From Paraconexibacter algicola (GTDB lineage Bacteria > Actinomycetota > Thermoleophilia > Solirubrobacterales > Solirubrobacteraceae), in assembly GCF_003044185.1 (NCBI RefSeq), contig NZ_PYYB01000001.1, forward strand, positions 992,001-1,056,000: a stretch of 64,000 nucleotides of DNA. Direction: 5' to 3'. A program made the position numbers and the translations under genes. Of the stretch, positions 1 to 64,000 are shown one piece after another. The notes under the pieces are model-generated. The model saw only the letters and a program-made list of their open reading frames with translations, did not search any database and was not told where the DNA came from. Position 1 is the stretch's first letter. Each line of letters opens with the position of its first letter.

Positions 1-770
1 CCGCTGTCGAACCGCACGACGCGCTGCAGCAGCGGCGGCTCGCCCGCGCGCGCCGGGTGCAGGCGCAGCAGCTGTCCCTTGACCGGCCGGACGGGCACGC
101 GCACGCCGTGGTCGCGCAGCGGCGCGGCGGCGGCCGCCGACCAGGCGCCGGCGGCGAGCACCGTCGCGCCCGCGCGCACCTCCCCGACCCCGGTGACCGC
201 GGCGCCGTCGGTGCGCAGGACGAGGTCGCCGGCGTGCTCGCGCAGCTCGACGGCCGGGTGCGCGCGCAGGGCGGCGAGCAGCGCCGCGACGACCGCGCGC
301 GGGTCGACGACGTGGTCGTCGGGCGCGTGCAGCGCGCCGCGGATCGTCGGTGCGAGCGCGGGTTCCATGCGGCGGGCCTGGGAGGGCAGCAGCGACGCGA
401 CGGGCGCGCCGAGCTCGGCGCGGATCGCGGCCTCGCGGACGTTGGCCTCCGCCGCGTCGCGGTCGCGCGCCACGACGAGCGTGCCGGTCTCGCGGTAGCC
501 GACGTCGACGCCGGTGGCGTCCTGCAGCTCGCGGGCGAACGCGGGCCAGCGGCGTGCCGAGTCCAGCCCGAGGGCGAGCAGCGCGCGCTCCCCGGCGTCC
601 GCCTCGGCGACCGGGGCGAGCATGCCCGCGGCGACGTGGCTCGCGGCCGCGCCGGCGGCGCCGCGCTCGAGCACGACGACCCGCGCCCCGTCGCGGGCGG
701 CACGCCAGGCGACCGCCAGACCGGCGACGCCGGCGCCGAGCACCGCGACATCAGGGAGGGGCGAGGACAC
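1..770 (-). CDS. thiO: Glycine oxidase ThiO / FAD-dependent oxidoreductase (3' end beyond window)
   Basis: Read from a GTG at 770 leftwards, the protein begins MSSPLPDVAVLGAGVAGLAV, a dinucleotide-binding GxGxxG fold for FAD typical of the D-amino-acid oxidase (DAO) family. About 256 codons are visible; the family runs about 370 residues, so the C-terminal substrate/FAD part lies outside the window. ThiO oxidises glycine to the iminoacetate used in thiazole synthesis in the cytoplasm. The divergent neighbour is thiE, another thiamine gene, which favours ThiO over other DAO-family oxidases. An upstream ATG at 780 reads into a stop after nine codons and is excluded. The identification rests on fold plus context; no experiment or search was available. 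Confidence 0.8.
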   Translation of the reverse strand, partial: MSSPLPDVAVLGAGVAGLAVAWRAARDGARVVVLERGAAGAAASHVAAGMLAPVAEADAGERALLALGLDSARRWPAFARELQDATGVDVGYRETGTLVVARDRDAAEANVREAAIRAELGAPVASLLPSQARRMEPALAPTIRGALHAPDDHVVDPRAVVAALLAALRAHPAVELREHAGDLVLRTDGAAVTGVGEVRAGATVLAAGAWSAAAAAPLRDHGVRVPVRPVKGQLLRLHPARAGEPPLLQRVVRFDS

Positions 771-865
771 GCCCGTCCATCGTAGCCCGCGCCCCCGCCC
801 GGCCCGGGGACCGCGACCGGCGCCGACGGCGGCACGGCCGGGCATCGCGCGGGGCCGCAGCCACG

Positions 866-871
866 TACCCT
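866..871 (+). promoter_or_regulatory. -10-like hexamer TACCCT upstream of thiE
   Basis: TACCCT lies 12 nt before the thiE ATG, and no good Shine-Dalgarno sequence lies between. It fits the TA-S-N-N-T pattern found before many starts in this window and would give a very short or absent leader. There is no room or sequence match here for a THI-box (TPP) riboswitch. Confidence 0.5.
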
Positions 872-883
872 GGGAGATCGCCG

Positions 884-1573
884 ATGGCCGAGCTGTCCCG
901 CACCGAACGCCTCGCGCGCCTGGACCGGGCGCGGCTCTATCTCGTCACCGACGCCGAGCCCGGCGCAGGACCGCTCGCCGACGTCCTCGTGCGTGCGCTG
1001 CACGGCGGGGTCGACATCGTGCAGCTGCGGATGAAGGACGCCGACGACGACGCGATCCGCGCCGCCGCGCAGGTCGTGCGGCGGGTCGTGCACGAGCACC
1101 GGGCGCTGTTCGTGCTCAACGACCGGCCGGACCTCGCCAAGGAGGTCGGGGCCGACGGCGTGCACGTCGGCCAGGACGACCACTCCGTGGAGCAGGCGCG
1201 CGCGCTCGCCGGCCCGTCGCTGCTCGTCGGGCTGTCGACGCACGCGCCCGACGACCTCGACGGCGCCTGGCTGGACCGCGCCGACTACGCGGGCGTCGGA
1301 CCGGTCCACGCCACGCCGACGAAGCCCGGGCGGCCCGCCGCGGGCCTCAAGTACGTGCGCCACGCGGCCGCGTCGGCGGCGACGCTCCCCTGGTTCGCGA
1401 TCGGCGGCATCGACACGACGAACGTCGCCGCCGTGCGCGCGGCGGGCGCGACCCGCATCGCGGTCGTCCGCGCGATCGCCGACGCGCCCGACCTGGACGC
1501 GTGCGGTGCCGCCGCACGCGCGCTGCGCGCCGCCATCACCCAGACGCAGGAGGACCCCGTTGGGACGCCGTAG
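884..1573 (+). CDS. thiE: Thiamine-phosphate synthase
   Basis: The 229-residue product is a TIM-barrel ThiE/TenI protein. Visible motifs are [11 protein letters not shown] (HMP-PP site), [28 protein letters not shown], the [16 protein letters not shown] phosphate-binding loop and IGGI near the C-terminus. It couples HMP-pyrophosphate to thiazole phosphate to form thiamine phosphate. The ATG at 884 was chosen because the protein then starts just before the first conserved helix and follows a -10-like TACCCT. It is divergent from thiO, and its 3' end overlaps the next gene by 14 nt, so the two are probably cotranscribed. TenI-type paralogues lack synthase activity, but the conserved phosphate loop and length favour a true ThiE. 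Confidence 0.93.
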
Positions 1574-2117
1574 CCGCAAGTCCGGGCAGGCCGCCCCCGA
1601 GAGCGTGCGGCGGACCCCGCCGCCCGGCCTGGAGCGCGCCAAGCCGGACATGCGCGCCCAGTACGCGAGCCGCTCCGCGAAGTCCGAGGCGCGCAACGCC
1701 GAGGTCCGCGCGAAGCTGCGCCCGCTGGCCCCCGACGAGCACCCGCGCCCGCTGAAGTTCGGGATCGCGACGTGCCTGGTCCTCGCGATCTCCAACGTGA
1801 CGCTCGCGCTGTCCGGCTACGAGCTGCAGAACTCCGACACCGACGGCGCCAACGCGTACGTCGGGGTGACCGCGTTCAGCATCATCCTCGTCGTCGCCGC
1901 GGTCGGGATGTACAAGCACAAGTACTGGGCGATCCTCGGCTTCCAGGCGCTCCTGGCGCTCACCGTGCTGATCGCCGGACTGTCCGTCGTCGTCGCCTCC
2001 AACGTGCTCGCGCTCGTGCTCTGCCTCGCCGTCATCGCGTACGGCGGCTGGCTGTTCTGGTCGATGATCCGCGTGATGGCCCGCGTGCAGATGCCCGAGG
2101 CTCGTCGGCCTCGATAG
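1560..2117 (+). CDS. Conserved hypothetical four-helix membrane protein
   Basis: Not recognised as a named family. The best start is TTG at 1560, preceded eight bases earlier by GGAGG (1548-1552) and overlapping the thiE stop; a later ATG at 1650 is possible. The roughly 185-residue protein has a basic, probably disordered cytoplasmic head of about 65 residues rich in Arg, Lys and Glu. Four hydrophobic segments follow (about 67-90, 100-125, 126-148, 149-174), then a short basic tail. Its position between thiE and lpd gives no clear function. The overlap with thiE suggests translational coupling. Confidence 0.7.
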
Positions 2118-2120
2118 GCT
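2115..2120 (+). promoter_or_regulatory. -10-like hexamer TAGGCT for leaderless lpd
   Basis: TAGGCT ends exactly 6 nt before the lpd ATG at 2127, with no Shine-Dalgarno in the gap. An identical TAGGCT at 5806-5811 sits 7 nt before the gene at 5819. The hexamer overlaps the stop of the upstream membrane-protein gene. Confidence 0.55.
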
Positions 2121-2126
2121 CGATGC

Positions 2127-3497
2127 ATGGCTGACTCCTCGTTCGACTGCATCGTCATCGGCTCGGGTCCCGGTGGCTACGTCACCGCGATCCGCGCGGC
2201 GCAGCTCGGTCTCACGACCGCCTGCATCGAGAAGGGGGACGTCGGCGGTCGCTGCCTGAACGTCGCCTGCATCCCGGCGAAGGCGGTGCTCCGCGTCGCC
2301 GACATCGCGCAGGAGGTCCGCGAGGCCGGCGAGTTCGGCATCAAGGTCTCCGAGCCGGAGATCGACTACTCGGCCGTGTCGGACCGGCGGCTGAAGGTCA
2401 TCAAGACGCTGACGGGCGGCGTGTCCGGGCTGCTGAAGAAGAACGGCGTCGAGTACGTCGAGGGCTTCGCGTCGCTGCTCGGCGACGGCAAGGTCAAGGT
2501 CGGCGACGACACGCTCAGCGCGAAGCTCATCATCCTCGCGACCGGCTCCGTGAAGAAGCCGATCCCGGGCACCGAGTTCGGCGGCCGCGTCATCGGCACC
2601 GAGGAGGCCTGGGCGCTGGACGAGCTGCCGAAGACCCTCGCGGTCGTCGGCGCCGGCGCGTCGGGCACCGAGATCGCCTCCGCGTACGCCCGCCTCGGCG
2701 TCACCGTGCAGCTGTTCGAGGGCCTCGACCGCGTGCTCCCCAGCGAGGACGCGGACATCTCCAAGATCGCGGCGCGGCAGTTCAAGAAGACCGGGATCGA
2801 CGTGCACACGTCGACGTTCGTGGAGAACGTCCAGACCTCCGACGAGAAGGTCACCTTCACCTACGGGGGCACCGAGGGCGAGGCCGACTGGCTCGTCATC
2901 GCGGCCGGCCGCGGCCCGGACGTCGAGGGCCTCGGCCTCGACACCGCGGGCGTCAAGCTCGCCGACAACGGCCTGATCGACGTCGACGAGTACGGCCGCA
3001 CGAGCGTCGAGGGCGTGTACGCCATCGGCGACCTCGTCCGTGGCCCGGCGCTCGCCCACAAGGCCAGCGAGGAGGGCGTCATCGCGGTCGAGCACTTCAC
3101 CGGCACCCCGACGCACCCGCTCGTGCACGTCGACATCCCGCGCGCCACCTTCTGCCTGCCGAACGTCGCCTCGTTCGGCCTCACCGAGGAGCAGGCCAAG
3201 GAGGCCGGGCACGATGTCGTCGTCGGCAAGGTCCAGTACGGCGCGGTCGGCGCGGGCGCGGTCTACGGCGACCGCACGGGCCTCGTGAAGATCGTCGGCG
3301 ACAAGAAGTACGGCGAGATCCTCGGCGCGCACATCGTCGGCGCGAAGTGCACCGAGATGATCCAGGAGATCGTCAACGCCAAGGCGCTCGAGGGCGGCTA
3401 CCCCGAGCTCGCCCGGCAGATCCACGGCCACCCGACGATGAGCGAGGCCGTGCTCGAGGCCGCCCGCGCGGCCGACGGCTGGCTCATCCACGGGTGA
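2127..3497 (+). CDS. lpdA: Dihydrolipoyl dehydrogenase (E3)
   Basis: This 456-residue class I pyridine nucleotide-disulfide oxidoreductase reoxidises dihydrolipoamide on E2 or GcvH proteins and passes electrons through FAD to NAD+. Visible signatures are the N-terminal FAD loop IGSGPGGY, the redox disulfide in GGRCLNVACIPAK (Cys43 and Cys48), the NAD-binding GAGASGTEIAS region, the second FAD motif YAIGDLV, and the C-terminal HGHPTMSEAVLEA His-Glu catalytic pair at the dimer interface. Length is normal for the family. It appears monocistronic behind its own -10-like TAGGCT. LipB, LipA and an E2-like protein lie within 14 kb, consistent with a lipoate-centred neighbourhood, although the main E1/E2 genes are not here. 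Confidence 0.95.
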   Translation: MADSSFDCIVIGSGPGGYVTAIRAAQLGLTTACIEKGDVGGRCLNVACIPAKAVLRVADIAQEVREAGEFGIKVSEPEIDYSAVSDRRLKVIKTLTGGVSGLLKKNGVEYVEGFASLLGDGKVKVGDDTLSAKLIILATGSVKKPIPGTEFGGRVIGTEEAWALDELPKTLAVVGAGASGTEIASAYARLGVTVQLFEGLDRVLPSEDADISKIAARQFKKTGIDVHTSTFVENVQTSDEKVTFTYGGTEGEADWLVIAAGRGPDVEGLGLDTAGVKLADNGLIDVDEYGRTSVEGVYAIGDLVRGPALAHKASEEGVIAVEHFTGTPTHPLVHVDIPRATFCLPNVASFGLTEEQAKEAGHDVVVGKVQYGAVGAGAVYGDRTGLVKIVGDKKYGEILGAHIVGAKCTEMIQEIVNAKALEGGYPELARQIHGHPTMSEAVLEAARAADGWLIHG

Positions 3498-3539
3498 GGG
3501 TTCGCGACGACGTCGCTGCCCGGGGTCGGGTGTCGGACC

Positions 3540-4205
3540 GTGGCTGAGCGGGACGACGACGTGCTCCGGGTGATCCGCCCGCAGGACGGTCCCGCCGCGA
3601 CGCCCGCGGACGTCGAGGACGCGGAGTTCGGCGACGGCGTCCGCTTCTACTACGACTTCGCCACGCCGGACAGCTACCTCGCGATCGAGCGGCTCGTGCA
3701 CACCCTCGGGGTCGTGCCCGAGCTCATCCCCGTCCGCCGGCGCGACCTCGCCGACCCCGCGACACTGCACCCCGCCCCGGGGGACGTGGCGGCGCGCAGC
3801 GCGATGTCCGACGTCGTCGCGGGCCGGCACCTGCAGCCGCTGCGCTGGCCGGCCGCCTGGCCGTTCGACGACGAGCTGGCGCTGCGGGCGGCGACGTACG
3901 CGCGCGGCATCGGCAAGGTGGCGGCGTTCTCGCTCGCGGCGCTGCGCCAGGCCTACGCGGGGGGCGCGGACCTCGGCGCCGAGCAGACCGTGCTGCTGGC
4001 CGCGGCCGCCTGCGAGATCCACCCGCGGGCGCTGCTCGTCGGCGTCGGGACGCGGAACGTCGCGGCCGCGCTGGACCGTGCGGGCGAGACGGCGCGCGCC
4101 GACGGGGTGCGCGACCTGCCGTCCGTGGTGGTCGGGGACGCGGTGTTCGTCGGCGACGCCGGCCTGGACGCGGCCGCGGCCGCGATCGACGCGTCCGTGG
4201 CGTGA
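3540..4205 (+). CDS. DsbA-family / 2-hydroxychromene-2-carboxylate isomerase-like protein
   Basis: From GTG 3540 the 221-residue protein contains VRFYYDFATPDSYLAIERL near residue 38, the typical first strand and helix of the DSBA-like thioredoxin fold in the HCCA isomerase/FrnE branch. A C-terminal ARADGVRDLPSVVVGDAVFVGD segment corresponds to the cis-Pro and substrate loop region. The CxxC of true DsbA proteins is absent (SPDS-like context instead), so it may be a glutathione- or mycothiol-linked isomerase or transferase rather than a disulfide oxidase. No signal peptide is visible, so it is probably cytoplasmic. Its stop overlaps the next gene's GTG by four bases. The exact substrate cannot be told. 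Confidence 0.75.
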   Translation: MAERDDDVLRVIRPQDGPAATPADVEDAEFGDGVRFYYDFATPDSYLAIERLVHTLGVVPELIPVRRRDLADPATLHPAPGDVAARSAMSDVVAGRHLQPLRWPAAWPFDDELALRAATYARGIGKVAAFSLAALRQAYAGGADLGAEQTVLLAAAACEIHPRALLVGVGTRNVAAALDRAGETARADGVRDLPSVVVGDAVFVGDAGLDAAAAAIDASVA

Positions 4206-4456
4206 GGGCGGGCCGCGCGTACGAGCTGCTCGTGACCCGGGGCGGTCGCGGCTGGCGGATCCTCGCGCCCCCGGACCGGGTGGACCACCTCGAGGTGGTC
4301 GAGATCGACAGCGGCGAGGTCGTCCTCTTCTGGGACTGCCTGCCCGCCGACGCAGCCCGCATGGCACGGGCGCTGCGCGCCGATCTGGCGCAGCTCGAGG
4401 CCGACGAGTTCCTCGATCGCTGGACGGCGATCGAGTCGGCCTCCGACCTGCCGTAG
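4202..4456 (+). CDS. Small conserved hypothetical protein
   Basis: This 84-residue soluble protein starts at GTG 4202, sharing a GTGA overlap with the upstream DsbA-like gene and implying a two-gene operon. The sequence has a beta-rich first half (YELLVTRGGRGWRILAPP, then VEIDSGEVVLFWDC) and a helical second half. No known domain was recognised. Third-position GC use matches real genes and all alternative frames look like shadows, which supports coding. Function unknown. Confidence 0.65.
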   Translation: MRAGRAYELLVTRGGRGWRILAPPDRVDHLEVVEIDSGEVVLFWDCLPADAARMARALRADLAQLEADEFLDRWTAIESASDLP

Positions 4457-4622
4457 CGATCCCACGACGCCGCTGACCGATCGGGTCCCGGCGGGTCCTC
4501 CGATCGGGCGACCCGAACCGGCGTTCGGGCCGATGCACCGATGTTCTGTCGGAGGACCGCGGAGCGCCCGCACGACCCTCCCGTCCGGTGATGGGGCGGG
4601 GCTTGCCGGGCGCCGATCCTTT

Positions 4623-4660
4623 CCCTGCAGGCGAACACCACCGTTCAGCTCCTGGCAGGG
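4623..4660 (+). promoter_or_regulatory. Leader hairpin abutting the sugar-transferase Shine-Dalgarno
   Basis: CCCTGC (4623-4628) can pair with GCAGGG (4655-4660); the latter runs into the strong Shine-Dalgarno GGGAGGA (4658-4664) before ATG 4669. Part of the ribosome site could thus be masked. The rest of the 212-nt leader (4457-4668) has no recognised riboswitch or gene. Confidence 0.35.
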
Positions 4661-4668
4661 AGGACCAG

Positions 4669-5352
4669 ATGCTCACGCTCACCACGCCCCTCGACGCACC
4701 CCCGACCGCCCCGCGGCACGCCGTGGAGCCCGCACCCGCACCGCAGGCCTCGGCCCTGCGCTTCGCGGTCAAGCACGCCGCCGGCTGGCTCCTGGCGCTC
4801 GTCGCCGTCGTGGTGCTCCTGCCGCTCCTCCTGGTGATCGCCGCCGCGGTCAAGGCCTCCTCCCCCGGCCCGGTCCTCTACCGCCAGCGCCGCGTCGGCC
4901 GCGACGGCCGCACGTTCGACATCCTGAAGTTCCGGTCGATGGGGCCCGCCCCCGTCGAGGCGCGCGACTTCCGCCCGACGGCCGGGAGCGCGCCCGGCGG
5001 CGTCGAGGGCACCGACCGTCGCACCCCGGTCGGCAAGCTGCTGCGCCGCACCTCGCTGGACGAGCTGCCCCAGCTCCTGAACGTCCTGCGCGGCGAGATG
5101 GCGCTCGTCGGCCCGCGGCCGGAGCGCCCCGAGTTCGTCGAGCAGTTCAGCGCCGAGGTCGACCGCTACGCCGACCGCCACCGCGTCCGCGTGGGCATCA
5201 CGGGCTGGGCGCAGGTGAACGGGCTGCGTGGCCAGACGTCGATCGCCGACCGGGCCGCCGCCGACAACTGGTACGTCGACAACCACTCGCTGTGGCTCGA
5301 CGTCAAGACGCTCGCGCTGACCGCGCGCGCCGTCTGCCGCGCGGCCGAGTAG
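4669..5352 (+). CDS. Polyprenyl-phosphate sugar phosphotransferase (bacterial sugar transferase)
   Basis: This protein transfers a sugar-1-phosphate from a nucleotide sugar to undecaprenyl phosphate, the first step of exopolysaccharide or glycan assembly at the inner face of the membrane. The 227-residue chain has a disordered N-terminus, one hydrophobic re-entrant helix (about 36-60), then the family signatures SPGPVLYRQRRVGRDG, ILKFRSM, RRTSLDELPQLLNVLRGEM, LVGPRPERPEF and GITGWAQVNGLRG. It is the catalytic core only, like monotopic PglC-type enzymes, without the N-terminal membrane and CoA-binding domains of WbaP/WcaJ. ATG 4669 follows a near-perfect Shine-Dalgarno, unusual in this window. 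No glycosyltransferase cluster is adjacent, so the product is unknown. Confidence 0.9.
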   Translation: MLTLTTPLDAPPTAPRHAVEPAPAPQASALRFAVKHAAGWLLALVAVVVLLPLLLVIAAAVKASSPGPVLYRQRRVGRDGRTFDILKFRSMGPAPVEARDFRPTAGSAPGGVEGTDRRTPVGKLLRRTSLDELPQLLNVLRGEMALVGPRPERPEFVEQFSAEVDRYADRHRVRVGITGWAQVNGLRGQTSIADRAAADNWYVDNHSLWLDVKTLALTARAVCRAAE

Positions 5353-5379
5353 CACCGCCCCCGTGGCGCGCGTCGCGGC

Positions 5380-5784
5380 TCAGCGGCCCGCGGAGGGCCG
5401 CTCTGCGACCCGCGCGAGGCGACGGACGAGCAGCGCGACCACCGGCCCGTAGGTGCGGGCCAGCAGCGCCTCCACCGGGGCGGGTGCGCGGAGCTGCACG
5501 GCGACGACCGCGCCGCGCTCGAGCGGCTCCACGACGTGGTCCATGAGGATCCCGCCGACGTCCCAGGTCCAGCTGCGCCCCTCCTCCACCGCCGTGATGC
5601 GCGCGGGGACGGGCACCACGCCGAGCAGCCGCGCGGCGCCGCGCGCGCCCTCGCGCACCTCGGGCTCGCCGAGCCCCCAGGCGCCCCGGACGTGCGGGGC
5701 CCAGTCCGACCAGCGGTCGGGCCGGGCGAGCAGCGCCCACGCGGTCGCCGCGTCGGCGGCGGTGTCGGCCTGGTAGCGGAGCAC
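5380..5784 (-). CDS. SRPBCC (START/Bet v1-like) ligand-binding protein
   Basis: Reading left from GTG 5784 gives about 134 residues beginning MLRYQADTAADAATAWALLARPDRWSDWAPHV, the classic polyketide-cyclase/SRPBCC opening. A WTWDVGGILMDHVVEPLERG strand region and a C-terminal amphipathic helix follow. Such proteins bind hydrophobic ligands; the role here is unknown. An upstream ATG at 5820 would overlap the divergent gene's start by two bases and would run through its promoter. GTG 5784 is preceded by a TATCCC hexamer five bases upstream and is preferred. Cytoplasmic, no signal peptide. Confidence 0.75.
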   Translation of the reverse strand: MLRYQADTAADAATAWALLARPDRWSDWAPHVRGAWGLGEPEVREGARGAARLLGVVPVPARITAVEEGRSWTWDVGGILMDHVVEPLERGAVVAVQLRAPAPVEALLARTYGPVVALLVRRLARVAERPSAGR

Positions 5785-5805
5785 TGCCCGGGATACGCCC
5801 CGTAC

Positions 5806-5811
5806 TAGGCT
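5806..5811 (+). promoter_or_regulatory. -10-like hexamer TAGGCT for the E2-like gene
   Basis: The same hexamer and almost the same spacing (7 nt to ATG 5819) as the lpd promoter at 2115. There is no Shine-Dalgarno, so a leaderless transcript is inferred. Confidence 0.5.
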
Positions 5812-5818
5812 GAGGCTC

Positions 5819-6556
5819 ATGGCCGACCCGCAGCAGACCGCCGCCCCCGCCTCCCCGCCGGCCCCCGGTGTCGGGCTCGCGAAGGGCGAGGTGACCGTGC
5901 AGGAGCTGACGCGCGTGCAGCAGCTGATCGCGCGCCGCGCGGCCGAGTCGCGCGCCACGGTCCCGAGCTACGACGTGACGGTCGCGGTCGACGCGGAGGC
6001 GCTGCTGGCGCTGCGCGAGCGCCGTCGTGCCGCGCAGGAGCCGGTCCCGACGATCACCGAGCTCGTCGTGGGGGCGGTCGGTCGCGCGCTGCGGGAGCAC
6101 CCGCGGCTCAACGGCGCCTACCGCGACGCGCGCGTCGAGCTGCACGAGCGGGTGAACGTCGCGGTCATGGTCGGCACGCCCGAGGCGCTGTACGCGCCCG
6201 TGATCGTCGACGCCGACCGCGCGACCGTCGAGGAGATCGGCGACCAGCTGCGCCGCCTGGCCGCGCGGGTCCGGGAGGGCGAGATCGAGGCGCGCGAGCT
6301 GAGCGGCGCGACGTTCACGGTCGCGAACCTCGGCATGCACGGGGTGGACCGCTTCGCGGCGGTGATCACGCCGCCGCAGGCCGCGATCCTGTCGGTCGGG
6401 GCGGCCGCGCCGCGCGCCGTGGTGCGGGATGGCGCGGTGGTGGCGCGCGCGACGATGGACCTCACGCTCTCGTGCGACCACCGCATCGTCTACGGCGAGC
6501 ACGCCGCCGCGTTCCTGGCGCGCGTGCGGGACCTGCTGGAGCGCGCGGAGATCTGA
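5819..6556 (+). CDS. Stand-alone 2-oxoacid dehydrogenase acyltransferase (E2) catalytic-domain protein
   Basis: The 245-residue protein is essentially only the CAT-like catalytic domain of E2 enzymes, with no lipoyl domain and no clear E1/E3-binding domain. Seen are the trimer-core segments VPTITELVVGAVGRALREHPRLNGAY, NVAVMVGTPEALYAPVI, GATFTVANLGMHGVDRFAAVITPPQAAILSVGA, and the C-terminal active-site region CDHRIVYGEHAAAFL. The catalytic His (about 221) is kept, but the family's HxxxDG reads HxxxYG. It might be an accessory core subunit, a CoA-dependent acyltransferase on another substrate, or a scaffold. lpd lies 2.3 kb upstream and lipB 1.5 kb downstream, but no E1 gene is nearby. Confidence 0.85.
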   Translation: MADPQQTAAPASPPAPGVGLAKGEVTVQELTRVQQLIARRAAESRATVPSYDVTVAVDAEALLALRERRRAAQEPVPTITELVVGAVGRALREHPRLNGAYRDARVELHERVNVAVMVGTPEALYAPVIVDADRATVEEIGDQLRRLAARVREGEIEARELSGATFTVANLGMHGVDRFAAVITPPQAAILSVGAAAPRAVVRDGAVVARATMDLTLSCDHRIVYGEHAAAFLARVRDLLERAEI

Positions 6557-6578
6557 GCGGCCGGGTCGCCCGCCGCGC

Positions 6579-7214
6579 TCAGCGGCGCGGCTTCAGGGCG
6601 TCGAGGATGTCGGAGACCGTGTTGGTGACGCCCTGCACGGTGTCCCCGACGACCTGACCGGTGTCGTCGACGGTCTGCCCGAGGGTCGGGCTGACGGGGT
6701 CGAGCTTGGCGCCGACCTCGCTGACGGTGGTGTCGAGTGCGCCGCCGAGTCCGGCGCCGACTTCGCGGACCACCTCGGTGGCCGGGCGACGGCGGGCGGG
6801 CTTCTTCTGCGCGGGCGCGGTCTCGCCGGGCCCGTCCCCCCACTCGCGGGCGGGCATGACGGCGCCGTTGCCGGTCACCTTGCGCGCGGGTCGGCGGGTG
6901 ACCTCGACGTGCGTGTCGGTCGGCGCCGGGATCGCCTGCGGGACGGCGGTGCGCCGCGGGGCGCGGACGGCCGCGCGGGCGGTCGGCGGGGCCTCCGGGA
7001 CGACGAGGGCGGTCCGGGCGGCGACGGTGTCGGCCTGCACGGGGACGCCCGCGTCGGCGAGCATCGCGGCGGGCGTGTCGGGCAGCTGCGGGGCGCCACC
7101 GGGCCAGCCCTTGAAGGCGACGACGGTGCTGACCGACGCGAGCAGCAGGACGCCCACGAGGACCAGGCTCATGCCGGTTCCCAGGGAGGCGAGGATCACG
7201 CGCGTCGGCCGCAT
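6579..7214 (-). CDS. Hypothetical secreted or single-pass membrane protein
   Basis: From ATG 7214 the 211-residue product has a short basic start, one hydrophobic helix (about 6-33) and a long Pro/Ala/Arg-rich extracytoplasmic region. The C-terminal 65 residues are predicted amphipathic and helical, with repeated Val-x-x-x-Val spacing (DTTVSEVGAKLDP, then GQTVDDTGQVVGDTVQGVTN). Such Thr/Val/Asp helices are common in actinobacterial surface proteins, but no named family was recognised. It converges on the E2-like gene, with 22 nt between stops. The start has a GAGGAG directly abutting ATG, which is too close for a normal Shine-Dalgarno. Confidence 0.6.
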   Translation of the reverse strand: MRPTRVILASLGTGMSLVLVGVLLLASVSTVVAFKGWPGGAPQLPDTPAAMLADAGVPVQADTVAARTALVVPEAPPTARAAVRAPRRTAVPQAIPAPTDTHVEVTRRPARKVTGNGAVMPAREWGDGPGETAPAQKKPARRRPATEVVREVGAGLGGALDTTVSEVGAKLDPVSPTLGQTVDDTGQVVGDTVQGVTNTVSDILDALKPRR

Positions 7215-7291
7215 CTCCTCGCGTACTCGGCCCGCGCGCGCGGAGGCTTGAGCGTTCGGCCCCGAAGTTGGCGCGGTAGCGCTTACGACGT

Positions 7292-7957
7292 TCAGCCGCC
7301 GCCGCGGCGGCCGGGGTTGTCCGGCCCGGCGAACCGGGAGTTCGGCTCCTGGCTCGTGTCGACGCGGATCCCGGGCGGGCTCTGATCGGTCTGCACGAGC
7401 AGGCAGAGGTGCTTGGACGGGTCCGGCCCCGGGATGCAGGTCCGGTACAGGTCCGGGCCGGCCATGTAGGTGTCCGCCCGCTCGATGTTCGCGCGGAACT
7501 CCGGCGGCGCCTGGTTGGCCACGTAGCGCCGGACCGCGGCGGACTGCGCGGAGAAGTCCTGCTCGCGGTCGACGATGTCGTCGTGGTGCGCGAGGCCGAG
7601 GACGAGCAGCAGGGCGGCGAGCGCCCCGAGCAGCCCGGTGCCGGCGCGGTCGACCGCGACGTCCTTCGGCAGACGCGGCACGCGGCGGCGCAGGAGCCAG
7701 CCGGCGACCGGGGCGCCGACGGCGACGACCGCGAGGTTGAAGAACCCGCAGAGCAGGAAGGCGGGCAGGACGCCGATGCCCTCGCCGGCGATCGGCCGCC
7801 AGTGCAGCATCACGGCCTCGAGCGTGGTCAGCGCGTAGAACGCGGGCCACATCGTGGCGCCGGCGAGACGCCAGCGCAGCCGCGACCGCCAGAGACGCTC
7901 GACGGGCTCGTCGTCGAGGTCGTCGTGCAGCGGCGGGTTCGGGGCGGCGTCGGCCAC
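7292..7957 (-). CDS. Hypothetical multi-pass membrane protein with extracytoplasmic C-terminus
   Basis: Starting at GTG 7957 (an alternative GTG lies at 7975), this roughly 221-residue protein has an acidic N-terminal tail. Three hydrophobic segments follow: one near WPAFYALTTLEAVML, one near LPAFLLCGFFNLAVVAVGAPVAG, and one near GLLGALAALLLVLGLAH. About 95 hydrophilic residues follow with two Cys that could form a disulfide (CIPGPDPSKHLC). The C-terminal tail ends in Gly and Arg. No known family was recognised. The downstream gene at 6579-7214 is on the same strand 77 nt away, also membrane-associated, and may be cotranscribed. Confidence 0.6.
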   Translation of the reverse strand: MADAAPNPPLHDDLDDEPVERLWRSRLRWRLAGATMWPAFYALTTLEAVMLHWRPIAGEGIGVLPAFLLCGFFNLAVVAVGAPVAGWLLRRRVPRLPKDVAVDRAGTGLLGALAALLLVLGLAHHDDIVDREQDFSAQSAAVRRYVANQAPPEFRANIERADTYMAGPDLYRTCIPGPDPSKHLCLLVQTDQSPPGIRVDTSQEPNSRFAGPDNPGRRGGG

Positions 7958-8016
7958 CCGACGAGGGTCGCACACCGGCCGTCGGGCCGCCCACGGCGGT
8001 GTGCCACGATCCGTGG

Positions 8017-8703
8017 ATGGGCGAACCGCTGCGCGTCGTGCGACTGGGGACCGTCGAGTACCGCCAGGCCCTGGCGATCCAGGAGCGCCTGCGCGAGGCG
8101 CGCCAGGCGGACGAGGTCCCGGACACGCTGCTCGTCCTCGACCACCCGCCGGTGCTGACCGTGGGGCGCCGTCGCGGCGAGGGCGACCTGCCGATGGGCG
8201 CCGCCTGGTACCTGGGGAACGGGATCGACGTCGTCGAGGTCAATCGCGGCGGCAAGGTCACCTACCACGGGCCCGGCCAGGTGGTCGGCTATCCGATCAT
8301 GCGCGTCACCGACGTGGTCGGTCTGGTCCGCGACATGGAGCAGGCGCTGATCGCCGCGCTCGCCACCGAGCACGTGCCGGCGCACAGCCGCACCTGCGAG
8401 GGCCCGGACTTCACCGGCGTGTGGGTCGAGGACCGCAAGATCGCGTCGATCGGCGTGCACGTCGCCAAGGGCGTCACGATGCACGGCTTCGCGATCAACG
8501 TCAGCAACGACATGCAGCCGTGGAACTGGATCGTGCCGTGCGGCCTGAGCGAGGTCCAGATGACCTCGCTGTACCTGGAGAACGGCCGCCCCGACCGCCT
8601 CTCCCCGTTCACGGACGCGATCGTCGCCGCGTTCGCGCAGCGCCTGGACCGCGAGGTCCAGGAGACCGACGCCGCCGCGCTCGGCCAGCTCGTCACCGGC
8701 TGA
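8017..8703 (+). CDS. lipB: Octanoyltransferase (lipoate-protein ligase B)
   Basis: LipB moves the octanoyl chain from acyl carrier protein to the lipoyl domains of E2 and GcvH, the first step of lipoate biosynthesis. The 228-residue sequence shows LLVLDHPPVLTVGRR, RGGKVTYHGPGQVVGYPI, KIASIGVHVAKGVTMHGFAINV and PCGLSEVQMTSL; the Cys of PCGL and the Lys of KIASIG are the catalytic dyad. ATG 8017 was preferred over a GTG at 7999 because it gives the normal N-terminus and sits 6 nt after a CACGAT hexamer that could be a -10. LipA, which completes the pathway, is 7.4 kb downstream rather than adjacent. Confidence 0.95.
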   Translation: MGEPLRVVRLGTVEYRQALAIQERLREARQADEVPDTLLVLDHPPVLTVGRRRGEGDLPMGAAWYLGNGIDVVEVNRGGKVTYHGPGQVVGYPIMRVTDVVGLVRDMEQALIAALATEHVPAHSRTCEGPDFTGVWVEDRKIASIGVHVAKGVTMHGFAINVSNDMQPWNWIVPCGLSEVQMTSLYLENGRPDRLSPFTDAIVAAFAQRLDREVQETDAAALGQLVTG

Positions 8704-8736
8704 TCGGGAGCGCCGGGCGCGCCCCAACGCACGGCC

Positions 8737-8784
8737 GTACTGGGTGATCTGCGTGCCATATCTGGGCTCGGGCTCGCCCAGTAC
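8737..8784. repeat. 48-nt palindromic repeat, copy A
   Basis: The left arm GTACTGGGTGATC (8737-8749) and right arm GCTCGCCCAGTAC (8772-8784) flank a 22-nt centre containing TGCC-ATATCT-GG. The outer eight bases pair perfectly; inside there is one T opposite G (a wobble if transcribed) and one mismatch. Same 13-22-13 architecture as copies B and C. Confidence 0.8.
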
Positions 8785-8809
8785 CGCGCGGTGCGCGCCA
8801 CGTGCCGTC

Positions 8810-8857
8810 GTACTGGGTGATCTGCGTGCCACATGTGGACCTGCGATCACCCAGAAC
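8810..8857. repeat. 48-nt palindromic repeat, copy B
   Basis: The left arm GTACTGGGTGATC (8810-8822) is identical to copy A. The right arm GATCACCCAGAAC (8845-8857) is identical to copy C. Ten central arm bases pair perfectly. The 22-nt centre contains TGCC-ACATGT-GG, itself including the palindrome CCACATGTGG. Confidence 0.85.
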
Positions 8858-8953
8858 CGCGGACCCCGCGCCGCGAGCGTGCGCCGGGGCGTCCCCTGAC
8901 GCCCGCCGCGCCCGAGCGCCACCGCGCGCGCCCGCCGGCCCGCCCGCACGGCC

Positions 8954-9001
8954 GAACTGGGTGATCTGGATGCCGGATATGGGCCGCAGATCACCCAGAA
9001 C
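8954..9001. repeat. 48-nt palindromic repeat, copy C
   Basis: The left arm GAACTGGGTGATC (8954-8966) and right arm GATCACCCAGAAC (8989-9001) pair, with CTGGGTGATCT matching AGATCACCCAG over 11 bp. The centre contains TGCC-GGATAT-GG. The GCC...GG core is kept while the six bases within differ in all three copies. Confidence 0.85.
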
Positions 9002-9063
9002 CGCCCGGGTCGGGCCGGGCGCGCCCCGGCGAACGCGCGTGCTCGCGGCGCCCGCGCCGCGTG

Positions 9064-9429
9064 CTACTCGCCGGCGTTCGCAGCCGCGACGCCCAGGGCG
9101 ACGGCGCCGGCGGCGGTGAGGCCGCCGAGGACGGCGGTGGTCTTGGGGAGGCTGCCGTCGCGACCGCCGAGGACGGCGCTGACGACGTCGGCGGCGTCGG
9201 TGAGGACGCCGATCTTGATCCAGGTCGCGCGGGACGGGCCGGTCGTGGCGTTGGTGCCGACCGCGAGCGCGACGTCGCGGGCGCCGAACAGACGGGCCAT
9301 GTAGGAGGCCTGCGGGTTGGCGTCGACGTCCATGCCGAAGAGCTTGCCGAGGGTGTTGGGGGCGACGAAGGCTCCGACGCCGACGGCGATGCGGAGTCCG
9401 GTGAGGAGCTGGAGGGGGTTCTTGGCCAT
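9064..9429 (-). CDS. DUF4267-like small membrane protein
   Basis: ATG 9429 gives 121 residues with about four hydrophobic segments: LLTGLRIAVGVGAFVAPNTLGKLFGM; ARLFGARDVALAVGT; WIKIGVLTDAADVVSAVLGG; and TTAVLGGLTAAGAVALGVAA. The pattern (helix, GxxDxxxP-like turn, ArLfGaRDvaLa) resembles DUF4267 / hypothetical actinobacterial proteins of about 120 residues. Function is unknown. A TAGGGT hexamer (9437-9442, minus strand) lies 7 nt upstream with no Shine-Dalgarno, so a leaderless start is likely. The divergent neighbour is the ferredoxin reductase-desaturase operon. Confidence 0.7.
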   Translation of the reverse strand: MAKNPLQLLTGLRIAVGVGAFVAPNTLGKLFGMDVDANPQASYMARLFGARDVALAVGTNATTGPSRATWIKIGVLTDAADVVSAVLGGRDGSLPKTTAVLGGLTAAGAVALGVAAANAGE

Positions 9430-9471
9430 GGACGCGACCCTAACCGGATGCGCCCACCTCCTGTCTCTATT

Positions 9472-9509
9472 TGACATGAAACGATGTCACATGATTCCAT
9501 GACATGTGA
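9472..9509. promoter_or_regulatory. Two overlapping inverted repeats (probable operator) before the desaturase operon
   Basis: In a conspicuously AT-richer stretch, TGACAT (9472-9477) and ATGTCA (9484-9489) form a 6-bp inverted repeat with a 6-nt gap. TCACATG (9487-9493) and CATGTGA (9503-9509) form a perfect 7-bp inverted repeat with a 9-nt gap. They share bases 9487-9489. The block also contains TTGACA (9471-9476), a consensus -35. It lies between divergent genes and is most likely a TetR/GntR-type operator controlling desaturation; no cognate regulator gene is adjacent. Confidence 0.6.
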
Positions 9510-9550
9510 TGCACGACGCTCCCCGGTTGCTCCCGAACCTCCGACAGGCG

Positions 9551-9556
9551 TAGCGT
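9551..9556 (+). promoter_or_regulatory. -10-like TAGCGT with -35-like TTGCTC for the reductase-desaturase operon
   Basis: TTGCTC (9527-9532) and TAGCGT (9551-9556) are separated by 18 nt, and the ATG follows 6 nt after TAGCGT. This would place transcription start essentially at the start codon. The paired inverted repeats lie just upstream of the -35. Confidence 0.5.
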
Positions 9557-9562
9557 CCCGCC

Positions 9563-10663
9563 ATGGTCGAACACGGCGCTGCGCCCAAGATCTCCGGCCT
9601 CCGACGACTGCTCGTCGGAGCCGCCCGGACCATCACCACCCCCCTCGTCCCCGACGACTACCTCGGCCTGCTCGACCCGCGCTGGTCCGCGCGCGAGCTC
9701 ATGGGCACGATCGTGCGCCTCAAGCCCGAGACGCCGGACGCGACGACCGTCGTCGTGAAGCCGTCGTTCCCCTGGCCCGGCCACCGGCCCGGCCAGTACC
9801 TGCGCATCGGCGCCGAGCTCAACGGCATCCGCCACTGGCGCGCGTACTCGCTCACGAGCGATCCCGACCATCCCGAGGGCCTCGTGTCGATCACCGTCAA
9901 GCACGTGGAGGAGGGCCTCATGTCGCCGTTCTTCACGCGACGCGTCCAGCCCGGCGCCATGGTCTACCTCGGGCAGGTCGAGGGCGAGTTCCGCCTGCCC
10001 GACCCGCTCCCGCACAAGGCGCTCTTCTTCAGCGCCGGCTCCGGCGTCACGCCGATCTGGGCGATGATCCGCGAGCTCGAGCGCCGCGACGCCCTGACCG
10101 ACGTCGTGCATATCCACTGCGCCCGCGAGCCCGAGACCGTCATCTTCGGCGAGGACCTGCGGCGGATGCACGCCCGCTACCCCGGGTACACGCTGCACGA
10201 GCACCTCACCGGACAGGTCCCTCGCATCACCCCCGACACGCTCGCCGAGCTCGTGCCGGACTGGGCGGAGCGCGACACGTTCCTCTCCGGTCCCCGCGAG
10301 ATGATGGACGTCTTCGAAGACCACTGGAAGACCGTCGGCGACCCCGACCGGCTGAACATGGAGCGCTTCCAGCCGATCATCGGTCGCGGCGACGCGGAGG
10401 TCGGGGGCGGCGGGACCGTCCGCTTCCGCGTCACCGACGTCGAGGCCACCTGCGCGCCCGGCGTCTCGATCCTCGTCGGGGGTGAGGAGGCCGGTGGCCT
10501 GCTCCCCTACGGCTGCCGCATGGGGATCTGCCACACCTGCGTCGGCCGGCTGCGCGCCGGCCAGGTCCGGGACCTCCGCACGGGCGAGGTCCACGGCGAG
10601 CAGGGCCAGACCGTCCGTACCTGCGTCAACGCCCCGGAAGGACACGTGGAGATCGAGCTATGA
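9563..10663 (+). CDS. Ferredoxin/flavodoxin-type reductase with C-terminal 2Fe-2S domain
   Basis: This 366-residue flavoprotein delivers electrons from NAD(P)H to the membrane desaturase encoded next. Domains: an N-terminal helical lead (1-45), FAD-binding barrel with RAYSLTSDP (about 95), NAD(P)H domain with SAGSGVTPIWAMI (about 155) and FLSGPREMMD, and a plant-type ferredoxin domain (about 275-366) with cysteines in YGCRMGICHTC and a final RTCVN. It matches the organisation of mycobacterial Rv3230c, partner of DesA3. The gene overlaps the desaturase by four bases (ATGA), so translation is coupled. Regulation probably acts through the upstream inverted repeats. Confidence 0.9.
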   Translation: MVEHGAAPKISGLRRLLVGAARTITTPLVPDDYLGLLDPRWSARELMGTIVRLKPETPDATTVVVKPSFPWPGHRPGQYLRIGAELNGIRHWRAYSLTSDPDHPEGLVSITVKHVEEGLMSPFFTRRVQPGAMVYLGQVEGEFRLPDPLPHKALFFSAGSGVTPIWAMIRELERRDALTDVVHIHCAREPETVIFGEDLRRMHARYPGYTLHEHLTGQVPRITPDTLAELVPDWAERDTFLSGPREMMDVFEDHWKTVGDPDRLNMERFQPIIGRGDAEVGGGGTVRFRVTDVEATCAPGVSILVGGEEAGGLLPYGCRMGICHTCVGRLRAGQVRDLRTGEVHGEQGQTVRTCVNAPEGHVEIEL

Positions 10664-11853
10664 CCACCGCCACCTACACCAGCGACCACCCGAACCATCC
10701 GCTGCACCGCCTGACGCCCGAGCAGATCGAGGAGATCGGCGACGCGTTCCAGGCGATCCACGACGAGGTGAAGGCGGACCTCGGCGAGCGCGACGCCCAG
10801 TACATCCGCAACCTGATCCTGTTCCACCGCCGCCTCGCCGCCCTCTCGCGGATCGTGCTGATGGCCTCGCGCTACCCCCCGGCGTGGGTGCTCGGCACCA
10901 CGGGACTCAGCGTCGCGAAGATCCTCGAGAACATGGAGATCGGGCACAACGTCCTGCACGGCCAGTGGGACTGGATGAACGACCCGAACATCCACTCCTC
11001 GACCTGGGACTGGGACACCGCCTCGACCGCGGAGTCCTGGAAGCACTCGCACAACTACCTGCACCACACGTACACGAACGTCGTCGGCAAGGACAAGGAC
11101 GTCGGCTACGAGATCATGCGGGTCGACCCCAAGCAGCAGTGGGAGCCGCGGTTCCTCGCGCAGCCGGTCGTGAACGTGCTGCTGATGCTCCTGTTCGAGT
11201 GGGGCGTCGCGCTGCACGACCTCGACATCGAGGCGATCCGCAAGGGCAAGAAGGACCCGAAGGAGCTCAAGCGCGAGCTGCGCGGCATCGGTCGCAAGGC
11301 CGGCCGGCAGATCCTCAAGGACTACATCGCGTTCCCGGCGCTGAGCGGCCGCAAGGGCTTCAAGGCGACGTTCGCCGCGAACTTCACCGCGAACCTCGTG
11401 CGGAACATCTGGTCCAACGCGATCATCTTCTGCGGCCACTTCCCCGACCAGGCGTACACGTTCACCGAGGAGGAGGCGGCGGACGAGTCGCGGGGCGCGT
11501 GGTACCTGCGCCAGCTGCTCGGCGCGGCGAACATCGACGGCAGCGACACCTTCCACCTGATGAGCGGCAACCTCAGCTACCAGGTCGAGCACCACCTCTT
11601 CCCGGACATGCCGAGCAGCCGCTACAAGGAGATCGCCCCGAAGGTGAAGGCGATCTGCGAGCAGTACGAGCTCCCGTACAACACCGGCCCGTTCCTGCAG
11701 CAGTGGCTGATGGTCCAGCGCACGATCCTGCGGCTCGCCTTCCCCGGAGGCGAGGAGCGCCCGAAGGCGCCGCCGTACGTCGCGCCGCCCGAGGTCCAGG
11801 ACCCGGGCCCGGTCGTCGCGAGCGCGCAGGGCCCGATCCCCGCGTTCCCGTGA
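10660..11853 (+). CDS. Acyl-CoA/acyl-lipid fatty acid desaturase (DesA3-like)
   Basis: This integral membrane di-iron desaturase of 397 residues introduces a double bond, by analogy delta-9 of stearoyl-CoA. The three histidine clusters are visible: GHNVLHGQWDW (HxxxH), HSHNYLHHTYTN (HxxHH) and NLSYQVEHHLFPD (QxxHH). Hydrophobic segments are short and partly embedded, as in the family. A Pro-rich C-terminal tail of about 35 residues is extra. Electron supply comes from the overlapping reductase gene. Substrate type (CoA versus lipid) and regiochemistry cannot be read from sequence. Confidence 0.92.
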   Translation: MTTATYTSDHPNHPLHRLTPEQIEEIGDAFQAIHDEVKADLGERDAQYIRNLILFHRRLAALSRIVLMASRYPPAWVLGTTGLSVAKILENMEIGHNVLHGQWDWMNDPNIHSSTWDWDTASTAESWKHSHNYLHHTYTNVVGKDKDVGYEIMRVDPKQQWEPRFLAQPVVNVLLMLLFEWGVALHDLDIEAIRKGKKDPKELKRELRGIGRKAGRQILKDYIAFPALSGRKGFKATFAANFTANLVRNIWSNAIIFCGHFPDQAYTFTEEEAADESRGAWYLRQLLGAANIDGSDTFHLMSGNLSYQVEHHLFPDMPSSRYKEIAPKVKAICEQYELPYNTGPFLQQWLMVQRTILRLAFPGGEERPKAPPYVAPPEVQDPGPVVASAQGPIPAFP

Positions 11854-11913
11854 GCGGCACGGGGGTGGGTGCGGCCCATCCCCTGGGTGGCTGACCGCGG
11901 GGTCGGGCGCGCG

Positions 11914-11919
11914 TAGCGT
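11914..11919 (+). promoter_or_regulatory. -10-like TAGCGT before the Ser/Thr kinase gene
   Basis: TAGCGT ends 8 nt before GTG 11928 with no Shine-Dalgarno in between. It supports this GTG over later ones and a leaderless transcript. Confidence 0.45.
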
Positions 11920-11927
11920 CCGGCCCC

Positions 11928-13946
11928 GTGGAGTCCCCGCCGCCCGACAGCCATCCGCGCACCGCACCGGAAGTAGGATCCCGGGCCGTGCTGGCCCCCG
12001 GGACCGAGATCGCCGGCCATCGCGTCCGGCGCGAGCTCGGGCGCGGCACGACCGCGATCGTGGTCGAGGCCGACCCGCCCGGCGGCGGCGCGCCGGTCGC
12101 GCTGAAGGTCCCGCTCTCCGGGACCGCCGACGACCCGACGGTGCGTGCGCGGTTCCTGCGCGGCGCGCGCGCCCAGGCGGCGCTCGCCCATCCGGCGGTC
12201 GTGCGCGTGCACGCGGTCGGGGAGAGCCCGGTCCACGGGCCGTGGATGGCGATGGAGCTCGTGCGTGGCGCGACGCTCGGGGAGCTGCTGGGCGTCGGCG
12301 AGCTGCCGGGGGGCCGCGCGCTGCGGGTGCTCGAGCAGGTCGCGGGCGCGCTCGACGCCGCGCACGCGGCGGGCGTCGTGCACCGGGACGTCAAGCCGTC
12401 CAACGTGCTCGTCGACGGTGACCGCGCGTGGCTGGCGGACTTCGGCCTGGCGCGCGGGGACGAGGACGACGAGGCGACCACGCGCGCCGGGGCGGTCATC
12501 GGGACGCTGCCCTACCTGGCCCCGGAGCTCGTGCGCGGCGGGCCGCCGTCGGCCGCGGGGGACCGCTACGCGCTCGCGGCGGTCGCGCACCAGCTGCTGG
12601 TCGGGGAGACCGTGTTCCCGCGCCCGACGGACGCCGCGATCCTGTTCGCGCACGTCGAGGAGCCGCCACCGGCGGCGAGCGCCCGTCGGCCCGCGCTGCC
12701 GGCGGCGGTCGACGCCGTGCTCGCGCGCGGCCTCGCGAAGGAGCCCGCCGACCGCTTCCCGACCGCGACCGCGTTCACGGACGCGCTGCGCGACGCGCTG
12801 GGCCCCGCGGCGGCGCAGCTGCCGTCGCCGGTGCCCGCGACCCGCGCGGAGGCCTCGACCGTCGACCCGCCGTCGGGGGCCGCTCCCGCGGCGCCGGCCC
12901 GGGACGAGGCCCCGCCCGCGCACCCCGCGCCGTCGACTGCCGGAGATCGCCGGGACGCGGCCGGCGTGACCCCGCCGCGCCGCGCGCGACCCGGCCGGCG
13001 GCTGCTGCTGCTCGGCGCGCTCGCGGCGGCGGGGGCGGCCGCCGGGGTCGTCGTGCTGGTGCCCGCGGAGGACCGTGGTCCCGCCCGGGCCGCCGACGCT
13101 GTCCCGCCGGTCGGCAGCGGCCTCGTGGCGATCGGCAGCGCGCTCGACGGACCGGCCGACGAGCTGCGGGGCCGCGACTGCCGCGACCGGGTCCCGTCGG
13201 GCAGCTCGCCGGCGTGCACGGTGCTGCAGACCGAGCTGCCGGGCCGCCGGACCGTCGTGCCGACGACCGGCGCGATCCGCGCGTGGACCGTCCGCGGCGC
13301 GCGCGGCGAGCTGGTCCTGCAGGTGCTCCGCCGGCGGGGCGGCGAGATCTTCCAGGTCTTCCGCTCGCAGCCCACGGTCGTCCCCGACACCGGCGTGCAC
13401 CGCTACCCGCTGGCGCTGCCCGCGCTGGCCGGGGACCTCGTCGCGCTCGCGGTCCTGCCGGGCGCCCGGGTCGGGTTGCGGCCCGCGGCGGGCGCGCGGA
13501 CCGAGCGGTGGTTCGGCCCGGTGAGCGCCCAGACCGGTCCCGGCCGGACGACGGGGTTCGCCTACGACGTGCAGATGCGCGTCGAGCTCGAGCGCGGCGC
13601 GACGGTGCCCCCGCCGCGGCTGCTCGTCGGCGCGGAGGCGGCCCGGGCGCGCGCGGGCCGGGAGGTCGCCGCCTCCGAGACGCGCCTGCCGGACGGTCGC
13701 CGCGTGCGCGTCGCGCTCGTCGAGGTGGGAGGCGCGGTGGTCGTGGACCTCTTCCGCGGCGGGGTGCGCCGCGCGCGCAGCGTCGTGCCCGACCTGCGGC
13801 CCGGCGGTGAGGTCGTCGAGTTCAAGGCGTTCGAGTCCCCGGGCAACGACAGCCAGCTGAACGTCGGCTGGCGCAACCCGGGCACGCGCAGCGACATCGC
13901 CCACTACTTCGGGCTGCTCGCCGAGTCGCTGGAGTACTACAGCTAG
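11928..13946 (+). CDS. Receptor-type serine/threonine protein kinase (PknB-like)
   Basis: The 672-residue protein has a cytoplasmic Hanks-type kinase domain (about 28-285), a Pro/Ala linker, one transmembrane helix (about 352-375) and an extracytoplasmic domain of about 300 residues. Kinase motifs visible: LGRGTTAIVVEA (glycine loop), VALKV (Lys), VHRDVKPSNVLVD (catalytic loop), DFGLARG (metal) and LPYLAPELVRGG (activation segment). The outside part is beta-rich, with a single CxxxxxxxxxxxxxC pair near its start, and is not a PASTA domain; its ligand is unknown. The stop codon lies in CTAG, which also supplies the stop of the convergent decarboxylase gene, so the two reading frames overlap by four bases. 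Confidence 0.9.
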   Translation: MESPPPDSHPRTAPEVGSRAVLAPGTEIAGHRVRRELGRGTTAIVVEADPPGGGAPVALKVPLSGTADDPTVRARFLRGARAQAALAHPAVVRVHAVGESPVHGPWMAMELVRGATLGELLGVGELPGGRALRVLEQVAGALDAAHAAGVVHRDVKPSNVLVDGDRAWLADFGLARGDEDDEATTRAGAVIGTLPYLAPELVRGGPPSAAGDRYALAAVAHQLLVGETVFPRPTDAAILFAHVEEPPPAASARRPALPAAVDAVLARGLAKEPADRFPTATAFTDALRDALGPAAAQLPSPVPATRAEASTVDPPSGAAPAAPARDEAPPAHPAPSTAGDRRDAAGVTPPRRARPGRRLLLLGALAAAGAAAGVVVLVPAEDRGPARAADAVPPVGSGLVAIGSALDGPADELRGRDCRDRVPSGSSPACTVLQTELPGRRTVVPTTGAIRAWTVRGARGELVLQVLRRRGGEIFQVFRSQPTVVPDTGVHRYPLALPALAGDLVALAVLPGARVGLRPAAGARTERWFGPVSAQTGPGRTTGFAYDVQMRVELERGATVPPPRLLVGAEAARARAGREVAASETRLPDGRRVRVALVEVGGAVVVDLFRGGVRRARSVVPDLRPGGEVVEFKAFESPGNDSQLNVGWRNPGTRSDIAHYFGLLAESLEYYS

Positions 13947-15328
13947 TGGTGGAACGCGGTCGGCTCCCCGCCGACCGCGCCGCGCCCGGAGAGCGCGGCG
14001 ACGACCTCGCCGAGGTGCTCGACGAGCTTGGCGGCGAGCTCGGGACCGAAGCCGTTGCGGACGACGACGCGCAGCACGGCGAGGTCCTGCAGGCCCTCCG
14101 GGAACGTGTACGCGGGCACGAGCCACCCGTACTGCCGCAGCCGGGCGGACACGTCGTAGACGTCGAAGGCCGTCTCCCCCTCGCGGATGCGCACCGCGAA
14201 GACGGGCAGCTCGCTGCCGTCGGACACGAGCTCGAACGGCTCGATCTCCGCGATCCGCGCCGCCATCCAGGTCGCGGTGTCACGCGAGGCCTGCTGCACG
14301 CGCCGGTAGCCCTCGAATCCGAGCCGCAGCAGCTCGTAGTACTGGGCGACGACCTGGGCCCCGGGGCGCGAGAAGTTCAGGCCGTAGGTCGGCATGTCGC
14401 CGCCGAGGTAGTTGACGTGGAAGACGAGCTCCTCCGGGAGCGCGTCGCGGCTGCGCCACACCGCCCAGCCGACCCCGGGGTAGACGAGCCCGTACTTGTG
14501 GCCGGACGCGTTGATCGATCGCACGCGCGGGACGCGGAAGTCCCAGAGCAGGTCGGGGTCCAGGAACGGGGCGACGAACCCGCCGGAGGCGGCGTCGACG
14601 TGCACCGGCACGTCCAGGCCCGTCTCGTCCTCGAGCGCGTCGAGCATCGCGGCGATCTCGGCCACGGGCTCGTAGCTGCCGTCCATGGTCGAGCCGAGGA
14701 TCGCGACGACGCCGATCGTGTGCTCGTCCACGAGCGGTCGGGCGCTGTCGGCGTCGAGGTGGGTGCGGCCGGGGGCCAGCGGGGCCTGGCGCGCCTCGAC
14801 GTCGAAATAGCGGCAGAACTTCTCCCAGCAGACCTGGACGTTGGCGCCCATCACGAGGTTCGGTCGCTCCACGGACGCGCCGGCGGCGCGGCGCCGCGCC
14901 TCCCAGTGGCGCTTGAACGCGAGGCCGGCGAGCATGCACGCCTCGGAGGATCCGAGCGTCGAGCAGCCCGTGGCGCCCTCGCCGTCCGGGCGGGTCGGGG
15001 CGTTCCACAGGCCGGCGATCATGCTGACGCAGCGCGCCTCGATCTCCGCGGTGAGCGGGTACTCGTCCTTGTCGATCATGTTCTTCTCGTGGCACTCGGC
15101 CATGAGCCGGGCGGCCTGCGGCTCCATCCACGTCGTCACGAACGTCGCGAGGTTGAGCCGGGCCTGCCCGTCGAGCAGCAGCTCGTCGTGCACGACGCGA
15201 TAGGCGGTCTCGGGGTCCATCTCGCCGTCCGGGAGGCGGTGGCGCGGGAGCCGGTCGGCGCCTCCGGGCGGGGCGTGCTGGGGACGCACGGAGAGCGGCG
15301 GGGCGTCGGGCCGGTGGGCGTGGAGCAT
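13943..15328 (-). CDS. gadB: Glutamate decarboxylase (PLP-dependent)
   Basis: It decarboxylates glutamate to GABA, consuming a cytoplasmic proton. The 461-residue chain (ATG 15328) shows group II decarboxylase features: GCSTLGSSEACMLAGLAFK, VHVDAASGGFVAPF, and SINASGHKYGLVYPGVGW, where the Lys binds PLP, followed by FSRPGAQVVAQYYELLRLG. A long N-terminal segment before the fold is normal for GAD. A TAGCGT hexamer (15336-15341, minus strand) sits 7 nt upstream. No glutamate/GABA antiporter lies beside it, so a role in acid tolerance or GABA metabolism is open. Convergent overlap with the kinase gene at CTAG. Confidence 0.93.
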   Translation of the reverse strand: MLHAHRPDAPPLSVRPQHAPPGGADRLPRHRLPDGEMDPETAYRVVHDELLLDGQARLNLATFVTTWMEPQAARLMAECHEKNMIDKDEYPLTAEIEARCVSMIAGLWNAPTRPDGEGATGCSTLGSSEACMLAGLAFKRHWEARRRAAGASVERPNLVMGANVQVCWEKFCRYFDVEARQAPLAPGRTHLDADSARPLVDEHTIGVVAILGSTMDGSYEPVAEIAAMLDALEDETGLDVPVHVDAASGGFVAPFLDPDLLWDFRVPRVRSINASGHKYGLVYPGVGWAVWRSRDALPEELVFHVNYLGGDMPTYGLNFSRPGAQVVAQYYELLRLGFEGYRRVQQASRDTATWMAARIAEIEPFELVSDGSELPVFAVRIREGETAFDVYDVSARLRQYGWLVPAYTFPEGLQDLAVLRVVVRNGFGPELAAKLVEHLGEVVAALSGRGAVGGEPTAFHH

Positions 15329-15360
15329 GGGCGCGACGCTACCGGTCGGGCGCTGCGTGC

Positions 15361-16053
15361 TCAGCCGGGCGGGGCGAGGTCCGCGGCGCGGACGAGACCG
15401 GTGGCGAGCGCGCGCCGCGCGAGCTCGGCGCGCTTGCGGTTCTGCGGCAGCTCCTCGACCCCGAGCTTCTGGAACAGCGACCGCAGTTGCGTCTTGACGC
15501 CGGGGATGGAGAGGACGAGCTCGTCGGCGATCTCCTGGTTGGACGCCGGCGACGCGACCCCGCCACTGGCGGCCGCCCACGGCCGGCACAGCGCGACGAG
15601 CACCCGGTGCTCGGCGGGCGTGAGCTTGGCGGCACCGGCGGTGTCCTGGGCCTGGACGGTCTCGACCGCCTGCTGCGCGGGGGCGCGGACGACGAGCACG
15701 GTGCGCCCGACGCGCACGAGATCACCGGGCTCCAGCGCCCGGCGTCCGGTGACGCGGTCGGGGCCGACGAAGGTGCCGTTGCGGCTGAGGCCGTCGTCGA
15801 CGACGGTCCAGCGCGCGGCGACGCGCTCGAGTCGCGCGTGCGAGCGCGAGACCTCCGGGTCCCAGTCGACGGTGACGTCGTTCTCGACCGCGCGCCCGAT
15901 CGTGACGAGGTCCCCGTCGAGCGCGTGGAGGACCAGGCGGGCGTCCCCGGCGCGGTAGGCGAGGTACGGCACGCCGCCGCGGTCCGCGGCCAGCACCGCG
16001 GACAGCTCGCTCGCGGTCAGCTGGTAGGGCCCGAGCGCCACGGCCCGCATCAT
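15361..16053 (-). CDS. FHA domain protein with C-terminal LuxR-like helix-turn-helix
   Basis: This roughly 230-residue protein has an FHA phosphothreonine-binding domain (about 40-130: TIGRAVENDVTVD, VSRSHARLERV, LSRNGTFVGPD, DLVRVGRTVLVV). A helical DNA-binding region follows (about 145-230) with LTPAEHRVLVALC and SNQEIADELVLSIPGVKTQLRSLFQKLG, a LuxR/GerE-type HTH. It probably senses a Ser/Thr-kinase-phosphorylated partner and regulates transcription. The receptor kinase at 11928 is only 1.5 kb away across gadB and is a plausible partner. The start is either of two tandem ATGs (16053/16050). Divergent from lipA with an 84-nt shared upstream region. Confidence 0.85.
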   Translation of the reverse strand: MMRAVALGPYQLTASELSAVLAADRGGVPYLAYRAGDARLVLHALDGDLVTIGRAVENDVTVDWDPEVSRSHARLERVAARWTVVDDGLSRNGTFVGPDRVTGRRALEPGDLVRVGRTVLVVRAPAQQAVETVQAQDTAGAAKLTPAEHRVLVALCRPWAAASGGVASPASNQEIADELVLSIPGVKTQLRSLFQKLGVEELPQNRKRAELARRALATGLVRAADLAPPG

Positions 16054-16123
16054 CGCGCAGCCCGGCGCCGTCGTGGGCGCGCCGACACCGGATCGAGACC
16101 CGGGGCCGCCGACGGGCGATCTG

Positions 16124-16129
16124 TAGCCT
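16124..16129 (+). promoter_or_regulatory. -10-like TAGCCT before lipA
   Basis: TAGCCT ends 8 nt before ATG 16138 (2 nt before an in-frame ATG at 16132). Expected initiation about 7 nt downstream supports ATG 16138 as a leaderless start. Confidence 0.5.
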
Positions 16130-16137
16130 GGATGGCG

Positions 16138-17139
16138 ATGGCCACGACGCCGAAGACGACCGACGACCGGCACCTCTCGACGCGCTCGCGGCGCAACCCG
16201 GGCGGCATCGACGTGGTGCAGTTCCTGGGCAGCGAGGGCGTCCCGATCCGCGAGCGCAAGCCGCCGTGGTTCAAGGTCCCGGCACCGGGCTCGCCGCGGT
16301 ACCTCGAGCTGCGCCAGCAGATCAGGGACGAGGACCTCCACACGGTCTGCCAGGAGGCCGCGTGCCCGAACATCGGGGACTGCTGGGAGCGCGGCACGGC
16401 CACGTTCATGATCCACGGCGACACGTGCACGCGGCGCTGCGGCTTCTGCAACGTGCGGACCGGCAAGCCGACCTGGAACGACCCGCTGGAGCCGGCCCGG
16501 GTGGCGCGCTCGATCGCGAAGATGGGCCTGCGCCACGCGGTCATCACGAGCGTCGACCGCGACGACCTGCCGGACTACGGTGCCGGGATCTGGGCGGCGA
16601 CGATCCGCCAGGTCCGCAAGCAGGCGCCGCGCTGCAAGATCGAGGTGCTGACCCCGGACTTCCGCGGGGCGGACATGCCGCTGGCGCGCGTGATCAACGA
16701 GGGTCCGGACGTCTTCAACCACAACGTCGAGGTCGTGCCGCGCCTGTACCCGATCGCGCGTCGCGGGTCGACGTGGGAGCGCTCGACGCGCGTGCTGCGG
16801 ACCGCGAAGTTCTACGGCGGCGACCGGCTCTCGACGAAGTCCGGCCTGATGGTCGGGTTCGGGGAGACGGTCGACGAGGTCGTCGAGACGCTGAAGCTCC
16901 TGCGCGAGGCCGAGGTGCAGATCATCACGGTCGGCCAGTACCTGCGGCCGACCGAGCGGCACCTGCCGGTGATCCGCTACTGGCACCCGGACGAGTTCAA
17001 GGAGGTCGAGGAGCGCGGCATGGCGCTGGGCTTCGACCACGTCGCGTCCGGGCCGCTGGTGCGCTCCAGCTACCACGCCGACCTGCACGTCCAGCAGGAC
17101 GAGCCGGGCGTCGGCCCGGTCGCTGCCGCCTCCGCGTAG
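16138..17139 (+). CDS. lipA: Lipoyl synthase
   Basis: This radical SAM enzyme inserts two sulfurs into the octanoyl chain on E2/GcvH, completing lipoate after LipB. The 333-residue protein carries the auxiliary cluster cysteines CQEAACPNIGDCWERG, the radical SAM motif CTRRCGFCNVRTG, VITSVDRDDLPDYGA, and the C-terminal GPLVRSSYHAD with the conserved RSSY serine ligand. Length is typical. The start was set at ATG 16138 on promoter spacing. The next gene (rhomboid) starts 25 nt later but has its own -10-like TACCCT, so cotranscription is not required. Confidence 0.97.
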   Translation: MATTPKTTDDRHLSTRSRRNPGGIDVVQFLGSEGVPIRERKPPWFKVPAPGSPRYLELRQQIRDEDLHTVCQEAACPNIGDCWERGTATFMIHGDTCTRRCGFCNVRTGKPTWNDPLEPARVARSIAKMGLRHAVITSVDRDDLPDYGAGIWAATIRQVRKQAPRCKIEVLTPDFRGADMPLARVINEGPDVFNHNVEVVPRLYPIARRGSTWERSTRVLRTAKFYGGDRLSTKSGLMVGFGETVDEVVETLKLLREAEVQIITVGQYLRPTERHLPVIRYWHPDEFKEVEERGMALGFDHVASGPLVRSSYHADLHVQQDEPGVGPVAAASA

Positions 17140-17148
17140 CGCGCCCCG

Positions 17149-17154
17149 TACCCT
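17149..17154 (+). promoter_or_regulatory. -10-like TACCCT before the rhomboid gene
   Basis: The same hexamer as before thiE, ending 9 nt before GTG 17164. No Shine-Dalgarno is visible apart from a weak GGAG within the gap. Confidence 0.4.
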
Positions 17155-17163
17155 CCCGGAGCG

Positions 17164-17931
17164 GTGTTCCCGCTCAAGGACAACATCCCGACCGACCGGC
17201 TGCCGGTCGTCACGCTGACGCTGATCGCGCTCAACGTGCTCGTGTACCTGCTGCTGCAGCGGCCGGGGTCGATCCTCGGGGATCCCGACCAGCAGTTCAT
17301 CGTCGACTGGGGCGCGATCCCCTACGAGTTCAGCCACCCGGGCGACCAGTGCGGGATCCTCGGCTCGCAGCTCGTGTGCGACGGACCGAGCGTCGAGGTC
17401 ACCGGCCCGCCGACCGTCCTGACCGCGTTCAGCTCGATGTTCCTGCACGGCGGCCTGCTGCACCTCGCCGGGAACATGCTGTTCCTCTGGATCTTCGGGA
17501 ACAACGTGGAGGACGCGATGGGCCGCGCCCGGTTCGTCGCCTTCTACCTGCTCGGCGGCCTCGCCGCGCTGGGCCTGCAGATCGCGGTCGGCCCGGACGA
17601 GATCGTCCCGACGGTCGGGGCGTCCGGGGCGGTCGCCGGGGTGCTCGGCGGCTACATCCTGCTGTATCCGCGCGCCCGGGTCGTCACCCTGATCTTCATC
17701 GTCTTCTTCTTCACGATCATCGAGCTGCCCGCGACCCTGATCCTCGGCTTCTGGTTCTTCCAGCAGATCGCGTTCGGCGCTCTGGACCTGACGAACCCGA
17801 CCGGGGGCGGCGGCGGCGTGGCGTACTTCGCGCACATCGGCGGCTTCCTGTTCGGGCTCGTCGCGATCCGCCTGTTCGCGACCCGCGTGAAGGATCTGCC
17901 CTTCGGGGGCGCGAAGTACCCGGTGTACTGA
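17164..17931 (+). CDS. Rhomboid-family intramembrane serine protease
   Basis: The 255-residue protein has six or seven hydrophobic helices. The catalytic dyad is recognisable: GASGAVAGVLGGYILLYPRAR (GxSG, nucleophile) and YFAHIGGFLFGLVAIRLF (His). A preceding segment, FLHGGLLHLAGNMLFLWIFGNNVEDAMG, is the hallmark HxxxN helix. Substrates of such bacterial rhomboids are usually unknown membrane proteins. Its stop shares one base with the start of the next small membrane-protein gene (TGATG), and a D,D-carboxypeptidase follows. This suggests an envelope-related operon. Confidence 0.92.
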   Translation: MFPLKDNIPTDRLPVVTLTLIALNVLVYLLLQRPGSILGDPDQQFIVDWGAIPYEFSHPGDQCGILGSQLVCDGPSVEVTGPPTVLTAFSSMFLHGGLLHLAGNMLFLWIFGNNVEDAMGRARFVAFYLLGGLAALGLQIAVGPDEIVPTVGASGAVAGVLGGYILLYPRARVVTLIFIVFFFTIIELPATLILGFWFFQQIAFGALDLTNPTGGGGGVAYFAHIGGFLFGLVAIRLFATRVKDLPFGGAKYPVY

Positions 17932-18113
17932 TGTCCAACGAGCACCGCACCGTCCTCGGCCTCGCCCTCGCGTTCACGCTGCTGCTCGGCGTGTTCACGA
18001 TCGCCGACCTCGTCGACACCGGCCCCACGCCGCTGTCGCTCGTGTCGCTGATCGTCCTGGCGATGTTCGCCTTCGGGATCATCGGCGCGCTGCGCCAGCC
18101 GCCGGACCGGTGA
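17931..18113 (+). CDS. Small two-helix membrane protein
   Basis: This 60-residue protein from ATG 17931 has two hydrophobic helices (about 8-27 and 34-54) joined by a short DLVDTGPTPLS loop, with a basic C-terminus. Stop-start overlaps on both sides (1 nt with rhomboid, 4 nt with the carboxypeptidase) argue strongly that it is translated as part of the operon. Not recognised; it could be a regulatory subunit or substrate of the rhomboid, which is a guess from context only. Confidence 0.65.
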   Translation: MSNEHRTVLGLALAFTLLLGVFTIADLVDTGPTPLSLVSLIVLAMFAFGIIGALRQPPDR

Positions 18114-19069
18114 GACGGCGCCCGCTGGTCCTCCTGCTCACCGCCGGCCTGGCGCTGGGCGGCTGCGGCCTGCTCGACGACGGGCCGCGCACGCCCGCGG
18201 TCGTGACCCCGGCGGTCCCGGCGCTGCCGCTGACGCCCCCGCAGGAGGCCAACGGCGCGCTGCTGGTGGACGGGGGCCCGAAAGCGCTGGACCTGCGCCT
18301 GGACGCGACGGCGATGGATCCCGTCCGCGTGGCGTTCAAGCGGCCGCCCGCGGCGGGCCTGCTCGTCGACATCGACAGCGGCGAGGTGCTCTGGCGGCTG
18401 CGGCCGGTGACCCCGCTGCCGATCGCGTCGCTGACGAAGATCATGACCGCGGTGCTGACCGCCGAGCGGACGGACGCCGACGAGAAGGTGCGGATCTCCG
18501 CACGGGCGCGCAACGTCGAGGGCTCGAAGATCGGGATCCTCCCGAAGAAGCAGCGGGTGCGCCTGGAGACGCTGCTCAACGGCCTGATGCTCGTGTCGGG
18601 GAACGACGCGGCCGTCGCGCTGGCCGAGCACGTCTCCGGGACGGAGACGGCGTTCGTCGCGCAGATGAACGAGCGGGCGAAGGAGGAGCGGCTGGCCTGT
18701 ACGGCGTTCGCGTCGGCGAGCGGGATCGTCGACGAGGGCAACCGGTCGTGCGCCGTGGACCTGGCGGCGATGGCGAAGCTCGCGCTCGACCAGCCGCGCG
18801 TGGCGCGGATCATGAAGCGGCGCCGCGCGGTGCTGCCGTTCCCGACGAAGGGCGGCCGCATCTACCTGTACGGCCACAACTACCTGATCCGGGACGGCTA
18901 CCCGGGCGCGCTGGGCGTGAAGACCGGGTACACGGACGCGGCGGGCCGCTGCTTCGTCGGGGCGGCGGAGCAGAACGGCCGGCGTCTGGTCGTCGTGCTG
19001 CTGCACTCCCCCGACCCGGGCAGGCAGGCGACGCAGCTGCTCAACCGCGGGTTCTCGCTCGGCACGTAA
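18110..19069 (+). CDS. dacA: D-alanyl-D-alanine carboxypeptidase (PBP5/DacA family), probable lipoprotein
   Basis: It trims the terminal D-Ala from peptidoglycan stem peptides outside the membrane. The 319-residue protein starts at GTG 18110 (GTGA overlap) with a lipobox-like LALGGC near residue 18, so it is probably lipid-anchored rather than tethered by a C-terminal helix. The serine-acyl-enzyme motifs are present: SLTKIM (SxxK), SGND (SxN) and KTGYTDAAGRC (KTG). It lacks the C-terminal beta domain and amphipathic anchor of enteric PBP5. Belongs to the rhomboid operon. Confidence 0.92.
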   Translation: MRRRPLVLLLTAGLALGGCGLLDDGPRTPAVVTPAVPALPLTPPQEANGALLVDGGPKALDLRLDATAMDPVRVAFKRPPAAGLLVDIDSGEVLWRLRPVTPLPIASLTKIMTAVLTAERTDADEKVRISARARNVEGSKIGILPKKQRVRLETLLNGLMLVSGNDAAVALAEHVSGTETAFVAQMNERAKEERLACTAFASASGIVDEGNRSCAVDLAAMAKLALDQPRVARIMKRRRAVLPFPTKGGRIYLYGHNYLIRDGYPGALGVKTGYTDAAGRCFVGAAEQNGRRLVVVLLHSPDPGRQATQLLNRGFSLGT

Positions 19070-19098
19070 GTTCCGTCGGCGGCCGCGGTTGGGCGGAC

Positions 19099-19356
19099 AT
19101 GACCATCACCCACACCATCCGCTCCGCCGCCGCCGTCCTCGTGACCGCCGCGGCGCTCGCCGCTCCTGCCGCCGACGCCGCCCCCCGCCCGGTGGGCGGG
19201 CTGAGCGCCGGCCCCGTCCAGCCCCAGGTGACCTGGGACCACGCGAAGTGGAAGCAGTGCTGGACGCTGTCCTACGCGCAGGGACGCCAGGACGGGCTCT
19301 CCCCGAACGGGGCGACGGCGTACGCCGACCTCGTCTGCGGCGACCCGCCGAAGTGA
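19099..19356 (+). CDS. Small secreted hypothetical protein
   Basis: ATG 19099 opens an 85-residue product with a clear Sec signal peptide (hydrophobic 8-24, cleavage near ADAAP). The mature part of about 58 residues contains two Cys that could form a disulfide (KQCWTLSYAQGRQDG and ADLVCGDPP). No known family was recognised. It stands alone between dacA and the acyl-CoA dehydrogenase operon. Moderate confidence because it is short and there is no Shine-Dalgarno. Confidence 0.55.
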   Translation: MTITHTIRSAAAVLVTAAALAAPAADAAPRPVGGLSAGPVQPQVTWDHAKWKQCWTLSYAQGRQDGLSPNGATAYADLVCGDPPK

Positions 19357-19418
19357 CCCGGAGCGGGCGCCGCCGGACCCCCGGCGGCGCACTTCCAGAA
19401 CAGGCGCTCTGTCGCTCG

Positions 19419-19464
19419 TTGGCGCCGTGCCAACAGTGCTACGGTCCCTCCTGACTGACCAGTC
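19419..19464 (+). promoter_or_regulatory. Promoter/operator region with two inverted repeats before the acyl-CoA dehydrogenases
   Basis: TTGGC (19419-19423) and GCCAA (19429-19433) form an inverted repeat that overlaps a TTGGCG -35-like hexamer; TACGGT (19440-19445) is a -10-like hexamer. GACTG (19453-19457) and CAGTC (19460-19464) form a second, tight inverted repeat downstream. The arrangement suits a TetR-type fatty-acid or sterol catabolism repressor, but the regulator is not identified. The first gene has a Shine-Dalgarno (AAGGAGAA). Confidence 0.45.
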
Positions 19465-19480
19465 GACCAAGGAGAACAGG

Positions 19481-20695
19481 GTGGATCTGAACGACACCCC
19501 CGAGCAGGCCGCGTTCCGCGCCAAGGTGCGCGACTGGCTCGAGGCGAACAAGGCCGACGCCCCGCCCGCCGGCGGCGACAGCGGTGACACGGCCTACATC
19601 GACAGCCGCCGCGCCTGGCAGCGCAAGCTCGCCGAGAACGAGCTCGCCGGCCTCACGTGGCCGAAGGAGTTCGGCGGTCAGGGCCTCGGCCCGATCGAGC
19701 AGGTCATCGCCAACCAGGAGATCGCCGCCGCCGGCGTCCCCGGCATCCTCGACGTCATCGGCATCGGCATGATGGGCCCGACCCTCATCGCCCACGGCAC
19801 CGACGACCAGAAGGCGAAGTACCTCGGCCCGATGCTCCATGCCGACGAGGTCTGGTGCCAGCTGTTCAGCGAGCCCGCCGCCGGCTCGGACCTCGCCGCG
19901 GTGCAGACCCGCGCGAAGGACAACGGCGACGGCACGTACACGCTCAACGGGCAGAAGGTCTGGACGACGTACGCGCAGTTCGCCTCCTACGGGATGCTGC
20001 TCGCGCGCACCGATCCCGAGCAGCACAAGCACAAGGGCCTGACGATGTTCGTCATCGACATGAACACGCCCGGCATCACCGTGCGCGGCCTGCGGCAGAT
20101 CACCGGGGAGGCCGAGTTCAACGAGGTCTTCCTCGACGACGTCGTCGTCCCGGCCGAGAACATCGTCGGTCAGGTCAACGGCGGCTGGGCCACCGCGCTC
20201 ACCGTCCTGATGTTCGAGCGGCTCACGATCGGCCTGGGGTCCGAGGGCTTCGGCTACCGCGCCGACCGCTTCGCGACCGCGCTGGCCGACGACGCGGCCG
20301 CCGCCAAGGACCCGACGACCCGCAAGCGGCTGGGCGAGATCTCGACCGAGCTGCTCGCCGTGCGCTTCAACGGCTACCGGACGCTGACCGCGCTGGCGAA
20401 GGGCCAGATCCCCGGCCCGGAGGCCGGGCTGGCGAAGGTCACGACCGTCAACGCGGCGATCGCGGCGGGCGACCTGCTCGCCGACGTGATCGGCCCCGAC
20501 GCGCTCTCCGAGGAGAGCGAGTGGTACCACATGATCTCGTTCCTCCCGGGCCTGAAGTCCGCGGGCGGCACCGAGGCGATCCTGCGCAACACGATCGGCG
20601 AGCGCGTGCTCGGCCTGCCCCCGGAGCCGCGGCTCGACAAGGGCATCCCGTTCAGCGAGCTGCGCGCCAAGGAGAAGGAGGCGGTGACGGCATGA
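19481..20695 (+). CDS. Acyl-CoA dehydrogenase (first of pair)
   Basis: This FAD enzyme oxidises an acyl-CoA at C2-C3. The 404-residue protein from GTG 19481 (after AAGGAGAA) has the N-terminal helical domain, the flavin segment VWCQLFSEPAAGSDLAAVQTRA, the beta domain with GQKVWTTYAQFASYGMLLART, and the C-terminal helical bundle with an FLPGLKSAGGTEAILRNTIGERVLGLP end. Pairing with a second, shorter acyl-CoA dehydrogenase directly downstream resembles the heteromeric FadE pairs of actinobacterial sterol or bile-acid side-chain catabolism. The substrate cannot be assigned from sequence. Confidence 0.9.
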   Translation: MDLNDTPEQAAFRAKVRDWLEANKADAPPAGGDSGDTAYIDSRRAWQRKLAENELAGLTWPKEFGGQGLGPIEQVIANQEIAAAGVPGILDVIGIGMMGPTLIAHGTDDQKAKYLGPMLHADEVWCQLFSEPAAGSDLAAVQTRAKDNGDGTYTLNGQKVWTTYAQFASYGMLLARTDPEQHKHKGLTMFVIDMNTPGITVRGLRQITGEAEFNEVFLDDVVVPAENIVGQVNGGWATALTVLMFERLTIGLGSEGFGYRADRFATALADDAAAAKDPTTRKRLGEISTELLAVRFNGYRTLTALAKGQIPGPEAGLAKVTTVNAAIAAGDLLADVIGPDALSEESEWYHMISFLPGLKSAGGTEAILRNTIGERVLGLPPEPRLDKGIPFSELRAKEKEAVTA

Positions 20696-20750
20696 CCGGG
20701 CGTCATCGATCGACAGCAGCTGGCGACGACACGAAGGGCGGTCCGTCCCG

Positions 20751-21875
20751 ATGAACCTCGCACTGAGCGACGAGCAGGAGTTCCTGCGCGAGGCGGCGCG
20801 CGGCGCGCTGTCGCGCTTCAAGACCGTCGAGGCCGCGCGTGACGCGCTCGAGGGCACGCCGCTGCCCGACCTCTGGACGGTGGCCAAGGACGCCGGCTGG
20901 CCCGGCCTCCTCGTCTCCGAGGAGCACGGCGGCGCCGGCCTCGGCGTGTTCGACGCGCTGCTCGTCGCGGAGGAGACCGGTCGCGTGCTCGCGGCCGTCC
21001 CGTTCCTCGGCGTGCTCCCGGCGACGCTGATCCTCGACGCCGCCGGCCACGGCGACGTGCAGGCCGTCGCATCCGGGGAGACCCGGGTCGCGTACGTGCC
21101 CGCGCGCCCGCCGAGCGCGACGGTGGACGGCTGGACCGTCGATCCGGCGCGCGGCAAGGCCCGCCCGGCGGCACCCGCCGCGACGGTGGACGGCGACACG
21201 GTGACGCTGAGCGGCACGGTCGCCTGGGTCCCGGACGCCCCGGAGGCCGACCTGCTGGTGGTCGTCGGCGTGACCGCCGACGGTGCGCCGGTGGCGGCCG
21301 CGGTGCCCGCGTCGGCCGCGCAGGTCGACACGGTCGCCGGGTACGACGCGACGCGTGCGCTGGCACACGTCACGCTCGACGGGGCGCAGGGCGACCTGCT
21401 CGACGTCGACGAGGAGGTCCTGCACCGCGCCTGGTACCTCGCGCACGCGATCCTCGCCGCGGAAGCGATCGGCACGATCGCCACGACGCTCGACATGAGC
21501 GTCCAGTACGCGAAGGAGCGGTTCACGTTCGGCCGCGCCATTGGCTCCTACCAGTCGATCAAGCACGAGCTCACCGAGGTCCTGCGGACCCTGGAGAACG
21601 CGCGCTCGCTGCAGTTCTACGCGGGCTACGCGGGCGAGTCCAAGCAGGACGAGTTCGCCCTCGCGGCCTCCGCGTTCCGCTCGGCGGCGGGCACGGCGCT
21701 CGACCACGCGGCACGCTCGAACATCAACGTGCACGGCGGCATCGGGGCGACGTGGGAGCACGACGCGCCGCTGTACTTCCGCCGTGCGCAGCTCGCCCGC
21801 CGGCTGCTCGGCGGCACCGGCGACGCGACGGATCGCGTCGCCGACGAGCTCCTGAAGTCCGCCGCGGCGGCCTGA
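20751..21875 (+). CDS. Acyl-CoA dehydrogenase (second of pair)
   Basis: The 374-residue product from ATG 20751 lies 55 nt after the first dehydrogenase in the same orientation. It has the N-terminal MNLALSDEQEFLREAARGAL helix, LLVSEEHGGAGLGVFDALLVAEE, and the C-terminal FGRAIGSYQSIKHELTEVL and NINVHGGIGATWEHDAPLYFRRA motifs of the family. The middle beta domain is divergent, lacking a classic SEPxxGSD flavin segment, which is typical of the partner subunit in alpha2beta2 FadE complexes. Probably forms a heteromer with the upstream protein. Confidence 0.88.
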   Translation: MNLALSDEQEFLREAARGALSRFKTVEAARDALEGTPLPDLWTVAKDAGWPGLLVSEEHGGAGLGVFDALLVAEETGRVLAAVPFLGVLPATLILDAAGHGDVQAVASGETRVAYVPARPPSATVDGWTVDPARGKARPAAPAATVDGDTVTLSGTVAWVPDAPEADLLVVVGVTADGAPVAAAVPASAAQVDTVAGYDATRALAHVTLDGAQGDLLDVDEEVLHRAWYLAHAILAAEAIGTIATTLDMSVQYAKERFTFGRAIGSYQSIKHELTEVLRTLENARSLQFYAGYAGESKQDEFALAASAFRSAAGTALDHAARSNINVHGGIGATWEHDAPLYFRRAQLARRLLGGTGDATDRVADELLKSAAAA

Positions 21876-21888
21876 CGGTCCCGGCTCT

Positions 21889-21923
21889 GCCGCCGCGCCC
21901 GGGAGAGCTCCCGGCGCGGCGGC
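21889..21923. terminator. GC-rich hairpin after the acyl-CoA dehydrogenase operon
   Basis: GCCGCCGCGCC with GGGAG on the left pairs with CTCCC and GGCGCGGCGGC on the right, with one unpaired C, forming a very stable stem of about 16 bp starting 13 nt after the stop at 21875. No T-run follows, as is common for actinobacterial intrinsic terminators. It can serve both this operon and the convergent protease gene. Confidence 0.6.
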
Positions 21924-21990
21924 GGTGGGGTGTCGCGTCGCCCTCCGCCCCGCGCGATCGCGCGCAGGGCGGGTCACGGGCGAGACGTCT

Positions 21991-22671
21991 TCAGTCCTGC
22001 AGGTAGGCGAGGACGAAGTAGATGAGCTGCGACAGGGCGGCGATCGCACCGACCACGTAGGTCATGGCGGCCGCGGTCAGCACCTTGCGGGTGCCGCTGC
22101 GCTCCACGTCGGTGACGAGCCCCATGCCGGCGAGCTGCACCTGGGCGCGGCGCGACGCGTCGAACTCGACGGGCAGCGTCACGAAATGGAACAGCACGGC
22201 GACGGCGTAGAGCGCGATCGCGACCTGGATGAGGCCGATCGCGTTCATGAACGCACCGGCGAGCAGCAGGAAGATCCAGGTGGACGAGGCGAACGCGACC
22301 GCGGGGAAGAGCGCGGAGCGCACCTGCATCGGCGCGTAGGCTTTGTCGTGCTGGATCGCGTGCCCGACCTCGTGCGCGGCGACCGCGGCAGCCGCGATCG
22401 ACCGGCCGGCGAAGACGGGCTCGGACAGGAAGACGCCGCGCGAGCGCGGGTCGTAGTGGTCGCTCAGGGGACCACCGGGCGACGGGTGGACGGGAACGCC
22501 GTGCAGGCCGTTGGCGTCGAGGATCCGGCGCGCGACCTCCTCGCCGGTCATGCCCGACTGCACGCCGATCTCGCTGTTCGTCGCGAACGTCCGCTTCAGC
22601 CACCACTGGGCGGCGAGGCCCAGGACGAGCGCGGGGACGAGGAAGACGAGGTACATCACGATGCCATCCAT
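21991..22671 (-). CDS. Membrane zinc metallopeptidase (YugP-type)
   Basis: The 226-residue protein begins with a transmembrane helix (about 5-24), then a soluble segment leading to AAVAAHEVGHAIQHDKAYAP, the HExxH zinc site. It ends in three further hydrophobic segments, including LPVEFDASRRAQVQLAGMG, a conserved family block. This is the zinc metallopeptidase (putative membrane protease YugP, DUF2266) family; physiological substrates are unknown. It is convergent with the acyl-CoA dehydrogenase pair. Confidence 0.9.
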   Translation of the reverse strand: MDGIVMYLVFLVPALVLGLAAQWWLKRTFATNSEIGVQSGMTGEEVARRILDANGLHGVPVHPSPGGPLSDHYDPRSRGVFLSEPVFAGRSIAAAAVAAHEVGHAIQHDKAYAPMQVRSALFPAVAFASSTWIFLLLAGAFMNAIGLIQVAIALYAVAVLFHFVTLPVEFDASRRAQVQLAGMGLVTDVERSGTRKVLTAAAMTYVVGAIAALSQLIYFVLAYLQD

Positions 22672-22748
22672 GAGTCGATGGTACGTCCGGTCGGTCGGGC
22701 TTCAGGAACGTTTTAGGAGGTCCAGCCGATCGGACCCCCACCGATCGG

Positions 22749-22754
22749 TAGCGT
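22749..22754 (+). promoter_or_regulatory. -10-like TAGCGT before the DUF2461 gene
   Basis: TAGCGT ends 7 nt before ATG 22762 with no Shine-Dalgarno; it follows the general leaderless pattern of the window. Confidence 0.5.
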
Positions 22755-22761
22755 GGTCGCG

Positions 22762-23415
22762 ATGCCCGAGTTCACCGGCTTCCCGCCCGCGGCGATCGCG
22801 TTCCTGGAGGACCTCGAGGCACACAACGACCGCGACTGGTTCAAGGCCAACCGCGACCGCTACGACGACCATCTGGTGGCTCCGGCGCTCGCCCTCGGCC
22901 GGGACCTCGCGCGGTTCGGCCCGGTGCGCCTGTTCCGGCCGTACAACGACACGCGGTTCCATCCGCGCCCGCCGATCAAGGAGCACATCGGCATCCCGTT
23001 CGGGTTCGAGGGCGGGATCGGCTGCTACGTCGAGCTGAGCCTCGACGGGCTGCTCGTGGCGGCCGGCGTGTACCGCACCGAGCGGGACCAGGTCGCCCGG
23101 CTGCGCGAGGCGGTGGCCGACGACCGCACGGGTCCGGCGCTCGTGCGGGCGCTGGGGAAGGCGCGGCGCGCGGGCCTCGAGCCGCAGGACCCGGACCTCG
23201 TGCGCGTGCCGCGCGGCTACGACGCCGATCACCCGCGCGCCCCGCTGCTGCGCCATCGCCGGCTGGTGGTCGGCCACCGGGAGGCGACGCTGCCGGACTG
23301 GCTGCACAGCGCGGAGGCGGGCGAGCGGATCGGTGCGTGGCTGGACGCGGCCGCCCCCACGGTCCGCTGGCTGCGCGAGCACGTCGGGCCGCCGCGGACG
23401 GGCGCGCCGGCCTGA
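22762..23415 (+). CDS. DUF2461 / TIGR02453 family protein
   Basis: The 217-residue soluble protein starts MPEFTGFPPAAIAFLEDLEAHNDRDWF and continues NRDRYDDHLVAPAL, LFRPYNDTRFHPRPPIKEHIGI and a C-terminal LVVGHREATLPDWL. These are landmarks of the conserved TIGR02453/DUF2461 family, whose biochemical role is not established. ATG 22762 was chosen on promoter spacing and family N-terminus. Divergent from the YugP-type protease with about 90 nt between; its 3' end is 13 nt from the convergent LysR gene. Confidence 0.88.
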   Translation: MPEFTGFPPAAIAFLEDLEAHNDRDWFKANRDRYDDHLVAPALALGRDLARFGPVRLFRPYNDTRFHPRPPIKEHIGIPFGFEGGIGCYVELSLDGLLVAAGVYRTERDQVARLREAVADDRTGPALVRALGKARRAGLEPQDPDLVRVPRGYDADHPRAPLLRHRRLVVGHREATLPDWLHSAEAGERIGAWLDAAAPTVRWLREHVGPPRTGAPA

Positions 23416-23428
23416 CCGCGCCGCGCGG

Positions 23429-24343
23429 TCAGAGGCGGCCGTCGCGCGCGGCACGGACGGCCTCGACGAACGAGGCGACGACCGGGGACGTGTCCCGTTT
23501 GCGGAACGCGACGGCGAGCTCGACGCGCGGGGCGGGGCCGACGATGTCGCGGTAGACGACGTCGTGGCGGTCGAGCGCGCGGACGGACGCGGGCACGAGC
23601 GACACGCCGAGCCCGCTGGCGACGAGCCCGACGACGGTCTGCAGGCCCTCCGCCTCCTGGACGACCAGCGGGGCGGCGCCCTCGGCGGCGAGCGCGCGCT
23701 GGATCGCGTCGTGCTGGCCGGGCGCCGCGGCGGCGGAGAGCTGCACGAACCGCTCGCGCCGCAGGTGCACGAGGGTGAGCGACGGCATGCCGACGAGGTG
23801 ATGGTCCTGGGGCAGCACGACGACGACGGGCTCGTCGGCGAAGTGCTCGATCTCGATGCCCTCGGCGGACACGGGCGGGCGCAGGAAGCCGACGTCGATC
23901 TCGCCGTGGACGAGGCCGTCGACCTGGGCGGCGGTGCCGAGCTCGCGCAGCGTGAGGTGGACGCCGAGGTGCTCGGTGCGGAACCGGCGCAGCACGTCGG
24001 GCACGCGGCCGTACATGGCGGAGCCGACGAAGCCGATCGACAGGCGGCCGAGCTCGCCGCGGTCGGCGCGGCGCGCGACGTCGACCGCCTGGTCCATGGC
24101 GGCGAGCACGGCGCGCGCCTGCTCGAGGAACGCCTGCCCGGCGACGGTGACCTCGACGCCGCGCCGGTTGCGGATGAGCAGCTCGACCCCGAGGGCCTCC
24201 TCGAGCGTCTTGATCTGCTGGCTCAGCGGCGGCTGGGACATGTGCAGGCGCTCCGCGGCACGCCGGAAGTGGCGCTCCTCGGCGACGGCCACGTAGGAGC
24301 GCAGGTGACGCAGCTCGATGCGGTGCGGGGCGGGCTCGATCAC
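23429..24343 (-). CDS. LysR-family transcriptional regulator
   Basis: The 304-residue protein from GTG 24343 has the N-terminal winged HTH (IELRHLRSYVAVAEERHFRRAAERLHMSQPPLSQQIKTLEEALG) and a periplasmic-binding-like effector domain (about 95-300). It resembles the CatR/BenM/CynR type recognising small carboxylates, but the inducer is unknown. A G-run (GGGGGG) nine bases before GTG may act as a weak Shine-Dalgarno; an upstream TTG at 24358 is less likely. No divergent target gene is adjacent: the next gene upstream is on the same strand, so its regulon is not obvious. Confidence 0.93.
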   Translation of the reverse strand: MIEPAPHRIELRHLRSYVAVAEERHFRRAAERLHMSQPPLSQQIKTLEEALGVELLIRNRRGVEVTVAGQAFLEQARAVLAAMDQAVDVARRADRGELGRLSIGFVGSAMYGRVPDVLRRFRTEHLGVHLTLRELGTAAQVDGLVHGEIDVGFLRPPVSAEGIEIEHFADEPVVVVLPQDHHLVGMPSLTLVHLRRERFVQLSAAAAPGQHDAIQRALAAEGAAPLVVQEAEGLQTVVGLVASGLGVSLVPASVRALDRHDVVYRDIVGPAPRVELAVAFRKRDTSPVVASFVEAVRAARDGRL

Positions 24344-24364
24344 GGGCGTGCCCCCCAACGCAAC

Positions 24365-24388
24365 AGGGCCACTCCGAGAAGTGGCCCT
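24365..24388. terminator. Perfect 9-bp stem-loop (terminator candidate)
   Basis: AGGGCCACT (24365-24373), loop CCGAGA and AGTGGCCCT (24380-24388) form a perfect hairpin. It lies 146 nt beyond the last stop of the phytochrome operon and 22 nt before the LysR start, on the shared strand. It most likely separates the two units. The T-tract afterwards is weak. The remainder of 24389-24533 is AT-richer and has no recognised gene. Confidence 0.55.
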
Positions 24389-24533
24389 GACGTACTACGA
24401 GGGAGGAGAGGGTGCAACTCGGCGATCACCAGGATATGAGGGCGACCGCTGGTTTGAAGTTGCTCGGCAAGCCTACGGCGAAGGTGCACGCATCTCCAAT
24501 ATCAGATCCGGACCCTGTGAGAGGCCTGGCGTA

Positions 24534-24965
24534 TCAGTCGCGGGCGGGGATGACGGCGTCCAGCCAGAACGACCGCAGCGCCAGGATCCGGCGGCGGAAC
24601 TCGCCGGGATCGAGCGCCTTCTGCACGTAGCAGTTCGCGCCCCCACGGTAGGCGGCGTGCACGTCCCCGGGACTGCCGGAGGTGGTGAGGATGATGATCG
24701 GCAGCACCCGCAGCGCGTCGTCGGCCTTGACGTGCTCGAGCACCTCGCGGCCGTCGGTGCCCGGCAGGTTGAGGTCGAGGACCACCAGGCCGGGGGCGGC
24801 GACCTCCGCGTAGGCGCCGCGGCGGAAGAGGTAGTCGAGCGCCTCGTCCCCGTCGACGCAGCGGTCGACCCGCAGGTCGGGCTCGACGGCGTGGAACGCG
24901 CGGACGAGCGCCTCGAAGTCCTCGTCGCTGTCCTCGACCGCGAGGATCGTGCTGTACGCCGCCAC
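24534..24965 (-). CDS. Rcp1-like single-domain response regulator (second)
   Basis: This 143-residue receiver-only protein has the acidic pair in VEDSDEDFEALVRAF, phosphoacceptor Asp64 in LVVLDLNLPGTDGREVLEHV, the Thr in ILTTSGSPGDV and the Lys in YVQKALDPGEF. The long insert after alpha1 and the C-terminal FWLDAV helix are typical of Rcp1-type regulators served by phytochromes. No output domain is present, so it signals by protein contact or phosphorelay. It starts at GTG 24965, 47 nt after the stop of the first regulator, and closes the operon. Confidence 0.92.
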   Translation of the reverse strand: MAAYSTILAVEDSDEDFEALVRAFHAVEPDLRVDRCVDGDEALDYLFRRGAYAEVAAPGLVVLDLNLPGTDGREVLEHVKADDALRVLPIIILTTSGSPGDVHAAYRGGANCYVQKALDPGEFRRRILALRSFWLDAVIPARD

Positions 24966-25012
24966 CGCCCTGCACTGTACCCGGGACCGCGCGGCCCAGC
25001 CGCCCCGGCGCG

Positions 25013-25447
25013 TCAGTCGTCGCAGTCCGTCGGCAGGACGACCGCGTCGAGCCAGAAGCTCTTCAGCGCGGCGATCGACCGCTCGTAGTCGTCCGGGCGC
25101 AGGGCCTTGCGGACGTAGGCGTTGGCCCCGTCCCGGTAGGCACCCGTGACGTCCTGCGGCGCCGCCGAGCTGGAGAGCACGATCACCGGCAGCGCCCAGC
25201 CGTCCGGCTGCGTGCGCTTGAGCGTGGCGAGCACCTCGCGCCCGTCCGTGCCCGGCAGGTTGAGGTCCAGCACCAGCAGCCCGTAGCCGTGGTCGCCGGC
25301 CAGCCGCGCGAGCGCCTCGTCGCCGTCGCAGGCCCGGTCGATCCGAGCCTCGGGCGCGAGCCGACCGAAGGCCCGGCTGAGCGCGTAGAAGTCCTCGTCG
25401 GAGTCCTCGGCGACGAGGATCGGCCGGCTGACCGGACGCGCCGTCAT
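25013..25447 (-). CDS. Rcp1-like single-domain response regulator (first)
   Basis: The 144-residue receiver domain carries VAEDSDEDFYALSRAF, phosphoacceptor Asp61 in LLVLDLNLPGTDGREVLATL, IVLSSSAAPQDV and YVRKALRPDDYER, ending SFWLDAVVLPTDCDD. Its ATG overlaps the phytochrome stop (ATGA), giving tight stoichiometric coupling. It is the likely direct phosphate acceptor of the phytochrome kinase. It is clearly paralogous to the regulator that follows, sharing the DLNLPGTDGREVL core and FWLDAV tail. Confidence 0.93.
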   Translation of the reverse strand: MTARPVSRPILVAEDSDEDFYALSRAFGRLAPEARIDRACDGDEALARLAGDHGYGLLVLDLNLPGTDGREVLATLKRTQPDGWALPVIVLSSSAAPQDVTGAYRDGANAYVRKALRPDDYERSIAALKSFWLDAVVLPTDCDD

Positions 25448-27714
25448 GCGTCCGGGTCCTTCAGCGTGAAGCACATCTCGGTGCCCTCCCCGTGGACCGA
25501 CTCGGCCCAGATCCGGCCGTGGTGCCGCTGCACGATCTTCTCGGCGAGCGTCAGGCCCGCCCCGGTCCCGCCGCCGAAGCGGTCCCGGGCGTGCAGGCGC
25601 TTGAAGATCCGGAAGATCGTCTCGAGGTGCTTCTCGCGGATCCCGATGCCGTTGTCGCGCACGACGAACGCGGGCTCCGGCGCGCCCGCACCGGGCGGGG
25701 TGCGCGGCTCGTGCGTCACCTCGATCCAGTGCTCGTCCTTGTCGGGGTCCTGGTACTTGATCGCGTTGGAGACCAGGTTGTTCAGCAGCTCGCGGACGCG
25801 GACGGCGTCGCAGCGGACCGTCGGCAGCGGCCGCGGGACGCGGACCTCGATCCCCCGCAGCGACCCCTCGTGGATCGCGAGCGTCTGGGCGAGCACGTCG
25901 CCCATGTCCGTGTCGGCGACCGCCAGGTCGATCCTTCCGACGCGCGAGTAGTGCAGCAGCGTGTCGATGAGATCCTCCATGCGGCCCGCGAGCCGCATGA
26001 TCGTCGCGACCTGGTCGCGGCCCGCCTCGTCGAGCTCGGCGAGGTGGTCCTCGGTGAGGTAGTGGACGTAGTTCGTCAGGCCGCGCAGCGGCTCCTTGAG
26101 GTCGTGCGAGGCGATGAACGCGAACTGGTCGAGCTCCGCGTTGGAGCGCTCCAGCTCGAGGTTCAGCGCCGCGAGGTCCTCGGCGCGCCGCACGACGACC
26201 CCGACGATCGTGGACCGCAGCTCCTCGGCGGCCTGCAGCTCGGCGGCCGTCCAGGGCTGCGCGCTGCGGTCGACCGTCTCGCGCCAGAGCGCGAAGGACC
26301 GGCGCGGCTGCAGCCGCATCCCGTCCGGGGACTGCTCCACCGGCTTGGTCGGGTCGCCGCCCCACGACACCGTGCGCACGACCTCGGGCCGCAGCCACAG
26401 GATCCAGTCGCGCCGGTCGACGGACACCGGGGCGCCGAGGACGCCGGCGGCGACGTCCCGCACGTCGTCGAAGGACGGCTCGTCGCGCGGGAGGGTGGCG
26501 GTCACCAGCAGCGGGGACCCGTCGTCGCTGCGGCGTACGTGGCGCAGCAGCGCGTCGACGCGCTCGGGCGGCGGGGTGCGACCCAGCAGCACGCGCTCGT
26601 CGCCCACCTGCACGATCGCCCCGGTCGCGCCGACGACGTCGAGCAGCCGCTCGTCGCCGACGAGCGCGGACGGGAACGCCTCCGGCTCGGAGAGGCGGTC
26701 GACGAGCTCGCGCTGCACGCCGCGGATCCGCGCGCGCTCCGCGTGCTCCTCGCTGTCCTGCGTCGTGGAGAGGTGCAGCGACACGACCTCGCCGAGGAAC
26801 TCCGCGGCGGCTCGCAGCGGCCACGGGAGCTCCTTGCGGTCGCCGTGGTGGCAGGCGATCAGGCCCCACAGCCGGGAGCCGTCCATGAGCGAGATCGTGA
26901 GGGTGGCGCGCACGTCCATGTTCGCCAGGTACTCCAGGTGCATCGGCGAGACGCTGCGCAGCACGGCGTGGCTGAGGTCGACCGGCGCGCCGGTGTCGGA
27001 CCGCGGCGGCGGTTCGAGCACGGCGGGCTCGTAGCGGATGTCGGGGATCGCCCGGACCCAGTTGGTGCGGTAGAGCTCGCGGGCCTGGACCGGGATGTCG
27101 GACGCGGGGTAGTGCAGGTCCAGGAACGACTCCAGGTCCGCGCGGCGGTGCTCGGCGATGACGTGGCCGGACCAGTCGGGGGCGAACCGGTAGACCATCA
27201 CGCGGTCGAAGCCGGTCATCGCGCGGACCTCCTGCGCGACGCGGTCGGCGAGCTCGACGACCCCGGTCACCCCGGCGAGCCGGCGCAGCACCTCGCGCAC
27301 GCCGGCGTAGCGGTCGTCGTGCCCGGCGCGGTCGCCGGCGGGCACGAGCTCGAGCAGCAGCAGCCCGTCGTGGCGGTGGGCGAACGCGTCGAGGCGGCGG
27401 GTGTCGCCGTCCCCGCCGATCCAGCCGACGGCGATCGGTCCCGCGCCGCGGTCCTGGAGGCCGGTGAGCTCGCGGGCCAGGGCGGCGGCGTCCGGGACGC
27501 CGGCGGCCTGCGGCAACGGCGTCCCGAGGAGCTGCGGCACGGGGACGCCGAGCAGCTCGGCGGCGTTGGCGCTCGCGTGGCGGATGACGAGGTCCGGCTC
27601 GTCGAGCACGAGCAGGACGCCGTGGGGCTGGATCGCGCCGGGCACGTGGATCGGCTCGCGGTCGCAGGTGGTCAGGTCGACCGGGGTGCCCGCGGGCAGC
27701 GGCTGCAGGCTCAT
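25444..27714 (-). CDS. bphP: Bacteriophytochrome histidine kinase
   Basis: This red/far-red photoreceptor has 756 residues. Layout: PAS (about 10-115) with biliverdin-binding Cys17 in DLTTCDREPIHVPGAIQPHG; GAF (about 130-310) with LHYPASDIPVQARELYRTNW; PHY (about 315-505) with tongue motif PRRSFALWRETV; then a HisKA-type domain with FAFIASHDLKEPLRG (His about 537); and HATPase with LLNNLVSNAIKYQ, DNGIGI and GGGTGAGLTLAEKI. All core residues expected for chromophore binding and autophosphorylation are visible. It overlaps bphO upstream and a response regulator downstream (ATGA both sides), so chromophore supply, sensing and signalling are translated together. Confidence 0.97.
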   Translation of the reverse strand: MSLQPLPAGTPVDLTTCDREPIHVPGAIQPHGVLLVLDEPDLVIRHASANAAELLGVPVPQLLGTPLPQAAGVPDAAALARELTGLQDRGAGPIAVGWIGGDGDTRRLDAFAHRHDGLLLLELVPAGDRAGHDDRYAGVREVLRRLAGVTGVVELADRVAQEVRAMTGFDRVMVYRFAPDWSGHVIAEHRRADLESFLDLHYPASDIPVQARELYRTNWVRAIPDIRYEPAVLEPPPRSDTGAPVDLSHAVLRSVSPMHLEYLANMDVRATLTISLMDGSRLWGLIACHHGDRKELPWPLRAAAEFLGEVVSLHLSTTQDSEEHAERARIRGVQRELVDRLSEPEAFPSALVGDERLLDVVGATGAIVQVGDERVLLGRTPPPERVDALLRHVRRSDDGSPLLVTATLPRDEPSFDDVRDVAAGVLGAPVSVDRRDWILWLRPEVVRTVSWGGDPTKPVEQSPDGMRLQPRRSFALWRETVDRSAQPWTAAELQAAEELRSTIVGVVVRRAEDLAALNLELERSNAELDQFAFIASHDLKEPLRGLTNYVHYLTEDHLAELDEAGRDQVATIMRLAGRMEDLIDTLLHYSRVGRIDLAVADTDMGDVLAQTLAIHEGSLRGIEVRVPRPLPTVRCDAVRVRELLNNLVSNAIKYQDPDKDEHWIEVTHEPRTPPGAGAPEPAFVVRDNGIGIREKHLETIFRIFKRLHARDRFGGGTGAGLTLAEKIVQRHHGRIWAESVHGEGTEMCFTLKDPDA

Positions 27715-28259
27715 CGCAGCACGCCCTCGGTCTCCAGCCAGTCCTCGAGCGCCGCGAAGGTCTCCTGCGCCGCCCCGACCGTCTCGTCGGGGTCGTCGTC
27801 GTGCGCCGCGAGCGCCTCCTGGAACCGTCGCCACATGGGCCCGGTCTGCCCGCCGTAGGGCGCGAGGAACCGCACCGCCTGCGGGGCGGGGTCGGGGAGC
27901 GTCGCGCGCACGTGGCGGCTGATGCCCGCGCCGCCGAGCGTCGCGCCCTCCACGACGTACGCCGCGCCGAGCGCCCGCGCGGTGGTCGCCAGGTCGGGGA
28001 TCGGGGCGCGCCGCGCCGGAACCGGCGCGCCGAGGTCGCGCAGGTCGGCGCCGAGGCCGGGGAGCTTGCGGCGCGCCGTCAGGTCGGGGAGCGCGGCCCG
28101 CAGCCCGGGGTGGGCCTGGAGCGCCTCCTCCAGCGGGGCGTGGAAGCCGTGCATGCCGCGCAGCACGGCGCGGTAGTCGTCCAGACCGCGCAGCACGCCC
28201 GGCAGGCCGAGCCGCCGCTCGAGCCGGTGGTGAGCGACGCGCGTCGCAGCTCTCAGCAT
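27711..28259 (-). CDS. bphO: Biliverdin-producing heme oxygenase (BphO)
   Basis: It opens heme to biliverdin, the chromophore of the adjacent phytochrome. The 182-residue all-helical protein has the proximal heme His near the N-terminus (AATRVAHHRLERRLG, His10/11), DDYRAVLRGMHGFHAPLE, and the distal-helix block GAAYVVEGATLGGAGISRHV with the flexible GxxLGG stretch of heme oxygenases. Length is typical of bacterial BphO. First gene of the four-gene light-sensing operon. A TAGGGT hexamer (28284-28289, minus strand) 24 nt upstream is a probable -10, with a short leader. Confidence 0.93.
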   Translation of the reverse strand: MLRAATRVAHHRLERRLGLPGVLRGLDDYRAVLRGMHGFHAPLEEALQAHPGLRAALPDLTARRKLPGLGADLRDLGAPVPARRAPIPDLATTARALGAAYVVEGATLGGAGISRHVRATLPDPAPQAVRFLAPYGGQTGPMWRRFQEALAAHDDDPDETVGAAQETFAALEDWLETEGVLR

Positions 28260-28342
28260 GGGGGCGAGCGTCTCGATCGCCCGACCCTAGCGCGCCGCCC
28301 CCGGCGGCCGAGCGGTGCGCGGCACGACGGGGCGCCATCCCC

Positions 28343-28348
28343 TAGCCT
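28343..28348 (+). promoter_or_regulatory. -10-like TAGCCT before the lipoprotein gene
   Basis: TAGCCT ends 8 nt before GTG 28357 and there is no Shine-Dalgarno. It is identical to the hexamer and spacing before lipA. Confidence 0.45.
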
Positions 28349-28356
28349 CCGGCGCC

Positions 28357-28875
28357 GTGCGCACCACGTCCCGCCGACCGGCCGTCCTGCTGCTCGTGCT
28401 CCTCGCCGGGATCCCGGCGGCCGGCTGCGGGAAGGGCGAGCTCGTCCTCGACGGCGACCGCGAGCCCGCCTCCGCCGCGCCACCCGCCCCCGCCCCGTCC
28501 TCGAGCGCGGCGGTCCGGGCCGCGATCCCGGACGGGCTCGCCGCCCCCGAGCGCGGCGCGGCCGAGATCGTCCTGAAGTACGCGCGGGCCGTCGCCGACG
28601 GCGACTACGCGCGGGCGTGCGCGACGCGCGTGCGCGCGGAGCGCACGCGCCTCGCCCGCGCGTCTGGCACGTGCGAGCGCGCACTGCTGCTGAACTTCCG
28701 CGGCCGCCCGCGCGAGCTGTTCGCGACGATGGAGGTCGCCGCCGTGCGCATCCGCGGGGACCTCGCAGGTGTCGACCTGCGCCAGCCCGGCGGCCGCACC
28801 GAGCTCACCCTCGTCGCGCGACGGGTGCGCGAGCGCTGGCGCGTCGAGGACGTGCCCGACGCGCGCAAGCCCTGA
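28357..28875 (+). CDS. Hypothetical lipoprotein
   Basis: The 172-residue product from GTG 28357 has a lipoprotein signal (hydrophobic 8-22, lipobox AGIPAAGC near residue 24), then a Pro/Ala/Ser linker. A globular domain (about 65-172) begins AAEIVLKYARAVADGDYARACATRV, reminiscent of NTF2-like/DUF4878 folds, and ends in a beta hairpin LTLVARRVRERWRVEDVPD. Two Cys flank the helical part. It is probably anchored outside the membrane. No precise family is assigned. Confidence 0.7.
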   Translation: MRTTSRRPAVLLLVLLAGIPAAGCGKGELVLDGDREPASAAPPAPAPSSSAAVRAAIPDGLAAPERGAAEIVLKYARAVADGDYARACATRVRAERTRLARASGTCERALLLNFRGRPRELFATMEVAAVRIRGDLAGVDLRQPGGRTELTLVARRVRERWRVEDVPDARKP

Positions 28876-28902
28876 AGGCGCGTGGGTTGCCCGGGCGACG
28901 GG

Positions 28903-28908
28903 TAGGAC
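28903..28908 (+). promoter_or_regulatory. -10-like TAGGAC before the secreted inhibitor-like gene
   Basis: TAGGAC ends 7 nt before ATG 28916 without a Shine-Dalgarno. It is a weaker match because the last base is C instead of T. Confidence 0.35.
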
Positions 28909-28915
28909 GGCGATC

Positions 28916-29365
28916 ATGCCCGCCCGACCGCTCGTCCTCGCCGCGTCCATGCTCACCCTCGCGGTCGTCCTGCTCGCCCCCGGCGGCGGTCCGGCCGCCC
29001 CGGCGGACGCGGACGCCGCCAAGCCCATCCGGGTGTCGCTGAGCTTCTCGTTCCAGCGGGACGCCGGTGCCCGGCTGCGCCAGGCGACGCTCATCTGCGA
29101 GCCCGACGGACGCATCACCGCCTCCGGGTGGCTCGCCAACCGTCCGAAGCGCGCGTGCGAGGTGGCCCGGCGCCAGACGAGCCTGCTGCTGGCCGGCCCG
29201 GCCCGCGGTGAGGGCGGGACCTGCCTGTCGCAGGTCTACGGGCCGCAGCGCGGCCGGATCTACGGGACGCTCGCGTCGCGTGGCGTCAACCGCGCGGTGT
29301 CGCGGACCGACAGCTGCCGCGAGCGCTTCTACCAGGCGGTGCGACCGCTGTTTCCGAAGGGCTGA
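28916..29365 (+). CDS. Secreted protein resembling subtilisin-inhibitor-like (SSI) proteins
   Basis: The 149-residue protein has a Sec signal peptide (about 1-35). The mature part begins with a beta strand (IRVSLSFSF), then ATLICEPDG, ACEVARRQTSLLLAG, GTCLSQVYGPQRGRIYGTL and TDSCRERFYQAVRPLF. The four Cys and the order LxCxPxG - ACxxL - CxxxYxPxxxxxxG - CxxxxxxxxxF match the Streptomyces subtilisin inhibitor pattern, in which the loop after the third Cys carries the protease-binding site. This is pattern recognition, not a search result. It might instead be an unrelated disulfide-rich secreted protein. Confidence 0.6.
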   Translation: MPARPLVLAASMLTLAVVLLAPGGGPAAPADADAAKPIRVSLSFSFQRDAGARLRQATLICEPDGRITASGWLANRPKRACEVARRQTSLLLAGPARGEGGTCLSQVYGPQRGRIYGTLASRGVNRAVSRTDSCRERFYQAVRPLFPKG

Positions 29366-29374
29366 CCGACCGAG

Positions 29375-29447
29375 TGGAGCCAGACGGATTCGAACCGACG
29401 ACTTCCTGCTTGCAAAGCAGGCGCTCTACCAACTGAGCTATGGCCCC
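29375..29447 (-). tRNA. tRNA-Ala (anticodon TGC)
   Basis: On the minus strand a 73-nt cloverleaf reads GGGGCCA acceptor, D-arm GCTC-AGTTGGTA-GAGC, anticodon stem CTGCT/AGCAG with loop TTTGCAA (anticodon TGC), T-arm with GGTTCGAATCC, and TGGCTCC plus discriminator A. CCA is not encoded. It lies 14 nt downstream of the patatin gene on the same strand. Confidence 0.97.
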
Positions 29448-29461
29448 GCGGTGAGCCGAGT

Positions 29462-30808
29462 CTAGCGCCGCCGCAACGACCGCCACTCGTCGATGGCGAG
29501 CTGCTCCCGGGCGGCCTGCGTCTCGACCTGGTCGACGTGGAAGTCGTGCGCGGCGTCCGAGCACCAGAAGCGCGGGTGGCGATCGAGCCAGCGCTGGGCG
29601 TCCGCGGCCCCGGCGGCGAGCAGCTCCTCGACGAACAGCTCGTCGAACAGCAGGAACGACAGCAGCTCGCCGCGGGCGCGCGTGCGGTCCCCGCCGAGCA
29701 GCCGGGACATGAGCGGGTAGTCGATGTCGCGCAGCCCGCGCAGGCCCGAGTAGCGCTCGCGGAACACGCGGTCGGCGATCAGCCCCATCTCGCCGCGCCG
29801 CTCCGGCGCCACCAGCGCGTAGGAGATCTTGCGGTAGGGCAGCCGGCCCCGCGCGGTGCGGTAGGCGCGCGCGGACCGTGACGTGCTCGACCCGGCCGCC
29901 GCGCCCTCCACGAAGAACGAGTTGATCGACACCATCCGCTGGAGGTCGTCGGAGACCTGGTCGACCAGGAGCCCGTCGACGATGTTCGCCGCCACGTCCG
30001 CCATCCGCGGGATCGGGGGCTTCTCCGGCGGCTGCGCGCGCGGCGCGAACGGCTCGAAGCCGATGATCACCACGCGGTCCGCGCCGAGCGCGAGCGCCGG
30101 CGCGATCGGGGAGTTCTGCCGCGTGCCGCCGTCGATGTAGAAGTCCGCCGCCGCCTTCGGGACCGTGACCTCCACGGGCGGGAACAGCACCGGGATGGCC
30201 GCCGAGGCGCGCACGTGCTCCGGGGACATCGAGGGGACGCGCACGTAGCGCAGGTCGTCGCTGGCCGACTGGCGCGGCAGCCGCCCCTTCGTCTCCACGA
30301 ACGCGACCGGCTGGCTGCGGGTGAGCGCGGTCGCGACGACGCAGACCGCGTCGATCAGGCCGTGCTTGACGTTGCGGTGCAGCGCCAGCCAGTCGATCCA
30401 CTGCGCGAGACTGCGCTGCAGCGGCGACGGGTCGAGCACCGAGGCGAGCCGGACACCCGGGACCTCGAGCAGCTCGCCGAGGAAGCGCGCGGCGACGAGC
30501 GGCAGGCCCGGCCCGAAGACCGGCTTGATGACGTCGGACTTGCGCATGTCGCGCCAGCGCGACAGGGCGATCTCCGCGATCTCGTCGGCGCCGCGGTCCG
30601 CCAGGGACCCCAGCAGCGCCGCGTTGATCGCGCCGACCGAGGTGCCGCAGACGATGTCGACGCGCTCGCCGCGCCGCTCGAGCTCCGGGAGCAGCACGCT
30701 GAGCGCGCCCGCCTCGTAGGCGCCGCGCGCGCCGCCGCCCGGGAGGACGATCGCGGTCTTCGGTCCGGTGCCGTTCGTGGCGGTGGTGGAGGAGGAGCCG
30801 TCGGGCAT
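29462..30808 (-). CDS. Patatin-like phospholipase
   Basis: This lipid acyl hydrolase has 448 residues from ATG 30808. Motifs: oxyanion loop PGGGARGAYEAG (about 23-34), nucleophile elbow GTSVGA (Ser57) and the catalytic Asp in DGGTRQNSPIAP. A long C-terminal region (about 290-448) beyond the patatin core is rich in charged residues and ends QLAIDEWRSLRRR; it is typical of large bacterial patatins but of unknown role. No signal peptide. A Ser/Thr-rich 14-residue head precedes the domain. Possible role in membrane lipid turnover. Confidence 0.9.
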   Translation of the reverse strand: MPDGSSSTTATNGTGPKTAIVLPGGGARGAYEAGALSVLLPELERRGERVDIVCGTSVGAINAALLGSLADRGADEIAEIALSRWRDMRKSDVIKPVFGPGLPLVAARFLGELLEVPGVRLASVLDPSPLQRSLAQWIDWLALHRNVKHGLIDAVCVVATALTRSQPVAFVETKGRLPRQSASDDLRYVRVPSMSPEHVRASAAIPVLFPPVEVTVPKAAADFYIDGGTRQNSPIAPALALGADRVVIIGFEPFAPRAQPPEKPPIPRMADVAANIVDGLLVDQVSDDLQRMVSINSFFVEGAAAGSSTSRSARAYRTARGRLPYRKISYALVAPERRGEMGLIADRVFRERYSGLRGLRDIDYPLMSRLLGGDRTRARGELLSFLLFDELFVEELLAAGAADAQRWLDRHPRFWCSDAAHDFHVDQVETQAAREQLAIDEWRSLRRR

Positions 30809-30904
30809 GCGGGTGGGAAGACTGTCGCAGCGGGTCCGGTCCCGGGCTTTGGCCCCGGGGTCCAGGCCCGTCGGTCGATCGTGGCCGTGCGGTCGAGCGG
30901 AACC

Positions 30905-31807
30905 CTAGAGGTCGGCGGAGAAGGTGTCGCAGCGCTCGGGATCGCCGCTGTCGTAGCCGCGCCGGAACCACGTCTGGCGCTGGGCGGCCGAGCCGTGCGT
31001 CCAGGTCTCCGGGTTCACGTCCGCCCCGGCGGCCTCCTGGATGCGATCGTCGCCGACGCTCTCGGCGGCCGCGAGCCCCTCCTCCAGGTCCCCGGACTCG
31101 AGCAGCTCCCGCGTGTAGGCGGCGTGGCCCCAGACGCCGGCGAAGCAGTCGGCCTGCAGCTCCTGGCGGATCGACAGGTCGTTCTCCCGGTCGGGCTCGC
31201 GCTCGCTGCGGGCGCGGACCTGCTCGTCGATGCCGAGCAGGTTCTGCACGTGGTGGCCGATCTCGTGGGCGATCACGTAGGCCTGCGCGAAGTCGCCGGG
31301 CGCGCCGAAGCGGTCCGACAGCTCGCGGAAGAACCCGAGGTCGATGTACACGCCCTGGTCGGGCGGGCAGTAGAACGGGCCCGTGTCGGAGGTGCCCGTC
31401 CCGCACGCGGTCGACGTCCGCCCGCGGAACAGCTCGAGGGTCGCGTCGCGGTACTGCTCGCCGGAGCGCCGGAACTGCTCGCGCCAGACGCCCTGCACGT
31501 CGTCCAGGACGAAGCTCACGAAGTCGACCTGTCGCCTCTCCGGGTCCGGGGCGTCGGCGTCGAGCGCGTCGTCGGTGGCGGCCGGGACCGTCGGGCCGCC
31601 GAGCTGCTCGAGGATCTCGCCGAGCGCTCCGCCGCCCGACCCGGTGCTGCCGCCGTCGCCGCCGGTGCCGACGAGCAGCGCGACGATGATCACGATGATG
31701 GTGCCGAGGCCGCCGCCGAGCTTGCCCGGCAGCGGGATGCCGCCCCCGCCGGTGGAGGCGCGGCGGTCACGGAGATTCCCGCTCCGCTTTCCGGGGCTCC
31801 AGCGCAT
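30905..31807 (-). CDS. Putative neutral zinc metallopeptidase (YpfJ family)
   Basis: The 300-residue protein begins MRWSPGKRSGNLRDRR, then a Gly-rich stretch and one hydrophobic helix (about 35-50). A Gly/Ser linker precedes a conserved domain with VYIDLGFFRELSDRFGAPGDFAQAYVIAHEIGHHVQNLLG (HExxH zinc site) and ELQADCFAGVWGHAA. This is the YpfJ/neutral zinc metallopeptidase family, membrane-anchored with the protease domain probably outside. The N-terminal MRW(x)PG(x)RS motif is also characteristic. Substrates are unknown. Confidence 0.92.
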   Translation of the reverse strand: MRWSPGKRSGNLRDRRASTGGGGIPLPGKLGGGLGTIIVIIVALLVGTGGDGGSTGSGGGALGEILEQLGGPTVPAATDDALDADAPDPERRQVDFVSFVLDDVQGVWREQFRRSGEQYRDATLELFRGRTSTACGTGTSDTGPFYCPPDQGVYIDLGFFRELSDRFGAPGDFAQAYVIAHEIGHHVQNLLGIDEQVRARSEREPDRENDLSIRQELQADCFAGVWGHAAYTRELLESGDLEEGLAAAESVGDDRIQEAAGADVNPETWTHGSAAQRQTWFRRGYDSGDPERCDTFSADL

Positions 31808-32058
31808 GCGCGGATCCTAGTGCGCGGATGGGAAAGGGCGGGGCGGCCGGGGGTTCCGACCCGGACGCCCCGAAGATCCCTTCGCGCCCGCGCGGCGTGG
31901 CGCGGGCGGCTGGACCAGCTGCGGGCCGGCGGTTCCCCAACGACCGGCTCGCGTGGTGTGTGCGTCCCTCCGGTCATCGGCGCGGCGACCGGTCCGCTGA
32001 ACGGGGATGGACGTTCGTCCGACGCGCCCCGGTGCCGTCCACCGGCGCGGATCGCGAC

Positions 32059-32745
32059 TCAGAACTCGAAGTCGCGCGGCGGCTTCTGCTCGAACCAGAG
32101 CCGGTCGTGCTCCGGCGTCTCCTCGAGGAACTCCGGGGTGTCCTCGAGCACGTCGTGCTCACCGGGCTCCTCGTCGGCCGGGACGACGTCGCGCGGCGCC
32201 AGCGGCGCCGGCTCCGGCGCGCGGGCCGGCGGATCCGCGGGCGGGGCGGCCGGCGGGGCCGGGGCACCGCCCATCGCCTCGAGGTCGTCGAGCGAGAACG
32301 CCTGCGTCGGCTGATCGGCCGCCGGGGCGGCCGCAGCGGGCTCCGGCGCGGTCGGCGCGACGGGCTCGTAGGCGGGCTCGGCGCGCGGCGGCTCGGGCTC
32401 GCGCGCGACCGGCGGCGCCTCGTCGGCGGGCGCGGGCGGTTCGTACGCGGGTGCCGGCGGCTCGGCCACGGGCTCCGGCGTCGCGCGCGGGCGCTCGGCG
32501 GGCGGCGCGACCTCGCGCGCGACCGGCTCATCGGCGAACAGGCCCGCGTCGGACGCCTCGCGGTCCGCCACGGGGGCGTCCTCGGCGGCCGTGGCCGCAC
32601 CGGGCGGCTGCAGGTCGATCGCTGGATCACCGCGGCGGATCGGCCCGAAGGCCTCGTGCTCGAGCTGCGCCAGCTTGCGGGCGTCCTCCCCGCTGCGGCG
32701 CTTGAGCTCGAGGTGCTCGCGGATGGCGTCGTCGAGCAATCCCAT
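32059..32745 (-). CDS. Conserved hypothetical acidic Pro/Ala-rich protein
   Basis: The 228-residue protein has a helical head (MGLLDDAIREHLELKRRSG, about 1-35) and a low-complexity middle of about 150 residues dominated by Pro, Ala and Glu. A distinctive tail follows (EDTPEFLEETPEHDRLWFEQ). The well-formed ends joined by variable disorder suggest two binding motifs on a tether; by impression such proteins occur in related Thermoleophilia, which should be searched. A TAGGGT hexamer lies 10 nt upstream of ATG 32745. The diguanylate cyclase gene lies 29 nt beyond the start, upstream and reading the opposite way from neither: both are on the minus strand. The preceding 31808-32058 interval holds no gene that I can support. 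Confidence 0.7.
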   Translation of the reverse strand: MGLLDDAIREHLELKRRSGEDARKLAQLEHEAFGPIRRGDPAIDLQPPGAATAAEDAPVADREASDAGLFADEPVAREVAPPAERPRATPEPVAEPPAPAYEPPAPADEAPPVAREPEPPRAEPAYEPVAPTAPEPAAAAPAADQPTQAFSLDDLEAMGGAPAPPAAPPADPPARAPEPAPLAPRDVVPADEEPGEHDVLEDTPEFLEETPEHDRLWFEQKPPRDFEF

Positions 32746-32774
32746 ACCGGTGACTACCCTAGCGCCGTCGCCGG

Positions 32775-34706
32775 TCAGCCGATGCGCTGCGCGCGCTCGG
32801 TCCGGTTCTTGCCGCTGTGCTTGGCGGCGTAGAGCGCCTCGTCGGCGGCGGCGATCAGGGCCCGCACGTCGTCCGCGGTCCCTGGCACCTCCGCCGCACC
32901 GAAGCTCGCGGTGATCCGCAGCGTCGTGCCGTCCTCCGGGAGCGGCAGCTCGAGCTCCTCGATCCCCTGCCGCAGCCGCTCGGCGAGGTTGTACGCGCCC
33001 TCCAGGTCGGTGCCGGGCAGCACGATCGCGAGCTCCTCGCCGCCGTAGCGGGCGGGCTCGTCGATCTCGCGCGCGGTCGCCTTGAGCACGCGCGCCACCT
33101 CGCGCAGGACCTCGTCGCCCAGCTGGTGGCCGTGCGTGTCGTTGACGCGCTTGAAGTCGTCGATGTCCAGCAGCACGAGCCCGACCGGCTGGTCGAAGCG
33201 CTTGGAGCGCTCCACCTCGGTCGCCAGCGCCTCCTGGAAGCGCCGGCGGTTGGACAGCGTCGTCAGCTCGTCGGTGACCGCCTGCCGCTCGACCGTCTCG
33301 TGCAGGCCCACGTTCTCGACCGACACGCCCGCCTGCCCGGCCAGGTAGTGGAAGAGCTCGCGGTCCTTGTCGTCGAACGGGACGCCACGCCGCGCCACGG
33401 CCATGATCCCGGTGACGCGCGGCGGGCCGTCCGGGCTCTGGTCCGGGGCGGTGCGCAGCGGGTGGGCGAGCGCGTGCAGGTCGCCGCTGGACACCGTCGC
33501 CGGGCGACCGGTGGCGAGGACGTCGGACTCCCCGAGCCGGATGATGTCCTCCAGGCCCGCGGGATCACCGCCCACGGCCAGCTGGCGGAACTCGCCGCCC
33601 TCGTCGGGGCGCAGCGTCGCGCGGGCCGCCCCGCCGGGGCCGGCGACGCCCTCCACCGCGGTGCGGACGAAGATGTCCAGCAGCGCCTCGCGGTCGAGGT
33701 TCGACGCGGCGGTGTCGCCGATCGTCCGCATCGCGCTCGTCAGGCGGACCTCCTCACGCTGCAGCGCCTCGACCTTCTCCTGCAGCTGCCGGCTCATCGC
33801 GTTGAACTCGGTGCCCAGCGCGGCGAACTCGTCGCGGCCGACGGTCGGCACGACGATCCCGAAGTCCCCCTCGCCGATCCGCCGGGCGGCCGCGAGGAAC
33901 TCCGCGATCTGCCGCTGCAGGGCGCGCGCGACGATCAGCGCACAGAGGAACGCGAGCACGAAGAACCCGGCCAGGAGGCCGATCGCGAAGCCGCGCGAGG
34001 ACTGCCGGTCGTTCGTCGTGCGCGCCTCGTCGGCGAGCACGGTGATGCGGGTGCGGCCGCCGTCGAACGCGGGCGCGGTGAAGCTCGCGCTGCGGTAGGA
34101 GATGCCGCCGAGCTCGACGACCGACGGGACCGTCGGCAGCACGCCGGGCTGCACGTCGGCGAGCGTGTCGATCGGCGCCCCGCGCGGGCGCGACACGACG
34201 ACGTCGAGATCCGTGGCCTCCTTCACGAGCGTCGCGTAGGAGCGCGGGCCGGTGGTCGAGACGAGCAGCGAGCCGAACGAGCGGCCGCCGTCGTCGCGCA
34301 GCTCCCGGACCGCGGGGAAGACCGCGTCACGCGACCCGACGTCGACGAACGTGCCCGCCGGACGCCGGATCACCAGCCGCTTGAGCTCGAGCTCGCCCAC
34401 GAGCGTCGCCGCGCGCCGCCGCGCCGCGGCGGCGTCCCCGGCGCGCAACGCGGTCGCCAGCAGCACGTCCTGGGAGACCTCGACCGCGGCACGGTCGGCG
34501 TCGTTGCGCGCCCGCTCCTGGAGGTTGATCGCCGCCTCCTGCCGCGCCGCCAGCCGCGCGTCCGCCTTGGCCGACTCGTTGTCGTCGAGCAGCCGGAAGA
34601 CGATCACGCTCAGCGAGATCATCGGCACGATGACGATCGCGACGAAGAAGAACGTCAGCCGCCCGCGAAAGCTGCGCAGGAAGCTGAGGAGGCGGGACGT
34701 GGGCAT
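32775..34706 (-). CDS. Membrane diguanylate cyclase with sensor, HAMP and GAF domains
   Basis: The 643-residue protein synthesises cyclic di-GMP. Layout: N-terminal transmembrane helix (about 16-38); extracytoplasmic sensor of about 200 residues (Cache-like by length); second helix (about 245-267); HAMP (about 268-325); coiled coil (EKVEALQREEVRLTSAM); GAF (about 340-470); GGDEF (about 480-640). The active site reads ARYGGEELAIVLPG, an intact GG(D/E)EF variant, preceded by VLLDIDDFKRVNDTHGHQLGDEVL. No EAL domain is visible, and the RxxD I-site is not obvious. Signals sensed are unknown. Confidence 0.93.
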   Translation of the reverse strand: MPTSRLLSFLRSFRGRLTFFFVAIVIVPMISLSVIVFRLLDDNESAKADARLAARQEAAINLQERARNDADRAAVEVSQDVLLATALRAGDAAAARRRAATLVGELELKRLVIRRPAGTFVDVGSRDAVFPAVRELRDDGGRSFGSLLVSTTGPRSYATLVKEATDLDVVVSRPRGAPIDTLADVQPGVLPTVPSVVELGGISYRSASFTAPAFDGGRTRITVLADEARTTNDRQSSRGFAIGLLAGFFVLAFLCALIVARALQRQIAEFLAAARRIGEGDFGIVVPTVGRDEFAALGTEFNAMSRQLQEKVEALQREEVRLTSAMRTIGDTAASNLDREALLDIFVRTAVEGVAGPGGAARATLRPDEGGEFRQLAVGGDPAGLEDIIRLGESDVLATGRPATVSSGDLHALAHPLRTAPDQSPDGPPRVTGIMAVARRGVPFDDKDRELFHYLAGQAGVSVENVGLHETVERQAVTDELTTLSNRRRFQEALATEVERSKRFDQPVGLVLLDIDDFKRVNDTHGHQLGDEVLREVARVLKATAREIDEPARYGGEELAIVLPGTDLEGAYNLAERLRQGIEELELPLPEDGTTLRITASFGAAEVPGTADDVRALIAAADEALYAAKHSGKNRTERAQRIG

Positions 34707-34707
34707 G

Positions 34708-34755
34708 GGACAGCGCCAGCGTACCCGCGCCGGGGGCGGCGTCCAGCCGCTGTCC
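34708..34755. repeat. Inverted repeat in the leader of the diguanylate cyclase gene
   Basis: GGACAGCG (34708-34715) and CGCTGTCC (34748-34755) are perfect 8-bp arms separated by 32 nt. They lie between the stop of the gene at 34767 and the cyclase start. A TACGCT hexamer (34718-34723, minus strand) inside the loop could be the -10. It may be a terminator, an operator or both. Confidence 0.4.
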
Positions 34756-34766
34756 GTCCGTCCGGG

Positions 34767-35540
34767 CTACGCGTCGACGTAGGCCGAGGCGTCACGGGCG
34801 ACCGCGACGGTCAGCACGCGCCCCCCCGACACCACCGCGCCGCGCGCCTCCTGCGCCCGGACGGCGCGGTCGACGAGCTCGCGCGCGGCACGCGGCGCGG
34901 TGAACCCGTCGAGCCCGTCCAGCAGGCCCGGGTCGGCGGCGGAGTCCCAGTCCTCGACGAGCCCGGCGTGGCGCTCCTCGCTGGTGACGAGCTGCCGCGA
35001 CCCGAGGAACGCGCCGATCGCCTCGGGCTCCTGCGGCGGGCGGCCGCAGCGCACCGCGCCCTGCCAGATCTCCCCGCGGGCGCGCGCGGGACTCCAGCCG
35101 GCGACGTACACGCGCACCGACCAGTCGCGGCCGAGCGTCTCCTCGTCCGCGTCGGGGGCGGCGGCGAACGCGGCGCGCACCAGCGACGGCGCGACGAGCG
35201 CGCAGAGCTGCTCGGTCAGCTGCTCCGGGTCGGTGGGGGGCGTCGTCAGCTCGCGCTCCCAGAAGCGGACGCGCTCCGCGTTGGTGACGATCCCGCGGCG
35301 CGTCCAGTCGGGCAGCAGCTCCGGGTCGAGGTCCGGCTCGAGCCGGTCGGCGACGACGCGGCCGTCGTCGTCGAAGCTGAAGCGGTCGTGGTCGGGCAGG
35401 TGGTCGCGGCCGCCGAACGCGACCGCGAACCGGTCGAGGACCGGCAGCACCTTCACCGTGCGGTCGCCCTGCACCGCCGAGCGGCCGTCGGCGGCCAGCC
35501 CGAGGGTCGTGGGGGTCACGGCCAGCCCGATCGCGGTCAT
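34767..35540 (-). CDS. Hypothetical protein with Ntn-hydrolase (proteasome-like) N-terminus
   Basis: The 257-residue soluble protein begins MTAIGLAVTPTTLGLAADGRS, then VKVLPVLDRFAVAFGGR. The order strand, TTLGLAADGR, Lys-x-x-x-(I/V)xx(F/A)AFGG resembles proteasome beta and HslV chains (TTxxG...AADxR...K...GxxGG). The middle and C-terminal parts match nothing that I recognise. If the resemblance is real, Thr11 or Thr12 would need exposure by cleavage to be catalytic. The gene lies 24 nt from the large secreted protein gene upstream on the same strand. Function unknown; the fold idea is an inference. Confidence 0.55.
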   Translation of the reverse strand: MTAIGLAVTPTTLGLAADGRSAVQGDRTVKVLPVLDRFAVAFGGRDHLPDHDRFSFDDDGRVVADRLEPDLDPELLPDWTRRGIVTNAERVRFWERELTTPPTDPEQLTEQLCALVAPSLVRAAFAAAPDADEETLGRDWSVRVYVAGWSPARARGEIWQGAVRCGRPPQEPEAIGAFLGSRQLVTSEERHAGLVEDWDSAADPGLLDGLDGFTAPRAARELVDRAVRAQEARGAVVSGGRVLTVAVARDASAYVDA

Positions 35541-35564
35541 GCGATCAGCCTAGGGCCCCGCGGG

Positions 35565-38231
35565 TCAGCGGCGGACCGTCACGCGCCTCGTCGCCGTCCG
35601 GCGCACACCGTCGGGCCCGACGACCTGCAGGCGCAGCGTCACGGTCGGCCGCCGGGCGCGCCGCAGCTGCCGCCGGCCCGCCGTCGTGAGCGTCAGCGTG
35701 ACCCGCGCGGTCCGTCCCGCGAGCACGGCCGTGCGACCGCGGGCGAGCGTCGTGCGTCCCCGCACCGCCGTGGCCGTCCCCGTGACCGCGCACGCCCCGC
35801 GCGCACCGGCCGGGCAGCTGACGAGGAACGGCGTGCGCAGACGGCGCCCGCGAAGGCTCGCGGTCCCGGACGTCCGGATCCGCGCGGACCCGGCGGTCGT
35901 CGGCGGTGCGGCGGCCGGGCCCGGCGTCACGGTCGGCCCGGGAGCCGGCGGCGTGGTCGCGGTGATCGGAGCGTCCGGGGCCGGGTCCGCGGCCGGCGTC
36001 GGCAGCGTCTCGACGCCGCGACCGCGCAGCTCGAGCCCGAGCTCGAGCTTCCGTCCGTCGACGTCGACGGTGAGCGGGACGGACCGCCGGCCGAGCCCGC
36101 CGGGGACGAACGTGTAGTGCAGCCGGCAGCTCGTGCCCGGCGGCAGGACGGCGCCGCAGTCGTCCTCGACGGTGCGGTCGCGCGTGAACGGACCGAGCTC
36201 GTCCGGCGCGAGCTCGCCCGAGGCGTCGCGGAGCCGGACGTCGAGCTCGCTGGTCCCGGTGTTCCGCAGGACGGCGGTGAGCGCCATGCCCGGCCGCCCG
36301 TCCGGGAGCGCGTCCCCGAAGTCGAGGACCGACGGGGTCAGGGTGGCGCCGCGGCGCACCCCGATGCCCGCGAGCGTCACGGTCCGCTCCGGGGCGTCGC
36401 TCGTGAAGGCGAGCGTCGCGGCCTTGTCCCCCGGGCTCGTCGGGTCGAACGCGAACCGCACCGAGCAGCTCGCGCCGACCGCGAGCACGAGGTCGTGCGT
36501 GCAGTCCCCGTCGGCCGGGGGCTCCAGGACGAAGTCCTCGGCGTCCGGCCCGCGGAGGCTCGTCGCGTCGTAGGTGACCGGTGCGCTGCCGACGTTCTCG
36601 ATCCTCAGGAAGTCCCCGTAGTCGGTCGCGCCGTCGTCGACCTGCTGCTCCCCGAAGCGGTACCGCTCCTGCTCGAAGACCGCATAGCGCAGCCGGCGCT
36701 CCGTCCCGACCGCGGAGAGCGGGACGCTCAGCGGCGGGGCGTTGCTCGCGACCCGGATCGCGGCCGACCGCGCACCCGTCTCCTGCGGGACGAACCGCAC
36801 CCGCACGGTGCACGTGTCGTCCGGGGCCAGCACCAGTCCTGCGGCGCAGTCGCCGGCCTGACCGGTCAGCAGCTCGAAGCGATCCGGCGCCGCACCGGTC
36901 AGCGTCGGCGCCGAGGAGAGCTTCGCCGGGCCGGTCCCGGTGTTCCTGACCGTCGTCGACTGCGCGGCGGACGGACCGTCCGCGACCACCCGGGACCCGA
37001 GGTCCAGCGCGGCCGGCGTCGCCGTCAGCAGCCCGGATGCGGCATGGACCCGGACGGTGACCCCGTCGTCGTCCCCGCTGACGAGGTCCAGGAGTCCGTC
37101 GCCGTCCATGTCGGCGAGCGCCAGCGCGTTGGGCTGCCGGGCCGGGAACGTGTCGACCGTGCCCGACGCCCGGGCGACGCGGACGCTCCCGTCGATCAGC
37201 GCGGCGCCGTCGAGCGCGCCGTCGCCGTCGAGGTCGGCGACGTTCAGCGCGGTCCCCGGATAGGGCGTGGCGTCGAAGGTGACCCCGCGGCCGGCGGAGG
37301 AGAGCACGCCCTGGCCGTCGTTGGCGATCCGCTGGACCCCCACGCCGACCGACGGCGCGCCCGTCAGGAGGAGCAGGTCGTCGACCCCGGCGGCTCCCGG
37401 GACCGGGACCAGCGACGCGCTGTAGGCCGTGCGCGGCCGCGCGGTGTCGTACGGCACGAGCGCACCGTCCTGCACGCGCAGCCCGCCCGGCTGCGTCTGG
37501 GCGCGGCAGACGCCCCCGCCGGAGCCGCAGACGACCCGCACACCACCGAAGGCGATCTCGGGAGCGCCGGAGCCGTCGAGGTTCGCGGGCGCGATCGAGC
37601 CGATCGTGACGTCGGGAACGGTGGTGCTCGCGTACGGGGTGATCGAGCCGTCCGTCCCGCCGGCGTAGAGCCGGACCGCGGAGCCGCTCTGCGGTGCCGT
37701 GGCGATGTCGAGGCCCCCGCCCGGCACGAAGTCGGCGACGGCGAGACGCAGCGCCCACTCGGGGGTCGCGACGTCGACCCGGTCGAACCCGGCACCGGCG
37801 CTGCCGGCCCCGGTCGCGGTCCGCAGCAGGGCGTGCAGGCCGGCGCTGTCGACCCACACGACGTCGTCGCGGCCGTCACGGTCGAGGTCGCGCACGACGA
37901 CGTCGACCGCCGACGGCGCCGGGACCGACAGCAGGGACGCGTAGTCGAGGTCGCCGTCGTCGCCCGCGTCCCCGAGCCCACGGGCGAGCTCCAGCCGGTC
38001 GTCGGCGACCGCCGCGACGTCGCGCACGTCGCCGGCGTCCAGGAACCCGGCCGCGACGGCCCGAACGGTCTTCCCCGCGGTCGGCGCGACCGCGGACGTC
38101 GAGCCGGCGAACGGGTACGCGACCGCGGACGGCGCCGCGACGGCGAGCGCGAGGGACGCGGCGAGTGCCGCGAGGGCGAGCGGGCGTGGTATGCGACTGG
38201 AGAGCTCCCGGGACCGGGCGGCACGCCTCAT
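35565..38231 (-). CDS. Large secreted protein: FG-GAP-like repeats plus choice-of-anchor domains
   Basis: The 888-residue protein has a signal peptide (cleavage near PSAVAYP, about 38). An FG-GAP/VCBS-like beta-propeller region follows (about 45-395) with calcium-type repeats DLDRDGRDDVV, DLDGDGALDGAAL and DMDGDGLLDLVSGDDDG. Three tandem choice-of-anchor-D-like beta domains come next (about 400-740), each with a disulfide motif (CAAGLVLAPDDTCTV, CTHDLVLAVGASCSV, CGAVLPPGTSC). A Pro/Thr linker leads to a basic beta-rich tail rich in RGRTTLA and TRRVTVRR. It is probably an extracellular or cell-wall adhesion or matrix protein. No sortase signal is visible. Confidence 0.85.
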   Translation of the reverse strand: MRRAARSRELSSRIPRPLALAALAASLALAVAAPSAVAYPFAGSTSAVAPTAGKTVRAVAAGFLDAGDVRDVAAVADDRLELARGLGDAGDDGDLDYASLLSVPAPSAVDVVVRDLDRDGRDDVVWVDSAGLHALLRTATGAGSAGAGFDRVDVATPEWALRLAVADFVPGGGLDIATAPQSGSAVRLYAGGTDGSITPYASTTVPDVTIGSIAPANLDGSGAPEIAFGGVRVVCGSGGGVCRAQTQPGGLRVQDGALVPYDTARPRTAYSASLVPVPGAAGVDDLLLLTGAPSVGVGVQRIANDGQGVLSSAGRGVTFDATPYPGTALNVADLDGDGALDGAALIDGSVRVARASGTVDTFPARQPNALALADMDGDGLLDLVSGDDDGVTVRVHAASGLLTATPAALDLGSRVVADGPSAAQSTTVRNTGTGPAKLSSAPTLTGAAPDRFELLTGQAGDCAAGLVLAPDDTCTVRVRFVPQETGARSAAIRVASNAPPLSVPLSAVGTERRLRYAVFEQERYRFGEQQVDDGATDYGDFLRIENVGSAPVTYDATSLRGPDAEDFVLEPPADGDCTHDLVLAVGASCSVRFAFDPTSPGDKAATLAFTSDAPERTVTLAGIGVRRGATLTPSVLDFGDALPDGRPGMALTAVLRNTGTSELDVRLRDASGELAPDELGPFTRDRTVEDDCGAVLPPGTSCRLHYTFVPGGLGRRSVPLTVDVDGRKLELGLELRGRGVETLPTPAADPAPDAPITATTPPAPGPTVTPGPAAAPPTTAGSARIRTSGTASLRGRRLRTPFLVSCPAGARGACAVTGTATAVRGRTTLARGRTAVLAGRTARVTLTLTTAGRRQLRRARRPTVTLRLQVVGPDGVRRTATRRVTVRR

Positions 38232-38326
38232 GCGTCCGCCGACCGGTCATGGTGGACGGCGGGCCCGTCCGGAACGTCGTCCAGCTGACGTATCTTCGAC
38301 CGCTGTCGCGCCGGACCCGGCCCGGG

Positions 38327-39961
38327 TCAGGCGGTCGCGGCCGCCGCCCGCAGCCCGAGCCGCGCGACCGACTCCTCGCGCATGACGTTCTTGCGGACCT
38401 TGCCGGTGACGGTCATCGGGAACGCGTCGACGACCAGCACGTAGCGGGGGATCTTGTAGTGCGCGAGCCTGCCGGTGCAGAACGCGCGCAGGGCGTCCGC
38501 GTCGAGCGCGGGGGCGCCGTCGCGCAGCTGCAGCCAGGCGCACAGCTCCTCGCCGTAGCGGGCGTCGGGCACGCCGACGACCTGGGCGTCGAGGACGTCC
38601 GGGTGCGTGTACAGGAACTCCTCGACCTCGCGCGGGTACACGTTCTCCCCGCCCCGGATGACCATGTCCTTGGAGCGGCCGACGATGTTCAGGTAGCCCT
38701 CGTCGTCCATCGTCGCGAGGTCCCCGGTGTGCATCCAGCCGGCGTCGTCCTTGGCCTCCGCGGTCTTCTCGGGGTCGTTCCAGTAGCCGCGCATGACCGA
38801 GTAGCCGCGCGTGCAGAACTCGCCGGTCTGCCCGCGCGGGACGGTGAGGCCGGTGAGCGGGTCGACGATCTTGACCTCGACGTGCGGACCGACCCGGCCG
38901 ATCGAGCCGACCCGGCGCTCCAGCGGATCGTCGCGGCGGGTCTGGGTCGAGACCGGGGACGTCTCGGTCATGCCGTAGGCGATCGAGACCTCCTCCATGT
39001 GCATCTCGTCCACGACCCGGCGCATCACCTCGGTCGGGCAGGGCGACCCGGCCATGATGCCCGTTCGCAGCGACGTCAGGTCGTGCTCGGGGAACGTCGG
39101 GTCGGCGAGCATCGCGATGAACATCGTCGGGACGCCGTAGAGCGACGTGCACCGCTCCTGCGCCACCGCGCGCAGCGTCGCGGTCGGGTCGAAGCCCGCG
39201 GCCGGGATCACGACGCAGGCGCCGTGGCTCAGCGCGGCGAGGTTGCCCATGACCATGCCGAAGCAGTGGTAGAAGGGCACCGGGACGGCGATCCGGTCCG
39301 CGTGCGTGTAGGAGCACAGCTCGCCGACGAAGAAGCCGTTGTTGAGGATGTTGTGGTGGGAGAGCGTCGCGCCCTTCGGGTTGCCGGTCGTGCCGCTCGT
39401 GTACTGGATGTTGATCGGGTCGTCGGGGTCGAGTCCGGCGAGCCGCTGCGCGAGCGCCTCCGCGTCCACCGGCGTCGCGGCCAGGGCAGCCCAGTCGTCG
39501 TCGCCGAAGAACACGACGTCCTCCACGGCGGGGGTGTCGGCGCGGACCTCGGCGACCATCGCCCGGTAGTCGCTCGTCTTGAAGTCGGGCGCGCTGAACA
39601 GCAGGCGGATCCCGGACTGGTTCAGCGCGTACGTCAGCTCGTGTGTCCGGTAGGCGGGGTTGACGTTCACGAGGATCGCGCCGACCTTCGCGGTGGCGTA
39701 CTGGACGAGCATCCACTCCAGCCGGTTGGGCGCCCACACGCCGACGCGGTCGCCCGCCGCGATCCCGCGTGCGAGCAGCCCGCACGCCACCGCGTCCACC
39801 GCGGCGTCGAGCTGCGCGTAGGTGAGCCGCACGCCCTGCTCGCAGGAGACCACCGCCTCCCGGTCGGGATGCTCGGCGGCGACGCGCCTCAGCAGGCCGC
39901 CGATGGTGTCGCGCAGCAGCGGGGTCGCGGACGCGCCGTGGGCGTAGGACAGCTCGGGCAT
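38327..39961 (-). CDS. Long/medium-chain acyl-CoA synthetase (AMP-forming)
   Basis: It activates a carboxylic acid via acyl-AMP to acyl-CoA. The 544-residue ANL-superfamily enzyme shows the P-loop [18 protein letters not shown] (about 190), [69 protein letters not shown] and the catalytic Lys in [12 protein letters not shown]. Closest in feel to FadD-type enzymes with the [11 protein letters not shown] motif. Likely feeds the acyl-CoA dehydrogenases and desaturase of this window; the substrate length is not predictable. Divergent from azlC with about 68 nt between. Confidence 0.93.
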
Positions 39962-40028
39962 GGACCGACGCTACCGGCGCGGCTCGCACCGGTGTGCGGG
40001 GTGTCGGGGGACGCGCTTGAATGCGCGG

Positions 40029-40721
40029 GTGCGCCGACCCGACCCCGTCCTGCGCGCGGCGCTCGCGATCGGCCTCGCGACCGGCGCGTACGCCGTCTCC
40101 TACGGGGTGCTGGCCGTGGCGGCGGGGCTGTCGGTCGCGCAGACCTGCGCGATGTCGGCGCTCGTCTTCACCGGGGCGTCGCAGTTCGCGGTGATCGGGG
40201 TGCTCGGCGCGGGCGGCAGCGCGGCGGCCGCCCTGGCCCCGGCGCTGCTGCTCGCCGCCCGCAACGGGCTGTACGGGCTCGCGCTCGCGCCGGTGCTGCG
40301 CGGCGGCCGGCTGCGGCGGGGCGTCGAGGCGCAGCTCGTGATCGACGAGTCGACCGCGATGGCCCGGGCCCAGGCCGACCCGCACGGGGCGCACCGCGCG
40401 TTCCTGCTCACCGGCCTGAGCGTGTTCGTCTGCTGGAACGCCGGGTCGCTCGCCGGGGCGCTGGCGGGCGAGGGGATCGGCGACCCGCGCGCGCTCGGGC
40501 TCGACGCGATGTTCCCGGCCGCGTTCCTCGCGCTGCTGTGGCCGCAGCTGCGCGACCGTGCCACGCGGACGGCCGCGGGCGTCGGCGCGGCGGTCGCGGT
40601 CGCGCTCGTGCCCGTCGCGCCGGCGGGGCTGCCGATCCTCGCCGCGGTGCTCGGCGTGCTGCCGGGGCTGCGGGCGCTGCGCGCGGCCGCGCCGACCGAC
40701 GACCCCGCGGACGCCCCGTGA
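40029..40721 (+). CDS. azlC: AzlC-family branched-chain amino acid exporter, large subunit
   Basis: The roughly 230-residue membrane protein has seven or eight hydrophobic helices with family landmarks ALAIGLATGAYAVSYGVLA, ALVFTGASQFAVIGVLGAG and LLAARNGLYGLALAPVL, then FPAAFLALLWPQL. AzlC with the small AzlD subunit exports branched-chain amino acids or azaleucine. GTG 40029 gives the normal N-terminus; a TTG 12 nt upstream is possible. It overlaps azlD by four bases (GTGA). Confidence 0.9.
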   Translation: MRRPDPVLRAALAIGLATGAYAVSYGVLAVAAGLSVAQTCAMSALVFTGASQFAVIGVLGAGGSAAAALAPALLLAARNGLYGLALAPVLRGGRLRRGVEAQLVIDESTAMARAQADPHGAHRAFLLTGLSVFVCWNAGSLAGALAGEGIGDPRALGLDAMFPAAFLALLWPQLRDRATRTAAGVGAAVAVALVPVAPAGLPILAAVLGVLPGLRALRAAAPTDDPADAP

Positions 40722-41020
40722 GCTGGACCGCGCTGCTGCTGCTGGCCGCCGCGGCCTGGGCGATGAAGGCGGCCGGGCCGCTCGTCCTCGGCGGCCGCAC
40801 GCTGCGACCGGACGTCGAGGCGGCCCTGGGCCTCGTGCCGGTCGCGCTGCTCGGGGCGCTGATCCTCGTGCAGACGGTCGACGGCGGCGAGCGACTGGTC
40901 CTCGACGCGCGCGTGCCCGCCCTGGGCGTGGCGGCGCTGCTGGTCTGGCGGCGGGCCCCGTTCCTCGTGGTCGTGCTGGTCGCCGCGGCGACCGCCGCGA
41001 CGCTGCGCGCGATCGCGTAG
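40718..41020 (+). CDS. azlD: AzlD-family branched-chain amino acid exporter, small subunit
   Basis: This 100-residue protein has three to four hydrophobic helices: MSWTALLLLAAAAWAMKAAG, then LGLVPVALLGALILVQTV, then VPALGVAALLVWRRAPFLV. It matches AzlD in size, order after azlC and the conserved V(P)xALLxAL block. GTGA start-stop overlap with azlC implies 1:1 translation. The complex acts at the cytoplasmic membrane. Confidence 0.9.
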   Translation: MSWTALLLLAAAAWAMKAAGPLVLGGRTLRPDVEAALGLVPVALLGALILVQTVDGGERLVLDARVPALGVAALLVWRRAPFLVVVLVAAATAATLRAIA

Positions 41021-41052
41021 GCCCGCGCCGGTCCTGGCGCGTACCCCTTGTC

Positions 41053-42345
41053 GTGAGCTCTTCCCCGTCCCGTCCCGTCGTCGTCGTCGGAGCCGGCCTC
41101 GCCGGTCTCGCGTGCGCCCGCGCGCTGCACGAGCGCGGCGTCCCCGTCACCGTGCTGGAGGCCGACGACGGCGTCGGCGGGCGGGTGCGCACGGACGTCG
41201 TCGAGGGCTTCCGCCTGGACCGCGGCTTCCAGGTCCTCCTGACCGGCTACCCGCAGGCCCGCGCGCAGCTCGACCTCGACGCGCTGAACCTGCGCGAGTT
41301 CCACGCCGGGGCGCTCGTGCAGCGCGGCGGCCGCCAGGTCGTCGTCGGGGATCCGCGCCGCCACCCGCTCGAGGCGCTCGGCGCGCTGCGCGGCGGCCTG
41401 GCCGCCCCCGGGGACGCGCTGGCGCTCGCGCGGCTGCTGCGCGACGCGCACCGCGCGGTCCGCGACGGCGCCGACGCTCCGGGCGCACCGGCCGACACGA
41501 CGACGACCGCGCAGGCGCTGCGCGACGCGGGCCTGTCGGACGCGCTGATCGACGGCTTCCTGCGGCCGTTCCTGGCGGGCATCACGCTCGACCCGCGGCT
41601 GGACGTGAGCGCGCGGTTCCTGCGGTTCGTCCTCGGGTCGTTCCTCGCCGGGGGCACCGCGGTCCCGAACGCGGGCATGCAGGCCATCCCCGAGCAGCTC
41701 GCGAGCCGCCTGCCCGCGGGGACGGTGCGGCTGGGCGTGCGCGTGACAGACGTCGACGAGGATGGCGTGACGCTCGCCGACGGCGGCCGCGTCGACGCGG
41801 CGGCCGTGGTCGTCGCCACCGCCGGGCCGGTCGCGGCGCAGCTGCTGCCCGAGGTCCCGGACCCCGGCAGCGTCAGCACCACCGCGCTGTGGTTCGACGC
41901 CCCCGCCTCCCCGACCGCCGGCCGGCCGATCCTCGTCCTCGACGGGGACGGGCACGGGCCGGTGAACAACGTCGCCGTGCTGTCGGACGTCGCCCCGGGC
42001 TACGCGCCGGCGGGCCGCACGCTCGTCAACGCGAGCATCCCCGGCGACGCGCCCGGCGACGACGCGACGACCGAGACCGCGGTCCGCGACCAGCTGCGCG
42101 GCTGGTTCGGCGCCACGGTCGACGGCTGGCGGCTGCTGCGCACCGACCGGATCGCCCACGCCCAGCCCCGCCAGGAGCCGGGCGCCCTGGAGCCCGAGCA
42201 GCGGCCGGTGCGGCTGCGCTCCCGCCTGTGGGTGTGCGGCGACCACCGCGACACCGCGTCGATCAACGGCGCGCTCGCCGGCGGCCGGCGCGCGGGCGTC
42301 GAGGTCGCGGTCACCCTGCGCGAGGCCGCTCGCGCAGCGGCCTGA
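41053..42345 (+). CDS. FAD-dependent amine oxidase / phytoene-desaturase-like oxidoreductase
   Basis: The 430-residue flavoprotein begins with a Rossmann loop VVVVGAGLAGLACARALHERG and VTVLEADDGVGGRVRTDVV, the GGR(x)RT signature of the amine oxidase / carotenoid desaturase superfamily. It ends with LWVCGDHRDTASINGALAGGRRAG, the C-terminal FAD motif. It might act in carotenoid or quinone metabolism or on amines; the substrate is not readable. GTG 41053 follows a TACCCC hexamer by 5 nt. The gene follows azlD by 32 nt but appears to have its own promoter. Confidence 0.85.
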   Translation: MSSSPSRPVVVVGAGLAGLACARALHERGVPVTVLEADDGVGGRVRTDVVEGFRLDRGFQVLLTGYPQARAQLDLDALNLREFHAGALVQRGGRQVVVGDPRRHPLEALGALRGGLAAPGDALALARLLRDAHRAVRDGADAPGAPADTTTTAQALRDAGLSDALIDGFLRPFLAGITLDPRLDVSARFLRFVLGSFLAGGTAVPNAGMQAIPEQLASRLPAGTVRLGVRVTDVDEDGVTLADGGRVDAAAVVVATAGPVAAQLLPEVPDPGSVSTTALWFDAPASPTAGRPILVLDGDGHGPVNNVAVLSDVAPGYAPAGRTLVNASIPGDAPGDDATTETAVRDQLRGWFGATVDGWRLLRTDRIAHAQPRQEPGALEPEQRPVRLRSRLWVCGDHRDTASINGALAGGRRAGVEVAVTLREAARAAA

Positions 42346-42361
42346 GCGGCACGCGGTCGGT

Positions 42362-42390
42362 GGCGGCGGGCGCCCGATCGGCGCGCCGCC
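42362..42390. terminator. GC-rich hairpin after the flavoprotein gene
   Basis: GGCGGCGGGCGCC pairs (with two bulged Gs) with GGCGCGCCGCC around the loop CGATC, 17 nt after the stop at 42345. It is a plausible terminator isolating the flavoprotein transcript from the tRNA gene. Confidence 0.4.
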
Positions 42391-42463
42391 GCGGATCGAT
42401 CGCGGGGACGCGCCGCGAGCGGGCGTCCGGGCGGTCGATCCTGCTACCTTCCGGGACCCGTCT

Positions 42464-42536
42464 GGGGCTGTAGCTCAGCTGGTAGAGCGCTGCCTTCGCA
42501 TGGCAGAGGCCAGGGGTTCGAGTCCCCTCAGCTCCA
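42464..42536 (+). tRNA. tRNA-Ala (anticodon CGC)
   Basis: A complete 73-nt cloverleaf: acceptor GGGGCTG/CAGCTCC plus discriminator A, D-arm GCTC-AGCTGGTA-GAGC, anticodon stem CTGCC/GGCAG with loop TTCGCAT (anticodon CGC), and T-arm AGGGG-TTCGAGT-CCCCT. CCA is not encoded. TACCTT (42445-42450) upstream is a likely -10. Confidence 0.97.
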
Positions 42537-42544
42537 CTCGACGC

Positions 42545-42569
42545 GAAACCCGCCCCCGAGGCGGGTTTC
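42545..42569. terminator. Intrinsic terminator after tRNA-Ala(CGC)
   Basis: GAAACCCGCC (42545-42554), loop CCCGA and GGCGGGTTTC (42560-42569) form a perfect 10-bp stem beginning 8 nt after the tRNA. The A- and T-rich stem ends make it bidirectional, so it can also end the convergent P450 transcript. Confidence 0.85.
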
Positions 42570-42595
42570 CTCGTTCCGGGGCCGGTCGACCGCCG

Positions 42596-44041
42596 TCAGA
42601 CCGGCCGCAGCTCGACGGGCAGGCCGTCGGCGGGGAAGGGCCCGGTGCCGAAGTCGATCACCGGGTCGTAGGAGGCCGGGACCGACCAGCGGCGCGTGAG
42701 CAGCAGCCGGTGGAGGATCGCCTTGACCTCCATGCCGCCGAAGTGCATGCCGATGCACTTGTGGACGTTGCCGCCGAACGGCGCCCACGCGTACTTGTGG
42801 GAGAGGTCCTCGCGGCGGCCCTCGGCGAACCGCTCGGGGTCGAAGCGGTCCGGGTCGCTCCACCACGGCTCCATGCGCTGGCTCGGGTACAGGCCGACCG
42901 CCAGAAGCGTGCCCTGCGGCACGAAGCGCCCGTCGATCTCGGTGTCGGTCAGCGTCCGCCGCGCGACGATCCCGACCGGCCCGTTCATCCGCAGCGTCTC
43001 GCGGAAGGCGAGGTCCATCGCCGGGAGCGCGTCGAGGTCGTCGTAGCCGATCGCCTCCTTGCCGAGCGCGACGGACTCCTCGCGCAGCCGCTCCTGCCAC
43101 TCCGGGTGCTGGCCGAGGTAGTGGACCATCATCGTCGTGGTGATCGTGCTCGTGTCGTGCGCGGCCATCATGAGGAAGATCATGTGGTTGACGATGTCGG
43201 CGTCGGAGAACCGCTCGCCGTCCTCGCTCTCCGCGCGGCACAGGACGCTGAAGAGGTCGTCGCCGTCGCTCGCGCGCTTCGTGGCGATCTGACCGCGGAA
43301 GTACTGCTCGAGGTAGCGGCGGCTGCGCAACCCCTTGTGCCAGCGGCCGCCGGGGACGTCGGCGCGGACGACGGCCTGCCCGGCGACGACGGTCTCGATG
43401 AACGCCTCGTTGACGCGGTCGGCCTCCGGGCCGAGCTCCCCGCCGACGAAGACCTCCGTCGCGATGTCGAGGGTCAGCTGCTTGATCGCCGGGAGCAGCG
43501 GGAACGCGCGACCGACCGGCAGGCGCTCGACCCCGCGGGCGATCGTCGGGGTCATGTTCTCCTGGTAGACGTTCAGCCGGTCGCGCTTGAACGCCTGCTG
43601 CATGATGCGCCGGTGGTGGCGGTGCTCCTCGAAGTCCATGAGCATCACGCCGCGCTCGAAGAACGGGCCGATCAGGTAGTTCCATCCCTGCTGGCTGGAG
43701 AACGCGCCGTCGCGGTTGGCGAGCACGGTCTCGATCGCGGACGGGCCGAGGACGAGCGCGACCTGCGTGCCGAAGCCGCCCAGCCAGGAGACGCTGCCGT
43801 AGCGCGCGTAGCGGTCGCGCGAGAAGGCGATCGTGTCCTGCAGGAGGTTGAACGTGTAGCCGACGCCGGGCGGTCCCGGGTCGCCCATCACGGGCTGCAG
43901 GCCGCTGCCGGCGGGCGGCTGCGCGAGCGCGCGGACGCCGCGCTCGGGCGCGCGCCGGGCGGCCGCGGCGGCGGCGCGGCGGGCGCGGACGCCGACCGGG
44001 ATCGGCTGGTCGGTGAGTCGGGTCAGCAGGCGTTCCGTCAT
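42596..44041 (-). CDS. Cytochrome P450
   Basis: The 481-residue monooxygenase (ATG 44041) has the oxygen-activation helix MMAAHDTSTITTTMM, the ExxR motif in ETLRMNG, PERF before it closes the meander, and heme ligand Cys429 in APFGGNVHKCIGMHFG. N-terminal residues are Ala/Arg-rich without a membrane anchor, so it is soluble and needs a separate redox partner; none is adjacent. The HHxRxxxMxxAF segment suggests the CYP51/CYP120-like lineage rather than the typical small actinobacterial P450s. Divergent from a TetR gene, with the start codons both inside one palindrome, so repression by that TetR is likely. Confidence 0.93.
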   Translation of the reverse strand: MTERLLTRLTDQPIPVGVRARRAAAAAARRAPERGVRALAQPPAGSGLQPVMGDPGPPGVGYTFNLLQDTIAFSRDRYARYGSVSWLGGFGTQVALVLGPSAIETVLANRDGAFSSQQGWNYLIGPFFERGVMLMDFEEHRHHRRIMQQAFKRDRLNVYQENMTPTIARGVERLPVGRAFPLLPAIKQLTLDIATEVFVGGELGPEADRVNEAFIETVVAGQAVVRADVPGGRWHKGLRSRRYLEQYFRGQIATKRASDGDDLFSVLCRAESEDGERFSDADIVNHMIFLMMAAHDTSTITTTMMVHYLGQHPEWQERLREESVALGKEAIGYDDLDALPAMDLAFRETLRMNGPVGIVARRTLTDTEIDGRFVPQGTLLAVGLYPSQRMEPWWSDPDRFDPERFAEGRREDLSHKYAWAPFGGNVHKCIGMHFGGMEVKAILHRLLLTRRWSVPASYDPVIDFGTGPFPADGLPVELRPV

Positions 44042-44067
44042 CTGGGTCGCTAAGGTACCAGATGACG
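44036..44067. promoter_or_regulatory. Perfect 10-bp-arm palindrome spanning both starts (TetR operator)
   Basis: CGTCATCTGG (44036-44045) and CCAGATGACG (44058-44067) are exact inverted repeats separated by 12 nt. The left arm contains the P450 start codon (minus strand, 44041-44039), and the right arm ends at the first base of the TetR GTG (44067). The spacer includes TAAGGT, which may serve as a -10. A bound TetR dimer would block both promoters and both leaderless starts. Confidence 0.75.
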
Positions 44068-44720
44068 TGAGCCGCGCGGAGACGATTCCCGAACCGCCCC
44101 CGACACCCCGCGTGTACGGCGGGCAGAGCGCGGACTCCCGCGCCCAGGCCCGCCGCGCGCGGCTGCTCGACGCCGCCTTCGAGCTCGTCGCCGAGCACGG
44201 CCGCCAGGGCGTCACGATCGCCGCGGTCTGCCAGGCCTCCGAGCTGAACAAGCGCTACTTCTACGAGTCGTTCACCGACCTCGACGAGCTGCTCGCCGCG
44301 GTCACCCGCCGCCTCGGCGACGACGCGATCGCCACCGCGATCGGGGCGATCGACCCCACCGACGACGGCGACGCCCGCATCCGCTCGGCCGTGCGTGCCC
44401 TCGTCGCCGACATGACCGACGACCCGCGCCGGGCGCGCGTGCTGTTCGGCGCCGTGCCCCTCGGCGACGCCGCCGCCGGGCACCGCAGCACGACCATCCA
44501 CCGCATCGTCGCCGCCGCCACCGCCGAGGGCCGCGAGATCCTCGGGGACGCCGCGGAGGCCCGGATCGCCCAGGCCGCGGCGATGCTCGTCGGCGGCACC
44601 GCGCACGTGCTGCTCGACTGGCTCGACGGGCGCCTGGAGGTCGACCGCGACGCGATGACCGAGGACCTCGTCGCGTCCTGGCTGGCCATCCGCGACGCGA
44701 TCTCCCGGCCCGATCGCTGA
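44067..44720 (+). CDS. TetR-family transcriptional regulator
   Basis: The 217-residue protein has an N-terminal HTH (about 28-75) with AQARRARLLDAAFELVAEHGRQGVTIAAVCQASELNKRYFYESFTDLDELLAAV, a standard TetR signature. A helical ligand-binding domain follows. It starts at GTG 44067, directly at the end of the palindromic operator, and is divergent from a P450. The simplest reading is an autoregulated local repressor of the P450 induced by the P450 substrate. Confidence 0.95.
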   Translation: MSRAETIPEPPPTPRVYGGQSADSRAQARRARLLDAAFELVAEHGRQGVTIAAVCQASELNKRYFYESFTDLDELLAAVTRRLGDDAIATAIGAIDPTDDGDARIRSAVRALVADMTDDPRRARVLFGAVPLGDAAAGHRSTTIHRIVAAATAEGREILGDAAEARIAQAAAMLVGGTAHVLLDWLDGRLEVDRDAMTEDLVASWLAIRDAISRPDR

Positions 44721-44749
44721 GCACCCACCCGCGACGCTCCGGATCCCGG

Positions 44750-44755
44750 TAGCGT
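44750..44755 (+). promoter_or_regulatory. -10-like TAGCGT before the LVIVD-repeat gene
   Basis: TAGCGT ends 6 nt before ATG 44762 with no Shine-Dalgarno, as at 9551 and 22749. Confidence 0.5.
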
Positions 44756-44761
44756 CGGCGG

Positions 44762-46630
44762 ATGGGTCGAGGAGCTCGCCGCGCATCGCTGGTCGCCGCC
44801 GTCGTCGCCGCCGTGCTCGGCGCGACCGGAACGCCGCCCGCCGTGGCCGCATCGCCCGCCGTCTGCGGGCCGCAGGACCGCACCGAGACCGGACTGCAGG
44901 GCCAGATCCCGGTGGCCGACCGCGTCAGCGGCCGGGCGGCGCGCGGCTACAACTGCAACCTCGACGAGGTCGGCGCCTTCCCCGGCACCGCGTTCGCGAA
45001 CTTCGACACCTACCGCAACTGCGCGTACTACTCGGACACGATCGGCCTCTACAGCGCCGAGGGCGGCACCGTCGTGCTCGACGTCAGCGACCCGCGCAAC
45101 CCCCGGCAGACCGACTACCTCACCGCGGGCCCGTTCCGCAACGCGGGCGAGTCGCTGCGCGTGCACCCCGGCCGCGGGCTGCTCGTCGCCGACCGGTACA
45201 CGATCTCCGGGGTCGGACGGCTCGACGACCCCGCCTCACCGCGACAGCTCGCCGTCTACGACATCTCCGGCGACTGCCGCAAGCCGAAGCTCCTGGCCGA
45301 CACCGTCATGCCCAGCGCGGTCGGCCACGAGGGCTGCTTCCAGGCGGACGGCAACGTCTACTACATGGGCTCCACGGACACGATCACCCCGATCGACCTG
45401 ACCGACCCGCGCAACCCACGCCAGCTGTCGGCGCCGCGCCCGTTCGGCATCCACGGCTGCTCCACGAGCGCCGACGGCACCCGCGGGTACTTCGCCGACA
45501 TCGGGCTCGGCCGACTGCTCATCGCCGACACCAGCCAGGTGCAGCAGCGCCGGCCCGACGCGGCGATCACCCCGATCGGGGAGCTGTACCTGCCCGACAA
45601 CGGCGGCCAGCAGTCGACGATCCCCCTCACCTACGACGGGCGGCCCCACCTCCTGAACTGGGGGGAGTACCGGTCGCTGGGCAGCCAGTGCATCCCCGGG
45701 GAGAAGGCCGTGTCGAACTTCGGCTACCCCGTCATCGTCGACCTCTCCGACGAGACGAGGCCGCGCGAGGTCTCCCGCCTGCAGACCGAGGTGATGCTCC
45801 CCGAGAACTGCGCGAAGATCCTCGCCGACCGCGCGTTCCTGACCCTCGACGGCCTCACCGCCGGGGACGTCTTCCCGGTCATCGGCTCGCAGGTCTTCCT
45901 CTACGACTCCCACTACTGCTCGGTCGACCGCGTGATCGACCCGACGATCAGCGCGTGCGCGAGCTTCGGCTCCGGCGTGCGCGTCTACGACATCCGCGAC
46001 CCCGCCAAGCCCCGCGAGATCGCGTACTACAACCCCGGCACCGTCAGCACCGGGGCCGGGGCGCTGCTCGCCAACGCCACCGTCGCGCGGCCGGTCATCC
46101 GCTCCGACCTCGGGCAGATCTGGTTCCCCGACGCCTACAAGGGCTTCCACGTCGTGCAGTTCCGCGACGGCGTCTGGCCGTTCAAGGACCAGGACCCCTG
46201 CCCGCACGAGGACGCCTACCTCGCCCAGTACGACCTCGGCTACGAGGACTGCCGCGCCCAGCGCCGCAAGCCCGTGCAGCTGCCGAGCTCCGCGCCGTGC
46301 CGGTCACGGCGCTCGTTCGACATCCGCCTGCGGCGCGGCGTCCGCGCCCGCGTCGCGCAGGTGTTCGTCAACGGGAAGCTCGTGCGCACCGTGCGCAACA
46401 CGCGCACCGCGCGCATCCGGCTCACCGGACTGCCGAAGGGCCGCTACACCGTGCGCGTCGTCGTGCGCACCACCGGCGGCCGGCGGATCGTCGAGACCCG
46501 CCGCTACCGGACGTGCGTGCCCTCCGGTCGCCGGCCGACCAGCCGGGCCGTCACCGTCTCGGTCGCCGACCAGCGGCAGATCCAGCAGCTGCTGCTGCTC
46601 TGCCGGCTGGTCGCCGCGCGCGCCGACTGA
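44762..46630 (+). CDS. Secreted LVIVD-repeat protein
   Basis: The 622-residue protein has a signal peptide (about 1-29). A beta-propeller-like region (about 60-470) follows, built of LVIVD-type repeats such as VVLDVSDPRNPRQTDYL, LAVYDISGDCRKPKLL, ITPIDLTDPRNPRQLS, PVIVDLSDETRPREVS and VRVYDIRDPAKPREIAYYNPG. The C-terminal 110 residues form a basic beta domain with two Cys (SAPCRSRRSFDIRL ... YRTC), of a type also seen at the ends of the proteins at 35565 and 55096. It is probably an extracellular binding protein; the ligand is unknown. It converges with the next operon, with only four bases between stops. Confidence 0.85.
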   Translation: MGRGARRASLVAAVVAAVLGATGTPPAVAASPAVCGPQDRTETGLQGQIPVADRVSGRAARGYNCNLDEVGAFPGTAFANFDTYRNCAYYSDTIGLYSAEGGTVVLDVSDPRNPRQTDYLTAGPFRNAGESLRVHPGRGLLVADRYTISGVGRLDDPASPRQLAVYDISGDCRKPKLLADTVMPSAVGHEGCFQADGNVYYMGSTDTITPIDLTDPRNPRQLSAPRPFGIHGCSTSADGTRGYFADIGLGRLLIADTSQVQQRRPDAAITPIGELYLPDNGGQQSTIPLTYDGRPHLLNWGEYRSLGSQCIPGEKAVSNFGYPVIVDLSDETRPREVSRLQTEVMLPENCAKILADRAFLTLDGLTAGDVFPVIGSQVFLYDSHYCSVDRVIDPTISACASFGSGVRVYDIRDPAKPREIAYYNPGTVSTGAGALLANATVARPVIRSDLGQIWFPDAYKGFHVVQFRDGVWPFKDQDPCPHEDAYLAQYDLGYEDCRAQRRKPVQLPSSAPCRSRRSFDIRLRRGVRARVAQVFVNGKLVRTVRNTRTARIRLTGLPKGRYTVRVVVRTTGGRRIVETRRYRTCVPSGRRPTSRAVTVSVADQRQIQQLLLLCRLVAARAD

Positions 46631-46634
46631 GCGC

Positions 46635-48023
46635 TCAGGGCAGACGCGCGCTCGCCGGCCGGACGTCGCAGTGGTCGCCGCAGGCGAGCGTCGAGAACCC
46701 GTAGACCCGCCCGGAGACGATCGGCCGGCGGACGCCGCGATCGCCGTCGTAGACGCCGCGGTACCGACCCGGGCTCCCGGCGACGGGCCGCATCCGGACC
46801 TCCCGGCCCAGGAAGGTGACCTCGAACCGTCGGGCCGGACGGTCCAGCCGCGCGGTGAGAACCACCCGTCGGCCCCCGACCGGATCGCGACGCAGGCGGA
46901 CAGCCCCGACGATCCGTGGGATCGGGTGACGGGCCACTGCGCGGTTCACCGCCCTCGGGTTCGGGAAGCGCTGCACGCGACCGTCCCGCAGCGTGACCTC
47001 GAGGAGCAGGTCGAAGCTCCGCACGGACGGCGGGAACACGGCCAGGAACGTTCGCCCGGCCGCCCCGACCGGCAGCACCCGCCGTCCCGCGGCCGTGACC
47101 ACGGCGACCTCTCGCACCCGGCTCGCGATCGCTCCGACGAGCACCGTCCGGCGCGGGGTGGACGGCCCGGGACCGAACGTGCCGGGCCGTGACCGCGGCT
47201 CGACCGCGATCGTGCGGGCGAACACCGCACCGCGCGCAAGGTCCCCGCACACCGGGCGCAGGCTGGCGGGGTTCCGCCGGGGATCGCGGCCCGCGTCCTG
47301 GTTGACCTGGACGCAGGTGCGGCGTGGCGTCGGTCGCGGACCGCCCTGCGCCCACCAGATCGGCAGGCCCCCGGGGTCCGGCGCCAGCGCCACGCCGTCC
47401 GGGCGAAGCGTCGGCGGGAGACTCGTGCGGTAGTAGCGGGTCGAGCCGTCGGCCAGCCTCGCCGTGAGGACGGCGCTGCCGCGCGCCGCCTCCCCGTACA
47501 GGACGAGGAACGCCCCGGTCCGCGAGCGCGGGACCACGAACGTTCCGCCGGGCCCGGCCACGGTCAGGCGCCGGACCTGGGGCCGGACCGTCCCGCCGAT
47601 CGCGACACCCGCCACCGCCCCGGAGCCGACCGAGACCGACCAGGGCCCGTCGCCGCGAGTACCCAGGGGCCGGCATGGGCCGCCCTCGGCCGTCGGGTAG
47701 CGGGGCAGGCGCGCCTCGGGACCCTGCGCGTGGCAGGCGTACCGCACCAGCGCCCCGCGGCGGACCTTCGACCAGGGGAACTGCAGGACACCGACCGTCG
47801 GGCCGCCGTCGGGGTCCGTCGCCCGCAGCTCGATCGTCCCGGTCGGGGGCGCTCCGGCCACCGGGGGTCGCTCGACGGGGCGGCCGATCGACACGACCCC
47901 CGGGACGTCGTCACCGGCGCGCGGCGGGGCCGGATCCGGCGGTCCGCCCGACGCGACCACGACCCCGGCCACCGACGCCGCGAGGACGAGCACGAGCAGC
48001 AGGACGGCGCGTAGACGGGTCAC
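46635..48023 (-). CDS. Hypothetical secreted protein, third gene of sigma-factor operon
   Basis: From GTG 48023 the 462-residue protein has a signal peptide or anchor (TRLRAVLLLVLVLAASVAGVVVASGG). An all-beta region without low-complexity sequence follows, with several Cys (RYACHAQG, GGPCRPLG, RRTCVQVN, RPVCGDLA, TLACGDHCDV). Arg and Gly content is high. No family was recognised. It overlaps the preceding gene by GTGA, so it is cotranslated with a membrane protein and an ECF sigma factor. This suggests a signal receptor or an output of that regulatory unit. Confidence 0.7.
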   Translation of the reverse strand: MTRLRAVLLLVLVLAASVAGVVVASGGPPDPAPPRAGDDVPGVVSIGRPVERPPVAGAPPTGTIELRATDPDGGPTVGVLQFPWSKVRRGALVRYACHAQGPEARLPRYPTAEGGPCRPLGTRGDGPWSVSVGSGAVAGVAIGGTVRPQVRRLTVAGPGGTFVVPRSRTGAFLVLYGEAARGSAVLTARLADGSTRYYRTSLPPTLRPDGVALAPDPGGLPIWWAQGGPRPTPRRTCVQVNQDAGRDPRRNPASLRPVCGDLARGAVFARTIAVEPRSRPGTFGPGPSTPRRTVLVGAIASRVREVAVVTAAGRRVLPVGAAGRTFLAVFPPSVRSFDLLLEVTLRDGRVQRFPNPRAVNRAVARHPIPRIVGAVRLRRDPVGGRRVVLTARLDRPARRFEVTFLGREVRMRPVAGSPGRYRGVYDGDRGVRRPIVSGRVYGFSTLACGDHCDVRPASARLP

Positions 48024-48742
48024 GGTGAGACTTCCTGATCGATCGCGGGGGTTCGGCGCGCAGGAGCGGACGGCGCGGGCGGCGCGGGCCGCCCGGCGAG
48101 CGCCACGGTCGCCCCGCGCCGGTCCAGCGCCCGGACGCCCCGCACGCCGACGAGGTCGCGGTCGCCGAGGAGCACCACGAACGCCCGCAGGTCGTCCGGG
48201 AGGTCACGGGCACGCAGCAGGTCGGCCTCGGGGGCCGGGGGCGTGGTGGCGATGACGCGCACCGTCGGGGTCACGGAGCGCGTGACCGTCACCTCGACCC
48301 GGGAGACCGGACCGCGGACCGTGCCGCCCACGAGCCCCTGCGCGGCGGCCGCGTCGAGGCTCGTCGTGAGCGGCCCGAGCCGCTCGACCGGCGCGCAGCG
48401 GCCCGCGCCCGTGTCGCGACGGACCGTGAACACGCAGACGCCGACGGCGGAGCGTCCCGAGAGCGCCGCCCGGTAGGCCTCCACGCTCCAGGCGCCGCGG
48501 CCGTCGACTCCCGCCGCGAGCGTGGCACGCCCTCCGTCCGCAACCTGGACCGGCAGCGGCGTCTCGCCGCCGGCCAGCCCGGCCCACTCGGTCGCCGTCC
48601 CGGCCGCCGGGACCGCGACGGCCAGCGCCGCCGCCGCGACACTCCCGACGAGACGACGGCGCCGACGGCCCGCGCGACGCTCCGCCCGAACCGCGTCGCC
48701 GAGCTGCTCGCCGAGTCGGTCGAGGGCCCCGATGCCGCTCAC
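48020..48742 (-). CDS. Single-pass membrane protein, candidate anti-sigma factor
   Basis: From GTG 48742 the 240-residue protein has a short cytoplasmic part (MSGIGALDRLGEQLGDAVRAERRAG, then RRRRR), one transmembrane helix (about 31-50) and an extracytoplasmic domain of about 190 residues with two Cys (VGVCVFTVRR ... GRCAPVERLG). The position right after an ECF sigma gene with GTGA overlap, and the cytoplasmic helix-TM-outside layout, are those of anti-sigma factors. The usual ZAS HxxxCxxC motif is absent and the cytoplasmic part is short, so the assignment is by context. Confidence 0.65.
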   Translation of the reverse strand: MSGIGALDRLGEQLGDAVRAERRAGRRRRRLVGSVAAAALAVAVPAAGTATEWAGLAGGETPLPVQVADGGRATLAAGVDGRGAWSVEAYRAALSGRSAVGVCVFTVRRDTGAGRCAPVERLGPLTTSLDAAAAQGLVGGTVRGPVSRVEVTVTRSVTPTVRVIATTPPAPEADLLRARDLPDDLRAFVVLLGDRDLVGVRGVRALDRRGATVALAGRPAPPAPSAPARRTPAIDQEVSP

Positions 48743-49278
48743 GGCCGTCCTTCCGCCGCCACGAGCGCCCCGTCGAGTGCCCGCAGCGCCCGCGAGACCC
48801 GGGCGCGCGCGGTCTGCTCGGTCACCCCGAGCACCGCGGCGATCTCGGCGTAGTCGCGCTCCTCGACGACGCGCAGCCGCAGGACCTGCTGCTGCGCGTC
48901 GCTGAGCGCCAGGAGCGCCGCGCGGACCGCCGCGCGCTCGGGGGCGGAGTGGACGAGCTCCTCGACGCGCGCGTAGGACTCGTCGTCCATCGCGGGCCGC
49001 TGGACGCCGAGCCGTCGGGTCGCCCGGCGCTGCACGGCAGCATGCCGGTACCAGTGCAAGAGCTGACGGCGCGCGATCCCGTGCAGGTACGCGGCCTCCT
49101 CCTCGCGCGTGCGTCCACGGAACCTCCGCCGGCCGGTGAACGCGGCGGCGAAGGTCTCCGCGACGAGGTCCATCGACGCCTCCGGGTCCATCGTCCGGCG
49201 GGCGAAGAACCGCAGCAGCGGCTCGGCGTGCGCCGTCCAGAGCTCCCGGAAGGTCGATGGTCCCAGACGGGGTTCCAC
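48739..49278 (-). CDS. ECF-type RNA polymerase sigma factor
   Basis: The 179-residue protein (GTG 49278) has sigma region 2 (TFRELWTAHAEPLLRFFARRTMDPEASMDLVAETFAAAF, then AAYLHGIARRQLLHWYR) and region 4 (LLALSDAQQQVLRLRVVEERDYAEIAAVLGVTEQTARARVSRALRAL) with a clear HTH. Length and lack of region 3 define the extracytoplasmic-function class. It heads a three-gene operon with two GTGA overlaps. The upstream interval contains CACACCGTGTG (49301-49311), a small palindrome, and TTGTCA on the coding strand as a possible -35, compatible with autoregulation. Confidence 0.92.
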   Translation of the reverse strand: MEPRLGPSTFRELWTAHAEPLLRFFARRTMDPEASMDLVAETFAAAFTGRRRFRGRTREEEAAYLHGIARRQLLHWYRHAAVQRRATRRLGVQRPAMDDESYARVEELVHSAPERAAVRAALLALSDAQQQVLRLRVVEERDYAEIAAVLGVTEQTARARVSRALRALDGALVAAEGRP

Positions 49279-49340
49279 ACCCCTACAGTGCCGCCGGCCC
49301 ACACCGTGTGACAACCGATGCGGGCCCGCGGCACGGGCCG

Positions 49341-49382
49341 TGTACGGATTATCCGGACAGTCGTGTCCGGATAATCCGTACA
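49341..49382. repeat. Perfect 19-bp inverted repeat with 4-nt loop
   Basis: TGTACGGATTATCCGGACA (49341-49359) and its exact complement on the right (49364-49382) flank the loop GTCG. Each arm itself contains CGGAT-N-ATCCG, a nested palindrome. It lies 19 nt after the amtB stop and 62 nt upstream of the sigma-factor start, on the shared minus strand. It may be the amtB terminator, although it has no T-run and an AT-rich centre unlike other hairpins here, or an operator for the sigma operon. Confidence 0.8.
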
Positions 49383-49400
49383 TCGCGGCCGGAGACGGCC

Positions 49401-50663
49401 TCAGCGGATCGACGCGAACTCCGTCGAGACGAGCAGCGCGCCCTCGCTGGCCGGGTAGGCCTCCTCGCCGTGGGCGACGAGGTCCAGGCCGGTGCCCTCC
49501 TCGTCCTCCGCCACGCGCAGCGGCATGAGCGCCCCGATCGCCTTCAGCAGGCCGTAGGTCACGACGAACGCGTAGACGATCGCGGCGACGACGGCGATCA
49601 GCTGGTCCCAGAGCTGGCCGGCGTTGCCGTAGATCAGGCCGTCGGACACGCCGTTCCAGCCCGTCTCCGCGACGAGGCCGATGAAGATCATGCCGACGAC
49701 GCCCGCGGTGCCGTGCGCGGCGAGGACGTCGAGCGTCTCGTCCAGCTTCGTCTTCGGACGCCAGAGGATCACCGCGTAGGACGGGAACGTCGCGACGACG
49801 CCGAGGACGAGCGCCCAGCCCGGGGAGATGAACCCGCCCGCCGGGGTGATCGCGACGCAGCCGACGACGATCGCGGTGGCCGCGCCGACCGCGGTCGCCT
49901 GCTTGTTGCGGATGACGTCGAGGATGATCCAGGTGACGAGCGTCGCCGCCGGCGTCAGCAGCGTGTTGACGAACGCGAGCACGCCCGCGTTGCCGGTCGA
50001 GAAGCCGGAGCCGCCGTTGAAGCCGAACCAGCCGAACCACAGCAGGCCGGCGCCGACGAGGACGAACATGCCGTTGTGCGGCAGGATCGCCTGGCGGCCG
50101 TAGTCCTTGCGCGCCCCGACGACCATCGCCGCGGCCACGGCGGAGAAGCCGGACGCGATCTCGACCGGGACACCGCCCGCGAAGTCGAGCGTGCCGCCCT
50201 CGATGAGCCAGCCGCCGCCGAACGCCCAGTGCGCGAGCACCGCGTAGACGAGCACCGACCACAGCGCCGCGAAGATCAGGAACGGCACGAACCGCATGCG
50301 CTCGACGACCGCGCCCGCGACGAGCGCCGTCGTGATGATGCAGAACGTCGCCTGGAAGGCGAAGAAGACGATGTGCGGGATCGTCATGCCCTCGCGCGGG
50401 ACGAAGTCGACGCCCTGCAGGAACGCGTGGCCGAAGCCGCCGATCAGGTCGCCGTCCCCGTCGAACGCGAAGGAGTAGCCGATGACCGACCAGGTCAGCG
50501 TCGCGATGCCCATCGCGGCGACGCACATCATGAACGTGTTGAGCGTGTTCTTCGCGCGGACGAGACCGGCGTAGAAGAGGCCGAGCGCGGGCGTCATCAG
50601 GAGGACGAGCGCGGTGGCGACGAGCATCCAGGCGGTGTCGCCCGTGTTGACGGCGGCGATCAC
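49401..50663 (-). CDS. amtB: Ammonium transporter (Amt/MEP/Rh family)
   Basis: The 420-residue channel has eleven hydrophobic helices beginning NTGDTAWMLVATALVLLMTPALGLFYAGLVRAKN, the conserved first helix and P-loop. Further landmarks are WSVIGYSFAF, HWAFGGGWL, LDFAGGVPVEIASG (the Asp/Gly signature with the gating Phe region nearby) and HGTAGVVGMIFIGL containing a pore His. It imports ammonium as NH3 through trimers and is blocked by PII. It begins at GTG 50663, overlapping the PII stop (GTGA). A C-terminal cytoplasmic tail of about 35 residues is present. Confidence 0.96.
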   Translation of the reverse strand: MIAAVNTGDTAWMLVATALVLLMTPALGLFYAGLVRAKNTLNTFMMCVAAMGIATLTWSVIGYSFAFDGDGDLIGGFGHAFLQGVDFVPREGMTIPHIVFFAFQATFCIITTALVAGAVVERMRFVPFLIFAALWSVLVYAVLAHWAFGGGWLIEGGTLDFAGGVPVEIASGFSAVAAAMVVGARKDYGRQAILPHNGMFVLVGAGLLWFGWFGFNGGSGFSTGNAGVLAFVNTLLTPAATLVTWIILDVIRNKQATAVGAATAIVVGCVAITPAGGFISPGWALVLGVVATFPSYAVILWRPKTKLDETLDVLAAHGTAGVVGMIFIGLVAETGWNGVSDGLIYGNAGQLWDQLIAVVAAIVYAFVVTYGLLKAIGALMPLRVAEDEEGTGLDLVAHGEEAYPASEGALLVSTEFASIR

Positions 50664-51022
50664 GGGGTCACGTCCTTCGTCGGGGTGATGGCCTGGTTGT
50701 CGGCCTCGCCGGAGCGGATGCGCACGACGCGCTCCAGCGGCAGCACGAAGATCTTCCCGTCGCCGACCGCGCCGGTCTGCGCGCCCGCCGTGATCGCCTC
50801 GATGGCGGGGTCCACGAACTCGTCGGAGACCGCGATCTCGAAGCGGACCTTCTCGGCCATGCTCACGGACACCGTGGTGCCGCGATAGGTCTCGACCCGC
50901 TCGAGCTCCCCGCCGTGCCCCTGCACGCGGGTGATCGAGAAGCCGCGGATGTCGGCGGCGTAGAGCGCGCCCAGGACGTCGTTCGTCTTCTCGGGACGGA
51001 CGATCCCGATCACGAGTTTCAT
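50660..51022 (-). CDS. glnK: Nitrogen regulatory protein P-II (GlnK-like)
   Basis: This trimeric sensor of ATP/ADP and 2-oxoglutarate controls AmtB. The 120-residue protein begins MKLVIGIVRPEK and has the T-loop TRVQGHGGELERVETYRGTT, the B-loop AITAGAQTGAVGDGKIFVLP and the C-loop RIRSGE. Tyr46 is kept, but position 51, the tyrosine normally uridylylated or adenylylated, is Val (TTVSVSM). Control by that modification therefore appears absent. ATG 51022 follows a good Shine-Dalgarno (AGGAGA, 8 nt). It is first in an operon with amtB. Confidence 0.95.
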   Translation of the reverse strand: MKLVIGIVRPEKTNDVLGALYAADIRGFSITRVQGHGGELERVETYRGTTVSVSMAEKVRFEIAVSDEFVDPAIEAITAGAQTGAVGDGKIFVLPLERVVRIRSGEADNQAITPTKDVTP

Positions 51023-51037
51023 GCGGTTCTCCTGCTT

Positions 51038-51050
51038 GGTTGACCCAACC
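51038..51050. promoter_or_regulatory. Small inverted repeat upstream of glnK
   Basis: GGTTG (51038-51042) and CAACC (51046-51050) are exact arms with a 3-nt gap, immediately upstream of the glnK Shine-Dalgarno. It is too short to assign and does not match the classical actinobacterial GlnR box. It might be an operator or part of a leader hairpin. Confidence 0.3.
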
Positions 51051-51173
51051 CGGGACCCGAAGGCCCCTGCGACCGCCAAGCCTGGCGGGCAGGCGCCGCC
51101 GGGTCGTTGTCCACCCGTATGAACCGCGGCGCGCGCGGTTGTCCACGTGGCGAGTTGGTCCGTATCCCCCTCG

Positions 51174-52019
51174 ATGAGGATCAGCGACCGGATCAGCGCC
51201 ACGCTCATGCACGCGTCCGCGCGGTACACCGTGCGGTACGGGAAGGACCTGCGATTCGCCGGGCAGGACCTGCCCGCCCCCGCCCGCCGCAAGCTCCCCA
51301 CCCGGCACGGGCGCGTGACCGTGTACGAGTACGGCGGGACCGACGGTCCCGCGCACGTCCACTTCCACGGCGGCGCGTGGCTCATGCGCTACCCGCAGAT
51401 GGACGACTGGTGGTGCCGGTACGTCGCGGCGACCGCCGGCGTGCGGGTCGTGAACGTCGACTTCCGCACCGGCCCGTACGTCCAGTACCCGGTCGCGCAG
51501 GAGCAGTGCCACGACGTCGCCGCGGCGATCGCGCAGGAGGCGCCGGTCACGGTCGGCGGGTTCTCCAGCGGCGGCGGCAACGCCGCGTCGGTGTGCCTCC
51601 AGGCCCGCGACCGCGGCACGTTCACCGCGCGCCTGCAGGTGCTCGGCGTGCCCGCCCTGGACCTCGCGTCCGAGCTGCCGACCGGCGCCGGGATGATCTC
51701 GCCGTCGCTGCGCGGGCTCGTGCGCCGCGTGTACTTCCCCGACCCGGCGTCCCGCGCGGAGCCCTACGCCTCCCCGGTCCTCGCAGACGACCTGTCGGAC
51801 CTGCCGCCCGCGATCGTGCTGACCGCGGAGCGCGACACCCTGCGCCGCGACGGCGACACCTACGCGCGGCGGCTGCGGGAGGCGGGCGTCGAGGTCGTGC
51901 ACGACGTCACGCCCGGCGCCGACCACTACTTCCTCACCGAGGACCCGGTGCGGGCGCGCACCACCATGGCGATGGTGGCCGGGCGGGTACGGGACGCGCT
52001 CAGCGCTCCCGGCGCTTGA
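51174..52019 (+). CDS. Alpha/beta hydrolase of the HSL (acetyl-esterase) family
   Basis: The 281-residue protein has the oxyanion motif VHFHGGAWLM (HGGxW), nucleophile GGFSSGGGNAASV, Asp in VLTAERDTLRRDGDTYA and His in PGADHYFLTED. These define hormone-sensitive-lipase-type carboxylesterases acting on short acyl esters. ATG 51174 was selected over an upstream ATG (51147) because TATCCC lies 5 nt before it and the preceding residues are not conserved-looking. Cytoplasmic. Its 3' end overlaps the convergent acylphosphatase-fusion gene by 20 bp. Confidence 0.88.
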   Translation: MRISDRISATLMHASARYTVRYGKDLRFAGQDLPAPARRKLPTRHGRVTVYEYGGTDGPAHVHFHGGAWLMRYPQMDDWWCRYVAATAGVRVVNVDFRTGPYVQYPVAQEQCHDVAAAIAQEAPVTVGGFSSGGGNAASVCLQARDRGTFTARLQVLGVPALDLASELPTGAGMISPSLRGLVRRVYFPDPASRAEPYASPVLADDLSDLPPAIVLTAERDTLRRDGDTYARRLREAGVEVVHDVTPGADHYFLTEDPVRARTTMAMVAGRVRDALSAPGA

Positions 52020-52623
52020 CCAGGAGCCAGCGATCGTCGGCGGTGCGCTGCAGCGCGAAGCCGCCGGTCAGCCGCTCCCCGTGCAGGACGAAGACCGCGT
52101 GGCCGCGCTCCAGCGCCGCCGGCCACGGGACGCGTCCGCCCTGCTCGTACGGTCCCGCGTCCCACGTCGGGCCCGTGGCGGCCGGGGCGTCGGGGGCGAG
52201 GGGGAGCGCGAGCCGCTTCTCCGACGGCTCGGTGGACGGCGGCTTGCGCAGCGCCCAGCGCCGCCGGCCACCGTCGACCTCCAGCGCCAGCTCGTAGCCG
52301 CCGTCGTCGGTCTCGCGCACGGCGAACGTGCCGGCCGGCACGCCGCGGATCGCGAACTGCTCGTGCCCTTCCACCGGCACGTACTCGAGGTCCAGGCCGC
52401 GGACCTCGGCCCGCGGCGGACCCTCGTTGAGGAACGAGATGAAGCGGTCCACCGCGCCGTCGGGGCCCTCGGCGTGCACGTGCACGGTCTCGGCGTCCTC
52501 CCCGTTGCGGACCCAGCCCAGGACCCCGAGCTCGCGGGCCCGGGCGACCGTGGTGTCGCGGAAGAACACGCCCTGGACGTGCCCGACGACGGTCGCGCGG
52601 ATGGCGGTCAGCTCCTCGTCCAT
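52000..52623 (-). CDS. Acylphosphatase fused to a LigD-phosphoesterase-like domain
   Basis: Residues 1-90 of the 207-residue protein are an acylphosphatase: VVGHVQGVFFRD (Arg22) and GVLGWVRN (Asn40) carry the catalytic pair, and GWVRNGEDAETVHVHAEGPDGAV continues the fold. Residues about 100-207 resemble the 3'-phosphoesterase domain of bacterial LigD: YELALEVDG, WALRKPPSTEPSEKRLAL, GHAVFVLHGERLTGGFALQR and WLLVKRRE. The catalytic His-rich segments (HYDLRLE and the DHP region) are altered or missing. The C-terminal half therefore looks like a degenerate, perhaps nucleic-acid-binding remnant. Acylphosphatase identity is firm; the second domain is pattern-based. Confidence 0.8.
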   Translation of the reverse strand: MDEELTAIRATVVGHVQGVFFRDTTVARARELGVLGWVRNGEDAETVHVHAEGPDGAVDRFISFLNEGPPRAEVRGLDLEYVPVEGHEQFAIRGVPAGTFAVRETDDGGYELALEVDGGRRRWALRKPPSTEPSEKRLALPLAPDAPAATGPTWDAGPYEQGGRVPWPAALERGHAVFVLHGERLTGGFALQRTADDRWLLVKRRER

Positions 52624-52690
52624 GGGCGCGATCGTCGCACGCCACTCCGGGATCTGGCACGCTCCCGCCCGTGGGGGAGCGAGGAGCGCC

Positions 52691-53563
52691 GTGACCGAGA
52701 TCGTCCTGCCGATCGCCCTGGCGATCATCATGGCCACGCTCGGGCTGACCCTGACGCCCGACGACTTCCGTCGGATCTTCCGCGCGCCGCGCGGCGTCGT
52801 GATCGGCCTGGGCAACCTGCTGCTGCTCTCGCCGCTGTGGGGGTTCCTCGTCGCCGAGCTCACCGGCCTGGACCCGGTGATGGCCGTCGGCCTCGTCCTG
52901 CTGGCCGCGTCCCCCGGCGGCGCGATGGCGAACCTCCTCACCCACCTCGCGCGCGGGGAGACCGCGCTCAGCGTCACGATGACCGCCGTGTCGTCGGTCT
53001 GCGCGGTCCTGACCGTGCCGCTGTTCCTCACGCTCGCGATCGACCACTTCGACGCCCCGCTCGGGGACGACGTGTCGATGCTCGGCACGGTCGTGCGCGT
53101 GTTCAGCATCACGCTGATCCCGCTGGCGATCGGCATGACCTACCGGGCGCGCCGACCCGAGAAGGCGCTCGCGCTCGAGCCGCGGATCAAGCCGATCAGC
53201 CTCGCGGTGTTCGCGCTGGTCGTGCTCGGCGCGGTGATCAGCGAGTTCGACAAGGTCACCGACTCGTTCGCGGAGGTCGCGCCCGCCGCGCTGCTGCTGA
53301 ACCTCGTCGCGATGTCCGCGAGCTTCGCGATCGCGCTCGCGGCGCGGCTGCCGGAGCGGTCCGCCACCGCGATCGCGATGGAGCTCGGCGTCCACAACTC
53401 GACGCTCACGATCACCGTCGCCACCTCGATCGACAGCGAGCTCGCGATCCCCGGCGCGGTCTACTCGGTGTTCATGTTCCTCACCGCCGGGCTGTTCGCC
53501 CGCGTGATGGGACGCCGCAACGCGGCGGCGGGCGCCGAAGCAGCCGCGGCCGCCCCCGCCTGA
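52691..53563 (+). CDS. Bile acid:sodium symporter (BASS) family transporter
   Basis: The 290-residue membrane protein has nine to ten hydrophobic helices. Family landmarks are LGLTLTPDDFRRIFRAPRGVVIG, LVLLAASPGGAMANLLTHLARGETALSV and AIAMELGVHNSTLTITVA (the crossover-helix E/N motifs that bind sodium and substrate). Bacterial BASS proteins import organic anions with sodium; the substrate here is unknown. GTG 52691 follows GAGGAG by four bases and gives a normal start. Divergent from the acylphosphatase-fusion gene. Confidence 0.92.
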   Translation: MTEIVLPIALAIIMATLGLTLTPDDFRRIFRAPRGVVIGLGNLLLLSPLWGFLVAELTGLDPVMAVGLVLLAASPGGAMANLLTHLARGETALSVTMTAVSSVCAVLTVPLFLTLAIDHFDAPLGDDVSMLGTVVRVFSITLIPLAIGMTYRARRPEKALALEPRIKPISLAVFALVVLGAVISEFDKVTDSFAEVAPAALLLNLVAMSASFAIALAARLPERSATAIAMELGVHNSTLTITVATSIDSELAIPGAVYSVFMFLTAGLFARVMGRRNAAAGAEAAAAAPA

Positions 53564-53612
53564 CGCGCCTATCCGCACCCGCCGGCCATTGTGGGCTGCG
53601 AGGCTACGGACT

Positions 53613-54200
53613 ATGCGCAAGCTCCAAGCCCAGGGCGTCCACCACATCACCCTCGTCGGCGCCGACCGGCAGACCTCGATCGACTTCTGGGAGGGGGTGC
53701 TCGGCATGCCGTTCGTGTTCGAGCAGCCGAACCTCGACAACCCCGGGGAGAGCCACCTGTACTTCGACCCGGGCGACGGGCGCCTCATCACGATCTTCAC
53801 CAACGAGGACCGCACCCCGGAGCCGTCCCGCACGCCCACCGACCCGGGCTGCGTGCACCACCTCGCGATCAACCTGTCGCAGGCGACGTTCCGGCAGGCC
53901 GTCGAGCGGCTCGACGAGCGCGGCATCACGCACTCCGGCGTGAAGGACCGCGGGTTCATGGACTCGATCTACTTCACCGACCCGCTCGGCTTCCTCATCG
54001 AGCTGGCCTCCTACCGGTTCGAGCCGCCGGTCGGCGTGACGCACACGCAGGTGCTGCTGCTCGCCCACCAGATCCGCGTCGAGCGCGGCGACTACAACAT
54101 CGCGCCGATCCACCTCGCCGACGCGATCGAGCAGCTCGTGCTGCGCACGCAGGAGTCGCTGTCGGACGACCGCACGCCCAAGCGGGCCTACCGCGGCTGA
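53613..54200 (+). CDS. VOC-superfamily (glyoxalase/dioxygenase-like) protein
   Basis: The 195-residue protein begins GVHHITLVGADRQTSIDFWEGVLGMPFVFEQ, the first VOC beta-alpha-beta-beta-beta module with metal-ligand His. It has a second module from CVHHLAINLSQATFRQAVERL to YFTDPLGFLIELASYRF with the closing Glu ligand. It is probably a metal-dependent ring-cleaving dioxygenase or glyoxalase-type enzyme; the substrate is unknown. The last 45 residues form an extra helical tail (DAIEQLVLRTQESLSDD). ATG 53613 was chosen at the start of the fold; a TACGGA hexamer lies 2 nt upstream. Confidence 0.88.
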   Translation: MRKLQAQGVHHITLVGADRQTSIDFWEGVLGMPFVFEQPNLDNPGESHLYFDPGDGRLITIFTNEDRTPEPSRTPTDPGCVHHLAINLSQATFRQAVERLDERGITHSGVKDRGFMDSIYFTDPLGFLIELASYRFEPPVGVTHTQVLLLAHQIRVERGDYNIAPIHLADAIEQLVLRTQESLSDDRTPKRAYRG

Positions 54201-54231
54201 GCCGCGGTAGGCACCGGAGCGGCGCGCCGGG

Positions 54232-55029
54232 CTACGGGCGCTGCGGGCGGGCGGCCTCGAGGGCGGCCTGGACCTTCGCGGCGTCGAGCCCGAGCTCCTT
54301 GGCGAGCGCGGCGGCGAGCTCGCGATCACGGCTCTCGTGCTCCGCGCGGTGCGCTTTCTCGGCCGCCTCCACGGCCGCGGTCGCCTTCGCGGTCGACACG
54401 TCGAACGCCTTCGCGAGCGCCGCGACCAGGGCGGACCGGTCGGGCTTGGCGCCCGGGGTCGGGCGTGCCGTGCCGCGCTCCGGCCGGTTGGCGTCGAGCA
54501 CGTCCTGTACCTGCGCCTGCGTGACGCCGAGGGCCTTGGCGATCGCCGCCGCGCGGTCCGCACCGCGCGCCGACCGCTCGCCCTTGGCGGGCCGGACGGC
54601 GTCGAGGGCGGCGCGGAGCTTGGTCTCGGTCACGCCGAGCGTCTTCGCGAGCGCCGCCGTGTCCATCCGCGGGCCGTGGCCGCGACCGCCCGGACCGCGC
54701 GCGGCGCGGGTCTCGACGGCCGTGACGGTGAAGTCGCGGTCGACCTTCACCTCGACCTCGGTGCCGTCGGCCTTGCGGACGTGCGCCTCGTAGACGCCGC
54801 CCTCGTCGGTCTCGACCCGCAGGACGGTGCCGCCCGGGACCTTCTCGAGCGCGGCGGCCCGGACCTTCTCGGCGGTCTCGCCGGTCAGCGCCGTCTCGTT
54901 CGGGGCGCGACGCTCGGTCGCGGTGCCGGACGGGCCGGTCGTGGAGGCGGCGGTGGCGTACGCGCCGCCGCCGAGGGACAGGAGGACGGCCGACGCGATC
55001 GCGGCCGTGCGCTTGGTGGAGGGGATCAT
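54232..55029 (-). CDS. Secreted protein with PepSY-like domain and helical repeats
   Basis: The 265-residue protein has a signal peptide (about 1-28) and a PepSY-like segment (about 45-108: ETAEKVRAAALEKVPGGTVL, YEAHVRKADGTEVEVKVDRD). Three or four repeats of a helix pair follow, with the consensus ALAKxLGVTxxKLxAALDAxRP: AALAKTLGVTETKLRAALDA, AIAKALGVTQAQVQDVLDA, ALAKAFDVSTAKATAAVEA and ALAKELGLDAAKVQAALEA. The repeats are Lys/Ala-rich and resemble tandem UBA- or HTH-like helical hairpins. They may bind polymer or cell wall. No known family assignment. Confidence 0.75.
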   Translation of the reverse strand: MIPSTKRTAAIASAVLLSLGGGAYATAASTTGPSGTATERRAPNETALTGETAEKVRAAALEKVPGGTVLRVETDEGGVYEAHVRKADGTEVEVKVDRDFTVTAVETRAARGPGGRGHGPRMDTAALAKTLGVTETKLRAALDAVRPAKGERSARGADRAAAIAKALGVTQAQVQDVLDANRPERGTARPTPGAKPDRSALVAALAKAFDVSTAKATAAVEAAEKAHRAEHESRDRELAAALAKELGLDAAKVQAALEAARPQRP

Positions 55030-55095
55030 GGTCGTCAGGATCGGCGCCCGGGCTGAGCGCCGGCCGGGACGACCCTGGGAATCCCCCCAGAGCCG

Positions 55096-57207
55096 TCAGC
55101 GCACGCGCACCGCCCGGGTGCGCGCCGTCAGGGCCAGCGTGCCGCGCCGCGCCCCGACGCGCGCCGCGTAGCGTCCGGCGCGACGCACGCGGAACGTCAC
55201 CCGGTAGGCGCCGACCCGCGCCGTGACCCGCCGCGTGGCGACGACGCGTCCGCCGCGCCGTAGCGCGACGGTGACGCGCGCGCCCCGCGGCGCGTTGCCG
55301 AGCACCGTGATGCGCCGTACGCGGCCGCCCCGCCGTCGGGCGGTCGCGCTGATCCGGGCCGTCAGCCGCGCCGTCGGCCCGCCCACCGGGACGTTCGCCG
55401 GCGGGGCGACCGCCGGGACCGGCAGCGCGGTCTGCGCGGCGGGCAGCGTGAAGCCCGGCGCGGTCGCGGCGTCGATCGTCTCCTGCGGCACGGTGATCGG
55501 GGCGTCCTCCAGCCACGTGTCCAGGCGCTTCGGCCGCTTGAGCGCGACGGCCTCGGTGCGGCGGTGGCGCAGGAACGGCAGGTCGACGGTGCCGCGCACC
55601 AGCGTCACGGTCTGCTGCGTGCCGACCGGCGTCCACCACTCGGCGTCCGCCGAGCCGACGCGGACCCCGACCCGGTGCCCGGCGGGCAGCTTCCAGTCCT
55701 GGCCGTAGAGGTCCAGCTCGACGCGCCCGTCGGCCGGGACCAGCGACGCCTCGCGGCTGAGCAGCAGCGCGCGGCGGTCCGGGCCGATGTCGTACACGTC
55801 GACCGACAGCGACGCGCCCGGGCGGGCGGCGGCGAGCTGCAGGGAGGCGTGCGTGACGCCCGCATAGTGCGCGTCGTGCGGCAGCGGCGGGCTGATCGTC
55901 CACGCTCCCAGGCCGTCCGTGCCCACCGGCAGCAGCGACGCCTCGCCGGTCCCCCGGTTGAGGCCCGTGTCCTCGTAGCGGCCGCCGGGGGTCAGGGTGG
56001 TCCGCAGCGGCTGCACGTCGGCGGGCGGCCACGACCGCTCCGTCCGCCAGCTGCCGTCGGAGGTCTGCACGCGGATCGGCGGGTCGCGGTCCACCGGCGC
56101 GTCGGCCAGCGGGACGCCGCGGACGTGGTGGTCGAAGAACCGCATCACCTCGGCGTGGAAGCCCGCGAGGTCCCGCCGGTCGCCGCTCTCCTCCTCACCG
56201 CCGCGGATGTGGTCGAACTGCCCGTACCAGGCACGGTGCCCGCGGCCGCCCAGCGCGTTGAAGAACCGCCAGGCGTTGGCCACCGGCTTGGTGTTGTCCT
56301 CCAGGAACCCCTGCGTGAGGAACAGCGGGACGCGCCCGCGCCCGACGGCCTGCCGCACGAGGTCGCGGGCCTGCCAGAACGGCGTGCTCTTGTCGCTGTT
56401 GCCCGCCTGCTCGAGGTAGCCGCGGACCGGGCAGCCCGGTCGCTCGAGGTCGTTCAGCGCGTTGAGCTGGTACTGCGGGGAGTCGCTCGTGACGATGCCC
56501 GGGGTCGCGGCGATGTCGTAGTAGAGCAGCGGCGTGCCGAGCGAGTTGAGGAACCGCACGCCGTTGGCGTAGAGGTACTCGTACTGGTCGTAGACCGGCT
56601 CCATCGAGACGACCGCCTTCAGGCCGGGCGGCTCCTTCACCGCGCCGACCAGGCCGGTCACGCCCAGGTAGGACTTGCCGTAGATGCCGACCGACCCGGT
56701 CGACCACGGGGCGTCGGCCGCCCAGCGGACCGCCTCGACGACGTCCGTCTGCTCCCCCGGGCCGGCGAAGTCCAGGCAGCCGGTCGAGCCGCCGGTCCCG
56801 CGCGTGTCGACGAACGCGAAGGTGTAGCCGCGCTGCATCAGCTGCCCGTGGACGAAGAGGTCCGTCCAGACGTCCGACGGTCCCGCCTGCTTGCCGACCG
56901 GGAGCGCCGGGTCGCCGTCGAGCGCGCCCGTGAGCCCGAAGCCGCCCGCGTGCGCGAAGTACGGGCCGATCGTGAGGATCACCGGCGTGCGCGCGTCCCG
57001 CGGCAGGCCCTTGGGGCGCAGGACGTCCGCGTGCAGGACGGTCCCGTCCGCCTCGGTGATGTACTCCTCGGTCCACTCGGCACCCACCCGCGGGTCCTCG
57101 TACCAGCGGGGACCGGACGGCAGGTCGGGGTTCGCGGCGACGGCCGCGGACGGCAGCAGCAGCAGCACGGCGAGCAGCAGCGTCAGCAGGAGGGGGCGTG
57201 CGCGCAT
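55096..57207 (-). CDS. Secreted CocE/NonD-family hydrolase (X-Pro dipeptidyl-peptidase-like)
   Basis: The 703-residue protein has a signal peptide (about 1-25). An alpha/beta hydrolase domain follows (about 40-370) with nucleophile VGIYGKSYLGVTG and FVDTRGTGGSTG before it, then YGQFDH as a candidate His region. A jelly-roll C-terminal domain (about 400-580: DPPIRVQTSDGSWRTERSWPP, VSVDVYDIGPDRRALLLSREASL, GHRVGVRVGSADAEWW) is typical of X-Pro peptidases and CocE esterases. A final 110 residues form an Arg-rich beta domain, as in two other secreted proteins here. Exported hydrolase; substrate (peptide or ester) unknown. Confidence 0.9.
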   Translation of the reverse strand: MRARPLLLTLLLAVLLLLPSAAVAANPDLPSGPRWYEDPRVGAEWTEEYITEADGTVLHADVLRPKGLPRDARTPVILTIGPYFAHAGGFGLTGALDGDPALPVGKQAGPSDVWTDLFVHGQLMQRGYTFAFVDTRGTGGSTGCLDFAGPGEQTDVVEAVRWAADAPWSTGSVGIYGKSYLGVTGLVGAVKEPPGLKAVVSMEPVYDQYEYLYANGVRFLNSLGTPLLYYDIAATPGIVTSDSPQYQLNALNDLERPGCPVRGYLEQAGNSDKSTPFWQARDLVRQAVGRGRVPLFLTQGFLEDNTKPVANAWRFFNALGGRGHRAWYGQFDHIRGGEEESGDRRDLAGFHAEVMRFFDHHVRGVPLADAPVDRDPPIRVQTSDGSWRTERSWPPADVQPLRTTLTPGGRYEDTGLNRGTGEASLLPVGTDGLGAWTISPPLPHDAHYAGVTHASLQLAAARPGASLSVDVYDIGPDRRALLLSREASLVPADGRVELDLYGQDWKLPAGHRVGVRVGSADAEWWTPVGTQQTVTLVRGTVDLPFLRHRRTEAVALKRPKRLDTWLEDAPITVPQETIDAATAPGFTLPAAQTALPVPAVAPPANVPVGGPTARLTARISATARRRGGRVRRITVLGNAPRGARVTVALRRGGRVVATRRVTARVGAYRVTFRVRRAGRYAARVGARRGTLALTARTRAVRVR

Positions 57208-57306
57208 GTCAGCGCGAACGACGGCGAGGCCCGAACCATGCGGTTGCCCCGGCCGGACCGGCGGGGTTAGGGTCGGCCGGTCCGAGGTCCGAGAGGAGAG
57301 GTCCCG

Positions 57307-59298
57307 ATGTCCGCAGCGCCCGTCGCCGTGCTGACCGACGCGCAGCGCGCCACGCTCGCACTGGTGTGCGACACCTACGCGCCCGCGGTGCCGAGCGCGA
57401 GCGCCGACCCGGTGGAGCGCGCGTTCCTCGAGCGTCCCGCGACCGCGGTCGGCGTCGTCGAGCAGGTCGAGGGCCTGATGGGCCAGGTCATGACCCCGGA
57501 GGAGATCGCCGGGTTCGCCGGCCTGCTGGAGGCGCTGGCGGATGCCGGGTTCGACGCGGCCGACCTCGCCGGGCGGACCGCGATCCTGCACGGCGTCGCC
57601 GCCGACCCGGCGGCACGGCTCGGGCTCGACGCGCTGCGCGGCCTGACGATGCTGTTCTTCTACGGGCTGCCGGGCGCCGACGGGCGCAACGTCAACTGGG
57701 ACGCGATCGGCTTCCCGGGCCCGCCGAGCGCCCCGCCGGCGACGCCCAAGACGCTCGCGGTGCACGAGGTCTCCGGGGAGCACGCCGTGCTCGCCTGCGA
57801 CGTCGTGGTCGTCGGCTCGGGCGCCGGCGGCGGCGTCGTCGCGGCGCGCTGCGCCGCGGCGGGCAAGGAGGTCCTCGTGCTCGAGGCGGGCCAGTACCGC
57901 AACGAGGCCGACTTCTCCAACCTCGAGGTGCCCGGGTACTTCGAGCTCTACTACGGCGGCGGGCTCGCCTCGTCGGAGTCCGGGTCGCTCGCGATCCTCG
58001 CGGGCGCCACGCTCGGCGGCGGCACCGTGGTGAACTACATGAACTGCGTGCGGCCGCCCGCCGCGGTCCTGGCGGAGTGGGCGGGCCACGGGCTCGACGG
58101 TCTCGACGACGACGCGTTCGTGCGCGACCACGTCGACGTCGTGCTCGAGCGCATCGGGGCGAACACCGAGGCCACGACGCAGAACGGCACGCACCGGCGG
58201 ATGCTCGCCGCCTGCGACGCGCTGGGCTACGAGCACCGGCCGCTGTGGCGCAACGCCGCCCCCGACGACGACCCCGAGCGATGCGGCTTCTGCCTGCTCG
58301 GCTGCCAGCGCGGCTGCAAGCGCTCGTCGATGACGACGTGGCTGCAGGACGCCTCCGACGACGGCGCTCGGGCGATCACCGGCTGCCACGTCGACCGCGT
58401 GACGGTGGACGCGACGGGCGCCGCCACCGGGGTCGTCGCGACCGTCACCGCGCCGGACGGCACGACCACGGCGCTGACCGTGCGCGCGTCGACCGTCGTC
58501 GTCGCCGCGGGCTCGATCGAGTCACCCGCGCTGCTGCTGCGCTCCGGGATCGGCGGGCCGGCGGTCGGCCGGAACCTGCGCGTGCACCCGGCGTTCGTCG
58601 TCTACGGGATCTACGACGAGCCGGTCGAGGGCTGGCGCGGGCAGGTGCAGTCCGCGCTCTCGGACCACTTCTTCGACGTGCAGGACGGCCACGGCTTCCT
58701 GCTCGAGGCGGCCGGGCAGATGCCCGCCTTCGCGGCCGTCGCCTACCCGTGGGACAGCGGGGAGCAGCACAAGCGCCTCATGCGGCTGATGCCGAACACC
58801 GCGCCGTTCATCACCGTCGCGCGCGACCACGGATCGGGCCGGGTCGTGCTCGACGACCGCGGCCGGGCGGTGGTGCGCTGGGACCTCGACGATCCGGTCG
58901 ACCGCGAGCTGGCGGTCCGCGCGCACGTCGAGCTCGCGCGCATGCACGTCGCCGCGGGGGCGGCGGAGCTCGTGACGACGCACGCGCGCGAGCTGCGCTG
59001 GCGCCAGGGCGACGACCTCGACGCGTTCCTGGACCGGCTGCGCGAGGCGTCCTACGACGCCGGGCAGGTGACGTGCTTCAGCGCCCACCAGATGGGGTCG
59101 TGCCGGATGGGCGGCGACCCGGAGACCTCGGTGGCCGACGGGCGCGGCGAGCTGCACGACGCGCCGGGGGTGTGGATCGGGGACGCGAGCGCGTTCCCGA
59201 CCGCGCCGGGGGTCAACCCGATGGTCACGATCATGGCGCTCGCCGACCGCACGGCGGCGGCGATCCTCGCGGGCGATCAGTCCCTGGTCGCGTCGTAG
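57307..59298 (+). CDS. GMC oxidoreductase, long-chain-alcohol-oxidase-like
   Basis: The 663-residue flavoprotein has an N-terminal helical extension (about 8-150, TDAQRATLALVCDTYAPAVPS, similar to gluconate dehydrogenase subunit 3). The GMC core begins with VVVVGSGAGGGVVAARCAAAG. It includes LGGGTVVNYMNC, the distinctive CGFCLLGCQRGCKRSSMTTWL cysteine block of fatty alcohol oxidases, AGSIESPALLLRSGI and the C-terminal QMGSCRMGG, then GDASAFPTAPGVNPMVTIMALA. It likely oxidises long-chain or sterol-like alcohols. A strong Shine-Dalgarno (GAGAGGAGAGG) precedes ATG 57307, and TTAGGGTC upstream may be its -10. It overlaps the convergent HxlR gene by 22 bp. Confidence 0.88.
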   Translation: MSAAPVAVLTDAQRATLALVCDTYAPAVPSASADPVERAFLERPATAVGVVEQVEGLMGQVMTPEEIAGFAGLLEALADAGFDAADLAGRTAILHGVAADPAARLGLDALRGLTMLFFYGLPGADGRNVNWDAIGFPGPPSAPPATPKTLAVHEVSGEHAVLACDVVVVGSGAGGGVVAARCAAAGKEVLVLEAGQYRNEADFSNLEVPGYFELYYGGGLASSESGSLAILAGATLGGGTVVNYMNCVRPPAAVLAEWAGHGLDGLDDDAFVRDHVDVVLERIGANTEATTQNGTHRRMLAACDALGYEHRPLWRNAAPDDDPERCGFCLLGCQRGCKRSSMTTWLQDASDDGARAITGCHVDRVTVDATGAATGVVATVTAPDGTTTALTVRASTVVVAAGSIESPALLLRSGIGGPAVGRNLRVHPAFVVYGIYDEPVEGWRGQVQSALSDHFFDVQDGHGFLLEAAGQMPAFAAVAYPWDSGEQHKRLMRLMPNTAPFITVARDHGSGRVVLDDRGRAVVRWDLDDPVDRELAVRAHVELARMHVAAGAAELVTTHARELRWRQGDDLDAFLDRLREASYDAGQVTCFSAHQMGSCRMGGDPETSVADGRGELHDAPGVWIGDASAFPTAPGVNPMVTIMALADRTAAAILAGDQSLVAS

Positions 59299-59648
59299 GC
59301 GGCCTGCGCGGCGAGGACCTCGCCCATCGAGCCCTCGACGAGCTCGATCAGGGCGACGAGCTGCTCGGCGAGGCGCGCGCCGAGCGGCGTCAGGCGGTAC
59401 TCGACCTTGGGCGGGATCGTGCCCTGCACGTCGCGGACGACGAAGCCGTCGCGTTCGAGCGCCTGCAGGGTCTGGGCGAGCATCTTCTCGCTGACCCCGT
59501 CGACGCGGCGGCGCAGGGCGTTGAAGCGGGCGGGACCCTCGTGGAGCGCCCCGAGGGCGAGCGCGCCCCAGCGGCCGGTGACGTCCTGCAGGACGAGCCG
59601 CGAGGTGCACGCACGGGCGAAGACGTCGCTCTCGAGGGCCGGATCCAC
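59277..59648 (-). CDS. HxlR-family transcriptional regulator
   Basis: The 123-residue winged-helix protein has ARACTSRLVLQDVTGRWGALALGALHEGPARFNALRRRVDGVSEKMLAQTLQALERDGFVVRDV, an unmistakable HxlR/MarR-like DNA-binding domain, followed by PPKVEYRLTPLGARL. The conserved Cys before the first helix (ARAC) is the redox or electrophile sensor of QorR/YodB/HypR-type members. It is divergent from a QorB-like gene, the same arrangement as E. coli ytfH-ytfG. It starts at GTG 59648 with TACGAT 5 nt upstream. Confidence 0.93.
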   Translation of the reverse strand: MDPALESDVFARACTSRLVLQDVTGRWGALALGALHEGPARFNALRRRVDGVSEKMLAQTLQALERDGFVVRDVQGTIPPKVEYRLTPLGARLAEQLVALIELVEGSMGEVLAAQAAYDATRD

Positions 59649-59666
59649 CGACCGATCGTAGCGGAT

Positions 59667-59700
59667 CGATAGTGCTTACTTTTCGATAGTGCTAGCTTTT
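59667..59700. promoter_or_regulatory. Tandem 17-bp direct repeat, probable HxlR operators
   Basis: CGATAGTGCTTACTTTT (59667-59683) is directly followed by CGATAGTGCTAGCTTTT (59684-59700), 15 of 17 bases identical. It is the most AT-rich tract in the area, in a 57-bp divergent intergenic region. The second copy contains TAGCTT (59693-59698), a -10-like hexamer 7 nt before ATG 59706, so regulator binding would cover the promoter of the oxidoreductase gene. Confidence 0.75.
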
Positions 59701-59705
59701 TCGCC

Positions 59706-60563
<858 letters not shown>

Positions 60564-60570
60564 GCGCCGC

Positions 60571-61017
60571 TCAGCAGCGCGGCGTGGTCGACGCCTCGTT
60601 GGCGTCGAAGAACGCGCGGAGGGCCTCGGCGTGGAGGTCCTCCAGCGCGGGCAGCAGCGCGCCCGCGATCGGGTGGGCGGCCATGTCGCCCTCGCGCTCG
60701 AGGTGGCGGCCCATGCCGAACTCGGCGACGGCGTCCTTCAGCACGCCGACGCGCGCGATCGTCGTCTCGATCCGCGCGGTCGCCTCCGCGTAGCTCATGT
60801 CGGCGAACTCGTCGACCAGCGACGTCAGCTCCCGCAGCGCGAGTGCCTCGTCGGTCGACATCGACGCGTTCGCGAACCGCGCCTCGCGGATCGTGCGCAG
60901 CGCGTGCAGGGTCGCACCGATCTGATCGGTCGTGAGGTCGAACACGACGGTGACGGCGGGCAGACCCTCGTGGTCCAGCCGGACGTCGATCAGATGTGGG
61001 AGCTCCACGAAGTGCAT
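60571..61017 (-). CDS. Hypothetical protein
   Basis: The 148-residue soluble protein from ATG 61017 begins MHFVELPHLIDVRLDHEGLPAVTVVFDL and is otherwise mainly helical (IGATLHALRTIREARFANASM, ALALRELTSLVDEFADMSYAEATARIETTIARVGVLKDAV). It ends in a Cys-containing tail. No family was recognised. It converges with the quinone oxidoreductase gene (8 nt apart). A TACACA hexamer lies 5 nt upstream, so a leaderless start is possible. A longer reading from 61116 would run through the inverted repeat at 61033 and is not preferred. Confidence 0.65.
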   Translation of the reverse strand: MHFVELPHLIDVRLDHEGLPAVTVVFDLTTDQIGATLHALRTIREARFANASMSTDEALALRELTSLVDEFADMSYAEATARIETTIARVGVLKDAVAEFGMGRHLEREGDMAAHPIAGALLPALEDLHAEALRAFFDANEASTTPRC

Positions 61018-61032
61018 GTGCCTGTGTATCGG

Positions 61033-61066
61033 ACGCAACGGTCGGAAACCGGAGCGGTCGTTGCGT
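61033..61066. repeat. Inverted repeat upstream of the hypothetical gene at 60571
   Basis: ACGCAACG (61033-61040) and CGTTGCGT (61059-61066) are perfect 8-bp arms with an 18-nt spacer, 16 nt upstream of the start at 61017. This is a candidate operator or leader hairpin. The rest of the 61018-61282 interval shows no gene that I can support. Confidence 0.5.
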
Positions 61067-61282
61067 ATCCGTGCCCGGAACGGTGACAGATCATCCGTGC
61101 GGGACGGGCGCCGCACCGCCCGCGCGGCGACCGCGCCCCGGCACGACCACCGGGTTCGAACCGCCAGGAGCCCGCATTCTGGGCGTGGCTGCAGGGCCGA
61201 TGCAGGAGCACCGGCGGGTCGTCGCCCAGCCGCCCTGCGCCTGAACCTGGCACCGGGGCAGTCGATGCCTGGCGCCTCGGGG

Positions 61283-63286
61283 TCAGTCCTCGGGCGGCGC
61301 CTCGATCGCCGCCAGCAGCGACCCGGCGTCCACCTGCGCTCCGACCTGGACCGGCAGCTCGGTCACCGTGCCGTCCAGCGGCGCGACGATCTCGTGCTCC
61401 ATCTTCATCGCCTCGAGGACCAGCAGCGGCGTGCCCGCGGACACCTCGTCCCCGACGCGCACGTCGACGCGGATGACCGAGCCGGGCATCGGCGCGAGCA
61501 GCGATCCGGGCGCGTCCTGCGCGCTCGGATCGAGGTAGCGCTCCTGCTCGACGAGGTCGACCTGCCCGGCCGGACCGGTCACCGCGGTCGGCCCCGCCTC
61601 CAGCCCCGCCGCGCGCCGCACGCTGAAGGCGTGGCGCACCCCGTCGACCTCGAGCACCACCGCCTCCGCGGTGGCGGACAGCAGCCGCACGTCCCCGAGC
61701 GGGGCGTCGTCGACCGCGATCCGGTCCAGGCCCTCGCGGCGGAAGCAGTACGTCACGCGCAGGACCGCGTCGCCGTGCGCGTACTCCACGAGCTGGTCCT
61801 GGGACGGGCTGTTGCGCCAGCCGCTGGGCAGCGTCGCCTGCACGACCGCCGCGTCGCGCTCGGCCGCCTGCCGGGCGAGCGCCGCGGCCGCCGCCGCCAG
61901 CCGCACCTCCTGCGGGGAGGCGAGCGGCGCCCGCAGCGGCAGCGACTCGTCCCGGTCCAGGAAGCGCGTGTCGATCTCCCCGGCGAGGAACCGCTCGTCC
62001 TCCAGCAGCCGCACGAGGAAGTCCCGGTTGGTCCGCAGCCCGTCGATGTGCGTCTGGCGCAGCGCGGCCGCGAGCGTCCGCGCGGCCTCCGCGCGCGTCG
62101 GGGCGTGCGCGATGACCTTCGCGATCATCGGGTCGTAGTAGATCGAGACCTCCGACCCCGACTCGACGCCCGCGTCGACGCGCAGGCCCGGGCGGTCCTG
62201 CGGGAACGCCAGGCGCGTGAGCACCCCGGTCTGCGGGAGGAAGTCGCTCGCGGGATCCTCGGCGTAGAGGCGGACCTCGATCGAATGCCCCACCGGCTCC
62301 GGCTTCCTCGCATGCGCACCGATCGGCGCGCCCGCCGCGATCTGCAGCTGCTCGCGGACGAGGTCGACGCCCGTGACCTCCTCGGTCACCGGATGCTCGA
62401 CCTGCAGGCGCGTGTTGACCTCGAGGAAGAAGAAGTCCTCGCTGCCGTCCGCGGCCAGGAGGAACTCCACCGTGCCCGCTCCGACGTACGCGATCGCCTC
62501 GCCGGCGGCGACCGCGGCGTCCCCCATCCGCGCGCGGAGCTCCGGCGACACGGCGACGGACGGGGACTCCTCGAGCACCTTCTGGTGGCGGCGCTGGACC
62601 GAGCACTCGCGCTCGCCCAGGTGCGTGACGGTGCCGTGCGTGTCGCCCAGGATCTGGATCTCGACGTGCCGGCCGCGCTCGACGAACCGCTCGAGGAGCA
62701 TGCTGTCGTCGCCGAAGGCGTCCTTGGCCAGCCGCCGCGCGGCGCCGACGGCGGCCTCGAGCTCGTCGGCGGAGCCCACCACCTGCATGCCCTTGCCGCC
62801 GCCCCCGGCGGACGGCTTGACGAGCAGCGGGTAGCCGACCCCGTCCGCCGCCTCGCGCAGCGCTGCGCCCTCGAGGCCGGTGACGTCGGCGTCCGGCAGC
62901 ACGGGCACGCCCGCGTCGCGCAGCCGCGACTTGGCCCCGATCTTCGACCCCATGGCGTCGATCGCCTCCGGGGTCGGGCCGACGAAGGTGACGCCCGCGT
63001 CCGCGCACGCGCGCGCGAAGGACGACGACTCGGCGAGGAAGCCGTAGCCGGGATGGACGGCGTCGGCGCCGGTGCGGCGCGCCGCGTCGAGCAGCGCGTC
63101 GACGCGCAGGTAGGACTCGGCGGGCGTGTTGCCGCCGAGGCGGACCGCGACGTCCGCCTCGCGCACGAACGGCATGTCCGCGTCGGCGTCGGAGTACACG
63201 GCGACCGTGCGCAGGCCCATCGCGCGCGCGGTGCGGATGATGCGGCGGGCGATCTCGCCGCGGTTGGCGATCAGGAGCGTCTTCAT
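61283..63286 (-). CDS. accA1: Biotin-dependent acyl-CoA carboxylase alpha subunit (biotin carboxylase + BCCP)
   Basis: The 667-residue protein carboxylates its own biotin using ATP and bicarbonate. Biotin carboxylase (about 1-450): LLIANRGEIARRIIRTAR, the ATP-grasp KPSAGGGGKGMQVV, ECSVQRRHQKVLEESPS and EVNTRLQVEHPVTE. A BT-like linker region (about 480-585) follows, then BCCP (about 590-667) with biotinyl-Lys628 in VLEAMKMEHEIVAP. The partner downstream in the operon (upstream in transcription) is a methylcrotonyl-CoA-type carboxyltransferase, so leucine or isoprenoid-type catabolism is most likely; acetyl/propionyl-CoA use cannot be excluded. The start is 10 nt after the beta-subunit stop with an AGAGGGA ribosome site. 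Confidence 0.93.
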   Translation of the reverse strand: MKTLLIANRGEIARRIIRTARAMGLRTVAVYSDADADMPFVREADVAVRLGGNTPAESYLRVDALLDAARRTGADAVHPGYGFLAESSSFARACADAGVTFVGPTPEAIDAMGSKIGAKSRLRDAGVPVLPDADVTGLEGAALREAADGVGYPLLVKPSAGGGGKGMQVVGSADELEAAVGAARRLAKDAFGDDSMLLERFVERGRHVEIQILGDTHGTVTHLGERECSVQRRHQKVLEESPSVAVSPELRARMGDAAVAAGEAIAYVGAGTVEFLLAADGSEDFFFLEVNTRLQVEHPVTEEVTGVDLVREQLQIAAGAPIGAHARKPEPVGHSIEVRLYAEDPASDFLPQTGVLTRLAFPQDRPGLRVDAGVESGSEVSIYYDPMIAKVIAHAPTRAEAARTLAAALRQTHIDGLRTNRDFLVRLLEDERFLAGEIDTRFLDRDESLPLRAPLASPQEVRLAAAAAALARQAAERDAAVVQATLPSGWRNSPSQDQLVEYAHGDAVLRVTYCFRREGLDRIAVDDAPLGDVRLLSATAEAVVLEVDGVRHAFSVRRAAGLEAGPTAVTGPAGQVDLVEQERYLDPSAQDAPGSLLAPMPGSVIRVDVRVGDEVSAGTPLLVLEAMKMEHEIVAPLDGTVTELPVQVGAQVDAGSLLAAIEAPPED

Positions 63287-63296
63287 GGTCGTCCCT

Positions 63297-64000
63297 CTAC
63301 ATCCGGAAGACGCCGTAGCCGTCGGCGCCCTCCACCGTGCCGGAGTGCACCGCGCTGAGCGCGAGGCCCAGGGCGGTCCGCGTGTCGCGCGGATCGATGA
63401 TGCCGTCGTCGTAGAGCAGGCCGCTGTTGGCGAGCGCGAGCGACTCGCGCTCGATCTGCTCCTCGACCGCCTTGCGCATCGCGGCGTCGAAGTCCTCGTC
63501 GTAGGCCTTGCCCTTCGCCTCGGCGGCCGCGCGGGCGACGATGCTCAGCACGCCCGCCAGCTGCTGCGGGCCCATCACCGCGAGCTTCGCGTTGGGCCAG
63601 GCGAAGACGAAGCGCGGGTTGTACGCGCGCCCGCTCATGCCGTAGTTGCCCGCCCCGTAGGAGCCGCCGGCGATGAGCGCGAGGTGCGGCACGGTCGAGT
63701 TCGTGACCGCGTTGATCATCTGCGCACCGTGCTTGATGATCCCCTTCTGCTCGTACTCCTTGCCGACCATGAAGCCGGTGACGTTGTGGATGAAGAGCAG
63801 CGGGACGTCCATCCGGTTGGTCAGCTGGATGAACTGCGTGCCCTTCTGGGCCTCCTCGCTGAAGAGGATGCCCTGGGTGTTGGCGATGATGCCGACGGGG
63901 AAGCCGTGGATCGCGCCCCAGCCGGTGGTGAGCGAGGTCCCGTAGAGGGGCTTGAACTCGTCGTAGTCGCTGCCGTCGAGGATCCGCGCGATGACCTCGC
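63297..64000 (-). CDS. accD1: Acyl-CoA carboxylase beta subunit, methylcrotonyl-CoA type (5' end beyond window)
   Basis: About 234 C-terminal residues are visible, reading in from the right edge without a start. They include DEFKPLYGTSLTTGWGAIHG, VGIIANTQGILFSEEAQKG, FIQLTNRMDVPLLFIHNVTGFMVGKEYEQKGIIKHGAQM, GGSYGAGNYGMSGRAYNPRFVFAWPNAKLAVMGPQQLAGVL and the C-terminal DPRDTRTALGLALSAVHSGTV. The FMVGKEYE...GIxKHGAKM block is characteristic of 3-methylcrotonyl-CoA carboxylase beta rather than propionyl-CoA carboxylase. It transfers CO2 from biotin to the acyl-CoA. It precedes the alpha subunit in the same operon. Confidence 0.93.
   Translation of the reverse strand, partial: EVIARILDGSDYDEFKPLYGTSLTTGWGAIHGFPVGIIANTQGILFSEEAQKGTQFIQLTNRMDVPLLFIHNVTGFMVGKEYEQKGIIKHGAQMINAVTNSTVPHLALIAGGSYGAGNYGMSGRAYNPRFVFAWPNAKLAVMGPQQLAGVLSIVARAAAEAKGKAYDEDFDAAMRKAVEEQIERESLALANSGLLYDDGIIDPRDTRTALGLALSAVHSGTVEGADGYGVFRM

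What the first reader, a model, noticed from the sequence alone, without database searches (positions are those of the whole stretch)
8737..9001. Three 48-nt palindromic units of fixed 13-22-13 design between lipB and a small membrane-protein gene
Each copy has a CTGGGTGATC-type left arm, a GATCACCCAG-type right arm and a 22-nt centre with TGCC-N6-GG, and all three are exactly 48 nt long. The six core bases differ in every copy, and copy A has lost one right arm with partial compensation (T opposite G). Such constancy of structure with variable core looks selected. It could be a REP/RAYT-like element, a small structured RNA or a protein-binding array. I do not recognise it as a described family.
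Basis: seen in the sequence. Interest (0 to 1): 0.72.

Follow-up and report, generated by a model that had tools for sequence, protein, structure and literature searches.

The report
Dyad DNA repeats at gene ends
The three "48-letter palindromes" are members of a real family of about 44 near-identical mirror-symmetric DNA elements that sit only at the ends of unrelated housekeeping genes in one actinobacterial species, look like protein-binding or REP-like gene-end elements, and have distant cousins with altered arms in a few relatives.

Summary
The genome holds 22 perfect CTGGGTGATC-N22-GATCACCCAG copies and about 44 in all (reversed-pattern control 0). The consensus is CGWW-CTGGGTGATC-N6-CC(R)(K)AT(M)(Y)GG-N6-GATCACCCAG-WWCG. 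Every copy is intergenic, and none lies between divergent genes. The 6-nt spacers do not pair within copies and there is no covariation, so sequence-specific recognition explains the arms better than a selected hairpin. Copies sit 73 bp apart five times (74 once) with unrelated DNA between. The outer A/T flank is polar with respect to dnaA.

Congeners lack the family, and two junctions have no such array in one of them. Two species of another family of the order carry a version with altered arms and the same centre, at orthologous 3' ends of ftsZ, guaA and a pfkB gene. One congener has other ~50-nt gene-end dyad families. There is no Y1 (RAYT) transposase in this genome, no Rfam match, no phage or plasmid match, and no coding explanation.

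Best reading: a lineage-specific gene-end DNA element bound by an unidentified dimeric protein, probably a bidirectional transcription boundary. A RAYT-less REP-like hairpin element is a close rival. Protein, transcripts and mechanism are untested.

The parts
8737..8784 (.). Element copy A (48 nt): GTA-CTGGGTGATC-TGCGTG-CCATATCTGG-GCTCGG-GCTCGCCCAG-TAC; right arm with 2 substitutions
   Evidence: C1:1000740 in genome coordinates
8810..8857 (.). Element copy B (48 nt), perfect arms; start lies exactly 73 bp after copy A
8954..9001 (.). Element copy C (48 nt), perfect arms; 144 bp after copy B
8704..9063 (.). 360-bp intergenic region between convergent genes that holds the array; in congener G007 the same two genes are about 19 bp apart and no element is present
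8017..8703 (+). lipB (lipoyl(octanoyl) transferase, Pfam LplA-B_cat), 3' end faces the array
9064..9429 (-). small membrane-protein gene (weak DUF4267 match, below cut-off), convergent with lipB, 3' end faces the array (an ATG upstream at 9477 is also possible)

Best explanation
The units are members of a lineage-specific family of double-stranded, dyad-symmetric DNA sites placed at the 3' ends of genes, mostly between convergent genes. Shown: three conserved blocks (outer arm about 13 bp, centre CC-RKATMY-GG, mirror arm) at fixed distances, variable 6-bp spacers that do not pair, exclusively 3'/intergenic placement, recurrent 73-bp packing. Inferred: a dimeric (or two-domain) DNA-binding protein contacts arms and centre, and neighbouring sites at 73 bp (7 helical turns) bind cooperatively on one face. 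The bound array acts as a bidirectional transcription boundary, a roadblock that stops readthrough from either convergent gene. The protein is not identified.
For: 22 exact and about 44 total copies, reversed control 0. Positionwise conservation is symmetric in three blocks, with information falling off in the spacers. Spacers are not complementary within copies; 500/500 shuffles pair better, so the constant arm sequence is not explained by RNA pairing. Twenty-one element-bearing intergenic regions: 11 convergent, 10 tandem, 0 divergent, against 12/53/37 elsewhere (P of no divergent 8e-5 by count, 0.0025 by bp). Spacing 73 bp shared by 5 of 17 neighbouring pairs (simulation P about 1.5e-5) although the DNA between is unrelated and the pairs are not recent duplicates. 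All spacings under 100 bp are near whole helical turns (P about 0.01). Flanking genes share no function (lipB, rpsG, ruvB, a SufB/D-family gene, a fumarase/aspartase-family lyase and others). In another family of the order the element persists at orthologous 3' ends (ftsZ, pfkB-like) while flanks diverge.
Against: No binding protein identified; no transcript or ChIP data. The family is absent from congeners, so it is not essential to the clade. Units can fold as hairpins (z -3 to -4). Within-cluster copies are more alike than between clusters, showing local duplication as in a spreading repeat. The roadblock role itself is inference from position only.
Confidence: 0.42

Rival explanations
1. 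RAYT-less REP-like element: a short extragenic palindrome that spreads by copying and local duplication, folds as a hairpin in either transcript and protects mRNA 3' ends or helps termination. The spacers would be obligatory internal loops.
For: Same genomic placement as REPs (3' ends, convergent and tandem; PMC3733652); hairpin energies better than shuffles; local duplication within clusters; lipB junction 360 bp here against about 19 bp in a congener; species-specific families, with other ~50-nt gene-end dyads f1/f2 in congener G007.
Against: No Y1/RAYT gene in this genome; no covariation in arms or spacers; fixed 73-bp spacing with unrelated DNA between; variable non-pairing spacers of exactly 6 nt; no terminator-like T tract.
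Confidence: 0.35
2. Chromosome-organising site (nucleoid, segregation or replication related) whose position at gene ends only reflects avoidance of coding and promoter DNA.
For: Outer A/T flank is polar relative to dnaA (right flank AA in 15/19 copies on one side, 1/16 on the other, P 2e-5; flank-only model 15:2 vs 0:15, P 2.4e-7; cluster level P 0.005) without matching regional AT skew. One degenerate copy in the 1.22 Mb of contigs C2, C3 and C6, against nearly all on C1.
Against: Core asymmetry and arm decay do not follow the same polarity significantly (P 0.51 and 0.06). dnaA is only a proxy for oriC; contigs C2-C6 are unplaced; a regional lineage effect is possible; strong bias to convergent junctions is not required by this model.
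Confidence: 0.15
3. Attachment sites of a site-specific recombinase or remains of a miniature transposon.
For: 13-bp arms around a centre with a fixed palindromic AT dinucleotide resembles large-serine-recombinase attP anatomy (from general knowledge); two PF07508 genes in this genome.
Against: G125 carries the elements but no PF07508 gene; neither recombinase gene lies beside an element; no direct target duplications seen around copies; copies lie between ordinary genes, without cargo.
Confidence: 0.04

Closest known systems
REP / BIME elements with RAYT (GTAG and CGTC families)
   Same: Short extragenic palindromes, many copies, between convergent or tandem genes, species-specific, locally clustered
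   Different: 42-48 nt rather than 20-40; constant arm sequence with 6-nt non-pairing spacers; fixed 73-bp spacing; no GTAG/CGTC tag seen; no Y1 transposase in this genome
Mycobacteriophage stoperators (repressor sites that block elongation; from general knowledge)
   Same: Many dispersed copies of a protein site in short intergenic regions, unrelated to gene function
   Different: Stoperators are about 13 bp, asymmetric and phage-borne; these are 48-bp dyads in a bacterial chromosome, and no binding protein is known
SlmA/Noc/MatP/KOPS-type chromosome sites (from general knowledge)
   Same: Tens of copies, palindromic or polar relative to replication, unrelated to gene function
   Different: Those are 8-16 bp and not tied to gene 3' ends; the link to replication here is one statistical association
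Large serine integrase attP sites (from general knowledge)
   Same: About 50 bp, inverted arms, central dinucleotide
   Different: About 44 copies at gene ends with no cargo; element-bearing G125 has no PF07508 gene

Membership tests
REP (general definition: extragenic, palindromic, short, similar, multicopy; PMC12306157) | Extragenic, repeated, palindromic | tested here: met
REP (general definition: extragenic, palindromic, short, similar, multicopy; PMC12306157) | Palindromy serves a stem-loop | tested here: inconclusive
   folds better than shuffles but no covariation, spacers unpaired
REP/RAYT (REPtron) | Y1 tyrosine transposase (PF01797) in the genome | tested here: not met
   0 matches in G000, one congener positive as a working comparison; genome 95.6% complete; not tested in G117/G125
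REP/RAYT (REPtron) | GTAG or CGTC tetranucleotide at one end | tested here: not met
   flanks are CGWW/WWCG on both sides, mixed TT, TA and AA
Intrinsic terminator | GC stem followed by T tract | tested here: not met
   0 in the region; arm sequence constant between copies
Known structured RNA (Rfam 15) | Match above gathering score | tested here: not met
   only two tRNAs in the window
Large serine integrase att site | Cognate recombinase gene in each carrier genome | tested here: not met
   none in G125
Dimeric protein operator / roadblock site | Bound by a specific protein | not testable with these tools
   inferred from dyad blocks and spacing only

The most novel reading that the evidence does not exclude
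These genomes use protein-bound, dyad-symmetric 'boundary elements' of about 48-51 bp at gene 3' ends, with arms that turn over between lineages while length, three-block layout and placement stay, packed at 7 helical turns and with a flank oriented relative to the replication origin: a bacterial gene-end insulator system not described before.
Probability: 0.22. Interest if true: 0.78.

Novelty: new variant of a known kind. Interest (0 to 1): 0.55.

Why it matters
If a protein reads these sites, it would be a new way for bacteria to separate converging transcription units, in a class (Thermoleophilia) whose gene-end biology appears little studied. If they are REP-like, they are a REP family without a RAYT in its genome, with fixed spacing and position-dependent flank polarity, which would make the question of how such repeats spread directly testable.

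Tried and rejected
RAYT/REPtron: no Y1 transposase in this genome. Structured RNA: no Rfam hit, anti-covariation. The anti-covariation itself is explained by units with two unlike halves lying in both orientations, so it should not be read as selection against pairing. Intrinsic terminator: no T tract. Protein-coding gene across the interval: no Pfam match in the three overlapping ORFs, and the spacing of 73 bp does not keep one frame. Phage or plasmid origin: no match in phages, only trivial plasmid matches, no viral-contig match. Serine recombinase sites. Exact pattern in 84,980 GTDB species: 0 (own genome may be left out). Downstream of ftsZ in 80 GTDB loci: no such dyad. Mutational strand bias as cause of the flank polarity: intergenic AT skew near zero in both arms. 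Orientation of the core halves (types I/II) does not follow the replication arm. Orientation shows no consistent relation to flanking gene direction (read by eye).

Full report
Observation. The three units are in the sequence as described: 42-nt cores at 8740, 8813 and 8957, 48 nt with three flanking bases on each side. Copy A keeps its right arm but with two substitutions.

Census. The window's own genome (4.74 Mb, 6 contigs, 95.6% complete) contains 22 exact CTGGGTGATC-N22-GATCACCCAG; the reversed control pattern gives none. With substitutions allowed there are 39 clear copies in 17 clusters and about five degenerate ones with CTGGGCGG- or CCGGGTG-type arms; the relaxed pattern counts 43. 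The 39 clear copies all have exactly the same length.

Anatomy. Information content shows three blocks: CG-WW-CTGGGTGATC, then six weakly constrained positions, then CC-R-K-A-T-M-Y-GG, then the mirror image. The central AT is invariant in 39/39. The two spacers of one copy are not complementary: pairing within copies is lower than after shuffling partners in 500 of 500 shuffles. An orientation model shows why: units have two unlike halves and lie in both orientations (likelihood gain 77.8 against 45.6, sd 4.3, in simulated symmetric families). So there is no covariation for a hairpin, although single units fold better than shuffles because the arms are inverted.

Placement. By a simple codon-usage gene caller (not a curated annotation), all 39 copies are intergenic (one overlaps the last bases of a called gene). 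Of 21 element-bearing intergenic regions 11 are convergent, 10 tandem, 0 divergent; other intergenic regions of at least 60 bp are 12, 53 and 37. The first copy often lies 10-110 bp after a stop codon. The genes are unrelated housekeeping genes: lipB, ribosomal S7, ruvB, a SufB/D-family gene, a fumarase/aspartase-family lyase, a GTP_EFTU-family GTPase and others.

Spacing. Neighbouring copies are 73 bp apart five times and 74 once, then 83, 84, 95 and more. Five of 17 sharing one value has P about 1.5e-5 under a uniform model. The 31 bp between such copies are unrelated and those pairs are not especially similar, so the distance, not a recent duplication, seems kept. All distinct spacings below 100 bp are near whole helical turns (P about 0.01, four values only). 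Copies within a cluster are on the whole more alike, in direct orientation, than copies of different clusters (0 of 1502 permutations): local duplication also occurs.

Relatives. No exact copy in 60 relatives including seven congeners; relaxed forms in 3 of 151 relatives and 3 of 399 genomes of the class: this genome and two species, G117 and G125, of one genus in another family of the order. In G117/G125 the element reads GCAKTGGGCGKGAT-N2-CGCCC-RKATMY-GGGCG-N2-ATCMCGCCCAMTGC: same length and centre, altered arms and spacers. It stands at the same gene ends in both species, after ftsZ and after a pfkB-family kinase, and is better conserved than its flanks there; both also have a copy after guaA, but at shifted positions. 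G125 has a further subfamily CGATCGGGAT-N2-TGCC..GGCA-N2-ATCCCG. In the congener G007 lipB and the small gene are still convergent but about 19 bp apart with no element, and no array follows ruvB there, so the arrays are lineage-specific gains here or losses there.

Polarity. dnaA lies at C1:1,248,487. The outer WW flank is asymmetric: the right flank is AA in 15 of 19 copies left of dnaA and 1 of 16 right of it; the left flank is TT in 7 of 19 and 15 of 16. At cluster level P is 0.005. Intergenic AT skew is near zero in both arms. The core halves do not follow this polarity (P 0.51), arm decay only weakly (P 0.06). This is one association, found after looking, with dnaA as a proxy for the origin and unplaced contigs; a regional lineage effect is not excluded.

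What it is not. No Y1/RAYT gene in this genome, no Rfam family, no T-tract terminator, no coding explanation, no phage, viral-contig or meaningful plasmid match, no serine recombinase in element-bearing G125.

Reading. Constant sequence in three blocks at constant distances, with spacers free of pairing, is what a symmetric protein-DNA site looks like; 3'-end placement between convergent genes suggests a bidirectional boundary to transcription. Protein-bound roadblocks to RNA polymerase are known in general (PMC10310618, abstract), but none of this kind was found in the papers searched. The close rival is a RAYT-less REP-like repeat: REPs also sit between convergent and tandem genes (PMC3733652). 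A general REP definition (PMC12306157) is met in form, but the stem-loop criterion is unresolved. I keep both, with the site model slightly ahead, and the chromosome-organisation model third. The steps from site to protein and from protein to boundary are inference.

Noticed in passing
Congener G007 loci L209:13978, L211:13407, L273:2313, L275:6917 and 7014, L277:5119, L283:5907, L291:14868: Another ~47-49 nt palindromic family (f1), GGCGTGCGGTCTCGTGGG-N2-ATAT-N2-CCCACGAGACCGCACGCC, near gene 3' ends; about 9 copies in 810 kb.
   Followed up: partly
Congener G007 loci L203:16921 and 17939, L218:9962, L219:207, L275:18029, L278:5701, L289:10611, L210:18410: A 51-nt dyad family (f2), CGCCGACTGACAGCT - about 21-nt near-dyad centre - AGCTGTCAGTCGGCG, at gene 3' ends (5 convergent, 3 tandem), similar three-block layout to the window element with unrelated sequence. 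With f1, 9 of 16 convergent and 0 divergent.
   Followed up: partly
Congener G007 loci L202:14226 and 19547, L220:10744: Third ~50-nt family (f3), GCCGAGACCCG-N27-CGGGTCTCGGC.
   Followed up: no
G125 loci L259, L260, L261: Second subfamily in G125 with arms CGATCGGGAT and a similar AT-centred core between TGCC and GGCA.
   Followed up: no
G000 contigs C2, C3, C6 (1.22 Mb together): Only one degenerate copy there against nearly all copies on C1; possible bias toward the dnaA-bearing part of the chromosome. Contig order unknown.
   Followed up: partly
G000 C1:606024-606311 and C3:463022-463237: Two large serine recombinase genes (PF07508), neither beside an element.
   Followed up: no
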